Shown here in pieces: positions 1 through 64,000 of a stretch of 64,000 nucleotides of DNA. Every line of letters starts with the position of its first letter. The first letter of the stretch is position 1. Source of the DNA: Sacculina carcini (lineage: Eukaryota; Arthropoda; Thecostraca; Sacculinidae); the NCBI GenBank assembly GCA_916048095.2, contig OU696570.1, forward strand, positions 6,377,518 to 6,441,517. The letters are read 5' to 3'. The notes under the pieces are model-generated. The model worked only from the letters and a program-made list of their open reading frames with translations. It was not told where the DNA came from and searched no databases. The position numbers were made by a program, and so were the translations under genes.

Positions 1-664
1 GCAGAGTGCGTAGTAAAACAGAGTGTTTAAATAAGTACATTGTCGTGCATGTGCGTGTTCCACAGGCGTTTTTCGAGTGGATATGCGTAGCTTACCAATA
101 TTGTAATTGTAATCAACATTTATTTTTCTACTGGTGTTTGTTTTTCACCATTATTCTACACACTGCGCCATTCAGTTGAGCGGTTGCTAGAAACGCCCAT
201 GCGAGATTGCCACCTCAGGCACACACACACTCACATACACACTGACATACATGCACACACACACACACATACACACTGACATAGATGCACACACACACAC
301 ATACACATACAGGTACACGTACACACACACACATACATACACAGTGTACAGAACGGCACACTGATGTATATATTGGTGTGTGTGTCTGTGTGTCGATATA
401 CCATGACTCACGTGCATTGCAGCGAGCGTTTGCAAATGCACAGTGGCGTGCAGAGTGCGTAGTAAAACGGAGTGTTTAATTAAGTACATCGTCGTGCATG
501 TGCGTGTTCCATAAGCGTTTTTCAAGTGTATATGTGTAGCTTACCAATATTGTAATTGTAATTATCATATATTTTTCTATTGGTGTTTGTTTTTCACCAT
601 TATTCTACACACTTTTGTCATTCAGTTGAGCGATTGCTAGAAACTTCCCTGCCAGATTGCCACC
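1..664. repeat. Diverged direct duplication (1-214 and 450-664)
   Basis: The block at 1-214 recurs at 450-664 in the same order, starting with GCAGAGTGCGTAGTAAAAC and ending with GATTGCCACC. There are scattered substitutions and small indels. A CA-rich microsatellite and a short unique stretch separate the copies. No coding potential is visible in either copy. It looks like a segmental tandem duplication or two copies of an unidentified repeat. Confidence 0.8.
216..352. repeat. (CA)n-rich microsatellite
   Basis: Mostly CA dinucleotides with interspersed TACA and GACA steps, lying between the two copies of the flanking duplication. Open frames across it are repeat artefacts. Confidence 0.9.
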
Positions 665-928
665 ACATCTTTTCTGCGAACTGTTCTTGCATAATTTTGC
701 AATTCTTCCCAGGAATTGCACACACGATACCGTTTTGCATTTTGTATTGGTATGTGTGTCCGTGTGCCGAAATTCTATGAACGAACACGTGTGCAGCCAG
801 TGTTTGTATGCGTGTGCGTCTGTATGTGCGATGCGAGTGACAGTTATTCCAAATAACTGATCAGTGCTACAGACACAACATGCCACAGGCCGTTTAAGCG
901 CCTCGGTGGTAATTCGATTACTGTGCAT

Positions 929-1010
929 TATACCATTTGCAATTTGATTTGAAAAAAGTGAAAATAGATTTGAGAGAAGTGAATATAGATTTGATCAAGG
1001 TGAGAAAAAA
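929..1010. repeat. Minisatellite locus D, 21-bp unit family
   Basis: Starts with TATACCATTTGCAA and continues as about three degenerate 21-bp units beginning GATTTGA and ending GTGAAAATA or similar. The same boundary and unit length recur at 8021-8183, 34522-34718 and 37826-38067, so this appears to be the most decayed of four related arrays. Confidence 0.6.
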
Positions 1011-1785
1011 AGATTACTAATACTTATAATTATAATTCTTAGTGCTTATACTTCTACTACTGCAGTTAATGTTACTACTATTTCAAATGATATTAATATT
1101 ACCGCTTTTATTACTATTTATCATCAATTCTTATGCTCGACTATTGACCTTACTATTCTTACTCTTACTACCTATCATCACTATTACTCCTGTATATATT
1201 ATACTCAGTTTCACTACTACCTACTACTATTATCCACTATTAGCGACCGATTGTTATGCCTTCTGCATTTACTCTTTTCTAGCGCTGTATTTGTTTCGGC
1301 TCCGACTGTGTGTTTCTTAGCGAGTGTTGCGAAACACGGTCAGAGTTGTCCACTTGTATCGCACAGACACATGTCCAGTGTTCATTTGTGCGATTGAGAG
1401 TGTGATTGATAGCAGCCCGCCTCCGTTTGGAAGGAGTTAACAGTCAACTGAGTCGTGTGGCTTCATTTCTCTATTTGTGCAGCCTGTTTGCCGCAACATT
1501 TGTTCGTGCGCGCACCTCCACTGCTCAGTCTGACTATGTTGATCCACTCTTCACTAGCTGGGTTGTCCATCGCGTTGCTCGCCTCTCACACTCACACTTT
1601 GTTTGCAGCAATGTTGGTTTTACCCAGCGCGACAGTCCACCTCCCTGTCAAGGCGGTGATTATGCTTTCACAAAACAAATTACTCATTTTATGGTCACGC
1701 TGTAGTCCAGCGGCAAATACGCACGAGTTGTGTGCCATAGGTCCAGGGTACGACTCCCTGGCTAGGAGAACCGATTGGAACTTTT
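1011..1785. other. No gene seen; TTA/CTA-rich then unique sequence
   Basis: From 1011 to about 1250 the sequence is a degenerate TTA/CTA/TAC trinucleotide-rich tract. The rest is unremarkable, with only short frames that resemble nothing I recognise. Confidence 0.6.
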
Positions 1786-2330
1786 TCTCATAGGCACAGC
1801 CCTATTTCCGCATGGTGAGCTCTATTGCACGCGGCCGTGTATTTACTGTGCTGGTCTTGACTGCGAGATAACTCGTTGCGGCGGCTGAAACTGCCCTGTT
1901 ACAGCCCAGGTTAATTTGGTTTTGCGCGGTGAGACAAAACCTCCCTGGCTCGCATCCCCACATCCCTTTTCCGTATGGTGGGTTTCGTGGCGTGCAGCCG
2001 TGCAGTTTTCTGTACTGGATGTTACTGCGAAAATCCGTTACGGCGACTGGACCCACTGTGTTCAAGCCTTGGCAGATGGGTTTTGCCCGGTAAGACATAG
2101 ATTAGGAACAATTAGGAAAGGTTGACTCCGTGAGTACGTCTTACAGTTATATTCCCTAGCTTGGGTTTCCACATTATTGTTTCTCATAGAAACACCCCTT
2201 TTCCGTATGGTGGGTTTCGTTGCGCACAGCCGTGCAGCTTTCTGTTCTGGATGTTACTGCGAAAACCCGTTGCGGAGGCTGGACCTGCAGTGTTCCAGCC
2301 GGGGCCGTTAGGTTTTGTACAACCATGGGC
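1786..2330. repeat. Three degenerate copies of a ~150-bp repeat
   Basis: Copies start near 1786, 1961 and 2180. Copies two and three share CCTTTTCCGTATGGTGGGTT, then GCAGCCGTGCAG and GGATGTTACTGCGAAAA. The first copy is more diverged (CCTATTTCCGCATGGTGAG, then GCGGCCGTG). Copies one and three are preceded by TTCTCATAG. No protein similarity is apparent. Confidence 0.7.
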
Positions 2331-2740
2331 ACATGCTGATCATGCTTACCGCCCTGGTAGTAGTGTAAATGCTTAATTATGCGTTTGCGCCTGCGCATGT
2401 GTGAGCTTACGTTGCTGCATTTCACGTGGATTAGGCCTCCAGGGGAACCACGTAAAAAAAACGCGTCGAATGTTGATACCTCCTGGGTGACGTGGAAAGT
2501 CAACATCTTACAACACTTGATGCTACTCGCAGACAACGCCTATTGCTTCAGCATCTATCGCTATTCACCGCTTGCTGTGGTGTTGCAACATCCTTGCGAC
2601 ACCATTTGTTTGCATTGGCCTTGACGTTTGCTTCAAGTGCATTATCATCATATTTGCATTGCTATCCCAGACAAAACTCAAGGCGACCGCATCACTTACA
2701 ATACTACAAACGAAGCTACGAGACGCACGTAGTGCGGATC

Positions 2741-2782
2741 TACTAGCGACCATAACCGCACGAAGTGCGGAACTTGTCGCTA

Positions 2783-2817
<35 letters not shown>

Positions 2818-2829
2818 TATATATATATA
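2741..2829. repeat. Cruciform-like inverted repeat followed by (TA)n
   Basis: TACTAGCGAC (2741-2750) is matched by its reverse complement GTCGCTAGTA (2776-2785), and an inner stem CCGCAC/GTGCGG (2756-2761, 2765-2770) leaves a GAA loop. A (TA)n run follows and supplies the TA target of the adjacent small transposon. Confidence 0.75.
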
Positions 2830-2929
2830 CAGTAGGCCCTCCAAATAACGGACTTCCAAATAGCGGAAACCTCCAAATAGCGGAATTATTTCGTGGTCCG
2901 TTCGAGTCCGTTATTTGGAGGGTCGACTG
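2830..2929. mobile_element. 100-bp MITE, pogo/Tigger-like
   Basis: The ends are near-perfect inverted repeats: CAGTAGGCCCTCCAAATAAC at the left and, reverse-complemented at the right, CAGTCGACCCTCCAAATAAC, two mismatches in 20. A TA dinucleotide flanks each side (2828-2829 and 2930-2931). CAGT termini followed by CCTC and a TA target are typical of pogo/Tigger (Tc1-mariner) elements. There is no coding capacity, so any movement would need a transposase in trans. Confidence 0.75.
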
Positions 2930-3302
2930 TATATACATTAAGGACTAAATACTATTTAGTAGTCATTGATATCATCAAAAATTAATATAACAAAGATTCG
3001 TATAAACAAATTACATCGCAATATCACATCTGAAATATTGGGATTTTCTATGTTGTGTAAACGTTTTCATAACTTGGCCACGATATCATCATCATGTATT
3101 ATACTAAATTATATATCTTTATATTACATCATATTCAATATTTTTACCCACTTTTAATTAATCAATTCAGAGTTACCCTCATAACTTATGATGTTTAAAA
3201 GTAGTAAACAGAAATGTGAAATGCAAATATGAAATAAAATAAATTATGAACAAATACATTATTATATACAAATACTAAACCTTTATTGGATAATTAACAG
3301 CC
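2930..3302. other. AT-rich intergenic sequence, nothing recognised
   Basis: AT-rich with no convincing frame. Its last five bases CAGCC are the left target-site duplication of the gypsy element that follows. Confidence 0.6.
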
Positions 3303-3562
3303 TGTAGTGTCGACAAAATGATATATATATATTTGTGACAATCATGGCGCAATTGGCTCAATATGTTGAGGCTACAGTGCGATTGTGATCAGCTGATTAT
3401 CGTACGATTGTTGTGTGATTTGACGTCGGCTACGCCCTTTTGGCGAGCTGACCAGGTAAGGAGATTGATTCTAGACTTTAGTCAGGTTAGGACAGTTGTA
3501 GTGTGAGGTTCTGTTGTTGTAATATACGTGTTGTTCCAGTTGGTTGCTTGGGCGACGCTACA
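3303..3562 (+). repeat. Gypsy-1 5' LTR
   Basis: 260 bp with terminal TGTAG/CTACA. The border is fixed by the target duplication CAGCC on the left and by the end of similarity to the 3' LTR on the right. TGG of the likely primer binding site follows at 3568. The LTR is expected to hold the promoter; an AT run (ATATATATAT) lies near its start. Confidence 0.95.
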
Positions 3563-3620
3563 TAATTTGGCGACGAGGATTAATTGGTTAATTGGGTATT
3601 TCTGTATTGTGTAATAACAC

Positions 3621-6600
3621 ATGAATATGGAGGGCGTTCCACCACCACCAGCATTCCTTCCCAGTCCAGGGCGACCGGGTATGCCATGGGTAGAATGGCG
3701 GTTCGCATTTGAGAACTATATTCTTGCATGTGGTGGGGAGGCGTTTTCTACGGCAAGAAAACGGGCAATGCTCTTGCATTGTGTCGGGACGGAGGCGCAA
3801 CGAGTCTTCAATTCACTGCCGCCACTGCAGAAGATCGAAGGGGAAGATGACTTCGCGCACGCCATTCGCAAGCTTGATTCCTTCTACAGACCGCAGGTCA
3901 ACGTCATTGCGGAAAGATACGCCTTCCGCCAGCGACGCCAAGCATCACACGAAAGTACTGCGGAGTACGTAGCAGCGCTGAGAACACTGGTAGTAAACTG
4001 CAACTTTGGCTCACTAGAAGCTGAAATGATTCGCGACATGGTTGTAGAGTCAACCATTCATCCGGCGCTACGGGAAAGGTTTCTGCAAGATCCGAAATTA
4101 ACGTTGGACTCAGTTTTGTCGCAGGCGCAAGCGTTCGAGAGCTCCAGACACGAGGCGCGCCGCATGCGACCAGAAGCCGGCGCCACAGCCGAAGTGGTAC
4201 AGCAGGTGCTACCAAAGCCACCGACGCGCACAGCTCCTCCACACCGCAGGATGGCATGCTCGCACTGCGGTCGACAACACGACTCTCCGAGAACCGACTT
4301 CTGTCCGGCCCGCACCAGCGCGTGCAATAACTGTGGCCGTCAAGGTCACTGGGCCAAAATGTGTAGGTCCAAGAAGGCTCCACCGAAGCCGAAAAACGTC
4401 AAAGAGGTGACTATTCTTACTTGCGAGCAGGTACACACCAACAAGTTGATGTGCGACGTCCTCATTCGAGTGGACAGCGGCAAAAGCGCCAACGTCGAAC
4501 TGCAAGTGGACACTGGCGCCAGCGTGTCGGTGCTGAGCCTGCCGCTGGCGAGGACGCACTTCAAGGGCTCCGCCGTGTTGCCTACAGACACCCGGTTGTT
4601 CGGCGTGGGTCGTCGGCCGATAAACGTCATCGGTACACTGCGCGCCGACGTCACGGTAAGGGGTCACACTGCATCGACGACTTTTTACGTTATCGACACC
4701 CCGTCATCGGAAGGACTATTGGGCCTCGCTACGCTGGCAGATCTGGACCTGTCTATTCACCCGGGTGGCGGCATTGTGGCGAAGGTCGCGGCAGAATCGC
4801 ACGACAAGGAACTGCCTGCAATCCCTGGGTTTTGCCATAAGATTCAGCTCAAGCCGGACGCGTCACCGGTGTCGATTCCTCTACGGCGACTGCCAATGAT
4901 GGTGAGGCCGGACGTCACGACGGAAATCAACCGACTTCTCGACGCAGGTGTGATTGAACGTACAGAAGCGTCACAATGGGTAAGCCCCATCGTGGTCGTA
5001 AAGAAAAAGTCCGGTGGAATACGCGTATGCGTAGACTTACGTGAGCCTAACCGTCAAATCGTGACGCAGATACATCCGCTTCCAACTGTCGACGAACTAC
5101 TGAACAACCTGCAGGGTAGAGTGTTCTCCAAGCTGGACCTGCAAACAGCGTACCACCAGCTCGAGCTGCATCCTGACTCACGTCACATCACGACATTTCT
5201 GACTCACGACGGGTTATTTCGCTTCAAGCGGGTACCGTTCGGATTGGCCTCAGCAGGCGCCGCGTTTCAGAAACTGCTGGACGAGCTGTTGATGGGCTTG
5301 CCTGGGACTTGCCATTACCTGGACGACATCGTGTGCTGGGGACGCGATCAAGAAGAACACGACAGGCGACTTGAGGCCGTCATGGATCGCCTGAAAGCAG
5401 CCAATGTCACCCTGAACTTGGAAAAGTCGGTGATAGCGAAGGCGCAGCTGCAGTTTTGCGGGTTCGTGGTATCCGAGTCCGGTGTGTCACCGTCACAAGA
5501 TCACATGCGCGCGATCAGCGACGCCAGAATACCAACTACTGCAAAAGAACTCCGGAGTTTTCTCGGCCTGTGTGGGTGGCTATCCAAATTCGTACAGGAG
5601 TACGCCATGAAAACTGCTCCGCTGTTTGGGCTTTTGAAAAAGAACGTCGACTTCGTGTGGACATCGGAACACACACGAGCAGTCGACGCGCTGAAACGCG
5701 CCATCGTAGAAGCCCAGCCGCTCAGCCGGTTCGACTCAGACCGGCAGACCATCGTCACATGCGACGCCAGTGAAGCAGGCGCGGGTGCTGTTTTGTCACA
5801 GGTCGGCGACGATGGCAGTGAGCACATCGTTTCTTTTTGGAGCCGCAGCTTCACGACGGCCGAGACAAAATATTCGGTGACGGAGCGGGAGACACTGGCG
5901 GCCGTGCAAGCCGTCGAGAAGTGGCGGTATTTCCTGTGGGGCCGGCACTTCACTGTTCGTACCGACCACTCAGCGCTGAAGACGATCTTGTCGGCCAAAT
6001 TCAGCGGACGCGCAGGTGCCAGAGTAGCTCGGTGGCAAGCTCGGCTTATACCGTATTCGTATACGATTGAACACATGCCAGGACACCGTATTCCCGGCGC
6101 CGATGCTCTGTCACGCCTTCCGCCGCTCACCGCGGTAAGTGTCGACCCGGAATATGACGGGGACAATGGCGAAGTCATCGCTATGCTGGAGAACTTCACC
6201 AGCATATCTCAGCAAGATGTGCGCAAAGCAGCGCGTGACGACCCAGAACTAGTGGGGTTACGCAACTCGTTGGTCAACGGATTCCCCAGGTCAGCAAGGC
6301 AGTGTGACGCGTTGACGAAGCCTTATCATGCAATTCGGCACGAACTCTCATCAGATGGCGACCTGGTGCTTCGAGCAGGATACCAGCTGATCGTGCCGTC
6401 CAGTCTCCGCCCATCATTTCTCGCACGCGCGCACTGTTCACACGACGGCATCGTAAGGACAAAACAGTACCTGCGTAGCATGTCCTGGTGGCCGGGGATG
6501 GATTCGGACGTCGAACGTCTCGTCAATGAATGTCCTCAGTGCCAGTTGAGCGACAAAGTTTTGACTACACATCACCGACCGATGCCACTTACACCAGTGA

Positions 6601-7667
6601 GTCTGCCGGCAAAACCGTGGGAGAAAATCGGCATCGACGTCGTGGGTCCAATTAACGGAGCACCGCACGACTGTCGCTTCGCTATTACATTGATTGACTA
6701 TCATTCGAAGTGGGCTGAAGTTGCGTTAACATCGGACGTCAGTACACCACAGGTCATTCGATTCTTGGACCAGATATTTTCCCGAGAAGGATATCCTGAC
6801 GCCCTGGTGTCGGATAACGGGCGCCAGTTTGTCAGCGACGAATTTACGACGTACTTACGGCACCGAGGTATTCAACACTCTCGTTCGGCGGCCTACTGGC
6901 CACGTGGCAACGGGGCGGTCGAGCGATTCAACCGCACGTTCAAGTCGTGGTTGCAAGGGTCACATCTCGGCGCTTTGAAGTCTCGCGTGCGTCAATTGTT
7001 GGCGGCCTATAGAGCTACTCCTCACTGTAGCACCGGGGAAGCACCTTCTGTGTTGCTACACGGCCGACAGATGAGGTTTTTGCTGCCGTTGACAGAGAAG
7101 CCTTCACGTCTGGACGAAGTACGGCAGAGGGTGACTCGCCAGCAACGACGCAACTGTCGCAACTACAATCGTCGTCAGGCGGCCCGAGATACGCAACTGA
7201 AGCCGGGAGATCGAGTCTGTGTACGTGTACAAGGTACCGACCACTCAGCGCTGAAGACGATCTTGCCAAAGACAGCACGCAGGTTCGGACAGCCACAGAC
7301 CATCGTGGCTCGTCGGGGATCATCGTTCCGGTTGGAGGACGGGTCCGTCAGGAATCCTGCCCATCTGGCCAAGACGGAATGCGACGCGCATCGCGACGGT
7401 GACGTGACGACGACGGACGACGTTCTTCGGTGGCCACCGGAAGATTACCTTGTTGTCACGAATGGAGACGCGGACGACAGGCACGCCGATGATGACAGAC
7501 GACGACAGGCCGACGCCGGGTCCGCCGAGGACGCGTCGACGGATGCCACCGGTGCGGCCGAAATCATAGAGCCGCCGCAGCCAGCGCCAGATCTTCCGCC
7601 ATCATCGCGAGGACGCATCCGCCGACGCCCCCGTAGATTCAACGATTATGTGATGTCAGATATATAG
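3621..7667 (+). CDS. Gypsy-1 Gag-Pol polyprotein
   Basis: One 1348-residue frame with all modules of a Ty3/gypsy element. A capsid-like gag region is followed by zinc knuckles ending CNNCGRQGHWAKMC (about residue 233-246). Then come an aspartic protease (VDTGAS, near 297), reverse transcriptase (YLDD near 565), RNase H (TCDASEAGAG near 713), an integrase zinc region (HCSHDG near 938, CPQCQ) and the catalytic core (D in GIDVVG, D in VSDNG, E in AVERFN). No stop or frameshift interrupts it, so Gag and Pol are fused without recoding. A 32-bp segment of the RNase H region is duplicated into the integrase tail (7234-7265). Start: first ATG after the leader. Confidence 0.96.
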   Translation: MNMEGVPPPPAFLPSPGRPGMPWVEWRFAFENYILACGGEAFSTARKRAMLLHCVGTEAQRVFNSLPPLQKIEGEDDFAHAIRKLDSFYRPQVNVIAERYAFRQRRQASHESTAEYVAALRTLVVNCNFGSLEAEMIRDMVVESTIHPALRERFLQDPKLTLDSVLSQAQAFESSRHEARRMRPEAGATAEVVQQVLPKPPTRTAPPHRRMACSHCGRQHDSPRTDFCPARTSACNNCGRQGHWAKMCRSKKAPPKPKNVKEVTILTCEQVHTNKLMCDVLIRVDSGKSANVELQVDTGASVSVLSLPLARTHFKGSAVLPTDTRLFGVGRRPINVIGTLRADVTVRGHTASTTFYVIDTPSSEGLLGLATLADLDLSIHPGGGIVAKVAAESHDKELPAIPGFCHKIQLKPDASPVSIPLRRLPMMVRPDVTTEINRLLDAGVIERTEASQWVSPIVVVKKKSGGIRVCVDLREPNRQIVTQIHPLPTVDELLNNLQGRVFSKLDLQTAYHQLELHPDSRHITTFLTHDGLFRFKRVPFGLASAGAAFQKLLDELLMGLPGTCHYLDDIVCWGRDQEEHDRRLEAVMDRLKAANVTLNLEKSVIAKAQLQFCGFVVSESGVSPSQDHMRAISDARIPTTAKELRSFLGLCGWLSKFVQEYAMKTAPLFGLLKKNVDFVWTSEHTRAVDALKRAIVEAQPLSRFDSDRQTIVTCDASEAGAGAVLSQVGDDGSEHIVSFWSRSFTTAETKYSVTERETLAAVQAVEKWRYFLWGRHFTVRTDHSALKTILSAKFSGRAGARVARWQARLIPYSYTIEHMPGHRIPGADALSRLPPLTAVSVDPEYDGDNGEVIAMLENFTSISQQDVRKAARDDPELVGLRNSLVNGFPRSARQCDALTKPYHAIRHELSSDGDLVLRAGYQLIVPSSLRPSFLARAHCSHDGIVRTKQYLRSMSWWPGMDSDVERLVNECPQCQLSDKVLTTHHRPMPLTPVSLPAKPWEKIGIDVVGPINGAPHDCRFAITLIDYHSKWAEVALTSDVSTPQVIRFLDQIFSREGYPDALVSDNGRQFVSDEFTTYLRHRGIQHSRSAAYWPRGNGAVERFNRTFKSWLQGSHLGALKSRVRQLLAAYRATPHCSTGEAPSVLLHGRQMRFLLPLTEKPSRLDEVRQRVTRQQRRNCRNYNRRQAARDTQLKPGDRVCVRVQGTDHSALKTILPKTARRFGQPQTIVARRGSSFRLEDGSVRNPAHLAKTECDAHRDGDVTTTDDVLRWPPEDYLVVTNGDADDRHADDDRRRQADAGSAEDASTDATGAAEIIEPPQPAPDLPPSSRGRIRRRPRRFNDYVMSDI

Positions 7668-7691
7668 TTTGAATTTATGTAAGGGGGTATA

Positions 7692-7951
7692 TGTAGTGTC
7701 GACAAAATGATATATATATATTTGTGGCAATCATGGCGCAATTGGCTCAATATGTTGAGGCTACAGTGCGATTGTGATCAGCTGATTATCGTACGATTGT
7801 TGTGTGATTTGACGTCGGCTACGCCCTTTTGGCGAGCTGACCAGGTAAGGAGATTGATTCTAGACTTTAGTCAGGTTAGGACAGTTGTAGTGTGAGGTTC
7901 TGTTGTTGTAATATACGTGTTGTTCCAGTTGGTTGCTTGGGCGACGCTACA
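7692..7951 (+). repeat. Gypsy-1 3' LTR
   Basis: 260 bp, a copy of the 5' LTR with a single A/G difference. It follows the purine tract AAGGGGG and is followed by target duplication CAGCC at 7952-7956. Confidence 0.95.
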
Positions 7952-8020
7952 CAGCCAATCCTTAGATTTAGTTACTATTTGTTTTTAGTTTTTCAATTAA
8001 GGTTCAATTTTATCAATCGT

Positions 8021-8183
8021 ATTTCATTTGGATCAAATAAAATTTCATTTGGATCAAATCAGATTTCATTTGGATCAAATTAGATTTCATTTGGATAAAA
8101 TTAGATTTCATTTGGATCAAATCAGATTTCATTTGGATCAAATCAGATTTCATTTGGATCAAATCAAATTGCAAATGGTATAG
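8021..8183. repeat. Minisatellite locus A, 21-bp unit family
   Basis: About seven units of roughly 21 bp built on ATTTCATTTGGATCAAAT, closed at the right by GCAAATGGTATAG, the reverse complement of the boundary seen at the other three loci. Frames through it simply repeat a seven-residue peptide and are not taken as genes. Confidence 0.9.
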
Positions 8184-8397
8184 TGGCCGAAAACACACGG
8201 ATCAAATATGTTATATTTCCAGCTCTTGTGTGAATTTGTTTCTCAGTGCAGATGCCTGCAGAGAACTCGGTTTGATTTCACCTGACTTTCCCAGAGTTGG
8301 TCTGTTCTCATCTACCAGCGCGAACTTGGATGTTGGTGGTGCAACGAAATCTGTGCATGTGGAATCAAATGAGTCGGAATGCAGCTGTCTTCCTCGC

Positions 8398-8802
8398 AAC
8401 ACTCCCGATCGTGACATCGGTTTGTCGCCGGCGCAGATCGTGCACGGCCGGCAATTGCGCGATTTTGTTCCGGCCTATCCAACTAAATACAAGCAACGCA
8501 AGGAATGGCGGCTTGTTGACAAAGAAATTGCACTGGCTAAACGACATTGCCGGGAGATTGAGCGACTAAATGAACATGTTAGAAACCTGCCCGTGCTGAG
8601 CATAGGAGATAATGTGATCACTCAAAATCAAACAGGACCACATCCGCTGAGATGGGAGGGATCTGGACAAGTCCCAGACACAGTCCACCTACCATCGCCG
8701 TTTCACGGGACATCATCTCGACGTTCGACGTTCATCGTGCGACGTTCATCTCGCACTAGGCGTCCACCGGTTCGGCTGAGTCCGCGCCGACATGGTGCTT
8801 AG
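8398..8802 (+). pseudogene. Relic of a Ty3/gypsy integrase C-terminus
   Basis: The frame carries LSPAQIVHGRQLRDF, a KEW-rich helix, then LPVLSIGDNVITQNQTG and HPLRWEGSG. These are characteristic of the region downstream of the integrase catalytic core in gypsy elements (GDxVxxQNQTG box). The catalytic core, reverse transcriptase and LTRs are absent. A basic, arginine-rich tail ends at 8802. It belongs to a different family from Gypsy-1. A fragment, not an expressed gene. Confidence 0.75.
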
Positions 8803-9227
8803 CATGGTGTGCGAGACTAATACTTCATTCTTCGGAGAAAATGTTGTCTTCTACCATTGTTCCACTTCATATTTTAGAGAGAGTGTCTTGTGTTTATTGT
8901 ATTTGGCGTTTGCGTTGGCGTCTGCGTACTTTTATAATGCTTGTGAAGCTTGTAGTTTGTAGCGTTAATGTTACTATTGGGCAATTATCTAGACAGGGTG
9001 TCCTCTGTCTTTGAAAAGGGATGGCATTTATGATATTGCGCTACAATTGAGACCAACGTGCGGCAAACTTGGGTGTCAGATCTGCTGTTTATGCGATGCA
9101 CCGTTGAAGCGTTGGTATTCGCATTATTTGTTGGTTTACTTATCGTTGTATTATTTCTTCTTGTATTATTCCATGTATTCATTTGAGTTGTGTTGTTTCA
9201 GAAATATATTGCATTGATCGGCAAACC
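8803..9227. other. No recognisable feature
   Basis: Between the gypsy relic and the LINE remnants I see no gene, repeat or regulatory motif that can be supported. Confidence 0.5.
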
Positions 9228-11225
9228 CATTTTGGGATAATAAAACGACACTCACACTTCAACCGCTCTTTCTCCATTGTTGGCCCTCGAATTTATAACT
9301 TACTTCCCCCTTCGTTGCGTAGCGTGACAAATTTGTCACTATTCAAGCGAAAATGCAAACATTACTTTTTTGAAAAATGTTTCACAAGGGTTTCTAATAA
9401 TGACCAAATGTCTTTTTTCTGGAAGTACGTATCGTCAAAAACCAGGACAAAATCCAAAATAGCTGACCTATACAAGGAAGATGGAAGACTGGAGAAAACA
9501 TCGAATGATGAAGACAAGGCAAAAGTGCTGGCAAAAAAATTCTCTGAGGTGTTTACGGCGGAACCAGAGGGAGAAATGCCGCAGCCAGTGCTTAGGGATG
9601 TGCCACATCTGAATCAAATTAGGATAACTCCAGACGTGATCAACAAAGTTATCCAGAAGTTGAAAAGAAATAAATCCCCTGGGCCGGACGGAATCCATCC
9701 GAGGATCATCAAGGAAATGGCTGATGAACTACTGACTCCGCTTAACATTATATTCAATAGCTCGTTGGAGGAAGGCGTGGTACCAAAGGAATGTCATATC
9801 GCTCATGTCACACCTATATTTAAAAAGGTCAACAAATGTGACCCTGGGAACTACAGGCCTGTCAGTTTAACGAGTGTATTCAGCAAAGTTATGGAGTCCA
9901 TCGTGAGAGAGGAAATAATAACACACATGAAGACACATAACTTATTCAGTAGCCGCCAGTTCGGGTTCATATCTGGCAGATCTGTGGTTCTCCAGCTGAT
10001 TCATGTGCTGGACAAGTGGACAGAAACCATGGATGAAGGCAAGACCACAGATGTTATATATTGTGACTTTAAGAAAGCATTCGATAAGGTACCTCACAGA
10101 AGACTTATTTCAAAGGTTCGCAGCTATGGAATTGAAGGCAAGGTGCTACAGTGGGTCAAAAGCTTCCTGACGGGGAGAAAACAGCGGGTGATAGTCGGCG
10201 GCAATGCTTCTGAGTGGCACAAGGTCAACAGCGGGGTACCTCAAGGTTCAGTGCTTGGCCCACTGCTCTTCGTGATATTTATCAACGATCTACCAGACGT
10301 AATGAAGCATGGCAGTGACATTTACCTCTATACTGATGATACTAAGTTGTTTAGGAAGATGGAGGACAGTGACGACTGTAGCAGGCTGCAGGAGGACTTG
10401 GATGAATTGCGAAAATGGTCGGAGATATGGATGCTCCATTTCCACCCGGACAAGAGCAAGCACATGAGGATTGGCAGGACACAATTTCAAAACGAGCATG
10501 ATTATATTATGTACAGCAGGATCTCGACTTCTGATACCGAAAAAGACATCGGCGTGGTTATTGACAACAAATTGCATTTCTCTGAACATCTAGCCGAAAA
10601 AGTCAATAAGGCAAATAAAATTTTAGGAATCATCAGGAGGACTTTTGTCCATCTAGATCTGAATATATTCAAGGCGCTGTATAATGCTCTTGTGAGACCC
10701 CATCTTGAGTACGCCAACCAGATTTGGTGCCCACACTTGGTCAAGGATGTGGAAATGATCGAAAACGTCCAGCGTCGTGCAACGAAAATGGTACCGCAGT
10801 TGAAAGACCTGCCGTATGAAGACCGACTGAGGAAGCTGGAACTACCAACATTGGCGTACAGAAGATCCAGAGGAGACCAAATTGAGATATTTAAGATCAT
10901 CACGCACAAATACGATGAAGACTGCTCGGAAGGAATTTTTAACATGAGGGGCGAAGGAACTACCAGAGGAAAATCCAAGAAGATGTATAAGACTCGTCCA
11001 AGACTTAACGTCATAAAATATTCCTTTTCCAACCGGGTAGTAAATAATTGGAACAATTTGCCCGAGTGGGTGGTGAATGCGGAAACAGTAATTCAGTTAG
11101 AATCACGACTATACAGTGCATGGAAAGGCCAGGCACATTTTTACAATTATAGAGCGCAAATAACCGCGGAGCACGGCCAACCATTGAACGTCGATCAGGA
11201 TACTGAGCTGGAGTCACAGGCATAA
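9183..11225 (+). CDS. LINE-A ORF2 fragment (reverse transcriptase), chimeric N-terminus
   Basis: A 680-residue open frame. The first ~75 residues belong to another LINE's tail. From about 9405 it encodes a CR1/jockey-group reverse transcriptase: NKSPGPDGIHPR, YRPVSLTSVFSKVMES, DFKKAFDKVPH, SGVPQGSVLGPLLF, then YTDDTKLF (tat act gat gat at 10329-10340). A C-terminal region with RPHLEYANQIWCP and FSNRVVNNWNNLPEWV follows. The active-site motif is YTDD where the family normally has YADD or FADD. No apurinic endonuclease remains, so the copy is dead despite the open frame. Confidence 0.85.
   Translation: MSCVVSEIYCIDRQTHFGIIKRHSHFNRSFSIVGPRIYNLLPPSLRSVTNLSLFKRKCKHYFFEKCFTRVSNNDQMSFFWKYVSSKTRTKSKIADLYKEDGRLEKTSNDEDKAKVLAKKFSEVFTAEPEGEMPQPVLRDVPHLNQIRITPDVINKVIQKLKRNKSPGPDGIHPRIIKEMADELLTPLNIIFNSSLEEGVVPKECHIAHVTPIFKKVNKCDPGNYRPVSLTSVFSKVMESIVREEIITHMKTHNLFSSRQFGFISGRSVVLQLIHVLDKWTETMDEGKTTDVIYCDFKKAFDKVPHRRLISKVRSYGIEGKVLQWVKSFLTGRKQRVIVGGNASEWHKVNSGVPQGSVLGPLLFVIFINDLPDVMKHGSDIYLYTDDTKLFRKMEDSDDCSRLQEDLDELRKWSEIWMLHFHPDKSKHMRIGRTQFQNEHDYIMYSRISTSDTEKDIGVVIDNKLHFSEHLAEKVNKANKILGIIRRTFVHLDLNIFKALYNALVRPHLEYANQIWCPHLVKDVEMIENVQRRATKMVPQLKDLPYEDRLRKLELPTLAYRRSRGDQIEIFKIITHKYDEDCSEGIFNMRGEGTTRGKSKKMYKTRPRLNVIKYSFSNRVVNNWNNLPEWVVNAETVIQLESRLYSAWKGQAHFYNYRAQITAEHGQPLNVDQDTELESQA
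9228..9405 (+). pseudogene. 3' coding tail of a LINE, target of LINE-A
   Basis: Encodes the terminal motif of many jockey/CR1-type ORF2 proteins (FSIVGPRIYNLLPPSLR followed by LFKRKCKHYFF). It ends where the 5'-truncated LINE-A begins and is fused in frame to it by chance, so the long frame starting at 9183 is a chimera of two retrotransposons. Confidence 0.7.
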
Positions 11226-11352
11226 CTGCCTCTTCCAGAAGGTCAACTGCGAGTAACTGTGAGTATGACTTTCATTGTTGCGTCTTACGTCTTATGTGGT
11301 TTACGTAGTGCTTTTCTGCTTGTGAGTGTGTTTGTGTGTGATTGAGAGTGAG

Positions 11353-11373
11353 TTTTTTTTTTGTTTTTTTTTT
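11353..11373 (-). other. Poly(A) tail of the RLE element
   Basis: On the plus strand two T10 runs separated by one G. On the element's own strand this is an interrupted poly(A) tail directly after the 3' UTR. It fixes the 3' end and the orientation of the insertion. Confidence 0.85.
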
Positions 11374-11409
11374 GTGTGCATATGTATTGTTCATATTACG
11401 TAAAAACTA

Positions 11410-11700
11410 TCACAACAAGACACAGGCAGCGTTGCCGCGCATGATGGCCAGACTAACTCGCTGAATTAGCCAGGCAGTTTCACGCTTCTCGCCTGTGCGC
11501 TCTGTGATCTTTCGACCGATGTGCTTGCACAGTGTCTCGCATGCTGGTCCCAGAGCACCGCTGGTCTCCACCGCTACTGGCACGAAGTGGTACCGGTCCG
11601 TCAGCGATGCGTATCGCTGGCGCTTGCGTTGTTGTGCTGCTAGGGCTGCTGCGCCGGCGTTGATGGCGCAGTTCAGCGTGTGTGTGGTGCTGAACGTGTT
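11410..11700 (-). pseudogene. RLE element: C-terminal half of the nuclease after a nonsense codon
   Basis: After the TGA at 11701-11703 the ORF2 frame stays open for 96 codons to a second TGA at 11410-11412. The stretch contains NAGAAALAAQQRKRQRY, YHFVPVAVETSGALGPA and VSLAIMRGNAACVLL, the expected remainder of the PD-(D/E)XK-like domain, including the acidic VAVET strand. The stop replaces what in related proteins is a basic residue, and CGA to TGA is the simplest explanation. This single change inactivates the nuclease unless the stop is read through. Confidence 0.8.
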
Positions 11701-13980
11701 TCAGCAGGTGGCGTCCCAGACAAGGCTTTTGCCGCTCGTGAAAGGGTATACGGTTATCCCGTCCGGGCGGCGTCCGTCTCCCCTGTCCAGGCCTCGTGGT
11801 TCCAGCACCGCGCCGATCCCAGCTGCCGCCAAACCGCGATACACAGTGTCGTTGAGCGCCGTGTGCCTTGGAATTCGTCCCGCGCTTTGTTGACATGACA
11901 ACGCATGATGCCCCCATTTGTCTGACATGGCACCGCATCGGAATCTGTGGGGTTGTTGGACGGGCGAGCCGATACGCAACGCCACGCCGACACGCACCAC
12001 ATCGTCTGGCAGAAGAAGGCCCAGGCTGGCCACCGGAACCGCGTGCAACCATGCTCCACTGTGTGATGTTGCCGCTGCAAGAATGCGTGCCCGCTCTATT
12101 TGGTTGGCGGTGGACAACAAGTTCAGCTGCCGCATCTTGGAGGCCTGTCGGTCCAGGTTACGCTGGGTAATTGTCTCGTCTGAGCTCCAATTCGGGCACT
12201 GCTCTGCGACGTATTGCTCCAAGGCGGCCACCAGAGCTCCCGGTCTGTCGACGCTCTCGCGTCCAATGATTCGACTTACCAGGTATCTGGTGGACTCCAA
12301 TGAGGCCACAAACGCGGGCAGTGCGACGTCCGCCATGCGTCGAGAGCCAATCCCACCCAAGCCCACCGGTAGGGAGGCTTGTGTCCAGCTGGAGTTGGTC
12401 ATGCTGACATTGCAGCTCTGGCATATTGCCGCTCGCAGAGTGTCATCGATCGATTTCAGCTGGGTGGAGGCCGTATGCACCGGCGCTGCTCGCATAAGGT
12501 ATGTCGCCCTGGGTACCGATGAGTATCGGCTCAGAAAAAACAGTGTCACATGGCTTTGCAGGCCAGCCGATCTCTCGCGCAGTAGGTTAGTGGCTTCTGC
12601 AATTTTGGTCAGTGCGAAATCTATGCCCCCGTGCATCAGCGGAGCACCGAGCAGGGTCAGCTCGGACAAAGGAATTACCTTAGCTTGACTGAGCGGGTCG
12701 CTATCAGCCTGGATCGCTCCACAGTTGCTGAGCCTGCATACCTCGCACTTGGCGCTGTTAACTTCGAGGCCGATTGACCTCAGCAGGGGCACTATTTTAT
12801 TAATGTCGTTTCGGACACTGATGGCCGGGCCGCCGAGTGTGGCGTCGTCCAGATACCACGCATTCAGTGGCGACTGGCAGCTACGGGCCACGGGATCCAC
12901 CGCCAAGGCGAACAGCAGGGGGCCTAGTGGGTCGCCTTGTTGGACCCCCGTGCATGACCATATCTTGGTTTGTCCAAGGTACAACGGAGTCGGATGTCCG
13001 TATGCTTGGTAAACAAGCTGAACGGCTGCCGGGAACCGGCGGCGCACTTCCTGCAAGACGGCTCGTCTGCTGACAGTATTAAAAGCGTTTTGCAGGTCGA
13101 GCTTGAAAATTATGTGTTCCGGCGAGTCGATATGCTCCGTTGCGTATTCTCTTGTGGCATGCACCGCTGCTTCGCAGCCCATGGGGGTGGCAACTCCCAG
13201 CTGCACTGGACGTAGCAGCGGAGTGACTGACGCTGCCATGCGGGATGCCACCAATTTGCTGGCGAGTCTGCGCAGGGTGCTGCCGACAGCAATTGGCCTG
13301 ACACCGCCAGACTTTTTCCTCACGGCAATTAGTCTGGCTGTAAAAAACCCACTCCTCGAGAAATCTGGGATGTTGCCAGCTATAGCGGTGTTGCACAGGG
13401 CTGTGAGAGCTGTCAGCAAGTGCTGACCCGCCTCTGCTGTTTTGGGCGACACCAGCTGTCTCAGGTGCATGGGTCTGATGCCATCGAGTCCTCCCGATGA
13501 GCCCTTAGGCAAGGTGTTGATGGCCTGGCGCACCTCGTTCTCATCCACGATCATGGCTGGCGGCACGTCGGAAAGCAAGTCAGCAGGCAGCTCATCAGCC
13601 GTATCGGGGTGTTTATCTTGTATGATCGCGGCGATGTCTGCGGTTGGTGGAATGACGGTGTCAGAAGAACTCAGCAAACGAAGTGCTCCTCGGATGTCGC
13701 CGTCGGCACATTTTGTGTTCACGCGACGAGACAGGGCGCTGCATGACGAGGTTGGAGAACGTGTATCAGACCCTCCGGATCTAGTCATCTGACTTGTCGG
13801 TGCTGTTGGTTGATTGCTCATTGGACCGGTGCGGGCGTAGGACAGCAAGTGCCACCAGGCGCGGAAAGATCTCTGGTCGATGGCTTCCTTGATAAGGTGT
13901 GCCAACTCAGAAGCGACTCGGTGTCTTAATCGGCGTGGCACATGTTGGCGCACGGAGGCCTGTCGGCTGAGTGCAGCCAA
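11701..13980 (-). CDS. RLE element ORF2: reverse transcriptase and start of nuclease
   Basis: 759 residues from the first Met; the frame is open further upstream to 14043. The N-terminal helical region is followed by RT motifs SSGGLDGIRPMHLRQL (about 161-176), GGVRPIAVGSTLRRL, FKLDLQNAFNTVSRR (about 292-306), GVQQGDPLGPLLFAL (about 345-359) and WYLDDATLGG (about 375-384). Downstream come the CCHC-like CGAMSDKWGHHALSC, GRIPRHTALND and RRPDG...LVWDAT, the first acidic motifs of a PD-(D/E)XK-like nuclease. The frame ends at a premature TGA. It is in the -1 frame relative to ORF1 and overlaps it by 118 bp. No canonical slippery heptamer is in phase, so either a 1-nt indel near the AAACCCC run (about 14000-14010) or separate initiation is likely. 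Confidence 0.88.
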   Translation of the reverse strand: MAALSRQASVRQHVPRRLRHRVASELAHLIKEAIDQRSFRAWWHLLSYARTGPMSNQPTAPTSQMTRSGGSDTRSPTSSCSALSRRVNTKCADGDIRGALRLLSSSDTVIPPTADIAAIIQDKHPDTADELPADLLSDVPPAMIVDENEVRQAINTLPKGSSGGLDGIRPMHLRQLVSPKTAEAGQHLLTALTALCNTAIAGNIPDFSRSGFFTARLIAVRKKSGGVRPIAVGSTLRRLASKLVASRMAASVTPLLRPVQLGVATPMGCEAAVHATREYATEHIDSPEHIIFKLDLQNAFNTVSRRAVLQEVRRRFPAAVQLVYQAYGHPTPLYLGQTKIWSCTGVQQGDPLGPLLFALAVDPVARSCQSPLNAWYLDDATLGGPAISVRNDINKIVPLLRSIGLEVNSAKCEVCRLSNCGAIQADSDPLSQAKVIPLSELTLLGAPLMHGGIDFALTKIAEATNLLRERSAGLQSHVTLFFLSRYSSVPRATYLMRAAPVHTASTQLKSIDDTLRAAICQSCNVSMTNSSWTQASLPVGLGGIGSRRMADVALPAFVASLESTRYLVSRIIGRESVDRPGALVAALEQYVAEQCPNWSSDETITQRNLDRQASKMRQLNLLSTANQIERARILAAATSHSGAWLHAVPVASLGLLLPDDVVRVGVALRIGSPVQQPHRFRCGAMSDKWGHHALSCQQSAGRIPRHTALNDTVYRGLAAAGIGAVLEPRGLDRGDGRRPDGITVYPFTSGKSLVWDATC

Positions 13981-14660
13981 GGCGTCAGCAATGTTCGAGG
14001 GGTTTCTGGACCCATCTCTTCCGCCGGTCCGTTTATCGCGTCTTCATTGGCTTCGGCCTCGAGGCAGCCGTCGCAGCACCATGACTGCAGTGAGTCTGCC
14101 TGCCGACGCGTCAGTCCAGCACAGCTCAAATGAAAACTTTGCGAGCAAGCAGTGCAGTTGATGCTCCGCTTTCTGCTGTTGGTCAGAGAACAGACGCTGC
14201 AAGCTGCGGTTTCATCCCTCGCGATGTGAGAAACGCTTCCGCCGGGCTGTTGTTCACGCACCTGGTAGAGCATTCCGGCTGCGATGCACTTGTCAAGTCG
14301 GCAGGGGGCACATGGTCGTGAACCGTGTGACACGTCGCAGTGTCCGCCGTTCTGACACGTCCTGGAAGAACGATCGTCGCTGTGATGTCGCCCGAAAAAA
14401 GCTTGACATGCTCGGCAAACTACAGCCCCGAATCGAAGGTGGGTCTGTCCATGCAAGTCGCAAACAACGCACGAAATCATGACAGAAGTGTTTATGCCGG
14501 TGTGTACGCCATATACTCGTCGCACGGTATGGCCGTCTTCGCAGTGATTGATCGTGACAGCTTTCGCTGCCAGGGGTATAAACACACAAGGTCGGTCGCA
14601 GGCAGGTCGCAGAAGACACGGTACAGCACAACCTTCCTCGACGACGGTAGAACAAGACAA
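13926..14660 (-). CDS. RLE element ORF1: nuclear-receptor C4 finger plus PHD finger
   Basis: 244 residues. Residues 64-130 (14271-14471) match the nuclear hormone receptor DNA-binding domain with all eight zinc cysteines: C64-x2-C67, C82-x2-C85 followed by QAFFGR, then C102-x5-C108-x8-C117-x2-C120 followed by RLDKCIAAGM. The P-box reads CRACQA, close to the CRACA-type boxes of nematode receptors, and HLRFGAVVCRACQAFF has the family's recognition-helix layout. Residues 154-199 (14064-14201) form a C4HC3 PHD finger: C154, C157, C169, C172, H177, C180 and the WCCDGC end. An N-terminal Cys-rich segment is unassigned. The ORF overlaps ORF2 and shares the element's strand and poly(A) tail, so it is part of the transposon, not a host gene. 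A role in target or RNA binding is inference. Confidence 0.88.
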   Translation of the reverse strand: MSCSTVVEEGCAVPCLLRPACDRPCVFIPLAAKAVTINHCEDGHTVRRVYGVHTGINTSVMISCVVCDLHGQTHLRFGAVVCRACQAFFGRHHSDDRSSRTCQNGGHCDVSHGSRPCAPCRLDKCIAAGMLYQVREQQPGGSVSHIARDETAACSVCSLTNSRKRSINCTACSQSFHLSCAGLTRRQADSLQSWCCDGCLEAEANEDAINGPAEEMGPETPRTLLTPWLHSADRPPCANMCHAD

Positions 14661-15376
14661 GAATATAAAAAATTGACTCGAAATTATTCGTTTCGCGAGT
14701 CGCTAATCAGAATAAAGCACGTTTTTTTCACCTAACTTAATTTTATCACAATTGCAACTCAGAATCGTCGGAAATTCAACAAATATAACGGAAATTAGCA
14801 CAATTTTGCACGCACCTACAGCTTCAGTGGTGGCATCACGATTGCAGCAGTCAATCATCCAATGACGAGCACACTCATTGAAGCAAACATCAGCAAAAAT
14901 ATTCTAGAAAACTATCAAAATTACCCTAAAAACTTCAATTATTATGGAGCACAAAAATAAACGTTCACTCGCTAACACAGATTCACGACAACTGAGAGAG
15001 AGTGAGAGAGAGAGAGAGAGTGAGTTTGTGAGTGTGTTTATGTGTGTTTGTGTTTGATTTTGTGTGTGTTGTGTTCGTTTGTGTGTGTTTCGTATGTTTC
15101 TTGTGTCAATTTCCTTTGTTCATATATCAGTGTAATTTAATTTGATTGGTGTGCTTGAATTACGTGTTGTGGCATTGCTATTCAGTGTATCTGTGGGCGA
15201 TGTTGATGTTTTATCCGTTCGTATGTGTTTGTATGTGTGTCTGATGTAACTGATTGTATGTCGTATCTATTTGGATGTTGTATCCGTCTGTATGTGTGTA
15301 TGTGTGTATGTGCGCTTTAGAAATATCTGTGTGTAAAGCGCTTAAGAAGTGTTCAATAAACTGAACTGAAAAAACT

Positions 15377-15690
15377 GTGTGTATGTGTGTGTGTGAGAGA
15401 GAGAGAGAGAGCGTATGCGCGATTTTTTCCTTCGTCAGCGTGTGCGGGTGCGGAATTTTCTAGACGTTACATATTCGTAGCGCTCATAGTCAGTGATGTG
15501 CGTCAAACAATTGCGCTTTTGAAACAGTCCTTATAGACGCTATATCACATGCCCAGTAAACCTGAGCTTGAGCGTGTGTGTGTGTGTGTGTGTGTCTGTA
15601 TGTGCATGTGTCTTGTGGAGTCACATTTTCGTTCGCGTGTTGTGAACAAACGCATCAGCGGCATACGCAGTGTGCAGTGGGGGCCAATAC
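15377..15690 (-). other. Start of AMD1 intron 5 with GT and GA microsatellites
   Basis: Lies directly downstream of the exon 5 donor on the minus strand. It holds a (GT)n/(GA)n tract at about 15376-15412 and a long (GT)n run at about 15574-15598 that reads (CA)n in the AMD1 transcript. No coding sequence. Confidence 0.7.
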
Positions 15691-15923
15691 CTTGGTGGCG
15701 CGGCCGGCGTTGCCGCTGATGGCACGACTGAACACGCTCATGCCTCGCTCGTCCAGTTCAGCCATGACCACCTCGAGTGTGTGGTCGCAGCGAGCTCGCG
15801 CAGCCGCCGCTGCTGTTAATGCTAGTGCACCACCGTTGTCAACACGCAGCGGCTGCGGCGCGTCCAGTGTGAACAAGTACCAACAGTCGGCGTTCATCCG
15901 ACCCAGACAGTACGCCGAGCCGC
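15691..15923 (-). CDS. AMD1: S-adenosylmethionine decarboxylase, exon 5
   Basis: 233-bp exon with acceptor GTGACAG before 15923 and donor AAG|GTATTG after 15691. It encodes the family signature GSAYCLGRMNADCWYLFTLD, then a family-variable alanine-rich stretch and HTLEVVMAELDERGMSVF, matching the human YCMGRMNSDCWYLYTLD...TLEILMSELD segment. Codon phase 1 is shared with exon 4 and it ends in phase 0. The acceptor is preceded by a (GT)n tract and the donor is followed by (CA)n in the transcript. The following exons, including the CGYSMNG segment, are not in the window. Confidence 0.93.
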
Positions 15924-15975
15924 CTGTCACACACATACACACACACATACATACACATGCACACGCACACATATC
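15924..15975 (-). repeat. (TG)n tract forming the exon 5 polypyrimidine region
   Basis: On the AMD1 strand the 45 or so bases before the exon 5 acceptor are TG and TATG repeats that run up to the terminal GACAG. They replace a classical polypyrimidine tract. Confidence 0.8.
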
Positions 15976-16283
15976 TACATCCACGTCGAAAAATACAACT
16001 TGGGCGTTCACAAGTGAATAAAATCGTACGTCTCTCTAAAAATAACCCAATAAAAGACATTATCAAGAATGGAAACGTGTTAATGACCACGTGTGCAATA
16101 TGTGATATAATCCAATATCATATGCATGTGTATCTATAGACGCTTTGCATCGCGGGCTAATTATACAGCCCGGCACACGATCCAACAGGCATGCAAAAAA
16201 TAGGAACTATACGAAAGTGAGAGCAAGTGAGCCATTGAGCACGCGTGCACATGCATGTATTAGCTTGCGAGTGAACACCACAC

Positions 16284-16386
16284 CGGGAAACAGACGTTCC
16301 AGCTCGGCAACCTCGACACTGAAGTTCCTGTATGTGGCCGCCTGCAGACCGGGCCGGCGGAAATTCTTGCGCGAGTAAAACAAATC
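16284..16386 (-). CDS. AMD1: S-adenosylmethionine decarboxylase, exon 4
   Basis: 103-bp exon between acceptor GGTCAG and donor CCCG|GTGTGG. It encodes DLFYSRKNFRRPGLQ and ends with FSVEVAELERLFP, matching the FYSRKNF...FPNG block of animal AdoMetDC. Phase 0 at its start fits the end of exon 3, 28.9 kb upstream. Intron 4, separating it from exon 5, is only 360 bp. Confidence 0.93.
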
Positions 16387-16680
16387 CTGACCGAACAGCA
16401 GGAAAACACAAATACAACGTCTACTACACCAATACCAATTGACAAAACCAACACAAAAATAACCAATAGACGCTGAAAAATATACACCGCTCTAGCAATA
16501 ATTTCTTACGAGTCACAAATATAATTCCACTTCAACTATATTTTCAACGTTCAATATATTACAATGTTCTTATTACCCACGGTGTTGAAAATACACGAAA
16601 AGAACACTGAACATCTCTTAGTACGCCGATATATACGAGTTCGTATGACTTTCAAACATATAATCACAAAGTTGTGCGCC
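16387..16680 (-). other. 3' end of AMD1 intron 3, unique sequence
   Basis: About 290 bp of non-repetitive intron between the exon 4 acceptor and the first transposon fragment. Nothing else seen. Confidence 0.6.
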
Positions 16681-16751
16681 TGTTATTGAATCATCCTTTG
16701 ATTTATTGTTTGTTGTTTTTCATTGAATAATATTTATTGTTATTGATTGTT
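16681..16751 (+). mobile_element. LINE-B 3' UTR fragment, left half
   Basis: TTATTGAATC and TTGAATAATATTTATTG repeats match the 3' UTR of the LINE-B copy at 48479-49137. The right half continues at 44590. The two were separated by insertion of the old micro-LTR element. Confidence 0.7.
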
Positions 16752-16796
16752 TGAAATCCTTTTGTTCAGTTAACAATACAAGAAATAGTAAATACA
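16752..16796 (-). repeat. Old micro-LTR element, 3' terminal repeat (45 bp)
   Basis: On the element strand it begins TGTATTTACTATTTCTTGTA and ends AAAGGATTTCA. It follows the purine tract GAGATCAGGAGGGCG directly. The 55-bp partner at 44535-44589 has the same ends plus a short internal duplication. Confidence 0.7.
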
Positions 16797-16811
16797 CGCC
16801 CTCCTGATCTC

Positions 16812-17633
16812 AAAATCAATAAGCATATTCCTGTAACCATCTTGGCGGTATCCTTGTTCTGGCCGATCTGCGTGGATTGACATCTACGCGAACTTCAGAA
16901 ACATCGCTCTCATCAACAGCAGCATCATCCACGTCACTATCGTCTAAAAGTCTGTGCCATCTTGCTTCTGTATTCCTCGATGCCTCCGCATATTTGTCAA
17001 TTGTGTCGCGACAGGTGACATCACTTTAGCCATCAGCACGCATATCTAGAACATGTCGTGGAATCCCGTGGATTACATTGTTTGCGGATATTATACCTGT
17101 GAGTCTTCCTTTCATCCATTTAGACATACATCTAGCATTGGGAGGCTTAACTAGTACTTTTTGCCCAACCCTATATCTACACGCGGTGTTTCCAGTAGTT
17201 TCGGCTCAGATCGGGGATACCTCCATTGAGAATTGTGAATAGATGAACTCGGTGAAATACTCAGATTTCCAGTGTCATGCACGGCTAAATGATAGTAAAA
17301 CACCGCATCTAATGGTGATCCTCCCGTTCTTGCTGCAGCAAGCTTAATCGTACGGTGGTTCCGTTCAACAATGCCGCCCACCGACGGTCGATAAGCGGCA
17401 CGAAATCTTCGTCGAACATTCCATTTGCGACATAAATTCTCGAGTTGACTGGATCTGAAAGTCATGCTGTTATCGAGCAAAATTTCTGACGGCGGCCCTC
17501 GTTCTCTAAATATCTGCTCCAAGTTGTCTACAACGTCTCTCGAGTTCTCTGAACCAAGTTGTCTATAGATTGCAAAGCGAATAGGAAGACAATCAACCAC
17601 AGTTAAGTAACATAGACCCTGATAATGAGTGGT
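16812..17633 (-). pseudogene. Old micro-LTR element: integrase C-terminal part
   Basis: The minus-strand frame from 17633 continues the integrase core with THYQGLCYLTVVDC, then IFRERGPPSEILLDNSMTF, FRAAYRPSVGGIVERNHRT and a decayed tail. It aligns with the intact integrase of the younger relative (RLAIDVTHYRQQ, LLMDNGMVF, GIVERHHRTIK). The core was cut by the younger element's insertion at 17633/27957. Confidence 0.85.
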
Positions 17634-17689
17634 TGTGGTTTTTTATTATAAAACAGTTAACAATGAAACAACACTTTCAACAAACTCCA
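17634..17689 (-). repeat. Young micro-LTR element, 3' terminal repeat (56 bp)
   Basis: On the element strand TGGAGTTTGTTGAAAG...AAAAAACCACA, identical to 27901-27956. Target duplication GTGGT lies directly outside. An alternative reading is a 292-bp LTR reaching TGTAG at 17925, next to a purine tract AAGGGGGCA. In that case the 5' copy would lack its first 236 bp. Confidence 0.7.
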
Positions 17690-17860
17690 ATACACGTAAA
17701 ACACTCCTTCCGTTCCCCTCCCTATTCTCTCACTCCTCCCAAAAATCCCCCGTGTTACATTTTTCCGTTGCGTTGCCATGGCAACTCAGGAACTCTCACA
17801 ATTATAAATTAACAAGCAATTAACATCAATGCAATTAACATGATAAGCAATATGTAAAAA

Positions 17861-17921
<61 letters not shown>

Positions 17922-17944
17922 TACATGCCCCCTTGATCTGAAGA
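17690..17944 (-). repeat. 3' untranslated region or U3 of the young element, with (TA)n
   Basis: Between the pol stop and the 56-bp repeat: purine tract AAGGGGGCATGTAG, a (TA)n run at about 17861-17920, then mixed sequence with a long purine-rich stretch on the element strand. It is absent from the 5' end of the element. Confidence 0.65.
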
Positions 17945-20779
17945 TCAATCAGTAACATAATCATCTAGCCACGCCGGGGTCTTCCGTTGTCTTGTTGAGC
18001 GCCGAGGCAATTCCACATCGTCGTGCTCTGCATCTGTAGGAACGTGGCGTTCGTCATGAGCGTCTCTTGCCGGCCGCACATCCAATATATGTCGCGGCAT
18101 CCCGTCTACAGAAATGTTGTTTGGCGAATTGATGTCTGTTACTCTACCGCGCGTCCACTGCGTTGTACATTTAGGAACGGGTGGCTTCACCCAAACTTCG
18201 TCCCCTACGCTGATGGAAGACTGAGTGGACTCGCGTCTCGGCGGCATTTCTAACGATGGATTTCTCCACTCGTATGCATGGACGTGTTTATGTGGTACCG
18301 AATTGTGAGTCAAGCCCTCGCGTGGCGTCATATTGTACCAAAACACTGCCGACAACGGTGTCACTTGAGCTCTCTCTGCCAAAGCTTTGATGGTACGATG
18401 GTGACGCTCTACAATGCCGTTACCACTTGGGCGATATGCAGCTCTGAAATAGGGTTGTATCTTCCACCTTTCCATCAGTCTTCTCATTTGCTCTGATCTA
18501 AACACCATACCATTGTCCATGAGCAGCTCGAGAACTGGACCTCTTTCCCTGAATATCTCATCGAGAATGGCACACACCAGCTCTGCGTTCTCAGCACGCA
18601 ACTCTCGCCAGATGGCGAACCGACCTGGACCGCAGTCCACAATTGACAAATATGTTTGCTGGCGGTAATGAGTCACGTCAATGGCCAATCTTGACCATGA
18701 CTTGCTCACATTCAGATGTCCGGACGTGTGCTGGACTGGTGCTGGATCGATTGATTGGCATCGAACACAGCATTGAACAACACGTTGTGTTTGGTCTCGT
18801 GTCACTCTTGGATCCTCTTGTCGCGCTAAATAGAGTGTTCTATCCACACCCATATGATGTAATTCATGGAGTTCAGCGAGTCTTTCCGATGTCATAGCAC
18901 ATACACTAGAACTCGACGCGGTGCAATGATTCTCTTCTTCACTTTCTACGGGCATTGCCAGCCATTCTTTCTTGACGCGGGTCAGCTCGTCTGCTTTATT
19001 TACCGTGGTGGGAACTCGCACAATCTTTAATTTCAGCTCGAGCTCCTCCACCAAGTCACACAGTATACCCAACCGTCGCTTTATCAGAAGCTCAGCTGCA
19101 CCTTTTGTCTTGATTCTTCTCTCCTTATTTAAGGCTGCGTTGACCCAGCCCAATACCGTTGCTGAATCAGTGCGTACTTCCACATCGGTCAAATTCCACT
19201 TGACAGCCAAATTCAATCCTTTCAATACCCCTTCCAGTTCAGCCACATTGATGTGGTGAACATCGGACTCCTTCCGCTGCCACGCTGCATCCTCAACAAT
19301 ATGACCACCAATCTCCAGCGCCACGCCAACGGCCAAGTTGCTAGCGTCACACCACACCACCCCCTTCTTTGTTTTTGGCACATTCCACACACCCCCTACA
19401 GGGTCACCACGCTTTACTCTATCTAACACTTCTCGAATCATTTTCACAACATTGTCACCGACCAGTCTGTCCCAATGTCCGCCATGCGCTCTGCGTTTAA
19501 TGAAACTGCAGGCCAGTCTCAACCACCTCGCCACCGGGTAATGGCCTACCAATTTTCCGCACAACGAGAACAATTCCCTTTTTGTTAATTTATCAACCGA
19601 CTGTGGAACTTCATTTCCTCTTTTGTAAACAAGTGCACCATTTCTGTTTCTGAACACTTTCAAGCCCAGCACAGCACCTTCCTCAATAGGCACTGGCTGT
19701 TTTGCCACCAATCCATATTTCTGTAGATGTTGCACCACTGCCTTCGCTGAAATTATGGCCTCATTTACGATAATATCGTCGATGTATGAGTCGGTAGCAC
19801 GCTCAATGACATCTGACTGCTGCAGCACCGTTCGCACAATTTTTGTCATTACTCTAGGGGCTGAACATAACCCAAAACCCATTCTCGTCAGAGTGTAGAC
19901 TTTGCCGCGGTATTTGACCAACTGATATTTCCATAATTTCTTTGACATGTGAATTTGCAGATATGCCGTCTTCAAATCTACCACAGACGCAGGACCATCG
20001 ATGCACCTCCATTTCCTCAATTTTTCATTACATATATCGATGAATTCATCACCCGTATGACTACTCACATATTCATTTAATTCTCGAAAATCGAGTACTG
20101 GGCGAACTTTTCTCTTCGTCGGTTGCACCACTGCAAGCAACGGTAATACACCCGACTTTGTGTTGCCTGTCCACGGCACCAGAATCCCTTCTGCTATCCA
20201 ACGTTTCACTTCGGTGTCAAACTCGTGACGTGTTTCTGACTTTATTGTTTGATTGTAGCAGCCGATAGAGTTATTTAACACTGGGGAGTCTTCCTTCACA
20301 AACCATTCTACCTCCCATTTTTCTCCATCGAACGACGCGAAAAAATCTTTATCGTTGATACTCAATTGTGTACTCTCATTTTTCTTACCATGGTATGTTA
20401 TATTGCCTGGTACTGGTGTCTCAGCACCCACAGCAACACAACTGCAATCCCCAAATTTGACACCATTATTTGTCACAAATACACCACCAAGACAATCAAT
20501 CACATCCATCCCTAATACACAATCTATGTCGTTCACTATCTTATCAACTACCATCGCACGCGCTCTCACGCTTCTGCCTTCCACTGTCAAGTTGACCCAG
20601 GTCTTCCCTCGGCATTGCACCTGCCTCCCGTCAAACGCACTTATGAAACCACCTGCCTCATAATTCTTAACAATCTTCGTCGTCACGACAACTGTTGAAC
20701 AGCCGGTATCCACTAATGCCCGAACATTTCTGCCTGCAACTAAAACATTGACCAGAGGCAGTCTGCCAGGCTGCGCCAT
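17945..20779 (-). CDS. Young micro-LTR element Pol (PR-RT-RH-IN)
   Basis: 944 residues without a break. Order: aspartic protease (ALVDTGCSTVVV), reverse transcriptase (VRPVLDFRELNEYV, VVDLKTAYLQI, LTRMGFGLCSAPRVM, SYIDDIIV), RNase H (VVWCDASNLAVGVAL, HHINVAELEGVL), integrase zinc region (HELHHMGVDRTLYLA, CCVRCQ) and catalytic core (AIDVTH, LLMDNG, GIVERHHR). The RT-before-integrase order is of Ty3/gypsy type, although the RT has YIDD and an unusual LTRMGFGL block. Its ATG overlaps the gag stop as TGATG (20777-20781), which suggests termination-reinitiation. Confidence 0.92.
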   Translation of the reverse strand: MAQPGRLPLVNVLVAGRNVRALVDTGCSTVVVTTKIVKNYEAGGFISAFDGRQVQCRGKTWVNLTVEGRSVRARAMVVDKIVNDIDCVLGMDVIDCLGGVFVTNNGVKFGDCSCVAVGAETPVPGNITYHGKKNESTQLSINDKDFFASFDGEKWEVEWFVKEDSPVLNNSIGCYNQTIKSETRHEFDTEVKRWIAEGILVPWTGNTKSGVLPLLAVVQPTKRKVRPVLDFRELNEYVSSHTGDEFIDICNEKLRKWRCIDGPASVVDLKTAYLQIHMSKKLWKYQLVKYRGKVYTLTRMGFGLCSAPRVMTKIVRTVLQQSDVIERATDSYIDDIIVNEAIISAKAVVQHLQKYGLVAKQPVPIEEGAVLGLKVFRNRNGALVYKRGNEVPQSVDKLTKRELFSLCGKLVGHYPVARWLRLACSFIKRRAHGGHWDRLVGDNVVKMIREVLDRVKRGDPVGGVWNVPKTKKGVVWCDASNLAVGVALEIGGHIVEDAAWQRKESDVHHINVAELEGVLKGLNLAVKWNLTDVEVRTDSATVLGWVNAALNKERRIKTKGAAELLIKRRLGILCDLVEELELKLKIVRVPTTVNKADELTRVKKEWLAMPVESEEENHCTASSSSVCAMTSERLAELHELHHMGVDRTLYLARQEDPRVTRDQTQRVVQCCVRCQSIDPAPVQHTSGHLNVSKSWSRLAIDVTHYRQQTYLSIVDCGPGRFAIWRELRAENAELVCAILDEIFRERGPVLELLMDNGMVFRSEQMRRLMERWKIQPYFRAAYRPSGNGIVERHHRTIKALAERAQVTPLSAVFWYNMTPREGLTHNSVPHKHVHAYEWRNPSLEMPPRRESTQSSISVGDEVWVKPPVPKCTTQWTRGRVTDINSPNNISVDGMPRHILDVRPARDAHDERHVPTDAEHDDVELPRRSTRQRKTPAWLDDYVTD

Positions 20780-21467
20780 CAGTGAGTCAAAGGGGTGACT
20801 GCTGGCGCACCAGTTCCCCTTTGCTCGTTTCCCGGATCAGCGGTGCACTGAACTGCAATGTGGCCTTCCTTGCCACATCTAAAACACGTCACTGATTTTC
20901 TATGGCTGCCACTTCGCGCTATATGAGGCTCTCCGCGTACGACGCATTTGTCTTCGAATGAGTTCCGGCGCACTGCAGTTTTTCTTCTGTCAGTCAGCGT
21001 GTTGTTCGCCGCCACTGCGTTCACGGAGCTCTCTCCTCTCACAGCAAGTACTCTGGCCCTGCTAAGCACTTCGCCCAATGGAACACGCCCCACATTGTTG
21101 ATCTGCTGCAACTGCTTGCTGATGTCATCAGGAAATCCGTTCACGAATGATAACTTCACAATATTATCAAGACCTTCTCCAACAAATCCTGACAGTCCAG
21201 CCAACCGCCTTATTTCATTTGAAAACACATCAATGGGCTCACCTGTCCATCTCATTCTGGTCAATTTATGATACGCAATGAAGGCACTGTCTGAAAATAC
21301 TTCCTTTAGTTTTTCTTCGATTCTGTCAGCATCTTCCTGATCATTCTCCTCCATTTCTAAATATGTTGCAAGGGCAGAGCCTTCCAAGTACAGTGGGAGC
21401 AAACTCGCCACATCATCCACTTTCTGGAGCTTGGCAACAAGTCGCACTTTTTTGATCCATGCGACAA
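20779..21467 (-). CDS. Young micro-LTR element Gag, 3' part (5' part at 27837-27888)
   Basis: The gag frame starts at ATG 27886-27888 right after the primer-site-like leader, is cut by the I-clade LINE, and resumes at 21467. The frame is preserved if the LINE and one target-duplication copy are ignored. It contains a capsid-like region with LPLYLEGSALATYLEM and one CCHC knuckle, CFRCGKEGHIAVQC. It ends at TGA 20779-20781, overlapping the pol ATG. Confidence 0.88.
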
Positions 21468-21648
21468 CATCTCCGTCTCGTTCGTTCGTTATTTGTGTTT
21501 ATGGGGTGCACCGGCCTCTGGGACCATACGGCACCCCCCAGTCTATTCACAGCCTAAACACCCAAAAATGATGGACATGAGGAATGGAATGATGAAATAA
21601 ATAAGTGTGATAGTGAACAAAATGAATGTGAAAGTCAAGAAATAAAAC

Positions 21649-24600
21649 TCAATAAATAATTCTAATAGGCAAAAGCCGTAAAAACTCAAAAATGCGGCCC
21701 TCAATGACCGCCGATTGCTCCTGTCCGAGAACATCGTGAATAGTCCGAACGGATCCAAGAAAACGTTGACGCGCCTCTGAGAATGATGGGCATTCCACCA
21801 GGATGTGCTGCACGGAGAGACGTACATTACATGCGCTGCACGTGGGTTCAGGTTGTCCGAGTAGAAGATGGCGATGCGTATCGTACGTGTGACCCACACG
21901 CAGACGACAGAGCGCCACTTCCTCGGACCTCTTCCGGCGACAAGAGCACATCCAATGTCCGATTTCGGGCTTCACAGCTTTTAATTTGTTAGAACCACAT
22001 TCGTCCCAGGAGAGCTGCCAGCGAGAACGGATAAAACGATGTATAATAGGATAAAAGTCCGAATACGGAATGGGAAAGTTAAAATAAAATGAATAAAAGT
22101 CTCGTTCAGCAGCTCTTTTTGCGGCTCTGTCAGCTCGCTCGTTGCCCAAAATACCAATATGGGCCGGAATCCAGCAGAACTTTACACGCTTGCCCTGGTG
22201 GTGGATGATGTCAAGAGAGATAAAAATCCTCTGTATAAGAGGATGTAAGGAGAAAGACGATAATGCAGTTAAAGCACTAAGGGAATCAGATAAAACTAAA
22301 AACAATGAAAAAGAAGATGAGCGAATAAAAACCAGGGCCAGCAGGATAGCGTGAAGTTCAGCCGTGTAAATGGAGGCGCTCGGTGGCAGCGTGCTCGAGC
22401 GGCACATACCTCCACTTACAAACGCACAACCCACACCACTGGCCGACTTAGATCCATCAGTGTACACGGCAGTATACCGTCCGTAAGAATGAATTCGCTC
22501 CAGTGTGTTTGAGCGAAGCACACTGGGCACTGTACGGTGTTTCGGCAGAGCTGCTAGCGAGACGTCAACCTCGGGTGTGACCAATTCCCAGGGTGACTCC
22601 GCCGTGTATTCTTGTCTGAGGACGTCGTTAGCACCCATCCCGCATGACTCCAGCAGTGCCCTCATTTTGCTGCAAAACAGCACAGAACACTGAGGTCCTG
22701 GAAGGTGCTGCTGCTCAGGCACATGCTGGGAAAATACCACGTCATACGCGGGGTTTTCATGGGTGCTTGCCAGCTTGCAAGAATAACGCATGACCAGCTC
22801 TTGACGACGGAGCGCCAGCGGAGCCTCATCAGCCTCAACAAGGAGGCTGACGATTGGCGACGTGCGAAACGCGCCGGTGGCAATGCGTATCCCTGCGTGG
22901 TGTACGACATTCAAACGGCCTTTTGCTGACTCCGAAGCCAGATCATATACGATGCTTGCGTAATCGAGACGCGACCTGACTAACGAGCGGTACAGAAGGA
23001 GAAGGGACTGTCGATCTGCTCCATACCGCATGCGGGAAACAGTCTTCAGCACATTCAGTGCCTTTAGACAAGTGATTCTCAGCTGTGAAATATGGTCGGT
23101 GTAGGTCAAGCGCGAGTCCAACGTGACCCCTAAAAACCGAACCGTGCGTTGGAATGAGACAGCACTGCCGTACAATTCCACTTCCATGTCAGGGCAGGCA
23201 CCTCGACGGCGGCAGAAGTGTACACCGACCGTTTTGGACGTCGAGAAGCGGAAGCCGTTACGCGTTCCCCAAGTCTCTATTTTATTCACCGCCAGCTGCA
23301 GTTGACGCTGGACAGCAACAGTGCTGCGGGAAGAACACCATATGGCGAAGTCGTCCACAAATAGAGACCGTCCAATCGAGGGAGGCAAATGATCGTCAAT
23401 GTCGTTGATCATTATGGCAAAAAGGGCCACGCTGAGCACACTACCCTGTGGAACGCCTTCTGCCTGATCGAACGAACGAGACAGGGAGTTCCCCACACGC
23501 ACACAGAATGTGCGGTGCAAAAGGAAATTGTGTACGAACCTCCCCATGTTGCCTCTGACACCACAGCGATGCAGTTTGCGAAGAATACCATGTCGCCATG
23601 TGGTGTCATATGCCTTTTCGATGTCAAAGAATATCGCCCCGACGTGGTGACCTCGCGTGAAACTTTCACGTACGCGAGAGTCAATGGTCACCAAGTGGTC
23701 TAACGTTGAGCGACCCTGGCGAAATCCGCACTGAGCATCATTGAACAGCCGACCGCGTTCCAGAAACCATACCAGCCGTCTGCAAACCATTTTCTCAAAC
23801 AGTTTGCAGAGACTGGAGGTAAACGATATCGGGCGATAGTCAGACGGGTGATCGCCCGATTTGCCCTGTTTCATGATGGGTATCACGATTGCCCGTCGCC
23901 AGGAGGCCGGAAACTGCCCACCACTCCACAGATCATTGAAGACCTGCAGCAAGGTGGACAGCACTGCGGGCGACAGACGTTTCAGCATGAGGTTGTGCAC
24001 CTCATCAGGGCCTTCAGCCACATCGCGAAGCGATCGCAAGGCCGTTCTCAGCTCAGATGCAGAAAAATCGCTGTTGATTGGCAGCTGACAGCTGGTGGAG
24101 AAATCAACGGGTGATCTCTCGCACTGCTGTTTGATCGCCGCAAAATCAGGGTCGTCTACGTTTGCACGACAGCGCTCCGCTAAATATCGGCCAATTTCGT
24201 CAGCAACATGCTCCGGATTAATCACGTCCACGCCACTGATCTTCAGAGAAGGCAGTGGATTGGGACGGTACTTACCAGAGATGCGCTTTATACGGTCCCA
24301 TATGGTGGATATAGGACAATGCCGATTAATGCTGGACACATAGGACACCCACGAGGCCCGCTTCGCCTCGCGAAAGGTCCATCGAGCTTTTGCGCGAGCG
24401 TGGCGGAAGCAAAGCATGTTTGCCAACGTGCTGTTGCGCCGGAAGCGACCCCAGCAACGACGTCGCTCTCGCAACGCCGTAGCACACGCGTCTGTCCACC
24501 AAGGAACAGGACGCCGCCGGGGACGCGATGCCGTACGCGGAATGCTCTGTTTGGCACAGGTGACAATGGCCTCAGCAAAACCTTCGACGCTGGGTCGAAG

Positions 24601-25350
24601 TGTGGGGTTGCCCATGGCTTCCAGTGTCAAGCAATCATAGCGGACCCAATCAGCTCGTTTGAAATTCCATCTCGGTGGTCGTGTTCCCAACCTAGGTACC
24701 TCATTGAGACAGATCCATATAGGGAAGTGGTCACTCCCATACAGACTGTTCTCAACGGTCCAGCTCGTGGATGCCTGCAGACTGGGACTGCACAGACTGA
24801 GGTCCAGAGCGGACATGCTTCCCGATGGCATGGTACAATGCGTATATGTGCCTGTGTTTAAAATACCTATGTCTAATACAGTTAAAATATCCTCCATAAT
24901 AAAACCACGGCTACAATATGCATCACAACCCCAAAAAGGGCTGTGAGCATTAAAATCGCCTAACACATAAAAAGGGGGTGAAAGTGAACTGATTAAAAAC
25001 TCGACGTCAGCCCTTGGGAACGGGCGACCAGGCGGCAGGTACAATGAGCACACACTCACCTCCCTACCACCGAGCCAGCACCGAACCGCAACCACCTGCA
25101 AATCTGACTGAATATGCAGGCGGCGACAGGGTACACTGGTGCGAACAGCCAGCATAACCCCGCCATGGGCTATAGTCGAGCTGGGATTATCAAATCTAAA
25201 AACATTAAAATCCTGAATACTAAAATACGAAGAAGTTAAAAGCTTAGTCTCCTGTATTGCTAAAATCGATGGTTGTCGGGAGTGTAAAATATGCAGTAAA
25301 TCATTAAAATTCGGTCTAATACCTCTAATATTCCATTGTAAAATGGACAT
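21649..25350 (-). CDS. I-clade LINE ORF2: endonuclease, reverse transcriptase, RNase H
   Basis: 1233 residues. An apurinic-type endonuclease at the N-terminus (SILQWNIRGIRPN, AIQETK, VLGDFNAHSPFWG, YGSDHFPIW) is followed by reverse transcriptase (DYRPISFTSSLCKLFEKM, FFDIEKAYDTTWR, EGVPQGSVLSVALFAI, LFVDDFAIW) and RNase H (AVYTDGSKSASGVG, ELHAILLAL, LVLSDSLSAL, WIPAHIGILGNERAD). A terminal zinc region ends CSACNVRLSVQHILVECPSF. RNase H in ORF2 is the diagnostic feature of the I group. No disabling mutation is visible. Confidence 0.95.
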   Translation of the reverse strand: MSILQWNIRGIRPNFNDLLHILHSRQPSILAIQETKLLTSSYFSIQDFNVFRFDNPSSTIAHGGVMLAVRTSVPCRRLHIQSDLQVVAVRCWLGGREVSVCSLYLPPGRPFPRADVEFLISSLSPPFYVLGDFNAHSPFWGCDAYCSRGFIMEDILTVLDIGILNTGTYTHCTMPSGSMSALDLSLCSPSLQASTSWTVENSLYGSDHFPIWICLNEVPRLGTRPPRWNFKRADWVRYDCLTLEAMGNPTLRPSVEGFAEAIVTCAKQSIPRTASRPRRRPVPWWTDACATALRERRRCWGRFRRNSTLANMLCFRHARAKARWTFREAKRASWVSYVSSINRHCPISTIWDRIKRISGKYRPNPLPSLKISGVDVINPEHVADEIGRYLAERCRANVDDPDFAAIKQQCERSPVDFSTSCQLPINSDFSASELRTALRSLRDVAEGPDEVHNLMLKRLSPAVLSTLLQVFNDLWSGGQFPASWRRAIVIPIMKQGKSGDHPSDYRPISFTSSLCKLFEKMVCRRLVWFLERGRLFNDAQCGFRQGRSTLDHLVTIDSRVRESFTRGHHVGAIFFDIEKAYDTTWRHGILRKLHRCGVRGNMGRFVHNFLLHRTFCVRVGNSLSRSFDQAEGVPQGSVLSVALFAIMINDIDDHLPPSIGRSLFVDDFAIWCSSRSTVAVQRQLQLAVNKIETWGTRNGFRFSTSKTVGVHFCRRRGACPDMEVELYGSAVSFQRTVRFLGVTLDSRLTYTDHISQLRITCLKALNVLKTVSRMRYGADRQSLLLLYRSLVRSRLDYASIVYDLASESAKGRLNVVHHAGIRIATGAFRTSPIVSLLVEADEAPLALRRQELVMRYSCKLASTHENPAYDVVFSQHVPEQQHLPGPQCSVLFCSKMRALLESCGMGANDVLRQEYTAESPWELVTPEVDVSLAALPKHRTVPSVLRSNTLERIHSYGRYTAVYTDGSKSASGVGCAFVSGGMCRSSTLPPSASIYTAELHAILLALVFIRSSSFSLFLVLSDSLSALTALSSFSLHPLIQRIFISLDIIHHQGKRVKFCWIPAHIGILGNERADRAAKRAAERDFYSFYFNFPIPYSDFYPIIHRFIRSRWQLSWDECGSNKLKAVKPEIGHWMCSCRRKRSEEVALCRLRVGHTYDTHRHLLLGQPEPTCSACNVRLSVQHILVECPSFSEARQRFLGSVRTIHDVLGQEQSAVIEGRIFEFLRLLPIRIIY

Positions 25351-25435
25351 AAAAATAAATATAATAGAATAAAATACATATAAATACTCCCGTTAAAAAG
25401 GCACATATACACTAACAACCAGGTAGCACAGGTAC

Positions 25436-27118
25436 CTAATCGCATCGCTTAGCCGATCGTCCTCTCTCCGAGTCAGGTGGGGACCCACTTGGAGAGGCCG
25501 AGAGCTTCCGCTTAGAGGAACTCTCCACCTCCATGGCAGTGGTGGGAGTCGCTCCGTCGTGTGCGGAAGGCGGTGCGCTAGCAACCGCCGAGCGCGGAGA
25601 TGCAGGGACCGCGCTCGCTTTGTGACCGGGAGATGCTCGCCGGTCACTCCTCGGCGAGGCTGACTTGACCGAACGGCGGCTCTTGTGCTGTACCACCGTC
25701 CAGTCTCCGGATTTCCTCCGGTTCGGAGACGACCGCTCTGCTGGCTTGGAAGCCTGCTGAGCGGCCGGTTTTTTGCCGCCCTGACTAACCGGCATCGCTG
25801 CCGATTTGCCAGCGCGGTCCATCGGCCGGCTGACCGGCCGATCGGCGACCCGCTGAGGTCGCCGCTCAGCAGCCTTTTCAGGCTGCTGGGGAGCGGCCGC
25901 CTTGGGCCGCTGGGTTGCGGCCGTCTGGGACCGCTGGGTCGCGGACGCCTGGGACCGCTGGGGTGCGGCCGTTGGCGACCGCGACACGGCAGCCTCCTCA
26001 GGCCGCCGATCAACCGGTGTTGGTTCAAGCTCATGTTTATCAGCCCCAGGTACGACCAGCTTCAAGCCCATTCGTCCCGCCAGCTTCAAGAAGTCTCCAA
26101 CAGTCAGCTTCTCCAAAAACGAGTCGACAGACTGTGGAGGCTGAGCCGACTTCGTGACGACGCCGGCAAAGGACGGGCCCGACGGATGCGAGCTGCGATA
26201 TACAGCACGCGCCTCGCCGAAACTGCAGCGCTGGGCAGCGCGGATAGCCAGAATTTCTTTTTCTTTCAGCCATTCCGGGCAGTCACGCGACGAGGACGCA
26301 TGACCGCTGCTCCTGCAATTGACGCAGAAATACTCATTGTCGCAATCAGCAGCGGTGTGCCGTTCGGATGAGCAGCGTCCGCAGATCTCAGCACGGTTGC
26401 AGCGGGAGCTCGTATGCCCGAAACGTTGGCACCTGTAGCATCGCATTGGGTTGGGTACGTAGGGGCGGACACGGATACGCTGACGGATGTCACCGATCTT
26501 GATGTCATCCGGCAGAACAGCACCGTCAAACGTGAGGAAGAAAGAGTGCGTTGGCACCTCGCTACCCTCACGCCGTCGGACGATGCGCTCCACACGGATG
26601 ACACCCTGGGATGACAAACCGTCGCAGATTTCATCGTTATCAACACCCTCCAGCGCACGACAGAACAGAACACCTCTGGCGTGGTTCAATGTCGAGTGCG
26701 CACACACCGAGATGGGGGTGCTCACCCAACGCTTGTTTTCACCCGTACCCACGCGATACCGGAATGTGTCGGCCTTCATCGCGCGGGATGCTGCCGTCTC
26801 ATTGCCGTATTTAACCAGCAGAGAACCGTCTCTCTGTCGGCTGGCCTCGACAGGCGCGTCTCCGATGTTCTTGAAACCATCCAGACGACGGAATGGGTTC
26901 AGCGAGGACAATTTCACGTGTTCATTGGTGCTGGTAAAAACCAGCACCATCGGCACAGGTGCAGCACGACTGTCGCCGTGCAAGTGGCTCAGAGTACGAC
27001 CACCTTTCGGCGGCCGTGGCCGATCGCCCGATGGACGACCAGCAGGTGGGGTGGTTGGAGTTTTTGAAGCCATGAATTGTTTGTTTGTCTCTGCGCGCAC
27101 GACCACCCTCCTCTGCAC
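25436..27118 (-). CDS. I-clade LINE ORF1: Gag-like protein
   Basis: 560 residues. An RRM-like N-terminal half is followed by three CCHC knuckles, CYRCQRFGHTSSRC, CGRCSSERHTAADC and CVNCRSSGHASSSRDC, then a Ser/Pro/Ala-rich basic tail. It is predicted to bind element RNA. Start: the ATG at 27116-27118. The plus-strand frames across this region are shadows. Confidence 0.92.
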   Translation of the reverse strand: MQRRVVVRAETNKQFMASKTPTTPPAGRPSGDRPRPPKGGRTLSHLHGDSRAAPVPMVLVFTSTNEHVKLSSLNPFRRLDGFKNIGDAPVEASRQRDGSLLVKYGNETAASRAMKADTFRYRVGTGENKRWVSTPISVCAHSTLNHARGVLFCRALEGVDNDEICDGLSSQGVIRVERIVRRREGSEVPTHSFFLTFDGAVLPDDIKIGDIRQRIRVRPYVPNPMRCYRCQRFGHTSSRCNRAEICGRCSSERHTAADCDNEYFCVNCRSSGHASSSRDCPEWLKEKEILAIRAAQRCSFGEARAVYRSSHPSGPSFAGVVTKSAQPPQSVDSFLEKLTVGDFLKLAGRMGLKLVVPGADKHELEPTPVDRRPEEAAVSRSPTAAPQRSQASATQRSQTAATQRPKAAAPQQPEKAAERRPQRVADRPVSRPMDRAGKSAAMPVSQGGKKPAAQQASKPAERSSPNRRKSGDWTVVQHKSRRSVKSASPRSDRRASPGHKASAVPASPRSAVASAPPSAHDGATPTTAMEVESSSKRKLSASPSGSPPDSERGRSAKRCD

Positions 27119-27836
27119 GGGGCCCTACTGGGGGGACGGGCAGAGCCAGCATGGGATGCCACGCCAGTGGTGGTGCGCGCTGTACGGGCACCGAATACCC
27201 CTGAGCTCGCTGCGAGCTCCGCCCGGTACGAGTCCGCGGGAGCTACAGCACCGGGCCCGGACCAGTGACCCCCACCGGTCCATCTGGACACAGCAACTGC
27301 AGCCCCACTGCAAACGGCGGACACTGCACCGGGCGGGACCCCCCTCGAGCACCAGGCACCTCACCCTTGACCCTCTTGAGCCCTATCCGGCCACCCGTGC
27401 CGGCGTCGGACCATTCTCTCCACTGTCGAGGAGCCAAACAGCGGCCCAGTCGGGGTTCGACGCGCAGGCCAAAGACGAGTGTTGCGTCACGCCACCACTA
27501 TACCCCGGGTGACGTGACACTCAGCGGCCAGGATCCTGTTTGCCGATCCGACGGGGGAGGGTTTCCAGATGGCCGTTGGCTGCTAACCAGCTCATCCGCC
27601 CTTTGACAGGTCTTGTTTTTCTTCCTGCTGGGTGTCTGGCCACCCTCCTCACTGGCATAGGCCAGTGGGGGGCCGGATTAGTCGCCGACATTCCGACCAT
27701 GCGGCTGGTTGTACCGGGTTACATGTTACCGGTAGCAGGCAGAAACCTGACCAGACATGTCTGCCTTTAGTCGCCTTTTACGACACGCGGCAGCTACGGC
27801 GGCAGAATTCTAACCCCCCTACCGCAGGGGGAGACG
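27119..27836 (-). promoter_or_regulatory. I-clade LINE 5' UTR
   Basis: 718 bp between the target duplication and ORF1, GC-rich. Full-length I-group elements carry an internal promoter here. I see no specific motif that I can name, so promoter activity is inference. Confidence 0.6.
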
Positions 27837-27888
27837 CATCTCCGTCTCCATTGAATGGCTTTATCATATCTTGGGAAATTTTTGCCAT

Positions 27889-27956
27889 GCCGAAATAGCT
27901 TGTGGTTTTTTATTATAAAACAGTTAACAATGAAACAACACTTTCAACAAACTCCA
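27889..27956 (-). repeat. Young micro-LTR element, 5' repeat and primer-site-like leader
   Basis: 5' terminal repeat 27901-27956 (56 bp, identical to the 3' copy), then the 12-base leader AGCTATTTCGGC (27889-27900) running straight into the gag ATG. The old relative has the same leader at 44522-44534. The leader does not begin with TGG, unlike a conventional tRNA 3'-end primer site. Confidence 0.75.
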
Positions 27957-30062
27957 GTGGTATCCACTGACAATCGCAACCAGTTCTTGTCAACATTCAT
28001 ATTTCAAGTTTCGTGTAGTGTGGGCGCAGGATCTACCATACGACATTGGACACAATTTCTCAAACATCGCTCGACATCATCTTTAGTCACGTCATTCCTC
28101 ACTAATCTTGCTAGCTGTATAATGTCCTATTGACACCGAAATGGTGATCTTAATGAAGAACATCAACAGATACAGCACATACTCCACTATTAAACTTCCC
28201 AGGTTCCGTTTTCTTTAATCTACTATTACTCGTTAACCACCCTTTTACGACTCTGGTCATCGCATCGGCCTTGTTTAAACTAGAACAAAAGAAACAGTAA
28301 CCACCAAATTCAATTCCGCGACTAAATCTTTAAAAACGGAGTCTTCTTTTCACTAACATTTCCGAGATTACAGTCACCTATTCTTTGATCGCCCTCCAGC
28401 TTTGACTTCACCCACCTCATAACAGTCACAGAATCAGTAAAAATTTAAATCTTCTTCAGGTTCCACTTCAAAGCAAGATTTAAGTCCTTCAATACCGCAT
28501 CCAGCTCAGCTAAGTTAATACGTTGACAATCGTCACCCTTTCGGAGTCAAGCCGCATCTTCCGCTCTGTGGTCTCCGATTTCTAACGCAACACCCACAGC
28601 CAAGCTGCTCGCATCGCACCATAAACGACCTTCACTGGTGGACGAAACGCAAAATTTTCCCTTCACTGGATCGTCTGTTTCAATCCTATTAAGGAAGTCT
28701 TTCAACATGTTCACAGCCGTACTTCCAATTTCATCATCCAATCTGCAGCCCTCACATGCTCTCTTAATAAAACTGCAAGGCACTCTGGCACACCCATACA
28801 CAGGATAGTGGCCAACAATCTTCGCACAAACCGCAAATAACTCCCGTCGACTCAAATAATCATTCACATCAGCAACTTGAGGAAACTTGTTGCCTCTACC
28901 GAACCAAAACTCTCATTTATCGTTATTTTTCAGCGCTAACCCCATTACGCGACCACCATTCAGCTCTTCTGGCGATTTCGCCACCAACCCAAATCGAGAA
29001 AGATGTTCGACAACACTCTCAGCTGAAATAACGTTCTCATCTACGATGACATCATCAATATAGCAGTACGTAGCCTCCTTCACCCTTTCGTCCTGTTCTA
29101 ACACCTTCACAATCTTGGTCATTATTTTCGGCGCACTTGATAGACCGAAGCCAAGTCTTGTAAGGTAATACAAAACTCCTCGAAACATCACGCGCTGGTA
29201 TGGCCATACACTCTTATCTACTCTCACTTGTAAATATGCTGACTGGAGATCAACAATCTTGAGATTATCAGACATTCGTCGCCAATGTCGGAGGGTTTCA
29301 GTACAAACTGCAGCGTCTACACCAGGATTGCTTTCTACCGATTTGTTGAGCTCACGAAAATCCATAACTGGTCTTACTTTGTCTTTATTTTCGTGAACGA
29401 CGGCCATCAATGTAATTCTCCCTTTCCTGTCACGCTGATTCTCACATATTTTCAACCAGCCCTTATCAATCCATGAACATATTTCACTTTCCATTCTCGC
29501 TGTCACCTGTTCCGATCTAGCGGTATCATAGTAGTCAATCTGATTCTTAATCACAGCAGGTTGATTGTTCTTCCAAACCCACTTGACCACCCATGAAAAC
29601 CCATCAAATTCAGCAGAAAAATCGCTGTCGTTCATCTTAATGCGACCTCGTGAATGACTTGACGGTCTAACTATTTTCTTCTCTCCCGTAGCACACTGCA
29701 CAACCTTACGAATGTTCGACGTCGGCACCACAGACTCATTATTCATCACATTTTCAAACACGATTTCCTCATTTCTCCATCTAAATCTCCCAGTAGCCCT
29801 GACAAAATCCATACCGGTAATCACATCCACACCAGGAATTAATCTACCCATAACGGTGCACTCCAGTTCAACGTTCATTCCTCGAATGTCTAACGAAATT
29901 CTTGTGCTTCAAGAGTAGTTGTAACATAAATGTAGGCCTTTCAGATGTCACGGTACCAGATGTAACAGTGTTCCTTTCGGCTGTGTGTTGTTGGTCGTGA
30001 AGTCGTGGAGCAGTCCTCTTAAAATTATGTGCCGCGATAACGCTTGATGTCCGGTTCAAAAC
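27957..30062 (-). pseudogene. Old micro-LTR element: protease end, RT, RNase H, integrase start
   Basis: Decayed pol in several frames. The RT block is at 28913-29878 (VRPVMDFRELNKSVES, KIVDLQSAYLQV, LTRLGFGLSSAPKIM, CYIDDVIV). RNase H lies around 28547-28867 (LWCDASSLAVGVALEI) and the integrase zinc-region end at about 27985-28060 (NCVQCRMVDPAPTLHET, then a stop). Its order and spacing match the young element, which confirms they are relatives. It stops at 27957, where the young element is inserted. Confidence 0.85.
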
Positions 30063-31007
30063 TAGAGATGCGACCTAAAAACGATGTTTTTTCTTTTAAA
30101 TCCCGTTTTTTTGCAAAGAAACCTCGACCAAAGAAACACGTTGTTTTGTTATTTTTGAAGATTCATGCAAATAATTCAAATTATGGAAATGATATATTCG
30201 GGATGTTAAATGACTTATTTTTATCAACACATGAGTTATTGATGCTATTAGTGACCTTATCAAATTGAATTATCATTAAATATGCACAATAAAATTGCTA
30301 TGATGTGTCTGAAAGTCCTAATATCATTGTTTGCACAGTACAGTACAGTACAGCTTTGCATTCAATTATTGAGTTAATCATTGAGTAAGAAAGCAGGGTT
30401 TGAGAACCGTTTTTTCTGCTAAAAACTGAAACTGTTTTTTAAAAATACAACAGGTGACATAATTTGTGTTATGTTTTACACATTACATTTTTCCTTTCAG
30501 AAATGCACTACGTTGATTATAATAACTATCATCATTTCATTCAGCAGATCAATTATTTGCAAATATAAAAGTTCCAAGACTGCAAATATTTACACAAAGA
30601 CTACAAATATACACAGAAACTTAGTGTCCCTAATGAGACTACAAATAAAAGCGGATCGCATTAATCAGAGTGGCAATCCTGACCAGAAAAACGGGCAATA
30701 TTCTCGTGTAGGAAAAAAAACGACTGAGGAAATATATTTAATGCACAAAAGGGTGTTTGAACACTAATAACTACATCAAAGAAACCATCATCCATAAAAC
30801 AAGTTCTAAAAAGGTTATTAATAATATACCAATTAATTTGGTTCAACTTTCCTTGATCTGCCGACCATTTTTTTTGAAAATCTCTACATCTACGAACACT
30901 GTCTTTAAAAAATATATTTTGAAAAAAACATGGTTTAAAAAACAGCTTAAATCAAGTGGTTTAACCAGCCGCTTATACCAGCAGGCTACTTGATATACAA
31001 AAGGTAT
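30063..31007. other. hAT-like element, left arm
   Basis: AT-rich, no coding sequence recognised. CATGGTTTAAAA-type motifs near 30930 resemble those in the right arm (about 42830-42930), as expected for subterminal repeats. A short CAGTA repeat (CAGTACAGTACAGTACAG) lies near 30337-30354. Confidence 0.5.
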
Positions 31008-31323
31008 TTACAACAACAACAACAACATGTATTTGATTTAGCGCACATAGCAACAATGGCGCGATTACAAAAGAACAAAAATAGCACAGAAAAAAAAACA
31101 AAAGCTACACGTCGACGCAATATGAAACAAACATTGAGCGCAATAAATAATCATCAGAATAAAACATACACACACAGTAAGAATAAGAAATCCACACACA
31201 TTTTCAGTACAAAGATAATCAGGTAGAGATAGGAGATAGAAAAAAATTGCTTACAGGACACAAAAAAACACGTGAATGCAAAAAAACAAAGGCAAGCAAA
31301 AGATGAGAGTGCACTTTGAGCAG

Positions 31324-31761
31324 CTAAATCTTGGCATATGGTGTAAGGCAATGAGATGAGCGATCAAAAGATTTAGAGAATAAGTATGTGCGCAGAGATG
31401 AAGTGAAAGAAGAGAAGGAGGGAGATAGAAGGACATGAGATGGAAGTGAGTTATAGAAACGAGGGGCAAAAAAGGTAAATGATTTTGCTGACCAGGGGGA
31501 TTCACACAACGCTCTAGGACATTGTAGAGGACGTGAAATACGGGCGGATGGATTTGAGACACGAGATAACAAACGTACAAGATATTCAGGCTGATTGATG
31601 CCGTTCAGCAGTTTGAAAATAATACAGGAGAGACGGAAATGAATTCGCGGAATAATAGGTAGCCAACGAAGATTGTACAAATGATGAGATGTATGAACAC
31701 AAACAACGGGAGAGAGGACAAATCTACAACATTGATTGATCACCGTCTGAAATGGTTTCAA
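31324..31761 (-). pseudogene. LINE-C ORF2 C-terminus, separated by a break
   Basis: Continues the post-RT region (YNLRWLPIIPRIHFRL, then SPWSAKSFTFFAPRFYNSLP) in a different frame or after a stop relative to the main ORF2, which ends at 31786. A frameshift or nonsense change at about 31762-31786 therefore disables this copy. Confidence 0.75.
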
Positions 31762-31785
31762 ATAGCATCGCGGAGTGTTGAAATA

Positions 31786-34212
31786 TTAAACAATACAATA
31801 ATCTATACGAGGAAAAACCAGTGTTTTGATGAGCTTGATGGCAGACGCTTGGTCGAGGAATGGACGTATGGGATACAGCGCGCGTAGAATAAGACGGCAT
31901 GTACGTGTGACAGAACTAATATTATTGCTAAAGATGAGAGAGGAATCCATAATTACACCCAAGTTTCGCACTGACGAACGTAAAGGAAATGGAAGAGTAG
32001 GTGGAGTTAGACGAGGAGGGTGAAAAACCATGAATTCAGTTTTAGAAGAATTTATGAGAAGACGACGAGAAGCAGCCCATGATGAAATATCCGATAGAAG
32101 TTCAGACATATAGGATGAGTAGGGAAACAGAAGTGGACATAGCAGTTGAATGTCGTCGGCATAGATATGAAAAGCCACAGAATAACGTTTTAGAATAGGA
32201 CACAGTGAGGACATATACAGGTTGAAAAGAGTGGGACCGAGAATTGAGCCTTGAGGAACTCCTGAATTTAAAGGAACACGATCGGAAACAACAGAATTAA
32301 ATTTAACGGAGTAAGAACGGTCTGAAAGATAAGAGCGCATGAGCGAAAATGCCGTGGAAGAGAGACCAATATGCGATAAATCATCAAGCAAGATTTTGTG
32401 GTTTACTAAATCAAACGCTGATGACATATCCAACATAACAATTAGGACAGAATGGCGGAAGGAGAAATGAGATAACACAACGTCAACAACAGATGTGAGA
32501 ACAGACTCAGTTGAATGGAAAGGTCGGAAGCCAGACTGGTAAGGATCTAAAACATCGTTAATAAGAGGAGAAAGTTGGGAGAAAATAACGGATTCTAACA
32601 ACTTGGAGGTGAGATTGATAATTGAAACAGGACGATAATTTTTGATGATGGAAGAATCAAGTGTTGGTTTTTTCAAAATTGGGTAGACAATAGCATGTTT
32701 TTCAGGTATAAAAGAACCATGAAGTAATGAGAGATTTACTATATACAAAAAATAGGGAGCGAATAGAGTAATCGAGTGAGAGAAGGCCTTAAAATTAATA
32801 GGATCGGCGGGAGAGGCAGATATTTTTATTGATGAAAGTAAGGCTAGGATATCAGAGAGGACGACATGAGTAAAGGAAGAGAGAGTAGTTGATGAAGTAG
32901 AGTGTGTGATTTTGTGATGTGTAGCTGGAATGCTTTCATCTGTAGTTTTCACTTTGTTCCAGAAGAACGTTGCGAATTCAGAAGCAGTGGTTGAACATGT
33001 TGTAGATGTGGAACGACGGCCAGAGATAGTGTTTAGAGTCGACCAGAGCAGTTTCTGTGAGACCGAAAGTGAGGTCAGTTTAGATTTGTAGAAAGAGCAC
33101 TTAGCATCAGAGAGAGCGGCCAGATAAGCTGCACGAGACGAGCAGTAGGCGGACCAATTCGACTCAGATCTTGAGCGACGCCACAAACGTTCAGACCGGC
33201 GTTGAAAGCGTTTCAAAGAGAGAAGTTCAGCATTAAACCATGGAATGGGCATGTATGTGCGGGAACAAGTTTTCAAAGGAAAAAGGGTATCATTAATATC
33301 AGAGAGAACCATGGAAAAACAAGAATATACTTCGTCAGCTGGTAGTGAATAGAACACATGAGAAGGTAGCCGAGATGTAAGAAATGATAAGAATACACCA
33401 GGATCAAAGTTTCTATACGATCTGAATGAATGAAGAAACATACTAGATGATTTAGAAGGTAACGGAATGTCAAATAGGCATAAGCTATGATCCGAAAATG
33501 AGCGATCGGGAGGGAAAACTTCAACTTTCGGTACAGCTAAGTCAGTGGAGATAGTTGGCACAGGAAAAAGAAGCAGGTCAAGAATATGACCCGACAAATG
33601 AGTGGGGGAAGATATCGGAGAGCAAAGCGCATGAGAGTCAACGAAGGAACAAAACTGAGAGAAGTATACATTAGAGGAAGGGAAGTTGAAGTCACCAACG
33701 ATTAGATATCTATTTGAGAATAATTTCGTCACAGATTCATGAAGATCAGAGAATTCATCAAAGAATGCAGACGTAGTTCCTGGGTGATTATGTCGATAGA
33801 CAACAATTATGCAGAGCTTAGGACGAGAAGGTACGGACAATGCAAGGGCAATGAATTCAAAAGAAGAATAGGCAGATTTAAGATCAGGAATTAGCGAAAG
33901 GGACAGTGATTTTGCATAGATACAACCAACACCACCGCCACGGGAGCAGATAACGCTTGAACGAGACATGTGCAGAAAACCAAAACTACTAGGTATATGA
34001 GCAACAAAAGCAGAGATGTCGGTATCAAAAAGCCAAGTTTCTGTTAGGCAAAGGATATCAATATTATGTGATGAACAGAGATGGGATAAATAGTGAGCTT
34101 TGTAACGGCAAGACCTTATATTTAAAAGAGCAAAGGTGAGCGAAGGAGAACTAGAGAACGAATTCTGATGAAGAGAGGTGGCAGTGGAGGAGAAACAATG
34201 TGTCTGTGGTAG
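31786..34212 (-). CDS. LINE-C ORF2: endonuclease and reverse transcriptase
   Basis: The frame is open from codon 34212, directly after a TGA, down to 31786. The first Met is at 33969, but the endonuclease begins upstream (FALLNIRSCRYKAHYL, ILCLTETWL). Further motifs: IVGDFNFP and FSDHSLCLF (endonuclease), NYRPVSIINLTSKLLES, MLDMSSAFDLVNH, SGVPQGSILGPTLF and IYADDIQLL (RT). It ends at a premature stop after FPRIDYC. Because conserved endonuclease lies before the first Met, expression probably depended on the upstream frame. Confidence 0.85.
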   Translation of the reverse strand, partial: LPQTHCFSSTATSLHQNSFSSSPSLTFALLNIRSCRYKAHYLSHLCSSHNIDILCLTETWLFDTDISAFVAHIPSSFGFLHMSRSSVICSRGGGVGCIYAKSLSLSLIPDLKSAYSSFEFIALALSVPSRPKLCIIVVYRHNHPGTTSAFFDEFSDLHESVTKLFSNRYLIVGDFNFPSSNVYFSQFCSFVDSHALCSPISSPTHLSGHILDLLLFPVPTISTDLAVPKVEVFPPDRSFSDHSLCLFDIPLPSKSSSMFLHSFRSYRNFDPGVFLSFLTSRLPSHVFYSLPADEVYSCFSMVLSDINDTLFPLKTCSRTYMPIPWFNAELLSLKRFQRRSERLWRRSRSESNWSAYCSSRAAYLAALSDAKCSFYKSKLTSLSVSQKLLWSTLNTISGRRSTSTTCSTTASEFATFFWNKVKTTDESIPATHHKITHSTSSTTLSSFTHVVLSDILALLSSIKISASPADPINFKAFSHSITLFAPYFLYIVNLSLLHGSFIPEKHAIVYPILKKPTLDSSIIKNYRPVSIINLTSKLLESVIFSQLSPLINDVLDPYQSGFRPFHSTESVLTSVVDVVLSHFSFRHSVLIVMLDMSSAFDLVNHKILLDDLSHIGLSSTAFSLMRSYLSDRSYSVKFNSVVSDRVPLNSGVPQGSILGPTLFNLYMSSLCPILKRYSVAFHIYADDIQLLCPLLFPYSSYMSELLSDISSWAASRRLLINSSKTEFMVFHPPRLTPPTLPFPLRSSVRNLGVIMDSSLIFSNNISSVTRTCRLILRALYPIRPFLDQASAIKLIKTLVFPRIDYCIV

Positions 34213-34500
34213 TCAAGCAGATACCGCCGAGGTGGCAGCAAGGGAATCAGTTGGAGACTGAGAAAGAGGAGCAGAGAGAGTGCGCTCACGAATGGAGTTC
34301 TGTACGGCCAAAAGCGACGGACATTTTGGTGAAAAAGCCGGATGATCAGCCGGGCGTCCATGATTGGAGCAGTTAATGCACCTCACCTTTGTTGTGTCTG
34401 GACATGCGGAAGACATGTGGGGACCAGCGCAGTGGCCACAAACCGCAGTTTTTACTGGGCAACGATCCATTTTGTGACCCATTGAACGTACATCAATCAT
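34213..34500 (-). pseudogene. LINE-C ORF1 C-terminal zinc knuckles, ending at UGA-CUA
   Basis: Contains three Cys/His knuckles (GHKMDRCPVKTAVCGHC, then SSACP and CINCSNHGRPADH). Its TGA (34213-34215) is in the same frame as ORF2 and is followed by CTA. The N-terminus is missing: a TAG lies at 34519-34521, where the minisatellite starts. Confidence 0.75.
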
Positions 34501-34521
34501 ATCTATCTTCCATAGAGACTA

Positions 34522-34718
34522 TTCTATGCCATTTACAAATAGAGTTAATCCAAATGAAAATAGACTTAATCCAAATGAAAATAGAGTTAATCAAAATGAG
34601 AATAGACTTAATCCAAATCGAAATAGACTTAATCCAAATGAAAATAGAGTTGATCAAAATGAAAATAGACTTAATCCAATGGAAAATATACCTAAACCAA
34701 ATGAAAACTGAGTTAATC
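34522..34718. repeat. Minisatellite locus B, 21-bp unit family
   Basis: Begins TTCTATGCCATTTACAAATAG and continues as about eight 21-bp units based on AATCCAAATGAAAATAGA, ending AACTGAGTTAATC. Same family as 37826-38067 in the opposite orientation. Confidence 0.9.
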
Positions 34719-34983
34719 AGCGCAGTAATTTTTTTATTGTATAATAAAACATATTATATTTATACTAATAATATTTTTATCATATATTAATCAATTTAAA
34801 TTATGTATTGTTCAAATTTTTCTTGAAACAAAAAACTTAACGTAAAATCATGAGTTTCTGTAAATATGTGGCTGAAAACTGGAAACACTACAAAAAAACT
34901 TTGAGCAGAAACTTGACTAAATATTTAACAGTCGAAACTGAGTTGGCAATTGTTCTCGAGTTGGATTTACATTTTTAGTACAA

Positions 34984-35989
34984 ATGAAGTACAACAAAAT
35001 TAATGAAAACGACAGAAAAAGAATTATTAAAGCTTTTCGAAATGAAGGTGATTGGAAAGGCGTGGCCAGAACTCTGGTGTAAATGTAAAAACAGCCTACA
35101 ATTGGTTGAAAAAGAACCAGGACACAGTGAAGCCAAGAGGCGGGAACCATATCAAAAAGACACCTGAAATGTTCATGACATTGGTTTCGGCGGTGGAGAA
35201 ATCACCGTCCACCACGTTGGAAGAACTCCAGACCATTATCAGGTCACAATTCGGATGCCAGGTGTGCGTCAACACCATAAGAAACTGGTTGGACGGCGAG
35301 ATGTTTTCGCTAAAAAATGTGCCGCCCACTGTCGACAAAATTAATTCGACTGAAAATAAAATGAAAAGAGCTGCATACATGGAGGCATTGTTCAAGGTGC
35401 GGTCTGAAGGCGGCACTCAAGTATGGGTCGACGAAACCAATTTTAATTTATACTGCAGGAGGAGTCATGGCCGGTCCAGGATCGGTGCCAGAGTTTCAGT
35501 TGTTTTACCGACCAGCAAAGGAGCCAACCTCCATATAATCGGGCCATGACAAGCTCACGGGTAGTGCTAGTCTCCACGAAGAGAGGAGCATTTAAAAAGC
35601 AAGACTGTGTGCAATGGTTGCAGTCATTGATGCAGGCATGCAGGGATGCTGAAATTCGCCGGCCCACAATAATTATGGACAACGCGCCGGCACACAGCAG
35701 CCTGGAGGAACTTTTTTCTAGTCAGGAGTATTGTGGACTGCTTCGACTTGCTCCATATTCATACCTTCTCAACCCCATAGAGCTATTAGGGAGCTCTCTG
35801 AAGAGCAATATCAAGCGGCAGTTGAGACAACGGATGGATGAAATCACTGGTGTGACTGGTCGCGGTGACTGTGGAGTCTCAATGTCAGAACAGCGCATCA
35901 GCGCAATGCAAGAAATCGCCCTGCAGGCCATCAGTAATATAGAACCATCTCACTTGCTAACTTACACCTGCTCAGTGGAGAAGTACTAA
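34984..35989 (+). pseudogene. Tc1/IS630-like transposase, frameshifted
   Basis: Three pieces make one transposase. An N-terminal helix-turn-helix starts at ATG 34984, with a frameshift near 35079. A middle part contains WVDETNFNL (first catalytic Asp). A last part from 35546 contains IIMDNAPAHSS (second Asp) and LAPYSYLLNPIEL (Glu). The middle frame ends at a TGA that overlaps the next ATG, so at least two lesions separate this from an active gene. I did not find convincing terminal inverted repeats. Confidence 0.8.
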
Positions 35990-36639
35990 TCAGCGATCAT
36001 TCTGCAGGAAGATATTGTCGAAGTGCCTTGAAGATCGCTTGAAGCTTGCTAGTTCACTTGTTGTTTTTGCTGTATTTGTTGTTGTTGCTAGTCATGTGCT
36101 TGCAATATATTCTCACCGCGCATCTCATTTATTCCCAAGCTCATTTAGAATACTCACTTTGCTCATATCACGTATAAACAACACACTCCATGTGATAGCA
36201 ACTGACACAGAAACAGTCACAGGAACTCACACAATTGAAAATCATCGATATGGCGCGCAATTGAGCACGTTCAGGCACTCCATTAATATCGTGCAAATGT
36301 CACACGACCACCTCATCGTGCCACTATGCTGTCGCTCAAACATGCACACTCGCATAAACAACAGCTACCGAAACAGTTTTAACCAACAACAAACCAACAG
36401 AATAAAGGAAAAAGTGAAAGGCGCGAAAACGTACAAAATAGAGCCAAATAAGGTATAAACAGTGATAGGAGCTCAAAAATAACAATTAAATGAACTGAAG
36501 TGACAAGACACAAAAAATATCAAGAGCAGGAAATGTATACAACAATAAATAAAATCAAGAAAATATATACAGCGCATGATCAGAGGCGAGAGAAAATAAA
36601 ATAATGGGTTCAGAGAAGTGTAGCTGACAGAGGAAATAT
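35990..36639. other. Unassigned sequence inside the hAT-like element
   Basis: Contains CA-rich stretches and frames with no recognisable motif. From about 36480 it may be the 3' UTR of the following LINE-C fragment on the minus strand. Confidence 0.4.
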
Positions 36640-36868
36640 TAAATTTTGGGGTTGAGAGATAAGCCAAAAAAGAGTAACAGCAATTTCTGTAGGGGTAAGT
36701 GGGCGGCGACGGAAGAGACAGTAAGTATATATGAAGGGAAGCCGAGAAGGAAGAATATGATTTTGTCTGTAGAATTTGATGAGGAAGAGAGTTATAAAGT
36801 CGGGGAGCAGAAAAGTAGAAAGATTTAGCTGACCAGTTAGACTCGTGGTCAGCAGGAGGACAGGTCAA
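36640..36868 (-). pseudogene. LINE-C 3' coding fragment
   Basis: Encodes SNWSAKSFYFSAPRLYNSLP on the minus strand, the terminal motif of LINE-C (SPWSAKSFTFFAPRFYNSLP at 31324-31761). A 5'-truncated copy only. Confidence 0.75.
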
Positions 36869-37040
36869 CAGGACGGCGACTTAAAGGACGATCAGTGGGA
36901 GTTATAAGCGAATATAGGTAAGAAAGTGAAGAAGGTGGAGCTGTACATTATGGAATGTGCTCAGTTTTGAACACGCAGTGCACTGCGGTGTATAGACGTT
37001 GCTAATTGGTGACCAGATTCACTGTCACACAAGACCAATT

Positions 37041-37645
37041 ACAACAACAATATTACGTCTAGACATGAGAGGCACACAAACACTCGCAGCAGCAGTCACC
37101 AACACAGCACATCCACTACATCACCTCACAACAAAAGACAACACAGACAGAAACATAAAAACAACACCAAGCACACTTTACCACAGACAAATTTTCACAT
37201 CACTTCCACCAGCTCCCCCACGCACATCAATCAAGAAACACATACACACAGAGATCGCACGGAAAGCCATACACTCACTACAACACAATACACTCCTACA
37301 AAGACACCCACCGGACATACACAAATCAGAGAACACACTCACAAGGGAATACAAGGTGCATCTGGCCAGGTTGAGATGCGGTCATCATCTTGCCCTTCTG
37401 TCATATCAGAAAAGGTTGAATGACTCAATCGATGACACCTGTTCAGATTGCAATTCAGCACCACACACCATCACACACATCATGGAACACTGCACAGCAC
37501 ACACACAACTCAGACGCCAACACAAAATATATTCAGTCAGGGACCTGTGGAACAACCCGGTCGGTGCCGTGTCTTTCCTCAGGAGCTCGAGGTTGCTCGG
37601 CCAACTTGAGGAACAACAACAACAACAACAACAACAATATTACGT
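37041..37645 (+). mobile_element. LINE-D, 5'-truncated copy with (AAC)n tail
   Basis: The end of an ORF2 (HLARLRCGHHLALLSYQ, then CSDCNSAPHTITHIMEHC and DLWNNPVGAVSFLRSSRLL) leads into an (AAC)n tail at 37610-37635. The string ACAACAACAATATTACGT occurs at 37041-37058 and again at 37628-37645, a likely target duplication that bounds the insertion. The Cys/His cluster CSDC...HIMEHC is the usual LINE C-terminal finger. Confidence 0.75.
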
Positions 37646-37825
37646 GAATACCAGCATTTATGTAACAATATACAATTTATATAATGTACTATTAATCGTT
37701 GCCAGTCGTCATGTTGATCTCCGATTAATCAGTTTTGCTGAAATATCAGTAAATGAGTGTCAACAATTATTACATTTACACTAAAACATCTACATAATAT
37801 TATTTTTGATAATTTCCTCTTGGGT

Positions 37826-38067
37826 TTAAGTCTATTTGCATTTGGATTAACTCAGTTTTTCTTTGGTATATTAAAGTATAAATAAATATATTTATGAAAG
37901 TATATTTTCATTTGGATTAAGTCTATTTTCATTTTGATTAACTCTATTTTCATTTGGATTAAGTCTATTTTCATTTGGATTAAGTCTATTCTCATTTTGA
38001 TTAACTCTATTTTCATTTGGATTAAGTCTATTTTTATTTGGATTAACCCTATTTGCAAATGGTATAG
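37826..38067. repeat. Minisatellite locus C, 21-bp unit family
   Basis: About eight units based on TTTTCATTTGGATTAAGTC plus a separated outlying unit near 37827. It closes at the right with ATTTGCAAATGGTATAG, the reverse complement of the locus B boundary. Confidence 0.9.
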
Positions 38068-38098
38068 AAAACATTGTTTCATTAAACAGCGTTAGTAT

Positions 38099-38353
38099 TG
38101 TAGCCGATGCGCCACACTCAGTGCATTTTATGTTTATTTTATTGTCATTGCTATTATTATGTATTCATTTGATCATCACATTATATCGCATTATCATGTT
38201 ATATATAAATATGTATGTGCTCGATCTGCTACATGTTAAATTGTTTATTATGCATCGGTGGCGCAAGCAATACACACACGAGTCTTACCGTACGCACGGG
38301 TTTTGATCGCTGAGGCCGTTTGCCATTATTTTACTTTTGTAGGCGTCCCTACA
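38099..38353 (+). repeat. Gypsy-3 5' LTR
   Basis: 255 bp, TGTAG...CTACA, identical by eye to 42427-42681. Contains TATATAAATATG near its middle as a possible TATA element. Confidence 0.95.
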
Positions 38354-38422
38354 AGTGGTGACCCCGGTATATTTCTTTTTTTTGCCAATACTTTTCAGTC
38401 GTATTGCGGATTCGTATATAGT

Positions 38423-39205
38423 ATGCCTCGTAGTAATCACTCTCATTCCATGGGTTCGGTGAAGGTCGACCTCCCGGTTTTCGACCCACTGGATGTGGAC
38501 ACCTGGATCGCAATGTGCGATAATTTGATGGCCGATAGTGGCATAGAATGTCAGACCACCATGTTTCGCAAAGTTTTGGCGATGCTACCGAGAACCAATT
38601 TCAGGATGGTCAAAGATCTTGCAACCCAGAACCCACTCGCTAGCAACTGCTACGATTTGCTCAAAGCCAGACTGCGAAAGCGACTAGAGCTCACTCCGGC
38701 TGAGAAACTACAGCGTCTGGAGAATCTTCCGCGACAACTGGGCTCTCGGAAACCGTCGGAATTGTACGGCGACCTCGCGGCACTGTACCCCAACGACACA
38801 GAACACGAAATCATCCAAGAGGTGTTTCTGTGTCGAATGCCGTCAGACCTCCGACTGCTCTGTCGCGAGTGGCTGGTCTCCAACAATTTGCGGGACACTG
38901 CACTGCGCGCAGACGCTCACTACCAGCCAGCGGCGACCGTTTCGCTTGCGGCACAGGTGACCGGCGACGCATACACAGCCACAGAGACAGACGAGGAGCC
39001 TCTAGTGGCGGCCACGAGAAGTTTTCGCTCGCCCGCTCAGTCGACACCCAGACGACAACAGCAACCGAAAGACGAGCAGCCGAAAGATTTCGTCGCGCGC
39101 TGGTGCCGCCTCCATCGCAAGTACGGTCCGGCAGCGCGGCGTTGTCTCGGCTCGTGCTCATTTACGTCCGACATGGCGGGAAACGGGCACGGCAGCCGGC
39201 GGTAA
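38423..39205 (+). CDS. Gypsy-3 Gag
   Basis: The first ATG after the primer site in this frame is at 38423 (MPRSNHSHSMGSVKV); the frame also runs back into the LTR. It encodes a retrotransposon Gag of the kind with DVDTWIAMCDNLMADSG and HRKYGPAARRC...C near the C-terminus. It ends with TAA at 39203-39205, inside the hairpin of the frameshift signal, so most ribosomes should stop here and make Gag alone. Confidence 0.92.
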   Translation: MPRSNHSHSMGSVKVDLPVFDPLDVDTWIAMCDNLMADSGIECQTTMFRKVLAMLPRTNFRMVKDLATQNPLASNCYDLLKARLRKRLELTPAEKLQRLENLPRQLGSRKPSELYGDLAALYPNDTEHEIIQEVFLCRMPSDLRLLCREWLVSNNLRDTALRADAHYQPAATVSLAAQVTGDAYTATETDEEPLVAATRSFRSPAQSTPRRQQQPKDEQPKDFVARWCRLHRKYGPAARRCLGSCSFTSDMAGNGHGSRR

Positions 39206-39226
39206 TGGCCACGTCCGGCTGCCGTG
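39178..39226 (+). promoter_or_regulatory. Programmed -1 frameshift cassette, gag/pol
   Basis: The slippery heptamer G GGA AAC (39178-39184) lies exactly in the gag frame (GCG GGA AAC). After 3 nt comes a perfect 12-bp hairpin, CACGGCAGCCGG (39188-39199) with CCGGCTGCCGTG (39215-39226), with a 15-nt loop that contains the gag TAA. GGGAAAC is an established -1 heptamer in retroviruses. Slipping back one base enters the pol frame, which is open here. The short spacer may mean that the lower stem pairs open first. Confidence 0.88.
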
Positions 39227-42200
39227 AAAATCACCGCCTGTTATTCGTCACAGACATGTCCGGCCGCAAATTCATGGTTGACAGCGGTTCCGAGGTTTCT
39301 CTGCTGCCAGCTCGTTCAACGGCATCAGCGGCGGCCCTCGACGAGCCGAAGTTACGTGCCGCCAACGGTACATCCATCCAAGTCTTTGAGGTCAACCATC
39401 GCTTGACTGTCGATCTGGGACTCGGGCGCACTTATTCGTTCGGATTTATTTCGGCAGCAGTTCCACACGCAATAATCGGAGCGGATTTCCTCCGCGAATT
39501 TGGTCTTGTGGTGGACATGAAACGGCACAAGCTGATCGACAGCGCCACATTCTTGTCCACCAGCAGCAACGCGTCGGTCGTCACAACACACCCTGTGCTG
39601 ACTCACATCAGTGCTGTACAGCGACCATGTGACGGACCGGAGTTCGCCGGTGTGCGCGCTTCAGCCGACTTCGCGCAGCTCGTCGCCCCACCTGACGGGT
39701 TTCCCGTTGTGAAGGTGCCTGGTGTCCAGCATCGCATCATCACACGAGGCAATCCAGTGTTCGCCCGCCCACGTCGATTAATGCCAGCCAAACTGTCCGC
39801 TGCCAGAAAAGAGTTATCAGAGTTGGTGGATCTGGGCATTCTGGTTCCCTCGTCATCGTGCTGGTCCAGTCCCATCCACCTCGTTGAAAAGGATGGTGGC
39901 ACGGCTTTCAGACTGGTCGGGTGCTACGAGCGACTGAACTCCATCACGGTGCCCGACAGGTATCCCGTTCCCGACATTCAATCATTTGCCGATCAGCTCA
40001 GTGGTGCGAATTATTTCAGCACAATTGATCTCCCGCGTGCTTTTGCTCAAGTTCCTCTGCATCCAGACGATCAGGAAAAATCTGCGATCACAACTCCATT
40101 TGGTCTTTTTCAGTATACGCGTATGCCTTTCGGTTTGTGTAATGCTGCCCAAACTTTCCAGCGCCTCATGGACACAGTGCTGCGGGGCATGCCACGCGTA
40201 TTTTGCTACCTCGACGATGTCCTCGTCTTCTCTCCAGATGTCGAGACTCACCGCCGAGATCTGAGAGAACTTTTTCGCCGTCTCGGAGCGGCCGGCCTGG
40301 CCATCAAGCCAGAAAAGTGCGTCTTTGGCCAGCGTATTGTGCGGTTCGTTGGATTCAAAGTATCTGCACGTGGCATCGAGCCCTTACCAGACAAAATTGC
40401 TGATCTCGTGAGCATGCCGCCGCCCACCAGTTCCACTGAGTGCAGGAGGTACCTAGGCATGATTAACTTTTTCCACCGGTTCATTCCCAGGCTGGCTCAA
40501 ACTCTCCAGCCCCTTCATGAGGTGGCGAACAACAAACGAAGTTTCGTGTGGGGACCTCTTCAAGTCTCCGCCTTCGAGAAGACGAAATCAGCGCTGGCTG
40601 CCGCTTCATGTTTGGCATTTCCACAGGCGGATGCTCCGACGAAGCTAGTGGCAGACGCATCTGACTTGGCTGTGGGAGCTGTTGTGCTACAGTTCCAGAA
40701 TGGTCATTGGGTACCGTTGGCGTACCACTCCCGCAAACTCACAGGCGCTGCCTTACGATGGTCCACTGGTGACAAGGAGCTGTATGCATTGTTCAGTGCG
40801 GTCAAAAGGTTCCGGCATCTACTTGAAGGCCGGCCCGCATTGCAGCTGTGGACCGACCATAAGCCATTGGTGCATGCCTTCACCAGCACCACCGAACGTT
40901 CGGCTCGTGTCCAAAGACAGCTCGCTTATCTGAGTGAGTTTTCCACGGACATACGACATATCAAAGGGTCCGAAAACGCTGTCTCGGACTGTCTCAGTAG
41001 GCCTCCGTCAGACGCAACACGAAACGTCTCTCAGCTTGCAGTGGACGCTCAACACTCGCTCGATGTCAGGCGCCTCGCGCTCGCTCAACACAGTGCCGCA
41101 GATGTCGCCGAGCTTGCCTCTTGTCCTTCGCTTCGCGTGGAAGTACGTCCAGTCGAGGGTGTTCCGTCTGGACTGCTGGTGGACGTTTCCACTGGTGTTG
41201 ATCGGCCGCTGCTGCCTGAGTCACTGCAGCACGAAGTGTATCGCGCGATACATAATCTGCATCACCCAAGTGCCCGTGTCACAAAGCGCCTCGTCTCTGA
41301 ACGATACGTCTTCAAGCGCATTTGGGCCAAGGTGTCATCGTGGGCGAAGACGTGCGTTCGCTGTCAACAATGTAAGATCGCTCGTCACCAACACACTGCC
41401 CTGCGTAGACCGCCGACACCTAGCGGACGGTTTGAAGCACTCCACGTCGATGTCGTCGGTCCTCTACCAGCTGTCAATGGTTATCAGTATATTTTCACCA
41501 TCGTCGACCGCTTCACGAGGTATCCGGAGGCCGTGCCGATGCTTGACGCTACCGCAGCTTCTTGTGCGAGGGTTCTGCTTGACTGGGTAGCGCGATTTGG
41601 TTTGTGCCTCTGTGTGACGTCTGATCGTGGCAGGCAATTCGTTTCGGACCTTTGGCGAGAGTTTTGGTCACTCCTAGGAGTAAGATTGTCCACAACGTGC
41701 GCGTACATGCCGCAACAGAACGGCCTGGTGGAACGTGTACACCGGCAGCTAAAAGCGTCTCTTACCGCCGCATTGATGGACAACAACGACTGGCTCACTG
41801 CACTGCCTGTTGTCTTGATGGGTCTTCGTGCCGCCCACAAGCCTGACATAGACTCCACGCCGGCGGAGATGGTGTTGGGCGAGAAAATGCGGTTGCCTGG
41901 TCAGTTCTTTTCGCAGACCAACGAGGTTCGCCCGGCCTGTGAGGTGGCGTCTCAACTGGCCACTGCCTTCCAGCGACTTCGTCCGACTCCAACGGCGTGG
42001 CACCGCCGATACGACACCTCCCCGTTCGTGTCACAGTCACTGGCCACCGCTACACACGTCTTTGTACGCGTGGATGCTCATCGGCCGCCATTGACACCGC
42101 CGTATCGCGGTCCGTTCCCTGTGCTGGAGCGCGGTGACAAAGCGTTTGTGCTCGACTACGGTGGCAAGACCGACACTGTCGCCGTAGACCGTCTCAAGCC

Positions 42201-42396
42201 GGCGTTTCTGGTGCGCGACAATCAGTCTGGTGTGGACTCTCCCCCGATCTCTACAGATGATCGTGATGCCAGTCAATCAGCCCCTCAAACTGCGCCAGAC
42301 GCCTCCACCGACGGCCAGAGTTCGCCTGTCCAGCCGCCGCGTATCGTATGGTCACGCCGCTCTAGACCCGTTCGCCCTCCTGGTCGGTTCTTGTGA
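39178..42396 (+). CDS. Gypsy-3 Pol, expressed by -1 frameshift
   Basis: The pol frame is open from 38830, but translation is expected to enter at the slip site. Domains: protease (MVDSGSEVSLLP near 39275), reverse transcriptase (IDLPRAFAQVPLHPDD, PFGLCNAAQTFQRLMD, CYLDDVLVF near 40205), RNase H (VADASDLAVGAVVLQF, LWTDHKPLVHAF), integrase zinc region (HHPSARVTKRLV, CVRCQQCK) and catalytic core (HVDVVGPLP, VTSDRGRQF, QQNGLVERVHRQL), plus a C-terminal chromo-like tail. No stop is visible. Protease has DSG rather than DTG, as in several gypsy lineages. Confidence 0.94.
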   Translation, partial: GKRARQPAVMATSGCRENHRLLFVTDMSGRKFMVDSGSEVSLLPARSTASAAALDEPKLRAANGTSIQVFEVNHRLTVDLGLGRTYSFGFISAAVPHAIIGADFLREFGLVVDMKRHKLIDSATFLSTSSNASVVTTHPVLTHISAVQRPCDGPEFAGVRASADFAQLVAPPDGFPVVKVPGVQHRIITRGNPVFARPRRLMPAKLSAARKELSELVDLGILVPSSSCWSSPIHLVEKDGGTAFRLVGCYERLNSITVPDRYPVPDIQSFADQLSGANYFSTIDLPRAFAQVPLHPDDQEKSAITTPFGLFQYTRMPFGLCNAAQTFQRLMDTVLRGMPRVFCYLDDVLVFSPDVETHRRDLRELFRRLGAAGLAIKPEKCVFGQRIVRFVGFKVSARGIEPLPDKIADLVSMPPPTSSTECRRYLGMINFFHRFIPRLAQTLQPLHEVANNKRSFVWGPLQVSAFEKTKSALAAASCLAFPQADAPTKLVADASDLAVGAVVLQFQNGHWVPLAYHSRKLTGAALRWSTGDKELYALFSAVKRFRHLLEGRPALQLWTDHKPLVHAFTSTTERSARVQRQLAYLSEFSTDIRHIKGSENAVSDCLSRPPSDATRNVSQLAVDAQHSLDVRRLALAQHSAADVAELASCPSLRVEVRPVEGVPSGLLVDVSTGVDRPLLPESLQHEVYRAIHNLHHPSARVTKRLVSERYVFKRIWAKVSSWAKTCVRCQQCKIARHQHTALRRPPTPSGRFEALHVDVVGPLPAVNGYQYIFTIVDRFTRYPEAVPMLDATAASCARVLLDWVARFGLCLCVTSDRGRQFVSDLWREFWSLLGVRLSTTCAYMPQQNGLVERVHRQLKASLTAALMDNNDWLTALPVVLMGLRAAHKPDIDSTPAEMVLGEKMRLPGQFFSQTNEVRPACEVASQLATAFQRLRPTPTAWHRRYDTSPFVSQSLATATHVFVRVDAHRPPLTPPYRGPFPVLERGDKAFVLDYGGKTDTVAVDRLKPAFLVRDNQSGVDSPPISTDDRDASQSAPQTAPDASTDGQSSPVQPPRIVWSRRSRPVRPPGRFL

Positions 42397-42426
42397 ATCA
42401 GTACTGTGAAGTACCTGGGGGAGAGC

Positions 42427-42681
42427 TGTAGCCGATGCGCCACACTCAGTGCATTTTATGTTTATTTTATTGTCATTGCTATTATTATGTATTCATTTGA
42501 TCATCACATTATATCGCATTATCATGTTATATATAAATATGTATGTGCTCGATCTGCTACATGTTAAATTGTTTATTATGCATCGGTGGCGCAAGCAATA
42601 CACACACGAGTCTTACCGTACGCACGGGTTTTGATCGCTGAGGCCGTTTGCCATTATTTTACTTTTGTAGGCGTCCCTACA
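42427..42681 (+). repeat. Gypsy-3 3' LTR
   Basis: 255 bp, identical by eye to the 5' LTR. Preceded by the purine tract and followed by target duplication GTAT. Confidence 0.95.
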
Positions 42682-43189
42682 GTATAAATATACGTTTGTA
42701 AAAAAAATAATTGACCAACCAATTAACTTGTCTTGTTCTGCTGTCAACATTTTCGGAATCTGTACACTAATAAGCGAATTTAAAACGAGTCTTAAAACAT
42801 TATTGCCTTTTTCATAAAAAAACCATGGTTTCTTCTATAAAACACACGATTACTCAATAAATTTGTTATGTTCTGCTGACAAATTATTTCAAATATCCAA
42901 ATAATTAAAACCATATTTAAATAACATGGTTTTCTCAATGAAAAAAACCTTAACCACCGGACCCGGATGCCCTTTCAAACAGTCTCCTGGGATATTTATT
43001 GATAAATATTTTTGTTTTTTATACTATTATCAAATTATCTTTGAAATAAGGCACGTAAAGATATACAAAAAACATCAATGAAACTCATTTCTATGTACTA
43101 AAATCCAACATCCGATGACAATTGGGGCTAATTCTAAAAAAACCAACAAACTAAAAAACACATCAAACAAACGTTTTTTTGCATCTCTA
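42682..43189. other. hAT-like element, right arm
   Basis: AT-rich with repeated AAACCATGGTTT-like motifs and no coding sequence. It ends at the terminal repeat and the 8-bp duplication. Confidence 0.6.
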
Positions 43190-43197
43190 TTCAAAAC

Positions 43198-43789
43198 ACA
43201 GTGGATTGTAGAAGAATTGTATTGATAATCTTGACTTATAATCTAGCCTAGTATTCGTTCCTAGTCCCAATCTTAGTTTAATTCAGTTCTAACGGCTAGT
43301 CCTATTCTGATCTCTTCCATGGTGAAAACCATCTGCTTATATAGTGCCAGCCAGCGCCGCCTACCACACTGCTCCGTTCCAAGCTGTTAACCTCTGTTGT
43401 GAAACCGTTGTTTTGGTTGTGTCACACAAGCCTCTGGTAGCGTCCTACTGTGGCGGGCGTGATAAAATGTGTGTTTATGAGTGTGTACGAGGTCAACGCT
43501 CTACTGTTGTTGCAGTGGTATATGTGTGTTTTGTCTGTACGCATGAATAATGGCCTAAGCTCCATTCCTCACCTACTGAGTATGCAATGGTACTGTATGT
43601 TTATGAGTGGGTACGAGGTCAACGCTCTAATCACTATTCCTCGCCTATTTCTACCATACATTTACACAATTTACAGTGAGCGTGAAAGTAAAACATATAA
43701 AAAAACGCATTAAATATTACAATGCTACAGTAGTCACCATTTCCCCGTCATATAACACCATACAACACTCCTGCTCTCACATGGCACTT
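43198..43789 (-). other. Unassigned part of the old micro-LTR element
   Basis: Lies between the protease start and the hAT insertion point. It contains a ~30-bp direct repeat (TACGAGGTCAACGCTCTA at about 43487 and 43613). It may be a further small insertion, because the corresponding pol region in the young relative is much shorter. Confidence 0.4.
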
Positions 43790-44521
43790 TGGCGCAGCCC
43801 AACACCCAACGACCGACATTGTGCACCCAGTATCCAATAATACTGGAACTGGCTTTCTATTTACTGCACCAACAATTATAGGAAGCGTCTTTATAGATGA
43901 CTCGGAGAAACTTCCGGCGCAGAAGCTCCTCCATTAACGTTTCCCGGAGCATTGGGACACATCCTGGCCATATGACATGTTTTCTGACATAACCGACAAC
44001 TGATATTCGGTTTCAACCTGCGGAATCTCTCATCAGACTGCGAGCTCGCTGCAATACATCAGACAATGGCAAACATTCAATTCTTGTCATAGCACGCAGC
44101 TCACGCGATATAACTGCCGGTAAACCGGTCACAAAGGCCCTCAGCAACAATACGTCTGATTCGATGCCAGCCAGTCGCGCAAGACGGCGAATATCCGTTA
44201 GGTACACATCGACTGGCTCATCTTTCAATACCCGCATTTCCAGCTCTTGATATGCCTGGAAACTGTTTATGGCGAATGCTGACAACAAACTCGCCTTGAT
44301 CTGTTCACGGTTTTTCTTTTCAGCATCGCCCAATAAACATCCGAATGCATTTCAGCATCCGAATAAACAGCATATGCGGGACCCTCGAGAAATAGAGGAA
44401 TTATTTTCTCAACATCATCGATGCCTTTCAAGTCGGCCACCAGCTTGATTTTTACTAGCCATTGTGCGACGTCACCGTCAAAACACTGCACCACATCACC
44501 GAGCTTTATGTTGCCGCTCAT
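43790..44521 (-). pseudogene. Old micro-LTR element: gag and protease start
   Basis: Gag ATG at 44519-44521 right after the leader. Frames 44267-44521 and 44013-44333 carry the capsid-like part (IIPLFLEGPAYAVY, YQELEMRVLKDEPVDVYLTDI, MTRIECLPLSDVLQRA). After a frameshift a CCHC knuckle CRLCQKTCHMARMC appears, then protease LLDTGCTMSVVG near 43800-43830. Each block matches the young relative. Several frameshifts make it non-functional. Confidence 0.82.
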
Positions 44522-44589
44522 GGCCGAAATAGCTTGAAATCATTTTGTTCAGTTCATACAAGTTGTTCATACAAGAAATAGTAAATACA
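44522..44589 (-). repeat. Old micro-LTR element, 5' terminal repeat (55 bp) and leader
   Basis: Repeat 44535-44589 starts TGTATTTACTATTTCTTGTA and ends ATGATTTCA on the element strand. It is followed by the 13-base leader AGCTATTTCGGCC (44522-44534) and then the gag ATG. An internal CATACAAGTTGTT-type duplication explains the extra length over the 3' copy. Confidence 0.72.
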
Positions 44590-44920
44590 TTGATATTTAA
44601 TACTTATTTATAAATATTTATTCTTATATATTTATGGTTGTCATTTATAGTTGATTTTTGTTATTTATTGAGGAACGTGGGCGGAGTGACATTATGGAGT
44701 GTTATCGGATGATGGTTTTTTATTTATTGTTATATATTTATTATTTTCTTTTCCAACACTTTTTCTAGAAGTTTTTCTTTTCGAACTCTCATTCTCTGAA
44801 TCTTTTGGGCGCTTCCGGTACATGGGGCCACTTTAGGGTGATAGTAGTGCTTGCACTCTTCCCATACTACTGGATTTGCCTGTAATTAATAATAATAATA
44901 ATTGTCCGTTTGTCAGGCCT
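44590..44920 (+). mobile_element. LINE-B 3' UTR fragment, right half
   Basis: Runs parallel to 48787-49137 (TTGAGGAACGTGGGCGGAGT, GCGCTTCCGGTACATGGG, TGCTTGCACTCTTCCCAT, ACTGGATTTGCCTGTAATT) and ends in (AAT)n. Together with 16681-16751 it is a 5'-truncated LINE-B copy in AMD1 intron 3, split by the old micro-LTR element. Confidence 0.85.
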
Positions 44921-45000
44921 CAGAAGCAACACTTCAAAATAAATCATTTGACCATACGCATTTTGCGAAATCCACGTGTGCCCTATCGTACACCAGCAGA

Positions 45001-45280
45001 CATACTCACTTCAACATGGTAGCAGACATACTCACTTCAACATGGTAGCAGATATACTCACTTCAACATGGTAGCAGACATACTCACTTCAACATGGTAG
45101 CAGACATACTCACTTCAACATGGTAGCAGACATACTCACTTCAACATGGTAGCAGACATACTCACTTCAACATGGTAGCAGACATACTCACTTCAACATG
45201 GTAGCAGACATACTCACTTCAACATGGTAGCAGACATACTCACTTCAACATGGTAGCAGACATACTCACTTCAACATGGT
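45001..45280 (-). repeat. 26-bp minisatellite made of the AMD1 exon 3 splice donor
   Basis: Ten complete 26-bp units (45001-45260) plus the parental partial unit at the exon border (45261-45280). On the AMD1 strand each unit carries CATGTTGAA|GTGAGTATG, which is the last nine bases of exon 3 plus its donor, followed by TCTGCTAC. Units are identical except one C/T change at 45053. Eleven near-consensus donors therefore lie in tandem. Using the first extra donor would add 26 nt and shift the frame, and using any later one would include an in-frame TGA. Confidence 0.95.
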
Positions 45281-45396
45281 CAAAGTTGGTGTAGCGATCA
45301 ACAGCCTCCAGAAGACGTCCCACACAGCTGAGCGGCGTTGTTGTACCGCACGTCTTCAAAATGAAACGACACGCAGAAACAAACATACTGCTCTCA
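45270..45396 (-). CDS. AMD1: S-adenosylmethionine decarboxylase, exon 3
   Basis: 127-bp exon, acceptor GTTTAG and donor GAA|GTGAGT. It completes the Ser split with exon 2 and encodes ESSMFVSACRFILKTCGTT, the proenzyme processing site. Cleavage between Glu and Ser of LS-E|S-S generates the pyruvoyl cofactor, and the Cys of KTCGTT corresponds to the catalytic Cys82 of the human enzyme. Both are intact, so the gene is probably functional. A (TG)n tract (about 45400-45440) precedes the acceptor. The donor is the parent of the minisatellite downstream. Confidence 0.95.
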
Positions 45397-45645
45397 CTAA
45401 ACACACACACACACACACGCACACACAAACACACACACATTGAATAAAAATACATCAAGCTGAGTAAACAGTCCTTTAATTTCACCCACAACACCGATTT
45501 TCATTCGTGGGAGCTGATGAGACATGTCTGATGTTGGATAATATCAAGATGATGTCATATTGACGCGGCATGATAATCCATCATTATACAAGAGCGTAAA
45601 CACAATCAATTGCTTATCGAAACATTGAAGCACAACCAAGCTCAC

Positions 45646-45732
45646 CTCAAAATGTACGAGTCAACAGTGTCACTGGACATAACGCTGATTATTTCACAAT
45701 GGGCGTCCTTCATAAGGACGTCTAGCACATTT
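45646..45732 (-). CDS. AMD1: S-adenosylmethionine decarboxylase, exon 2
   Basis: 87-bp exon between acceptor TGTACAG and donor AG|GTGAGC. It encodes NVLDVLMKDAHCEIISV...DSYIL, matching the WDILLKDVQCSIISV segment of the human protein. It begins by completing the Arg codon from exon 1 and ends in phase 2. Confidence 0.93.
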
Positions 45733-45853
45733 CTGTACAAAGAAAATAAAATACACAAACAAATTTATAGAAAATGACACGTAAATATATCATATCAGAA
45801 GCATATCGATAGCATATAAAAAGCGCACACAAACACCGCATAACAAAACCAAC

Positions 45854-45957
45854 CGTGGAATACTTCTGAGATCAGACAATTTCCTGTCGTATTCCGTCGA
45901 CGTGAACCAAATCTCCAGCAATTTTTCAACGCCCTCGAAGAAGCTTTCGTTCTCCAT
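45854..45957 (-). CDS. AMD1: S-adenosylmethionine decarboxylase, exon 1 (start codon)
   Basis: ATG at 45955-45957 followed by MENESFFEGVEKLLEIWF. The two Glu in FFEGVEKLLE (residues 8 and 11) match the catalytic Glu8 and Glu11 of the human enzyme. The exon ends SDLRSIP plus two bases of an Arg codon at donor CG|GTTGGT. The enzyme decarboxylates S-adenosylmethionine to supply aminopropyl groups for spermidine and spermine synthesis in the cytosol. This is the only host gene I can identify with confidence. Confidence 0.95.
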
Positions 45958-46142
45958 AATTCTGTATAATCATCATAATCAACGTAATCAATATAATCAT
46001 CATAATCAACGTCAGCTGTCCCTAAAAGAAATATCACTACATTACCACTGCAGCAAGTCCCATTCACACACACACAACTCATACAGCCTCACAAAAAAGC
46101 CTATTTGCAAAACAAACAACTGTGACAACAGTCATATATACT
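45958..46142 (-). promoter_or_regulatory. AMD1: AMD1 5' leader with upstream ATGs and TATA-like box
   Basis: On the minus strand TATATATA lies at about 46134-46141. The leader holds at least two upstream ATGs: an 8-codon uORF (46037-46063, MGLAAVVM) and a longer frame from 46082 that overlaps the main start out of frame. A possible acceptor CTTTTAG|GG at 46022-46023 could remove both. Animal AMD1 messages are known for uORF control by polyamines. The vertebrate MAGDIS-type peptide is not present. Confidence 0.45.
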
Positions 46143-46437
46143 CGACAATGGGCAGTGTTGCTGTTCGGTTTTGGCTGTTCAGCCGCTAATTGGCACTGCC
46201 TTGCCGTCCATAAGCAGACACGTGCTGATAGTTCGATCAGCCCGCGCATGACAAACTTATCCTGAAATATTACTTCAAAAACTTATACAAATGAGCTTCG
46301 GCAAGTACATTACTCAAAACAGACATGAGGCTACTGACGTATCTCAATCAACGTCAGCTGTTTCTATAATGATAATCAAATTGTCGAAACAAGTTAAGGG
46401 TTTAGGGTTAGTTTAGGGTTTTAACCGATCTGCCGCT
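46143..46437. other. Region upstream of AMD1
   Basis: Possible AMD1 promoter-proximal sequence. Contains a short GGGTTTAGGGTTAG stretch near 46399 and a second copy of AATCAACGTCAGCTGT that also occurs in the leader near 46005. No gene seen. Confidence 0.4.
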
Positions 46438-46624
46438 TTAAGCAATGAAAGTTTCAAGATCATTATAAACATTTACATGGCAATAACGTGAATCTGGCAA
46501 TCCTTCCAACTTTGGTATAAAAAGTAACCGCGAAAGTTCAAGTGATATTGAGTATTTGAGCATTGTTTTGATGTCGAATAGTTTGCTCGTTCCGACATGC
46601 GGTTTGGACCATGGCTCCACAGCA

Positions 46625-47617
46625 TTAACGATACTGAGACATTTCGAGATTTTCCATGTAAAGATTGGCTAGAATAGGACTCAGCGGTGAGCCCATTGCG
46701 AGTCCACTGTTCTGCGAGTATTCCTCATTCTGGAACGTAAAAGCGTTGAAATTCGAACAAAACTTTAATAATTCAACGAACTGTTTTTTGGCAAAAGGTA
46801 GGTCTATGTTGAACTCATTTATTGCGCGTTCCAACACTTTCATCGAATCCATATTATCTACGTTCGTGTATAGTGATTTGACGTCAAAACTCGCCATTGT
46901 CTTATCCACTGTATTTATACTTTGCAATCTACGCAGGAGATCGCCCGAATTTCTTAGGTGAGAATCGCTTAGACGCCCTAGAAGTGGTGTTAAGTATGTT
47001 GCAAGACATTTCGCAAGTCTGTGTGGAGCGCTTCCTACGCATGATGTGATCGGTCTGATCGGAACCCCCTCTTTATGAAGTTTTGGCAAACCATATAATG
47101 TGGGTGGAACCGGATTTTCCTCAAGTAAATGCAGCATTCTTTTACCTTTCTCTGATTTCTTTAGTATTCTTCGTGCTTCTTTGTTGAATGTTTCGCTTTT
47201 TTTCTTTACATATCCTCTGCTCTGGGTCTGATACACATTTTTGTCGCTGAGATGGTTTTCAATTTTAGTAACATAGTTAGATGTATCCAATATTACAATT
47301 CCACCTCCTTTGTCTGCCCTTTTTATGGTGATTGTTGTGTCTTTTTTAAGATTGTCAATTGCCTTCAAATATCGCCTTGGCAATACGGACTCATAATTTC
47401 TGGAAAACGTGTGAAGACATGTTATTAATCCTTGTTTGACACCTTTGTCTACGTCTGAGTCACTCCATCGGTGGTTTTGCGCAATAGCTGATTGTATTGA
47501 TTTAGTGTGCATTCCAGTATCAAAGTTTGATCCTAATGATAAAACGTTTGTTTCATCTTGTGTCAGTTTCTTAGATGATAGATTACAAATAATTGACTTA
47601 TCAATTATTTGTAACAT
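46625..47617 (-). pseudogene. Penelope-like element, reverse transcriptase N-terminal part
   Basis: 330-residue open frame with Penelope-like signatures: RADKGGGIVILDTSNY, PVPPTLYGLPKLHKEGVPIRP, FDVKSLYTNV and LAMGSPLSPILANLYMENLE. It stops just before the expected YxDD catalytic motif and GIY-YIG endonuclease, so it is truncated. The first residues overlap a 39-bp inverted repeat. The frame itself is undamaged, suggesting a fairly recent truncated copy. Confidence 0.9.
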
Positions 47618-47769
47618 TATTTGTTATTTGTATCACTTATTATTGTACAAAGATGTACAATAAGGAAAGAAACCGATTATCTAAGAAACTAGATAAACTG
47701 TGTATGAACAGTGCATGGAACAATGTAGGAGATAAGTCAATTATTTGTAATCTATCATCTAAGAAACTG
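47564..47769. repeat. 39-bp perfect inverted repeat at the Penelope 5' end
   Basis: 47564-47602 and 47731-47769 are perfect reverse complements (inner ends GATAAGTCAATTATTTG), separated by 128 bp. The right arm reads part of the element's N-terminal coding in inverted orientation. Inverted 5' fragments are a known by-product of Penelope integration. Confidence 0.85.
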
Positions 47770-47770
47770 G

Positions 47771-49137
47771 AATATGATGCTGAACACTTCGAAATCTAAA
47801 AGCTTGTTGGTTTCTAGGTCACGTACCGTTCAGCCTTCACATGGAGCTATCCTCATAAATGACGCCCAAGTCAGCGTGTGTGATGAGCTCAAAATATTAG
47901 GAGTACATGTAGACTCAAAACTGACATTTGAGAGTCACATTCGGAAGCTAGTTTGTTCGGCATCGCGGAAACTGGGAATTATAAGAAAGACATATCGAAT
48001 GTTCGGAAACAGCACAATCTCAAAAAGTTGTTTTTGCTGTTTCATTTTGCCAATTCTGGAGAAATGCGCCCCCGTGTGGTCTTCTGCTGCGGATTGTCAC
48101 CTCAATCTCATCAACAGAGTTGTTAGAACTTGCAAGTTCCTCTGTGGTGACATGGTTCTTGGTGATCTTTGCCATCGTCGAAAGGTCAGCAGCGTGTGCA
48201 TGCTGTACAAGGTCAAGCACAACGACCATCATCCGATGATCAAGTCAATTCCTGATGATTTCGTGGCAGCAAGAATCACACGGTTTACATCCCACATTCC
48301 CAGTTTACAGCATTCCCAGTGCATGGCTACAATTCGTTGTCGTACAAAGCAATTCCAACGTTGCTTTCTTCCGGTCACTGTGGCTACTTGGAACACGTTG
48401 AAGGAGGCTTTCTCGCAGAACAATTTGAAGAAATTCAAGGCCAAAGTAAATGAAATGCTACTGGAAGAGTGGAATTGACTGTTGAGTCTTATTAATTGTT
48501 TATTTATTCATATTTATTGTTATATATATTTTTATTTATTCATGTTTATTTTCTATTTATGCTTATTTTACTCTCTATTTATTACTATTTATTATTGGTT
48601 GTTGTTTTTTATTAAATTATACTTTTACTCAGTGTTGGCTGTTGTTTATTGAATCATATTTATTGTTGTTGCTGTTTATTGAATAATATTTATTGGTGTT
48701 GTTGTTGTTTATTGAATCATATTTATTTGCGTTGTTGTTACTTATTGAATAATATTTATATTTATAGTTGGATGTTTCTTATTGAATCATATTTATTGTT
48801 CTTGATTATTATTTATTACTTATTTATTAATATTTATTCTTATTTATTGATGGTTGTTATTTACTGAATCACATATATATTGTTGATTTTTATTATTTAT
48901 TGAGGAACGTGGGCGGAGTGACATTATGGAGTGTTATCGGACGATGGTATATTATTTGTTATTATTTATATATTATTTTCTTTCCAACCCTCTTTCTAGA
49001 CTTTTTTCTTTTCGAACTCTCTTTCTCTCTTGAACTTTTGGGCGCTTCCGGTACATGGGACCACATTAGGGTGGTAATAGTGCTTGCACTCTTCCCATGC
49101 TACTGGATTTGCCTGTAATTAATAATAATAATAATAA
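47771..49137 (+). mobile_element. LINE-B, 5'-truncated copy with (AAT)n tail
   Basis: Begins abruptly after the inverted repeat, carries the end of ORF2 (47774-48478) and a 650-bp AT-rich 3' UTR with repeated TTATTGAATCATATTTATTG. It ends in an (AAT)n tail at 49118-49137. The same 3' UTR is found split in AMD1 intron 3. Confidence 0.85.
47774..48478 (+). CDS. LINE-B ORF2 C-terminal fragment
   Basis: 234-residue open frame from the post-RT region: LNTSKSKSLLVSRSRT, LKILGVHVDSKLTFESHI, LPILEKCAPVWSSAA and LPVTVATWNTLKEAF. These are typical of jockey/CR1-group thumb and C-terminal domains. The RT catalytic motifs are missing because of 5' truncation. Confidence 0.85.
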   Translation: MMLNTSKSKSLLVSRSRTVQPSHGAILINDAQVSVCDELKILGVHVDSKLTFESHIRKLVCSASRKLGIIRKTYRMFGNSTISKSCFCCFILPILEKCAPVWSSAADCHLNLINRVVRTCKFLCGDMVLGDLCHRRKVSSVCMLYKVKHNDHHPMIKSIPDDFVAARITRFTSHIPSLQHSQCMATIRCRTKQFQRCFLPVTVATWNTLKEAFSQNNLKKFKAKVNEMLLEEWN

Positions 49138-49386
49138 CGGGAGGTCAGAATTTTCGCTGATGAAACGAGCAGTAATAACTAAAAGCATTGATTCACTTAT
49201 GGATTGAAAAGTTGATGTCATTGAAGTTTTTATTTAACCATACTTTATAATACTGTAAAAATTGTATCACTGAATTGAAATAACTGAAATAACTGAATTG
49301 AAAAGTAAGTGAAAGCTCCACAACACAAGCCAAGAAGCATAAATAAAATAAAACAAACAGATGAACACATACGTGTATACGTACAT

Positions 49387-49387
<1 letters not shown>

Positions 49388-49433
<46 letters not shown>
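49388..49433. repeat. (TA)n microsatellite
   Basis: About 22 TA units. Frames crossing it are artefacts. Confidence 0.9.
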
Positions 49434-49436
<3 letters not shown>

Positions 49437-50649
49437 GCTTTTCACTCGAATCTATCAAAAGCGCTCATAAACACAGATATATAAAAATGTGCATGTACGT
49501 GCACGCATATATAAATAGGTACACAAACACATACACACTGGGGCCATGACAAAAATAATAATAATAATCCTACTATGAATTTCAATGAGCAATTGGTTGC
49601 TAATCACAAAAAACATACAATTCATTCAAATATGAAAAACTTCTCCCACTCATGCTGTTGATTGTTTTAAAAGTTCCATTATCTGGCAGCGTGCCGTGGC
49701 ACTTCCTTTCATTATCTCCCATCACTGTTGTAGCAGCACCAAATACAAAACAATTGAAAATTTAGACAGCATAGCTATAGTTGGAAAAATAGAAACTAAA
49801 TCGAATCCAATGGAGTGTGAAAATGAATCCAGGGCCGACATGTAAAGAAGTATAGTAAATCATATTATTGGTGACAACAAACCTATCATGTGAATACTTG
49901 TATTTTTGCACAATTCAATCAGTCCTTCCATCACTTTACATCTCTCAAGTATTAGGTCTGAGCGTGGAATATCCAACACAGGCACTGACATGTTCCATTA
50001 AGTATTTCCTAAAGTATTTCAAGCCCCAGCATAAGCCAGCTTAGTAATGCCAACAAACAATATTACTCGTATAGCTGATTTCTTTGAGATGTTGATTGTC
50101 AAACCATGTTTCGTGCCAGCTGTTGACAACTAAGCTTAGCGCTTGTACCAAAATGATACGCCACGATGTAAGTAGGAAATATGCAATGAACGCATAGATA
50201 GCCCTGATATTCCAGTGGGCATCCTGTTTAGCTAAGTAAGATTTGATCGTCCAGTGTTTGCTGAAGTCGTATCGCATATGCTCATTTTAATGCTTGACCA
50301 AACATCATATTCAAAAATAACTTTCTTCAGTGTATTCTATATATCTTTTGAAGATCCACTTTTGCGCCCTGCAATGCCAGTCAAATATATCTAGCTGCAT
50401 TTTTAAGACAAATTGCTTCATATTTTGTATTTGTATTTGCCAAACCAACATAAAACAACAATCAAATCACACATACTCAAGATGTTAGGATGACTAGACA
50501 TAAGAAGTACATACTGCCCTTTCCAACATAAATAATATACAAAAATATTAATGTACAATAAAATATAGAACATTTACAACTAAAAAAAGAAAAATGAAAA
50601 CATTCACATCATGCAACGCTGTTCAGATGTCCCCATACGCATACGCAAC
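49434..50649. other. No recognisable gene
   Basis: AT-rich. Minus-strand fragments look weakly protein-like but are broken and match nothing I can name. The right end may be the 3' UTR of the LINE-E relic. Confidence 0.4.
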
Positions 50650-51286
50650 ATTGTACATTATTCATAACTTTGAATAAATCGTGTTCTTACTCTTGTCTTG
50701 AAAGTTCACATTAATTGGGACATTTTGATCGGTTTTGCTAATTGGTTCCAAAGTCTGATTCCTTCGTGAAAAAGTGTCAGGTCTCTTATTTTTGTGTGTG
50801 CAAAAGAAGCCGCAAATGTGTTCAAGTGCCCCGGATGTACGGCGATTTTTTTTGTAAATGGTAGACGAGTTTTGAATGCAATGCACATTTTCATTAGAGT
50901 ATTGTATTTTACCAGATCATAAAGTTTCATAGTGCTCAGCTCTTTGAATAATGCAGTGGAACGCTCATATTCTCAATGCTTCTCTTTGAGCGATTCTTAT
51001 TGGTTCCAAGTTTGTTTAGAAAGTATTTCCCAATGATTCGCAACATTATTCTGTATAACTGTATATTTACTTTTGTGTCGAATATATACCGAGTTTTACT
51101 CAATATAAAATATATTTTGCTCAGATGAGAAGACACTATGCATTTGTTCATTCCAGTTCAGAGCTGTCAAGGATGACACCTAGAAATTTTGCTTTTTCAC
51201 TTCTCTCGAAAATTGTGCTTCCTAATTTTACAGTGTCAAATTGACAGCTAGGCCTCCTACCAAATAATATGTCAGGATTTTGCAAT
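50650..51286 (-). pseudogene. LINE-E relic, ORF2 C-terminal region
   Basis: Decayed minus-strand coding in several frames. Near 51170-51290 it has FDTVKLGSTIF and FLGVILDSSEL, the post-RT LGVxLDxxL motif. Near 50700-50930 it has LVKYNTLMKMCIAFK and LFHEGIRLWNQLAKPIK. Frameshifts and stops separate the blocks. It ends where Gypsy-4 inserted; target sequence GCAAT lies at 51282-51286. Confidence 0.7.
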
Positions 51287-51566
51287 TGTTGTGTATTTAC
51301 AAGAGTGCGTGTGCGCTTTTGTGGTGTGTGTGTGTGTGTGTGTCGTGCGTGTGAGTTGTGCGTGTGTGCGTGTACGTACGGTGTCTACAACAACTAGTCA
51401 TGCGTGTGTTTGAGCGGGTGTATGTTTTGTATGCTTGTGTGTCAGGAGCTGTGTTTGTGAATTGTAACAAGCAATGGGCTTCAAGTGGCAGTGTACAGTA
51501 AGGAGTTGAATAGAGAACATCAGTTAACATTGTGTGTTTGATTTCATCGATAGTGGAGACATAACA
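51287..51566 (+). repeat. Gypsy-4 5' LTR
   Basis: 280 bp containing a (GT)n stretch (about 51324-51344) and ending GAGACATAACA. The border is set by GCAAT on the left and by the primer site on the right. Confidence 0.93.
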
Positions 51567-51585
51567 GTGGTGTCAGAAGTGGGAT

Positions 51586-54171
51586 ATGGAGGAACATTTA
51601 GCAGCGATGCTTGCGGAGATGCAAGCACAGAACAAAGCTCTGATGACTTTAGTAAGAACTGCTGCGCCAGCGGCGTGTACAGTCACGGCTCCATCGTTCA
51701 CTGAGTTCTGCAGCGATAAGGAGCGCTGGCAGACCTACTTGGAGAGGTTCAAACAGCATTTGGTGTCCTACAATGTTATGGACGAGTTACAACGCAGAGC
51801 ATTATTTCTGTCCTGTGTGGGCACAAGCACATACGAGCTGCTCACAAATATCTTCGCCGGCAGCAGCCTGTCTGAACAGCCACTCGACACTCTCACCTCA
51901 GCACTGACCGAGCACTTCAAGACAACCGTTCATGTCCTGGCTGCCAGGTATGACTTTCAGCAATGTGAGATGAAGGAATCGCAGACGTACGCAGACTGGG
52001 TCGCCGAGCTGCGAGGTATCGCAAAGGATTGCAATTTTAAATGTCAAGTGGACAAATGTGGCAAGAGCTACGTGGATGAGCAAATACGGGACCAAATCGT
52101 GGCCAAGACACCACACGACGAAGTGCGTCGAGCCTGTATCGCTCAGATACACCCTGATCTTCCGACAGTGCTGAATATAGCTACTAACTACATGCGCACG
52201 ACAGAAACAGCGGGCCGCCTGACACGTGAGAAGAAAACACAGAAAGATATTGAGGTGAACAAAATGTGCGATTACTACAGCAAGAAAAGTACTCACAGAA
52301 CGGCCGCAGAGACAGTGAAACTTAAGTCATGTCCTCGTTGTTTTGTGGATCATGATAGACGCTCATGTCCTCATAATCGCAGAACGTGCCATGTGTGTCA
52401 GCGTGTGGGTCATCTGGCGTCAGTATGTACATCAGCTGGGGGTCGACAAGCGCCAGGTCAGCGCGACATTCCTGCAGTTGGGTACCGAGGTACCAGACCT
52501 CCACGTGGTTCCGGACATCAAGGTGGGGCTCGAAGAAGAGATTTTATCCATGAGGCTGACGTCATCGATGAACAAGGCGCAGAAGCTCCTGGAAATGTTG
52601 ACAGTATTTCAGAAAGTCTCCATGGAGTTCAGTCAGTATATACGTGTGATAGATCGCGTGTTATGCTTGACATATTCGTCAATGATCATTCTGTGCGGTT
52701 TCAGTTGGATACAGGAGCGACATGCTCCTTGGTCGGATTACGGGGGTATCAAATGATTGGCTCTCCTGAATTGGTAGCCACAGGAAGTCGACTGACTGCT
52801 TACGGGAATCAAAGAGTTGCAGTGAAGGGAACATTTACAGTTTCTGTGCAACTAGGACAACAAAAGAAACATCTACCGCTTATAGTAACGGACTCAGAGA
52901 TGGGTGGAAACCTGTTTGGAATGGATTGGTGCCAGGCATTCAAAGTGTTGAATTTTAACATCCCAGATTTTACCACGCATGTAGTGCAGAAGACCGTTAG
53001 TGTGCCTGATGACAATTTGATACGCATTAAACCGGATGCAACGCCAGTATTTGCTGAAGCAAGACCAATCCCATTTGCACTCACGGATGCAGTTAAACAA
53101 GAATTGGATCGCTGTGTTGAAATTGGCATTATCCAACTAATTCCATTTAGTAACTGGTCGGCAGCAATTGTTCCAGTTATGAAGCCGAATGGCCGCGTTC
53201 GGATTTGTGGAGATTTCAAGGTTTTGAACGCCGCTATGGACGTCGACAAACATCCAATACCGTGCATCGACGAGCTCTTCCATAAACTGCGAGGGGGCAA
53301 GTTGTTCTCCAAACTGGATTTGGCAGATGCCTACCTCCAATGTGAGTTAGAAGACGAAGCAAAGAAAGTAGCTGTCATCAACACGCCGTACGGGTTGTAT
53401 TCGTACAATCGGCTACCGTTTGGCATTGCATCTGCGCCAGCTGTGTTTCAAAAGCTAATGGACACGATAACATCTGGAGTGCCCGGATGCGCAGCTTACC
53501 TTGATGACGTCATTGTGACCGGGAAGAACTACGACGAGCATTTGGAAAACTTGAATATCTTTCTTTCAAGACTGGCTGAATATGGATTACGATGCCGACG
53601 CGACAAATGTGAGTTTTTCAAGCCTTCTGTGGAGTACCTTGGCTACGTGATCAGCGAACATGGAAAGGTGCCTTCAGAGACAAACATCGAAGCTATCAAG
53701 AAATTGCCGCGACCTACTAATGTGTCGCAAGTGAGGGCTTTTCTGGGCAAAATAAATTACTACCACAAGTTTATCGCCAATATTGCTGATATATCTGCTC
53801 CTCTGAATGCTCTTCTTCATGCTTCAGTTGCAGAGTTTGTGTGGACTCCAAGATGTCAACATGCCTTTGACACACTAAAAACAAAACTGATCAATGCAAC
53901 TCACCTCACACATTATGACCCTCAAAATCCACTTGTACTAGCAACTGACGCATCAGCATACGGTATAGGAGCAGTTCTATCTCAACGTGTTGATGGAGTT
54001 GAGATGCCAATTGCATACGCTTCTAAAACTTTGGATGCGTCTCAGAAAAATTACTCGCAGGTTGAGAAAGAAGCTCTTGCAATAATGTTTGGTGTCACCA
54101 AGTTTCATCAGTATGTGTATGGTCGCGAATTTGAACTCATAACAGACCATAAACCTCTCGTATCCATCTGA
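51586..54171 (+). CDS. Gypsy-4 Gag-PR-RT-RNase H, interrupted
   Basis: 861 residues starting at the ATG right after the primer site. Gag with Cys/His boxes (CPRCFVDHDRRSC, CHVCQRVGHLASVC), protease (FQLDTGATCSLVG), reverse transcriptase (RICGDFKVLNAAMDVD, KLDLADAYLQCEL, YNRLPFGIASAPAVFQ, AYLDDVIV) and the first half of RNase H (LATDASAYGIGAVLSQ, ELITDHKPLVSI). The frame stops at TGA 54169-54171 exactly where the rest of RNase H should follow. Confidence 0.93.
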   Translation: MEEHLAAMLAEMQAQNKALMTLVRTAAPAACTVTAPSFTEFCSDKERWQTYLERFKQHLVSYNVMDELQRRALFLSCVGTSTYELLTNIFAGSSLSEQPLDTLTSALTEHFKTTVHVLAARYDFQQCEMKESQTYADWVAELRGIAKDCNFKCQVDKCGKSYVDEQIRDQIVAKTPHDEVRRACIAQIHPDLPTVLNIATNYMRTTETAGRLTREKKTQKDIEVNKMCDYYSKKSTHRTAAETVKLKSCPRCFVDHDRRSCPHNRRTCHVCQRVGHLASVCTSAGGRQAPGQRDIPAVGYRGTRPPRGSGHQGGARRRDFIHEADVIDEQGAEAPGNVDSISESLHGVQSVYTCDRSRVMLDIFVNDHSVRFQLDTGATCSLVGLRGYQMIGSPELVATGSRLTAYGNQRVAVKGTFTVSVQLGQQKKHLPLIVTDSEMGGNLFGMDWCQAFKVLNFNIPDFTTHVVQKTVSVPDDNLIRIKPDATPVFAEARPIPFALTDAVKQELDRCVEIGIIQLIPFSNWSAAIVPVMKPNGRVRICGDFKVLNAAMDVDKHPIPCIDELFHKLRGGKLFSKLDLADAYLQCELEDEAKKVAVINTPYGLYSYNRLPFGIASAPAVFQKLMDTITSGVPGCAAYLDDVIVTGKNYDEHLENLNIFLSRLAEYGLRCRRDKCEFFKPSVEYLGYVISEHGKVPSETNIEAIKKLPRPTNVSQVRAFLGKINYYHKFIANIADISAPLNALLHASVAEFVWTPRCQHAFDTLKTKLINATHLTHYDPQNPLVLATDASAYGIGAVLSQRVDGVEMPIAYASKTLDASQKNYSQVEKEALAIMFGVTKFHQYVYGREFELITDHKPLVSI

Positions 54172-54189
54172 TCTGATCATACTGATCCT

Positions 54190-55707
54190 GTGTTCGATCG
54201 ACTAGAGTCCGAGGAGGCGCACGAAATTCAGCAGGTGATTGAAGAGGAGCTGAATCAGAGTAAGAATCCTGTGAATCTCAGCAACATATCCAGAGTAACT
54301 TCTGCCGACAAAACAATGTCGGAGGTTAAACAGCGGATCTATGAAGACGCATGGCCAGAAAAATCTTCGAAATTAACTGTGAGTGTACAGTCTTTTTGGC
54401 AATTACGTAGATCTATATCTTTGTACAAAGGTTGCGTGATTCTAGAACGGCAAGGAAACGTGCGCCTCATTATTCCGAATGCGGGTCGAAAACGGGTTCT
54501 TGAAGAATTGCATGCTGCACATTGTGGAATGACTCGGATGAAGCAATTGACACGAAGATTCGTGTGGTGGCCCTCTATCGACGCAGAAATAGAGGCGTAC
54601 GTAAACGATTGTTCCATGTGCGCTCGGAACGCAAGAAACCCGCTAGCGTCGTTGCAACCCTGGCCGTTGACTGGCAAACCCTGGAAAAGACTTCATGTTG
54701 ACTACGCGGGCCCAATTGGCAGCTACATGTTTTTTATTTGCGTGGATTCATTTTCGAAGTTCCCATATGTATCCATGATGAACGTCGGCCAAACTACGGC
54801 CTCGGCAACTCTATCTGCACTTACACATATTTTCGCCATTGAAGGACTGCCCGTTTCCATTGTGTCAGACAACGGGCCACAATTTACTTCATCGGAGTTC
54901 AAACATTTCTGCGAGGTGCAAGGAATTTCACATACAACTACAGCACCATATCATCCATCGTCGAACGGCGAAGCTGAGCGTTTTGTACAAACCTTGAAGC
55001 ACGGACTGAGGAAGTTATCAAATGACGACTCCAGCAGCCGTAACAGCTTGGTGAAGATACTGGCGCAATACCGAACAACGCCTCATCCGTCACTAGACGG
55101 AAAATCACCAGCAGAAGTGTTACACGGTAGAATTCACCGTCATCTGCTGGATTGGAAACTCGACATCAACAAGCCGGCGTTAGCCAATTACAGGCGGTCA
55201 CTTCGTTACTTTGAACCAGGTGACAGGGTACATGCTCGTTGGTACCAGGGTTCTGGACGTTGGGTTTTCGGAACGGTTGTGCAACGCATGGGCGCAGTCA
55301 TGTATAAGGTGCGGACGGACGGAGTGGTCATCAGACGACATATTGATCAGCTTCGGCGGAGGACGTGTAACGAGCAGGAGCAACGGAAACACAACCAAAT
55401 AGATGTCAGTGGGCGTTACATGATCGATCGTTCAGAAATGTCCAGCTCCTCGGGTGGGCCGAATCAAGATCTGCCGTTAGCTGATCCGAGAGACACGGTG
55501 ACTTCAAATTGCGATCCTTCTGTCGTCAATCGAGACGCGAGTGTTACCCATTCGAGTCCCCGTCGTGAAATTCTTCCTCCTGATCATGACACACCGGATC
55601 GTTCCTCTCCGGGGCGGTCTGTGACCAGACAGAATCCAGGTGACTACCGTTCAAGTTTTCGTCGCACGGTCCGTGCTCCTGTGCGTTATACACCTGACCG
55701 TTTCTGA
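54190..55707 (+). CDS. Gypsy-4 integrase part of Pol
   Basis: Same frame as the upstream ORF; the reading continues from 54172 after the single TGA. Contains the integrase zinc region (HAAHCGMTRMKQL, CSMCARNARN) and catalytic core (HVDYAGPIG, IVSDNGPQF, SSNGEAERFVQTL), then an SH3/chromo-like tail with YFEPGDRVHARWYQG. The RNase H C-terminal half and the tether to integrase are missing, so an in-frame deletion of roughly 300 bp or more with a junction stop is inferred. Confidence 0.9.
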   Translation: MFDRLESEEAHEIQQVIEEELNQSKNPVNLSNISRVTSADKTMSEVKQRIYEDAWPEKSSKLTVSVQSFWQLRRSISLYKGCVILERQGNVRLIIPNAGRKRVLEELHAAHCGMTRMKQLTRRFVWWPSIDAEIEAYVNDCSMCARNARNPLASLQPWPLTGKPWKRLHVDYAGPIGSYMFFICVDSFSKFPYVSMMNVGQTTASATLSALTHIFAIEGLPVSIVSDNGPQFTSSEFKHFCEVQGISHTTTAPYHPSSNGEAERFVQTLKHGLRKLSNDDSSSRNSLVKILAQYRTTPHPSLDGKSPAEVLHGRIHRHLLDWKLDINKPALANYRRSLRYFEPGDRVHARWYQGSGRWVFGTVVQRMGAVMYKVRTDGVVIRRHIDQLRRRTCNEQEQRKHNQIDVSGRYMIDRSEMSSSSGGPNQDLPLADPRDTVTSNCDPSVVNRDASVTHSSPRREILPPDHDTPDRSSPGRSVTRQNPGDYRSSFRRTVRAPVRYTPDRF

Positions 55708-55739
55708 AGGTATGCATCGCGTATTTGAGTGTGGAGGAG

Positions 55740-56029
55740 TGTTGTGTATTTACAAGAGTGCGTGTGCACTTTTGTGGTGTGTGTGTGTGTGTGTGTATGT
55801 GTGTGTCGTGCGTGTGAGTTGTGCGTGTGTGCGTGTACGTACGGTGTCTACAACAACTAGTCATGCGTGTGTTTGAGCGGGTGTATGTTTTGTATGCTTG
55901 TGTGTCAGGAGCTGTGTTTGTGAATTGTAACAAGCAATGGGCTTCAAGTGGCAGTGTACAGTAAGGAGTTGAATAGAGAACATCAGTTAACATTGTGTGT
56001 TTGATTTCATCGATAGTGGAGACATAACA
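55740..56029 (+). repeat. Gypsy-4 3' LTR
   Basis: 290 bp with a longer GT array than the 5' LTR. Followed by target duplication GCAAT (56030-56034). Confidence 0.93.
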
Positions 56030-56034
56030 GCAAT

Positions 56035-56394
56035 GATCACTGTAAGTTTGTTGGAGATGAGCAAATTGTGTATGACCGCTATTTCTGAACTGATTTTTCG
56101 TACAGTTTAGTATAATAAAGTTATAATCAGACCAGTTTTCGATCTGTCAGTTCACTCAGTTTTTTTCTCTCTCAGTTTACTTTCGCGTTCTTTTCGCGGC
56201 TTGCTTGTGCAGCTGTCGGTAGGCTAATTTATGTGGTAGGGTGGCGTCAGTAGTACACTGCGCCTGCTATGCTTGGCAATGTGTGAAGTAGATTGAAAGT
56301 TAATCTATGACCTTTTTTGTACGTCTGACTTGGCTGAGCAGCTCGTGGCAACACGCGTGTGTACTGTCAATCATGTTTAGAAATAGCTTGTGTC
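56035..56394. other. Unassigned sequence, possibly U3 of an LTR
   Basis: No coding sequence. AATAAAGTT lies near 56115. It may belong to the LTR-like unit that ends at 56571. Confidence 0.35.
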
Positions 56395-56584
56395 CTGGTT
56401 GTGTTGCCGCTCTGTTTGGCCAACTCGCATTGCTTGTGGTGTATGGTGCCAACGACATGTGGTCGTGGGTATATAAACCGATGCGCGATGCGATATTGTG
56501 GGCGCGCGTGGGGCGGTGATGCCCACGCACGCCTGTCTGGAATATATCTTGATTTTTTGTTTGCTTTTACAAGCTATTTCGGCC
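56395..56584 (+). repeat. LTR-like promoter end with micro-LTR leader
   Basis: TATATAAA at 56470-56477 is followed 94 bp later by the terminus TTTTACA (to 56571). Directly after it comes AGCTATTTCGGCC (56572-56584), the same leader found after the 5' repeats of both micro-LTR elements. It is therefore probably the 5' end of a third, plus-strand member whose body is gone. The left border is unknown. Confidence 0.55.
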
Positions 56585-56587
56585 TTT

Positions 56588-57320
56588 TGTTTTGAAAGTA
56601 TTGTTTGTCTGCGACCCGGCTTCAGCAGCAGAGATAGTGCCCTCCAGTATTAGCAGCGACCTGGAAGACGAGGAGGTGCTCGGCGGCGTGTCAGGTTGAT
56701 GTGCAGGGGGACGGCAGGAGAGCATGGTGCCGGCAGGAAGCAGCGGAGGAGCTGCAGCCGAGGGTTGCTCGTCGTCCCGCCTGCACTGGTGTTGGACTCG
56801 TCGCCGGGCAGCTGGAAGATTCCTGGTGGAGGCTGCTGGTGCTGGTGGGTAGATGAGAGAGAGGCGCTGCTGAGGCCGGAAGAAGGAAACGAACGACGGC
56901 GACGGCGAGGCCTGCGTGAACGGTGGTGTCCCGGCTGTGTGCGACAGGGTGCTGAAGAGCACTGGAATCGACGGGAGCATAGTGGGTGCTGGGGTCGAGG
57001 TGTTGTACCCTGTCGCGGCAGCCGGTGATGAAGAGGACGGCAGGCTGCGGCGGAGCCTGTCTATATTGCGATGCGCAAGTCCTCGCTGTGAGCACACATG
57101 TTCGTCTAATGACCCGGTTTGGAGCATCGAAAACATACTGGTGTTTTCAGCTCGGGTGGTGTAGTAGTAGTGTTGGCATCCGAGCTGCCAGACGCTGTTG
57201 AAGTACGCGTGTCGTTTAACTTTTTACGAGACGTTTCTGGGCCCACACGATTCACAGTTTTTGTGGTGTCGTACATGGTCTCCTTGGCTACTCTGGCCGC
57301 TTCTTCGACTTCGCTCTTAA
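56588..57320. other. GC-rich tract, no gene recognised
   Basis: GC-rich and purine-skewed. Both strands have long frames of low-complexity composition (Ser/Pro/Ala-rich on the minus strand) that look like nothing I know. They may be coding remnants of the preceding LTR element. Confidence 0.35.
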
Positions 57321-57321
57321 C

Positions 57322-57657
57322 CTCTCTCCCTGGTCTGCCAAATCCTTCTATTTTTCAGCACCGCGTATCTTTAACTCACTTCCTTCTCACATTCGCGATT
57401 CTTCCTCATACGCATCCTTCTCTTCTGCTCTTAATCGTCATTTCTCCCTCGCTGCAGCATCTGACCGCAATATCGTGTAAACATTTACTTCGTGTTACCT
57501 TACCTTGCCTATGCCCTCTCGTTTTAGCATATACTTTTGTTGTTGCTTGTGTGGACTTACATTTTATTTCTAGCTGATTTCTTTCTTTCTGGTCCCTTCG
57601 CGCCCTTGTATCATTCTGGCGCTATACGAACTAAATGTTTGTTGTTGTTGTTGTTCC
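57322..57657 (+). pseudogene. LINE-C 3' end fragment with (TTG)n tail
   Basis: Encodes NLSPWSAKSFYFSAPRIFN and FSLAAASDRN on the plus strand, then UTR and a (TTG)n tail at about 57638-57655. Same family as 31008-34521. Confidence 0.75.
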
Positions 57658-58287
57658 AAGGCAATTGTGATTGCTTTGGAGAAATTGAGCTCATCATCCT
57701 GTACCTTGAACAGAGCTTTGAGAACCGCCTCATTGTTGACACTGCATATGAAACGAGTGCGCAGCGCCTCATATTGTGCATTTTTGATCACAGAAAAATC
57801 AAATGTAACCGCGTCATGGCGAATACGCGCGGCTAGTTCTTGTATTGTTTCTCCCGGATTTCTTTACATGTTCGACCAAAATCTGAATCGTTGCCGTATG
57901 ACAAACTTTTTCGGGTTGAACTGATACTCCATGAAAGCAGTGATCTCGCTCAACGTCAGCTCATTTATGTCTTTTGGAGGACTTTTCTGTCGAGACAAAT
58001 TGGACAGTAGCTTGTAAGTGGACGGCGATTGATTGGTTAGAAAAAAATGTGCTTGTTTGCCTTCAGCAATGGAGTGTGCACCAAGAAATGTCTGAAATCT
58101 GGACCAATAGTCCGACCATAACTCCTCACTAGCGTCAAACACCGCAAAATTAGGCACAGCAGCAGTATTACCAACAGTTTGTGAAACCCCTGATGTCAGC
58201 AGTGCTTGTGTAAGCAGCGCCATCTTTTGTTGGTGTTGTAACAGCTGTTCCTGCATCAACTTCAGTACCTCCTGTAGATCGGACATC
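57658..58287 (-). pseudogene. Gag relic of another Ty3/gypsy element
   Basis: The minus-strand Met at about 58287 starts MSDLQEVLKLMQEQLL. It continues with FDASEELWSDYWSRFQTFLG, THE gag-like NQSPSTYKLLSNLSRQK and FMEYQFNPKKFVIRQR up to 57864. A frameshift follows, and then VIKNAQYEALRTRFICSV to about 57662. The arrangement is that of gypsy Gag N-terminal and capsid regions. The 3' part is lost at the LINE-C fragment. Confidence 0.75.
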
Positions 58288-59851
58288 TCGCTATCGGTAA
58301 TATTGTACTTCATGTATGTACAATATTTCAGCGAAATTGACAGAGCAGTAGTTGAAATGCACGTTGAAAATTGCGTTGTATGTAGAAATATGCAAAAGTA
58401 AATGCAGAACCAACAAAACACATCGAAACACTTCAGAAACAAATCAGCAAATTTCCAGATTTTTCACACATTCAGAAATCCCACTCGTCGCCATTTATTA
58501 CAACGTAGGTTCTCAGAATCTCGAAACGCAGGTTCTCAATCACAACCTTTAATACACAATCACACACTGTTCATAAACTCGTTATGTTCGTAATAACAAC
58601 GTAAACAAAAACCCACTCTCCCCGCCGAACTCCCCAATACCATATATGCGCAACGTTTGTCGCCCATAATTTTATATGTAGTTGCCAGCTCCATAAAAGT
58701 TACTAAGAATAGGGGCTGACTTGCGATTTGCGACGTAGGACTTGCCACTCACCACTCACCCATGCAGGCAGTTATAAATTCATCATTGGGGTATTAGGTT
58801 CAGGACTTATTTTTAAGGACTTAAGTTTTAAGAGTAGATTTGACTGGTTGCTGACATATACAATTCAACTACTACTGGGTGACTATTACTTATCGCGGAA
58901 CACAACAACAAGAGGAACTCAGAAGACTTCACGATTAGCCGAACGACGAAGATCAACATCTCAACATATTGATGTCGTTACATTTAGTGATACATTTGTC
59001 TATGAAAAACAAATTTGTATCGCCGGCGAATACTATCATTCTGTAATATTTTGACACACGGAAGATATAATTGATACTGTTTTAGTAATGTTTTTCCATC
59101 CAAGTTAAGGCAAGAATTCTCTTGCTTCAAAAACAAGTAATTTCACCTTGTTTGCCATATTACTATGATTCGCCATATTTTATTATTATTCGCCATATTC
59201 CTGATTATGTAGATGCTGGAAGAAGCACATCGTCTACAATACTCGTACAAAATTGAGATGCTTTGTTGGTAGACAAGTTCTGACGTTATACTAGTCGTCT
59301 GGTATGTGATCGATAGTTTTTTTTGCGGATGGCCCTGGTTCTGGCCCATTAGAACCATCATCCATTCCACTACTGGCATGATCACTCGCGGAACCAGATT
59401 CATTTCCCATATTATCAGTTACTGGGGGGTCATACGGTCTGACAGGTTGGCGAGCCCTTTAAACACCAATCATCAATATCATCGTACTCCTGAAAACTAT
59501 ATTGTCAGCAATATATTAATCACAGCGCTGGAATAAATGACTCATTATTAGACGTTTAAAATCGCAAAATACATAGAAATTCCCTGTATTATGAGAGTTC
59601 GGTAGTTATAATTGCATAGATGGGGAACTTTTTTACCCAAAACCCAAACATTCTGATTTTTGTAAATACTTATTAAAACTCATCTAATAACTTATCAGGA
59701 ATATTTCATTTTAAAAAAACGTGTCATAACATTAACGTGTACGCGTGCACACAGGAGACTACCCCATTTGAGACACGGACTATTTGAGACAAACCTCACG
59801 GCCGCTCTCAACCTCTACATAATCCGACCCGTGCCATGGGCGCGCCAAGAC
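58288..59851. other. Mostly unassigned; short coding-like stretch on minus strand
   Basis: Contains TTCGCCATATT repeats (about 59150-59200) and, on the minus strand at about 59290-59420, an open stretch (NMGNESGSASDHASSG, then a stop) of gene-like composition that I cannot identify. Nothing else is supported. Confidence 0.35.
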
Positions 59852-59935
59852 CATACCGGAGTTTTTAACTCCGGTATGCGCCATACAAATAGACAACCTC
59901 CTAGGATAGGTTAGGTAAGGTTAGGTTAGGTTAGG
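59852..59935. repeat. 12-bp-stem palindrome and (TTAGG)n tract
   Basis: CATACCGGAGTT (59852-59863) and AACTCCGGTATG (59867-59878) form a perfect hairpin with a TTT loop. At 59903-59935 there are about six GGTTA/TTAGG pentamers, resembling interstitial telomeric repeat of the arthropod type. Confidence 0.75.
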
Positions 59936-60176
59936 CAAAACACTGATGCCGTTTATTTCATATACACTTTTAGCTCCAGCACTAGTGTATCTTGTGTGCA
60001 CCTATGCTGCCAGCTGGATTAGGACGGCTAAGAGAGAGTATGGGAGCGCAAATAAATTTGTTCCAAATGGGTCCATGTCCGTGCACACACATGTACACGT
60101 ACACGCGTGCGGGTTCTTCAAGTTGAACTTAACACCTAGCTCTTAACACCTAGCGCCGAGAAATAACGCTTCCGAT

Positions 60177-60467
60177 TCAACGTTTATTTTCAACACATTT
60201 CCAGCACTTGTGTTTGCGGATAATAAGTTTGAGTTCTATGATGTAAATACAATCGTTGCTCTCAAGTACTTGCAGCCGCGTGTCGCACTGGTCCGGAATG
60301 GAGACGCCGCTTATCATAGCGTTGCAAATACACTCTTCAAAAGTATGGAATACATTCTCGCATTCACTCACAATTGTTCCGTCGATAGGCGCACCGACAC
60401 AAATGTATCTCCAAGCAAATACATTTCCTTCAGTATTCACACAAGTCATTGTGCGGGAGACACACAC
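60177..60467 (-). CDS. Hypothetical cysteine-rich protein or exon
   Basis: A 96-residue minus-strand frame with eleven cysteines (TCVNTEGNVFAWRYICVG, then ECENVFHTFEECIC and IPDQC). The balanced composition is unlike the low-complexity frames around it. No signal peptide is clear at this Met, and no family is recognised. It could be an exon of a secreted protein or a chance frame. Confidence 0.25.
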   Translation of the reverse strand: MCVSRTMTCVNTEGNVFAWRYICVGAPIDGTIVSECENVFHTFEECICNAMISGVSIPDQCDTRLQVLESNDCIYIIELKLIIRKHKCWKCVENKR

Positions 60468-60539
60468 ACCTCAGCAGACCAAGCTGCAAGCTAACGCACA
60501 CTGATGAGAAAAAATGCAGGTTAGTTGATGAACATTTAC

Positions 60540-60790
60540 TGTGCTCGGGTTGTGTAACCTCACGTGACAAGCAGCGTGCGAATACACCGCTTAATTGCTG
60601 TACAGTCAGCGGCGCGCGAATAAATCGTCTGAATGCTGAATAGTTTCAAGCAGTGGCGCGCACGCGTTTGATTGCGACCAGCAGCGCGCACGCGTTTGAT
60701 TGAGAGCGCTGTATGGTCTCAAGCGGTGTGCCTGAATCTCGGTAGGCGAGCGAATACACGTTTGAATGTATCTGCATAGCCTCAGGTGTA
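60540..60790. repeat. Degenerate tandem repeat with GCGCGCACGCGTTTGATTG
   Basis: Units of about 30-50 bp repeat the motif GCGCGCACGCGTTTGATTG (60657 and 60687) and GGCGCGCGAATAAATCG. Some also share a GTCTCAAGCG or GTTTCAAGCA end. A GT run follows at about 60802-60817. Confidence 0.6.
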
Positions 60791-61084
60791 AGACGACCTT
60801 TGTGTGTGTGTGTGTGTCCGCTCATAAGCTTCATTTTCTTCCCATGTAGCAGCTATCGTCATTAACCTTTGACCTTTCATCTGCACAGCCTCGGGTGTTG
60901 GACAAGCTGCGAAATACGCCATGACATCAGTGAATTTTTTTCATTGCGTCCAGCAGCTGTACAGTATCATGTGTCCTTGGACCAGCTCCACGCGAGCGAA
61001 TGATTTAATTCATTGCGACCGCTGTATGACCTCGGTAATAACATCTAAAAAACTCGTAGAACGTGTGTTTGTCTCAAAAAACGG

Positions 61085-63934
61085 CGATACCCGTCAGTGT
61101 GGTATGGACCGACGGATACTTCTCCGCTCGAAAGCGCGTGGAAGATAGGATTGTCTTTACTGTACTCTCTCCCAACGTACTCTAACCATTTGATCGACTT
61201 TACAGAGTAGTTAAACTTAGGCTTATAGTGCCGATGAGAGGGAATCAGCGCCACTGTGTTACGCTTTAAATAATTTGTGCGCCAAACTCGAAGGCATGCG
61301 GATGGTAGAGTGATAGAATATTTGAATGGATCGATGTCTGAAATCTGCATAAAACAATTCTATACGCATACAACGCATACATCCGATTATTAGGAGGTTT
61401 ACATCGTCTTTGTGTTTCTTGCGCAAAATCGTATGTTTCGTTTTTTCGCTGCTCATACCACTTCAAGAAATCCTCCCTGTCTGCGGTTGGTTTTTTGTCA
61501 GGCTCAAACATCTCTGCTGAAGAAATTTTGCCTATATAGTTGAAATGTTTGGGTTTGTTGAACTTATGAGGGTAAATCCTTTTCTGACAGTTATATCAAA
61601 AGTTGTGCTAAATTTGCTTAGGGGCATCGCTATAAATGAGAAGCTATCCAATACTTTAATTTAGTTTTCTATAAAATGAATACATAATAGCTTGGCTCCT
61701 CTCACAATCAACTCAGGAATGTAGCTTTGTGATATTGCATATTGCTAAATCAAGTTTGAATCGTAGCCTGCACTATATTGAGCAAAGACAATACAGTTTT
61801 TCTGTTTAAAAAACCACCGACCAAAATCATTGAGCGTGGAATGTCCTGAGAAGACATGATCGTACTGTTGCGTGCCGCAATGGACGCAATTGCCTGGTGA
61901 TTCGAAGCATTCTGCACAACACATTTGTGCCACACAAAAATTTGGGGTGTGTTCTTGCTCATTGTTGTCCACCCAGCATTCGAAATCGAGGAAAATGTAT
62001 TTCTGGGATTGTTTGGCCTCGTTGCCGATATTGCTGTTGTTCATTGTGCTAGCATTGCTGGTGTAGACTGATGCGACACTACCGCCTTCAAGGTTCGTTT
62101 CCGTCGTCCAATTGGTCTCGGAAATGACGTTCTTGGTTACTGCCGTATCGCTGCCGCTTTCGAGTGTTTTTCTCCGCTTGGCAGTAGAGGCCGCTGCGAT
62201 TGTGTTTGCCATTCGTTTGTTTATCGTTGTTGAGTGAGGAGGCTGCAAAAAACATCGATGTACCAGCTCGTTGGATCCTAATGAATTTTTATGTAGGTTT
62301 TATTGCAGAAATGACAACGACGCTCAAAGCACACATGCTTTCTTGCTGTTCTCATGACAATGGTGTCGCATTGCAAGCAATTGTACGTTTTGATACAAAA
62401 ATTTTGGTCTCGATGTCTTACCATGCACTCTTGATTGGCAAATTTTATGTGACAGTGGAGGCATTCAATCCATGACTGACCGCTTGCTGGCACACATCTT
62501 GTTTTCGACTTACATTTTATACAACCTCCTGGACATGTATGGCTTTGTTTATTTCTTAATCCTTTCTGACAGTCTTCGCAAAAGTATTCATAAAACATGA
62601 TAGCTTTCATGGAGTACACATCAAAATGATGATGGTGGTGGTACAGGTACAAATGTACCCTGCCTTGTCCAATATTATTTACTTCTTAGTTATTTGCGTC
62701 AACCGAGTATACATGCACTCTGTATTCTGGTAGAAGAATCATCATTATTTCTAAATCAGTCATACCCATGTCCATTTGTTCGATGTCTACGCCAGCATTT
62801 GCGCAGAATTCAATTGCTTCATTATAATATAAATTTATACTGGTGTTGTGTATGTTTTCTACCATATAATTGTGTTATTTTTTATTGTTAGTATAGTCAC
62901 GATGCAATTTGCTGATTAAAAGCGCTCTAGGAAGACACATCAATCCTTTGACACGATAAAAACATCTTTTTTGCTGAAACCAAGCTGAAAAGTCTACATT
63001 TTCCTTTGAATAATATGCGCCACGAACATCACTGTCCAATTCGTGGGCTGAAATATGTGACTTTAAGACCGAGATCAGATGAACATTGAAGAAAAGTTCT
63101 GTTGCTCTGCGATATTCGTTCAAGACTATCGAGCACGCTGTCTGCTGTAATTTCGTGCCTGCGCTTAGTTGGCAAAAATGTTGTGCGATCAAATTTTTCA
63201 TAGCTTATAACCAGACCAACAAAATCGTCTTGTCTTACGTTGCTGAGTACCTCCGTCAATATTCGGCCAAATGTTTTGCGTAGAGCCGAAAAAATATCTG
63301 TTATTGTTTCGAACTGACCGCAATCCAAATTAATATTTAGCATATAATGTGTGCCAGTAACACCAAAACGTCTCACCTTGCGCGTGAATGTTTCTCGCAA
63401 ACTGAAGTTGAACGCTTGTGGCCGGTGGTAGTCAGCTTCTTCTGAATTATCAATTCCTGTGTCATGATCGTCATTCACATGTGGCGAGCGTGATCCTGAC
63501 GCAAACACTGCAGCAGTTGGTGACGATGATGTAACTGTTGACATAGCCGGCGAAAATGATAATGTTGGAACCACTGTTGATGTTATAACTGTTGGAGGAC
63601 CTGCTAGCGACGTTGTTACTGTTGCAGCTACTGGCGATGCTGCTATTGACCCTGATGGCAAAGCCTGCGAAAACAGTGCTGTTCTCGCAGATGTTGCCGA
63701 GGCTGATGTTGCATGCCCTCGCTGTAGTTTATTTCTTCTCAATGATTGAGTGCTGTTTGCTTTTATAGATGGGCGATGTCGAGACTTGAATGTCGAACCA
63801 GGGTCGAATTCATCGCTGTCTAATGCTAGGTCGATAACACATTCAAAAGTTTTTGGCACTTTCAGTTTCTTCTTTTTTCTACGCACATACTTACGCCTGC
63901 TTGGCTCCGCTTCAAAATCGCTATCACTTCCCAT
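61085..63934 (-). pseudogene. Polinton-like protein-primed DNA polymerase B, decayed
   Basis: Five minus-strand frames in order form the N-terminal two thirds of a family-B polymerase. 63029-63934: basic and Ser/Thr-rich start, then a folded segment to SDLGLKVTYFSPRIG. 62875-63201: frame change, FYRVKGLMCLPRALLIS. 62278-62652: a Cys/His-rich zinc region. 61745-62248: exonuclease-like domain with IFLDFECWVD, a CCxxC...CxxC insert and AQYSAGYDSNLI. 61045-61511: FLKWYEQRKNETYDF and DPFKYSITLPSACLRVW, ending after GPYHTDGY. The palm catalytic region is absent. Multiple frameshifts and stops mean it is dead. The family links it to Polinton/Maverick elements or related animal viruses. Confidence 0.8.
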
Positions 63935-64000
63935 GATGCTGTGATCAACTCAACTCGTGCTGTTTTGACTTATATTCGTGTGCTGTAACCATACCGCCGT
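63935..64000. other. Window edge, upstream of the polymerase start
   Basis: 66 bp before the apparent polymerase ATG on the minus strand. Nothing recognised. Confidence 0.4.

Follow-up and report, generated by a model that had tools for sequence, protein, structure and literature searches.

In a 64,000-nucleotide stretch of the Sacculina carcini genome (contig OU696570.1, positions 6,377,518 to 6,441,517; hereafter the window) the minus strand bears a non-LTR retrotransposon of RLE type (R2-like), complete at its 5' end but disabled (11353..14983). Its relatives with open frames encode one protein of ~1030 amino acids which, from N to C terminus, joins a nuclear-receptor-type C4 zinc finger (zf-C4), a PHD finger, a reverse transcriptase (RT), a CCHC knuckle and a restriction-like endonuclease (RLE) in a single frame. 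Our best reading is that an R2-type retrotransposon clade took up a receptor finger as its N-terminal DNA-binding module, with the R2 likeness drawn from comparison with the R2 proteins in the PDB. The account as a whole, namely a finger-bearing R2-like element, one gain of the finger and a protein directed to (AC)n microsatellites with the C4 finger holding the complex on its target, seems to us fairly probable.

Layout of the window copy and its relatives

The 5' end of the window copy lies at ~14983, where homology with two other copies (L012, L013) starts, and its 3' end falls in an A-rich tail (11353..11379, minus). In between is one broken coding region: its frame changes near 13.99 kb, and the endonuclease part holds an in-frame TGA (11701-11703). 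The frame first noticed, which runs 244 residues from a TTG (13926..14660, minus), is the N-terminal fragment of this single ORF. Since the family representatives examined carry an ATG a few codons ahead of that for the first cysteine, translation probably starts at ATG 14478..14480 (minus; MISCVVCDL...) rather than at TTG 14660. The translation matches the sequence quoted in the preliminary description and bears out its receptor-type finger (14265..14474, minus; helix CRACQAFFGR), as zf-C4 is recognised by Pfam at residues 63-130 with an E-value of 5.2e-10 and 40.1 bits, far over the cut-off of 21.1. The PHD finger said to follow it is likewise there (14064..14201, minus; PF00628, residues 154-199, E 2.5e-6, 27.9 bits against a cut-off of 24), with Foldseek matches to the PHD fingers of AL, BPTF and Pygo.

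As also claimed, the same strand goes on with an RLE-type non-LTR reverse transcriptase. The next ORF (11701-13980, minus) contains an RT domain (12733..13323, minus; RVT_1, PF00078, E 1.5e-19) with its YLDDA motif at 12841-12856, followed by a CCHC-type knuckle (11893..11937, minus) whose first Cys, by comparison with L009, is replaced by Phe, and by the RLE region (11410..11772, minus; RRPDG ... WD) that the TGA interrupts. The endonuclease motif (RRPDG..WDATC) was found in the window copy from its sequence and by comparison with relatives, and a structural model of the full-length relative P0002 gave R2 retrotransposon proteins as its best Foldseek matches. R2 also ranks first when the RT part is compared with PDB sequences (E 1.2e-12).

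Open frames of ~1030 residues, in which the two ORFs of the window copy are one, occur in dozens of other copies. Hence the adjacency of finger and RT is not due to chance, and the idea of a separate ORF1, as the preliminary description had it, or of an unrelated neighbour has to be given up. Among 16 endonuclease hits in frames of at least 1000 residues, 13 have the finger and the remaining three have runs of N at its position, so that the finger shares the RT frame in all 13 full-length hits where it can be read; RT copies without the finger, which had been suggested as a check, did not turn up among them. By pattern, the endonuclease motif is present in 94 and the knuckle in 90 of 118 relatives longer than 600 residues, and the RPD and later D of the predicted PD-(D/E)xK endonuclease are invariant across 44 aligned relatives. 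PHD scores above the Pfam cut-off in seven of the eight copies scanned, L019 (21.2) falling below it. Multiple dispersed copies, an A-rich 3' end, 5' truncation and target specificity are further traits of the family.

The receptor-type finger and its origin

Judged from its sequence, the element finger shares ancestry with receptor DNA-binding domains. Its top PDB sequence matches are the DNA-binding domains of FXR (7.4e-7), AR (8.9e-7) and VDR (9.5e-7), and all nine receptor cysteines are kept in 26 of 33 aligned finger sequences, the window finger included; this alignment left out hits below 40 bits, host receptors, repeat fetches of the same place and nine fingers shorter than 62 residues. 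Structure comparison likewise finds that the finger model resembles receptor DNA-binding domains, while with Foldseek alone the combined finger-PHD model stayed without a match below E 0.001; in this model residues 31-60, inside the finger, have pLDDT values of 61 to 69. As the structural-alignment rows cover mainly model residues 1-78, identification of the PHD finger rests on Pfam and Foldseek. What the element shares with nuclear receptors (PR, AR, GR, FXR, VDR) is the C4 double finger with nine cysteines, the recognition helix and the CRxxxCxxxGM end; unlike in these, the finger is fused to PHD, RT and RLE, and a search of eight element proteins (seven of full length) at E-values up to 0.01 returned only zf-C4, PHD (including PHD_2) and RVT_1 but no ligand-binding domain. 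The P-box differs as well, its first two residues being RA, PA, PS, RS, AS or SS in the element and EG, ES or GS in the nine receptors compared.

In an RT tree of 60 of the 120 relatives (those with anchor and enough length), finger-bearing rows form one clade (support 100), next to rows that have PHD but no C4. So the simplest reading is that the finger was gained once, inside a PHD-bearing RLE clade, and since PHD also occurs outside the finger clade, it looks older in the family than C4. The word 'captured' in the preliminary description is thus apt as far as this single gain and a common ancestry with receptor fingers go. Among proteins that share the layout, P0002 has it entire and P0007 combines C4 with RT; a wider search for proteins with a related N-terminus matched these regions of P0007 and P0002 only to themselves. 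Profile search detected no C4 finger in the same-family RLE proteins P0012, P0013, P0031, P0036 and P0044, in part from arthropods, which show 40-49% identity and some of which have a PHD finger. Nor did we find a closer PHD-only family in this genome when P0012 and P0056 were the queries (44 of 1817 and 47 of 1619 candidates scored), the main rows being places at 37-50% identity. Many of these places coincide with known finger places, with ~8 (e.g. C3:836173, C29:5294381, C30:6646199) outside the set checked for the finger. Among the scored candidates we recognised no finger-less close relative in this genome for a comparison of targets.

Insertion into (AC)n repeats and choice of target

Copies lie mostly inside (AC)n microsatellites, and almost all of them face the same way: on the coding strand, CACACA flanks the insertions at either end. 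The window copy has a CA-rich 5' flank on the element strand (14984..15090, minus; 10 CACA and no TGTG in the nearest 100 bp) and a moderately CA-rich 3' flank (11253..11352, minus; 7 CACA and no TGTG in 100 bp). A (CT)n run adjoins its 5' end within the former. One family, L020, accounts for 29 of 47 3' flanks and for all nine counted 5' flanks; the 3' count dropped five of 20 loci (L015, L016, L023, L024, L025) as array pieces, for N runs or for want of a 3' UTR, and five further 3' and five further 5' flanks were read by eye and kept out of the counts. Exceptions on the 3' side are L072 (TGTG after the A tract), L074 (without CA repeat) and the uncounted L023 (without visible 3' UTR), and on the 5' side the near-identical L108 and L109 (short CA stretch only) and L112 (none clear). 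The preliminary description envisaged homing to receptor-controlled loci through hormone-response-like sites. For this we see no support, as most of the insertions examined are in (AC)n and nearly all flanks, which were read for simple repeats, consist of them (exceptions L074, L023, L112).

Many LINEs end in simple repeats, so the CA repeats might be part of the element, as a 3' microsatellite tail or a product of slippage. The A-rich tails do carry scattered C, and three of the nine loci with both flanks share no rare word. Against this, repeats border the element at either end, and locus-specific repeat words are much more often common to the two flanks of a single insertion than to flanks of different insertions; L009 has an AAACAC hexamer on either side (the 5' copy at some distance) and in L107 and L103 a short CA tract is split by the element. 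Hence we consider such an origin very unlikely: the (AC)n repeats existed before insertion and are the target. Even less credible to our minds is that the C4 fold evolved independently and merely resembles a receptor finger. Element fingers do form their own group on long branches when compared with receptor fingers, and some families score merely 26 to 30 bits with zf-C4, but one family reaches 64.6 to 68.5 bits, with its receptor spacing, CxxCxxFFxR helix and CRxxxCxxxGM end preserved, and the relative P0007 matches zf-C4 at 4.4e-15; on these grounds we reject convergence.

The rival we take most seriously, albeit as somewhat unlikely, accepts the element as described but lets the RLE/CCHC end or the RT pick (AC)n, leaving the C4 finger to bind DNA with no part in site choice, to bind element RNA or to shield the copy from silencing. 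RLE elements that insert in microsatellites are known, and as Dong is among them and is reported without N-terminal zinc fingers, (AC)n might be selected by the RLE or by other parts (PMC4640811, PMC7998251). Moreover, PHD as the seemingly older module occurs outside the finger clade, and the P-box varies between families (third position V in 11, I in 8, E in 7, A in 6 and Q in 1 of 33 fingers) while the target is constant, which argues against a simple P-box code. On the other side, the zinc cysteines and the helix Arg are maintained across element families in the 33-finger alignment, finger dN/dS is below 1 wherever computable and, according to PMC7998251, it is the N-terminal Myb domain with its accompanying zinc fingers that directs site choice in R2.

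In the mechanism we favour, the protein would bind the (AC)n tract, its endonuclease would nick the (GT)n strand and cDNA would be primed from the A-rich 3' end of the element RNA in target-primed reverse transcription, as in R2. Here, the C4 finger would fill the place of R2's N-terminal zinc-finger/Myb modules and keep the complex on target DNA, and the PHD finger may add a contact with chromatin. We infer that the finger itself may read (AC)n. A more specific version, which we put forward tentatively and at less than even chance, sees a receptor DNA-binding domain turned target reader, whose steroid-receptor-like helix would read TGT/ACA steps common to the steroid half-site and (AC)n, with repeated half-sites in the microsatellite fixing which strand the endonuclease cuts. 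The helix features invoked for such reading are a small residue at P-box position 2 and an Arg at the invariant helix position.

Place among RLE retrotransposons

Like R2 (R2Bm, R2Tg, R2Pm), the element combines an N-terminal DNA-binding part, RT and RLE in one protein. It differs in its target, (AC)n instead of 28S rDNA, and in having a receptor C4 finger and PHD where R2 is reported to have zinc fingers and Myb (PMC7998251). In inserting into simple repeats it is comparable, by reported target, to other RLE elements: Togen, a (TG)n-inserting, NeSL-related element of fish, Dong of the R4/Dong clade, which inserts into (TAA)n, and some HERO elements are reported in microsatellites (PMC4640811, PMC7998251). 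In contrast to the C4 finger seen here, Dong is credited with a diverged Myb-like domain and with no N-terminal zinc finger (PMC7998251). Closer to home, some same-family RLE proteins include a ubiquitin carboxyl-terminal hydrolase or 2A-like peptides; the barnacle proteins P0036 and P0044 have the ubiquitin protease, unlike the element described here.

To our knowledge, receptor-type C4 fingers have been described only in animal receptors. The statement that no described non-LTR element has one agrees with our literature search, which found no C4 or receptor finger in a retrotransposon among titles and the opening parts of abstracts (subscription papers, preprints and RepBase reports lie outside this coverage). 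There are 147 zf-C4 hits in the genome, many of which sit in such elements, so that automatic annotation pipelines could count many of them as nuclear receptors. Of 14 contig ends inspected, the two of contig 9 consist of (TTAGG)n and the start of contig 7 of a degenerate version, four are N and seven lack the repeat, a pattern that points to an arthropod; a COX1 search turned up no mitochondrial contig. A receptor C4 domain housed in, and spreading with, a selfish element, whose sister members bear PHD, ubiquitin protease and 2A modules, provides a natural experiment in how RLE retrotransposons exchange their N-terminal DNA-binding parts and, in the study of target-primed insertion, allows R2 to be compared with a new enzyme family directed to (AC)n.

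A receptor-type finger in one retrotransposon protein

In the disabled non-LTR retrotransposon copy at 11353..14983 (minus strand) of the window, Pfam detects two fingers within the frame at 13926-14660 (minus), a C4 finger of nuclear-receptor type and a PHD finger, and the reverse transcriptase within the next frame (11701-13980, minus). The top PDB sequence matches of the 13926-14660 frame come from DNA-binding domains of receptors (best E 7.4e-7). Both fingers claimed by the preliminary description hold up; its separate ORF1 does not, as C4 finger, PHD finger and reverse transcriptase form one protein in relatives. The window's coding region is broken by a frame change near 13.99 kb, the same place (residue 224) at which the near relatives' match to the window protein stops. 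A second break, the TGA at 11701-11703, falls within the endonuclease part.

Searching the 264-Mb genome that contains the window with the finger protein gave no fewer than 150 matching places (best 150 of 259 candidates scored), and 46 of 52 finger rows taken from these lie in frames of at least 1000 aa, four of which (L022-L025) exceed 1800 aa and include N runs. In a Pfam scan of eight copies from seven families, seven of them at full length, zf-C4 scored above cut-off in all eight, PHD matched in all eight (above cut-off in seven) and RVT_1 was present in each of the seven full-length copies. Copies of the reverse transcriptase lacking the finger, which would have made the finger frame an unrelated adjacent fragment, were looked for from the endonuclease side, where 18 among the best 150 of 1005 candidate matches scored sit in frames of at least 900 aa. 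No such copy emerged, because the finger lies upstream in all 13 readable matches among the 16 with frames of at least 1000 aa; the other three have a run of N at the finger position, and two frames of 904 and 921 aa start within the PHD finger and are 5'-truncated. Finger, PHD and reverse transcriptase/endonuclease are one protein, and both the domain order and the joining of finger and reverse transcriptase in one frame are established.

Relatives and the remaining protein

Among 5.8 billion database proteins, 7996 candidates sharing most words gave 130 matches, and two of the best 120 examined, P0002 and P0007, combine finger and reverse transcriptase in one protein. P0002 is 57% identical to the query over 99% of its length and also has a Pfam PHD match; P0007 has a PHD-like cysteine pattern only. 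P0002 was modelled at full length from 44 aligned sequences (mean pLDDT 89.0, pTM 0.81). The seven PDB entries that match the model best are R2 retrotransposon proteins (E 4.4e-21 to 1.8e-16), with LINE-1 ORF2p next, and the endonuclease RPD and later D are invariant in the 44-row alignment. Apart from its finger/PHD N-terminus, the protein is R2-like.

In a tree built from reverse transcriptase and endonuclease (68 rows: 60 of the 120 listed relatives plus eight genome copies, with the near-identical L009 standing in for the window's family), one clade with local support of 100 unites all ten finger rows with six further ones. The six have short predicted N-termini; that of P0003 starts MRRCLDAGM, which to us resembles the last residues of a C4 finger. 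PHD-bearing proteins among the neighbouring rows yielded no C4 finger, and the N-termini of P0007 and P0002, used as protein-search queries, retrieved only themselves. The simplest reading of the tree is one gain of the C4 finger in a PHD-bearing line; in the tree table the number of changes is two, owing to those six short rows.

Other additions occur in the same listed matches. Thirteen of 120 are annotated with a ubiquitin carboxyl-terminal hydrolase, namely P0036 and P0044 (Amphibalanus amphitrite) and 11 others of the same restriction-like endonuclease (RLE) family; in P0036 this domain follows the reverse transcriptase, and barnacle proteins with a reverse transcriptase carry the database name deubiquitinase. 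Seven of 120 (P0017, P0024, P0026, P0027, P0037, P0039, P0114) have 2A-like peptides, D[VI]ExNPGP.

Insertion into CA repeats

Most copies sit in CA-rich simple repeats. We compiled 47 3' flanks (all 31 fetched flanks, 15 of 20 loci of another set and the window copy), which by our grouping belong largely to the L020 (29), L026 (8) and window (6) families. On the element (coding) strand CACA outnumbers TGTG in 44, is less frequent in two and ties in one (strand p 3e-11), and at least 8 CACA per 100 bp are found in 36 of 47 flanks versus 22 of 3742 background windows, drawn from the one 64-kb window only. Of the two flanks with less CACA, L058 does hold an obvious (CA)n, which the script skipped, and L072 truly has TG after its A tract; the tied L074 is without a CA repeat. 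Insertion into (AC)n, nearly always in one orientation, is established. On the 5' side nine flanks were counted, every one from the L020 family, and they are CA-rich with the orientation seen in the 3' flanks. At nine insertions with two flanks, rare 12-mers are far more commonly shared within one locus than between loci (diagonal 169, a height reached in 0 of 20000 permutations; tail-derived A runs occur in a few of the shared words). The own locus gives the row maximum in six, one a tie at one word, and three share no rare 12-mer. The CA repeat therefore pre-dates the insertion.

In the family whose finger is most like that of receptors, all five 3' ends examined run into CA repeats, and L106 enters its repeat from inside the coding region. 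Its five 5' flanks are CA-rich in L107 and L110, hold a short CA stretch in the near-identical L108 and L109, and have no clear one in L112. At L029 (G000:C36:1812000-1816000) an L020-type element starts right after the A-rich tail of an L030-type copy and a short CA tract, a layout that suggests successive insertion in one CA repeat.

Other repeats were seen along the way. Of the 150 endonuclease matches scored, 23 fall in G000:C1:3075406-3175318; they are nearly identical 3' ends from the window's family, many of them spaced about 3.76 kb, and make up a tandem array that stems from the element. In G000:C22:6176869-6184734 (L015, L016), 5' pieces of the L014 family that carry the finger occur four times on one strand, spaced about 2.2 to 2.9 kb. 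Named by eye, the window also has a Gypsy-like polyprotein frame (3621-7667, plus), a non-LTR reverse transcriptase frame (9183-11225, plus) and an LTR-type polyprotein frame (17945-20779, minus). Both ends of contig 9 (L090, L095) carry (TTAGG)n, the arthropod-type telomere repeat.

Possible role of the finger

RLE retrotransposons and microsatellite targeting are already known, and titles and abstract openings from a collection of 5.39 million open-access papers yielded no retrotransposon described with a receptor C4 finger; hence, we regard the finger-bearing variant as new. By analogy with R2, one strand, here (GT)n, would be nicked and reverse transcription would be primed at the A-rich RNA end.

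Does the finger choose the site? Within-family pairs share 93-99% identity along some 2-3.6 kb, and finger dN/dS is 0.13-0.18 in L020 and L026 family pairs, 0.63 for L017/L018 (few changes), undefined for L009/L010 and 0.26-0.55 across five between-family pairs with unsaturated synonymous sites. All values are below 1 where defined, albeit each weak individually, and we count such conservation in favour of a finger that reads (AC)n, as we do the ACA/TGT common to steroid half-sites and (AC)n. Against it, the P-box, the base-reading positions of the finger helix, varies among families sharing one target. Passages of PMC7998251 point both ways: they let the N-terminus of R2-type proteins take part in site choice, but describe Dong without N-terminal zinc fingers, and there, as in parts of PMC4640811, microsatellites are reported as insertion sites of RLE elements such as Togen and Dong. 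On balance, recognition of (AC)n by the C4 finger seems to us about an even bet, and the stricter version, in which the finger would read it by the receptor code, is a more doubtful, though tenable, proposal for how this family may find its repeats.
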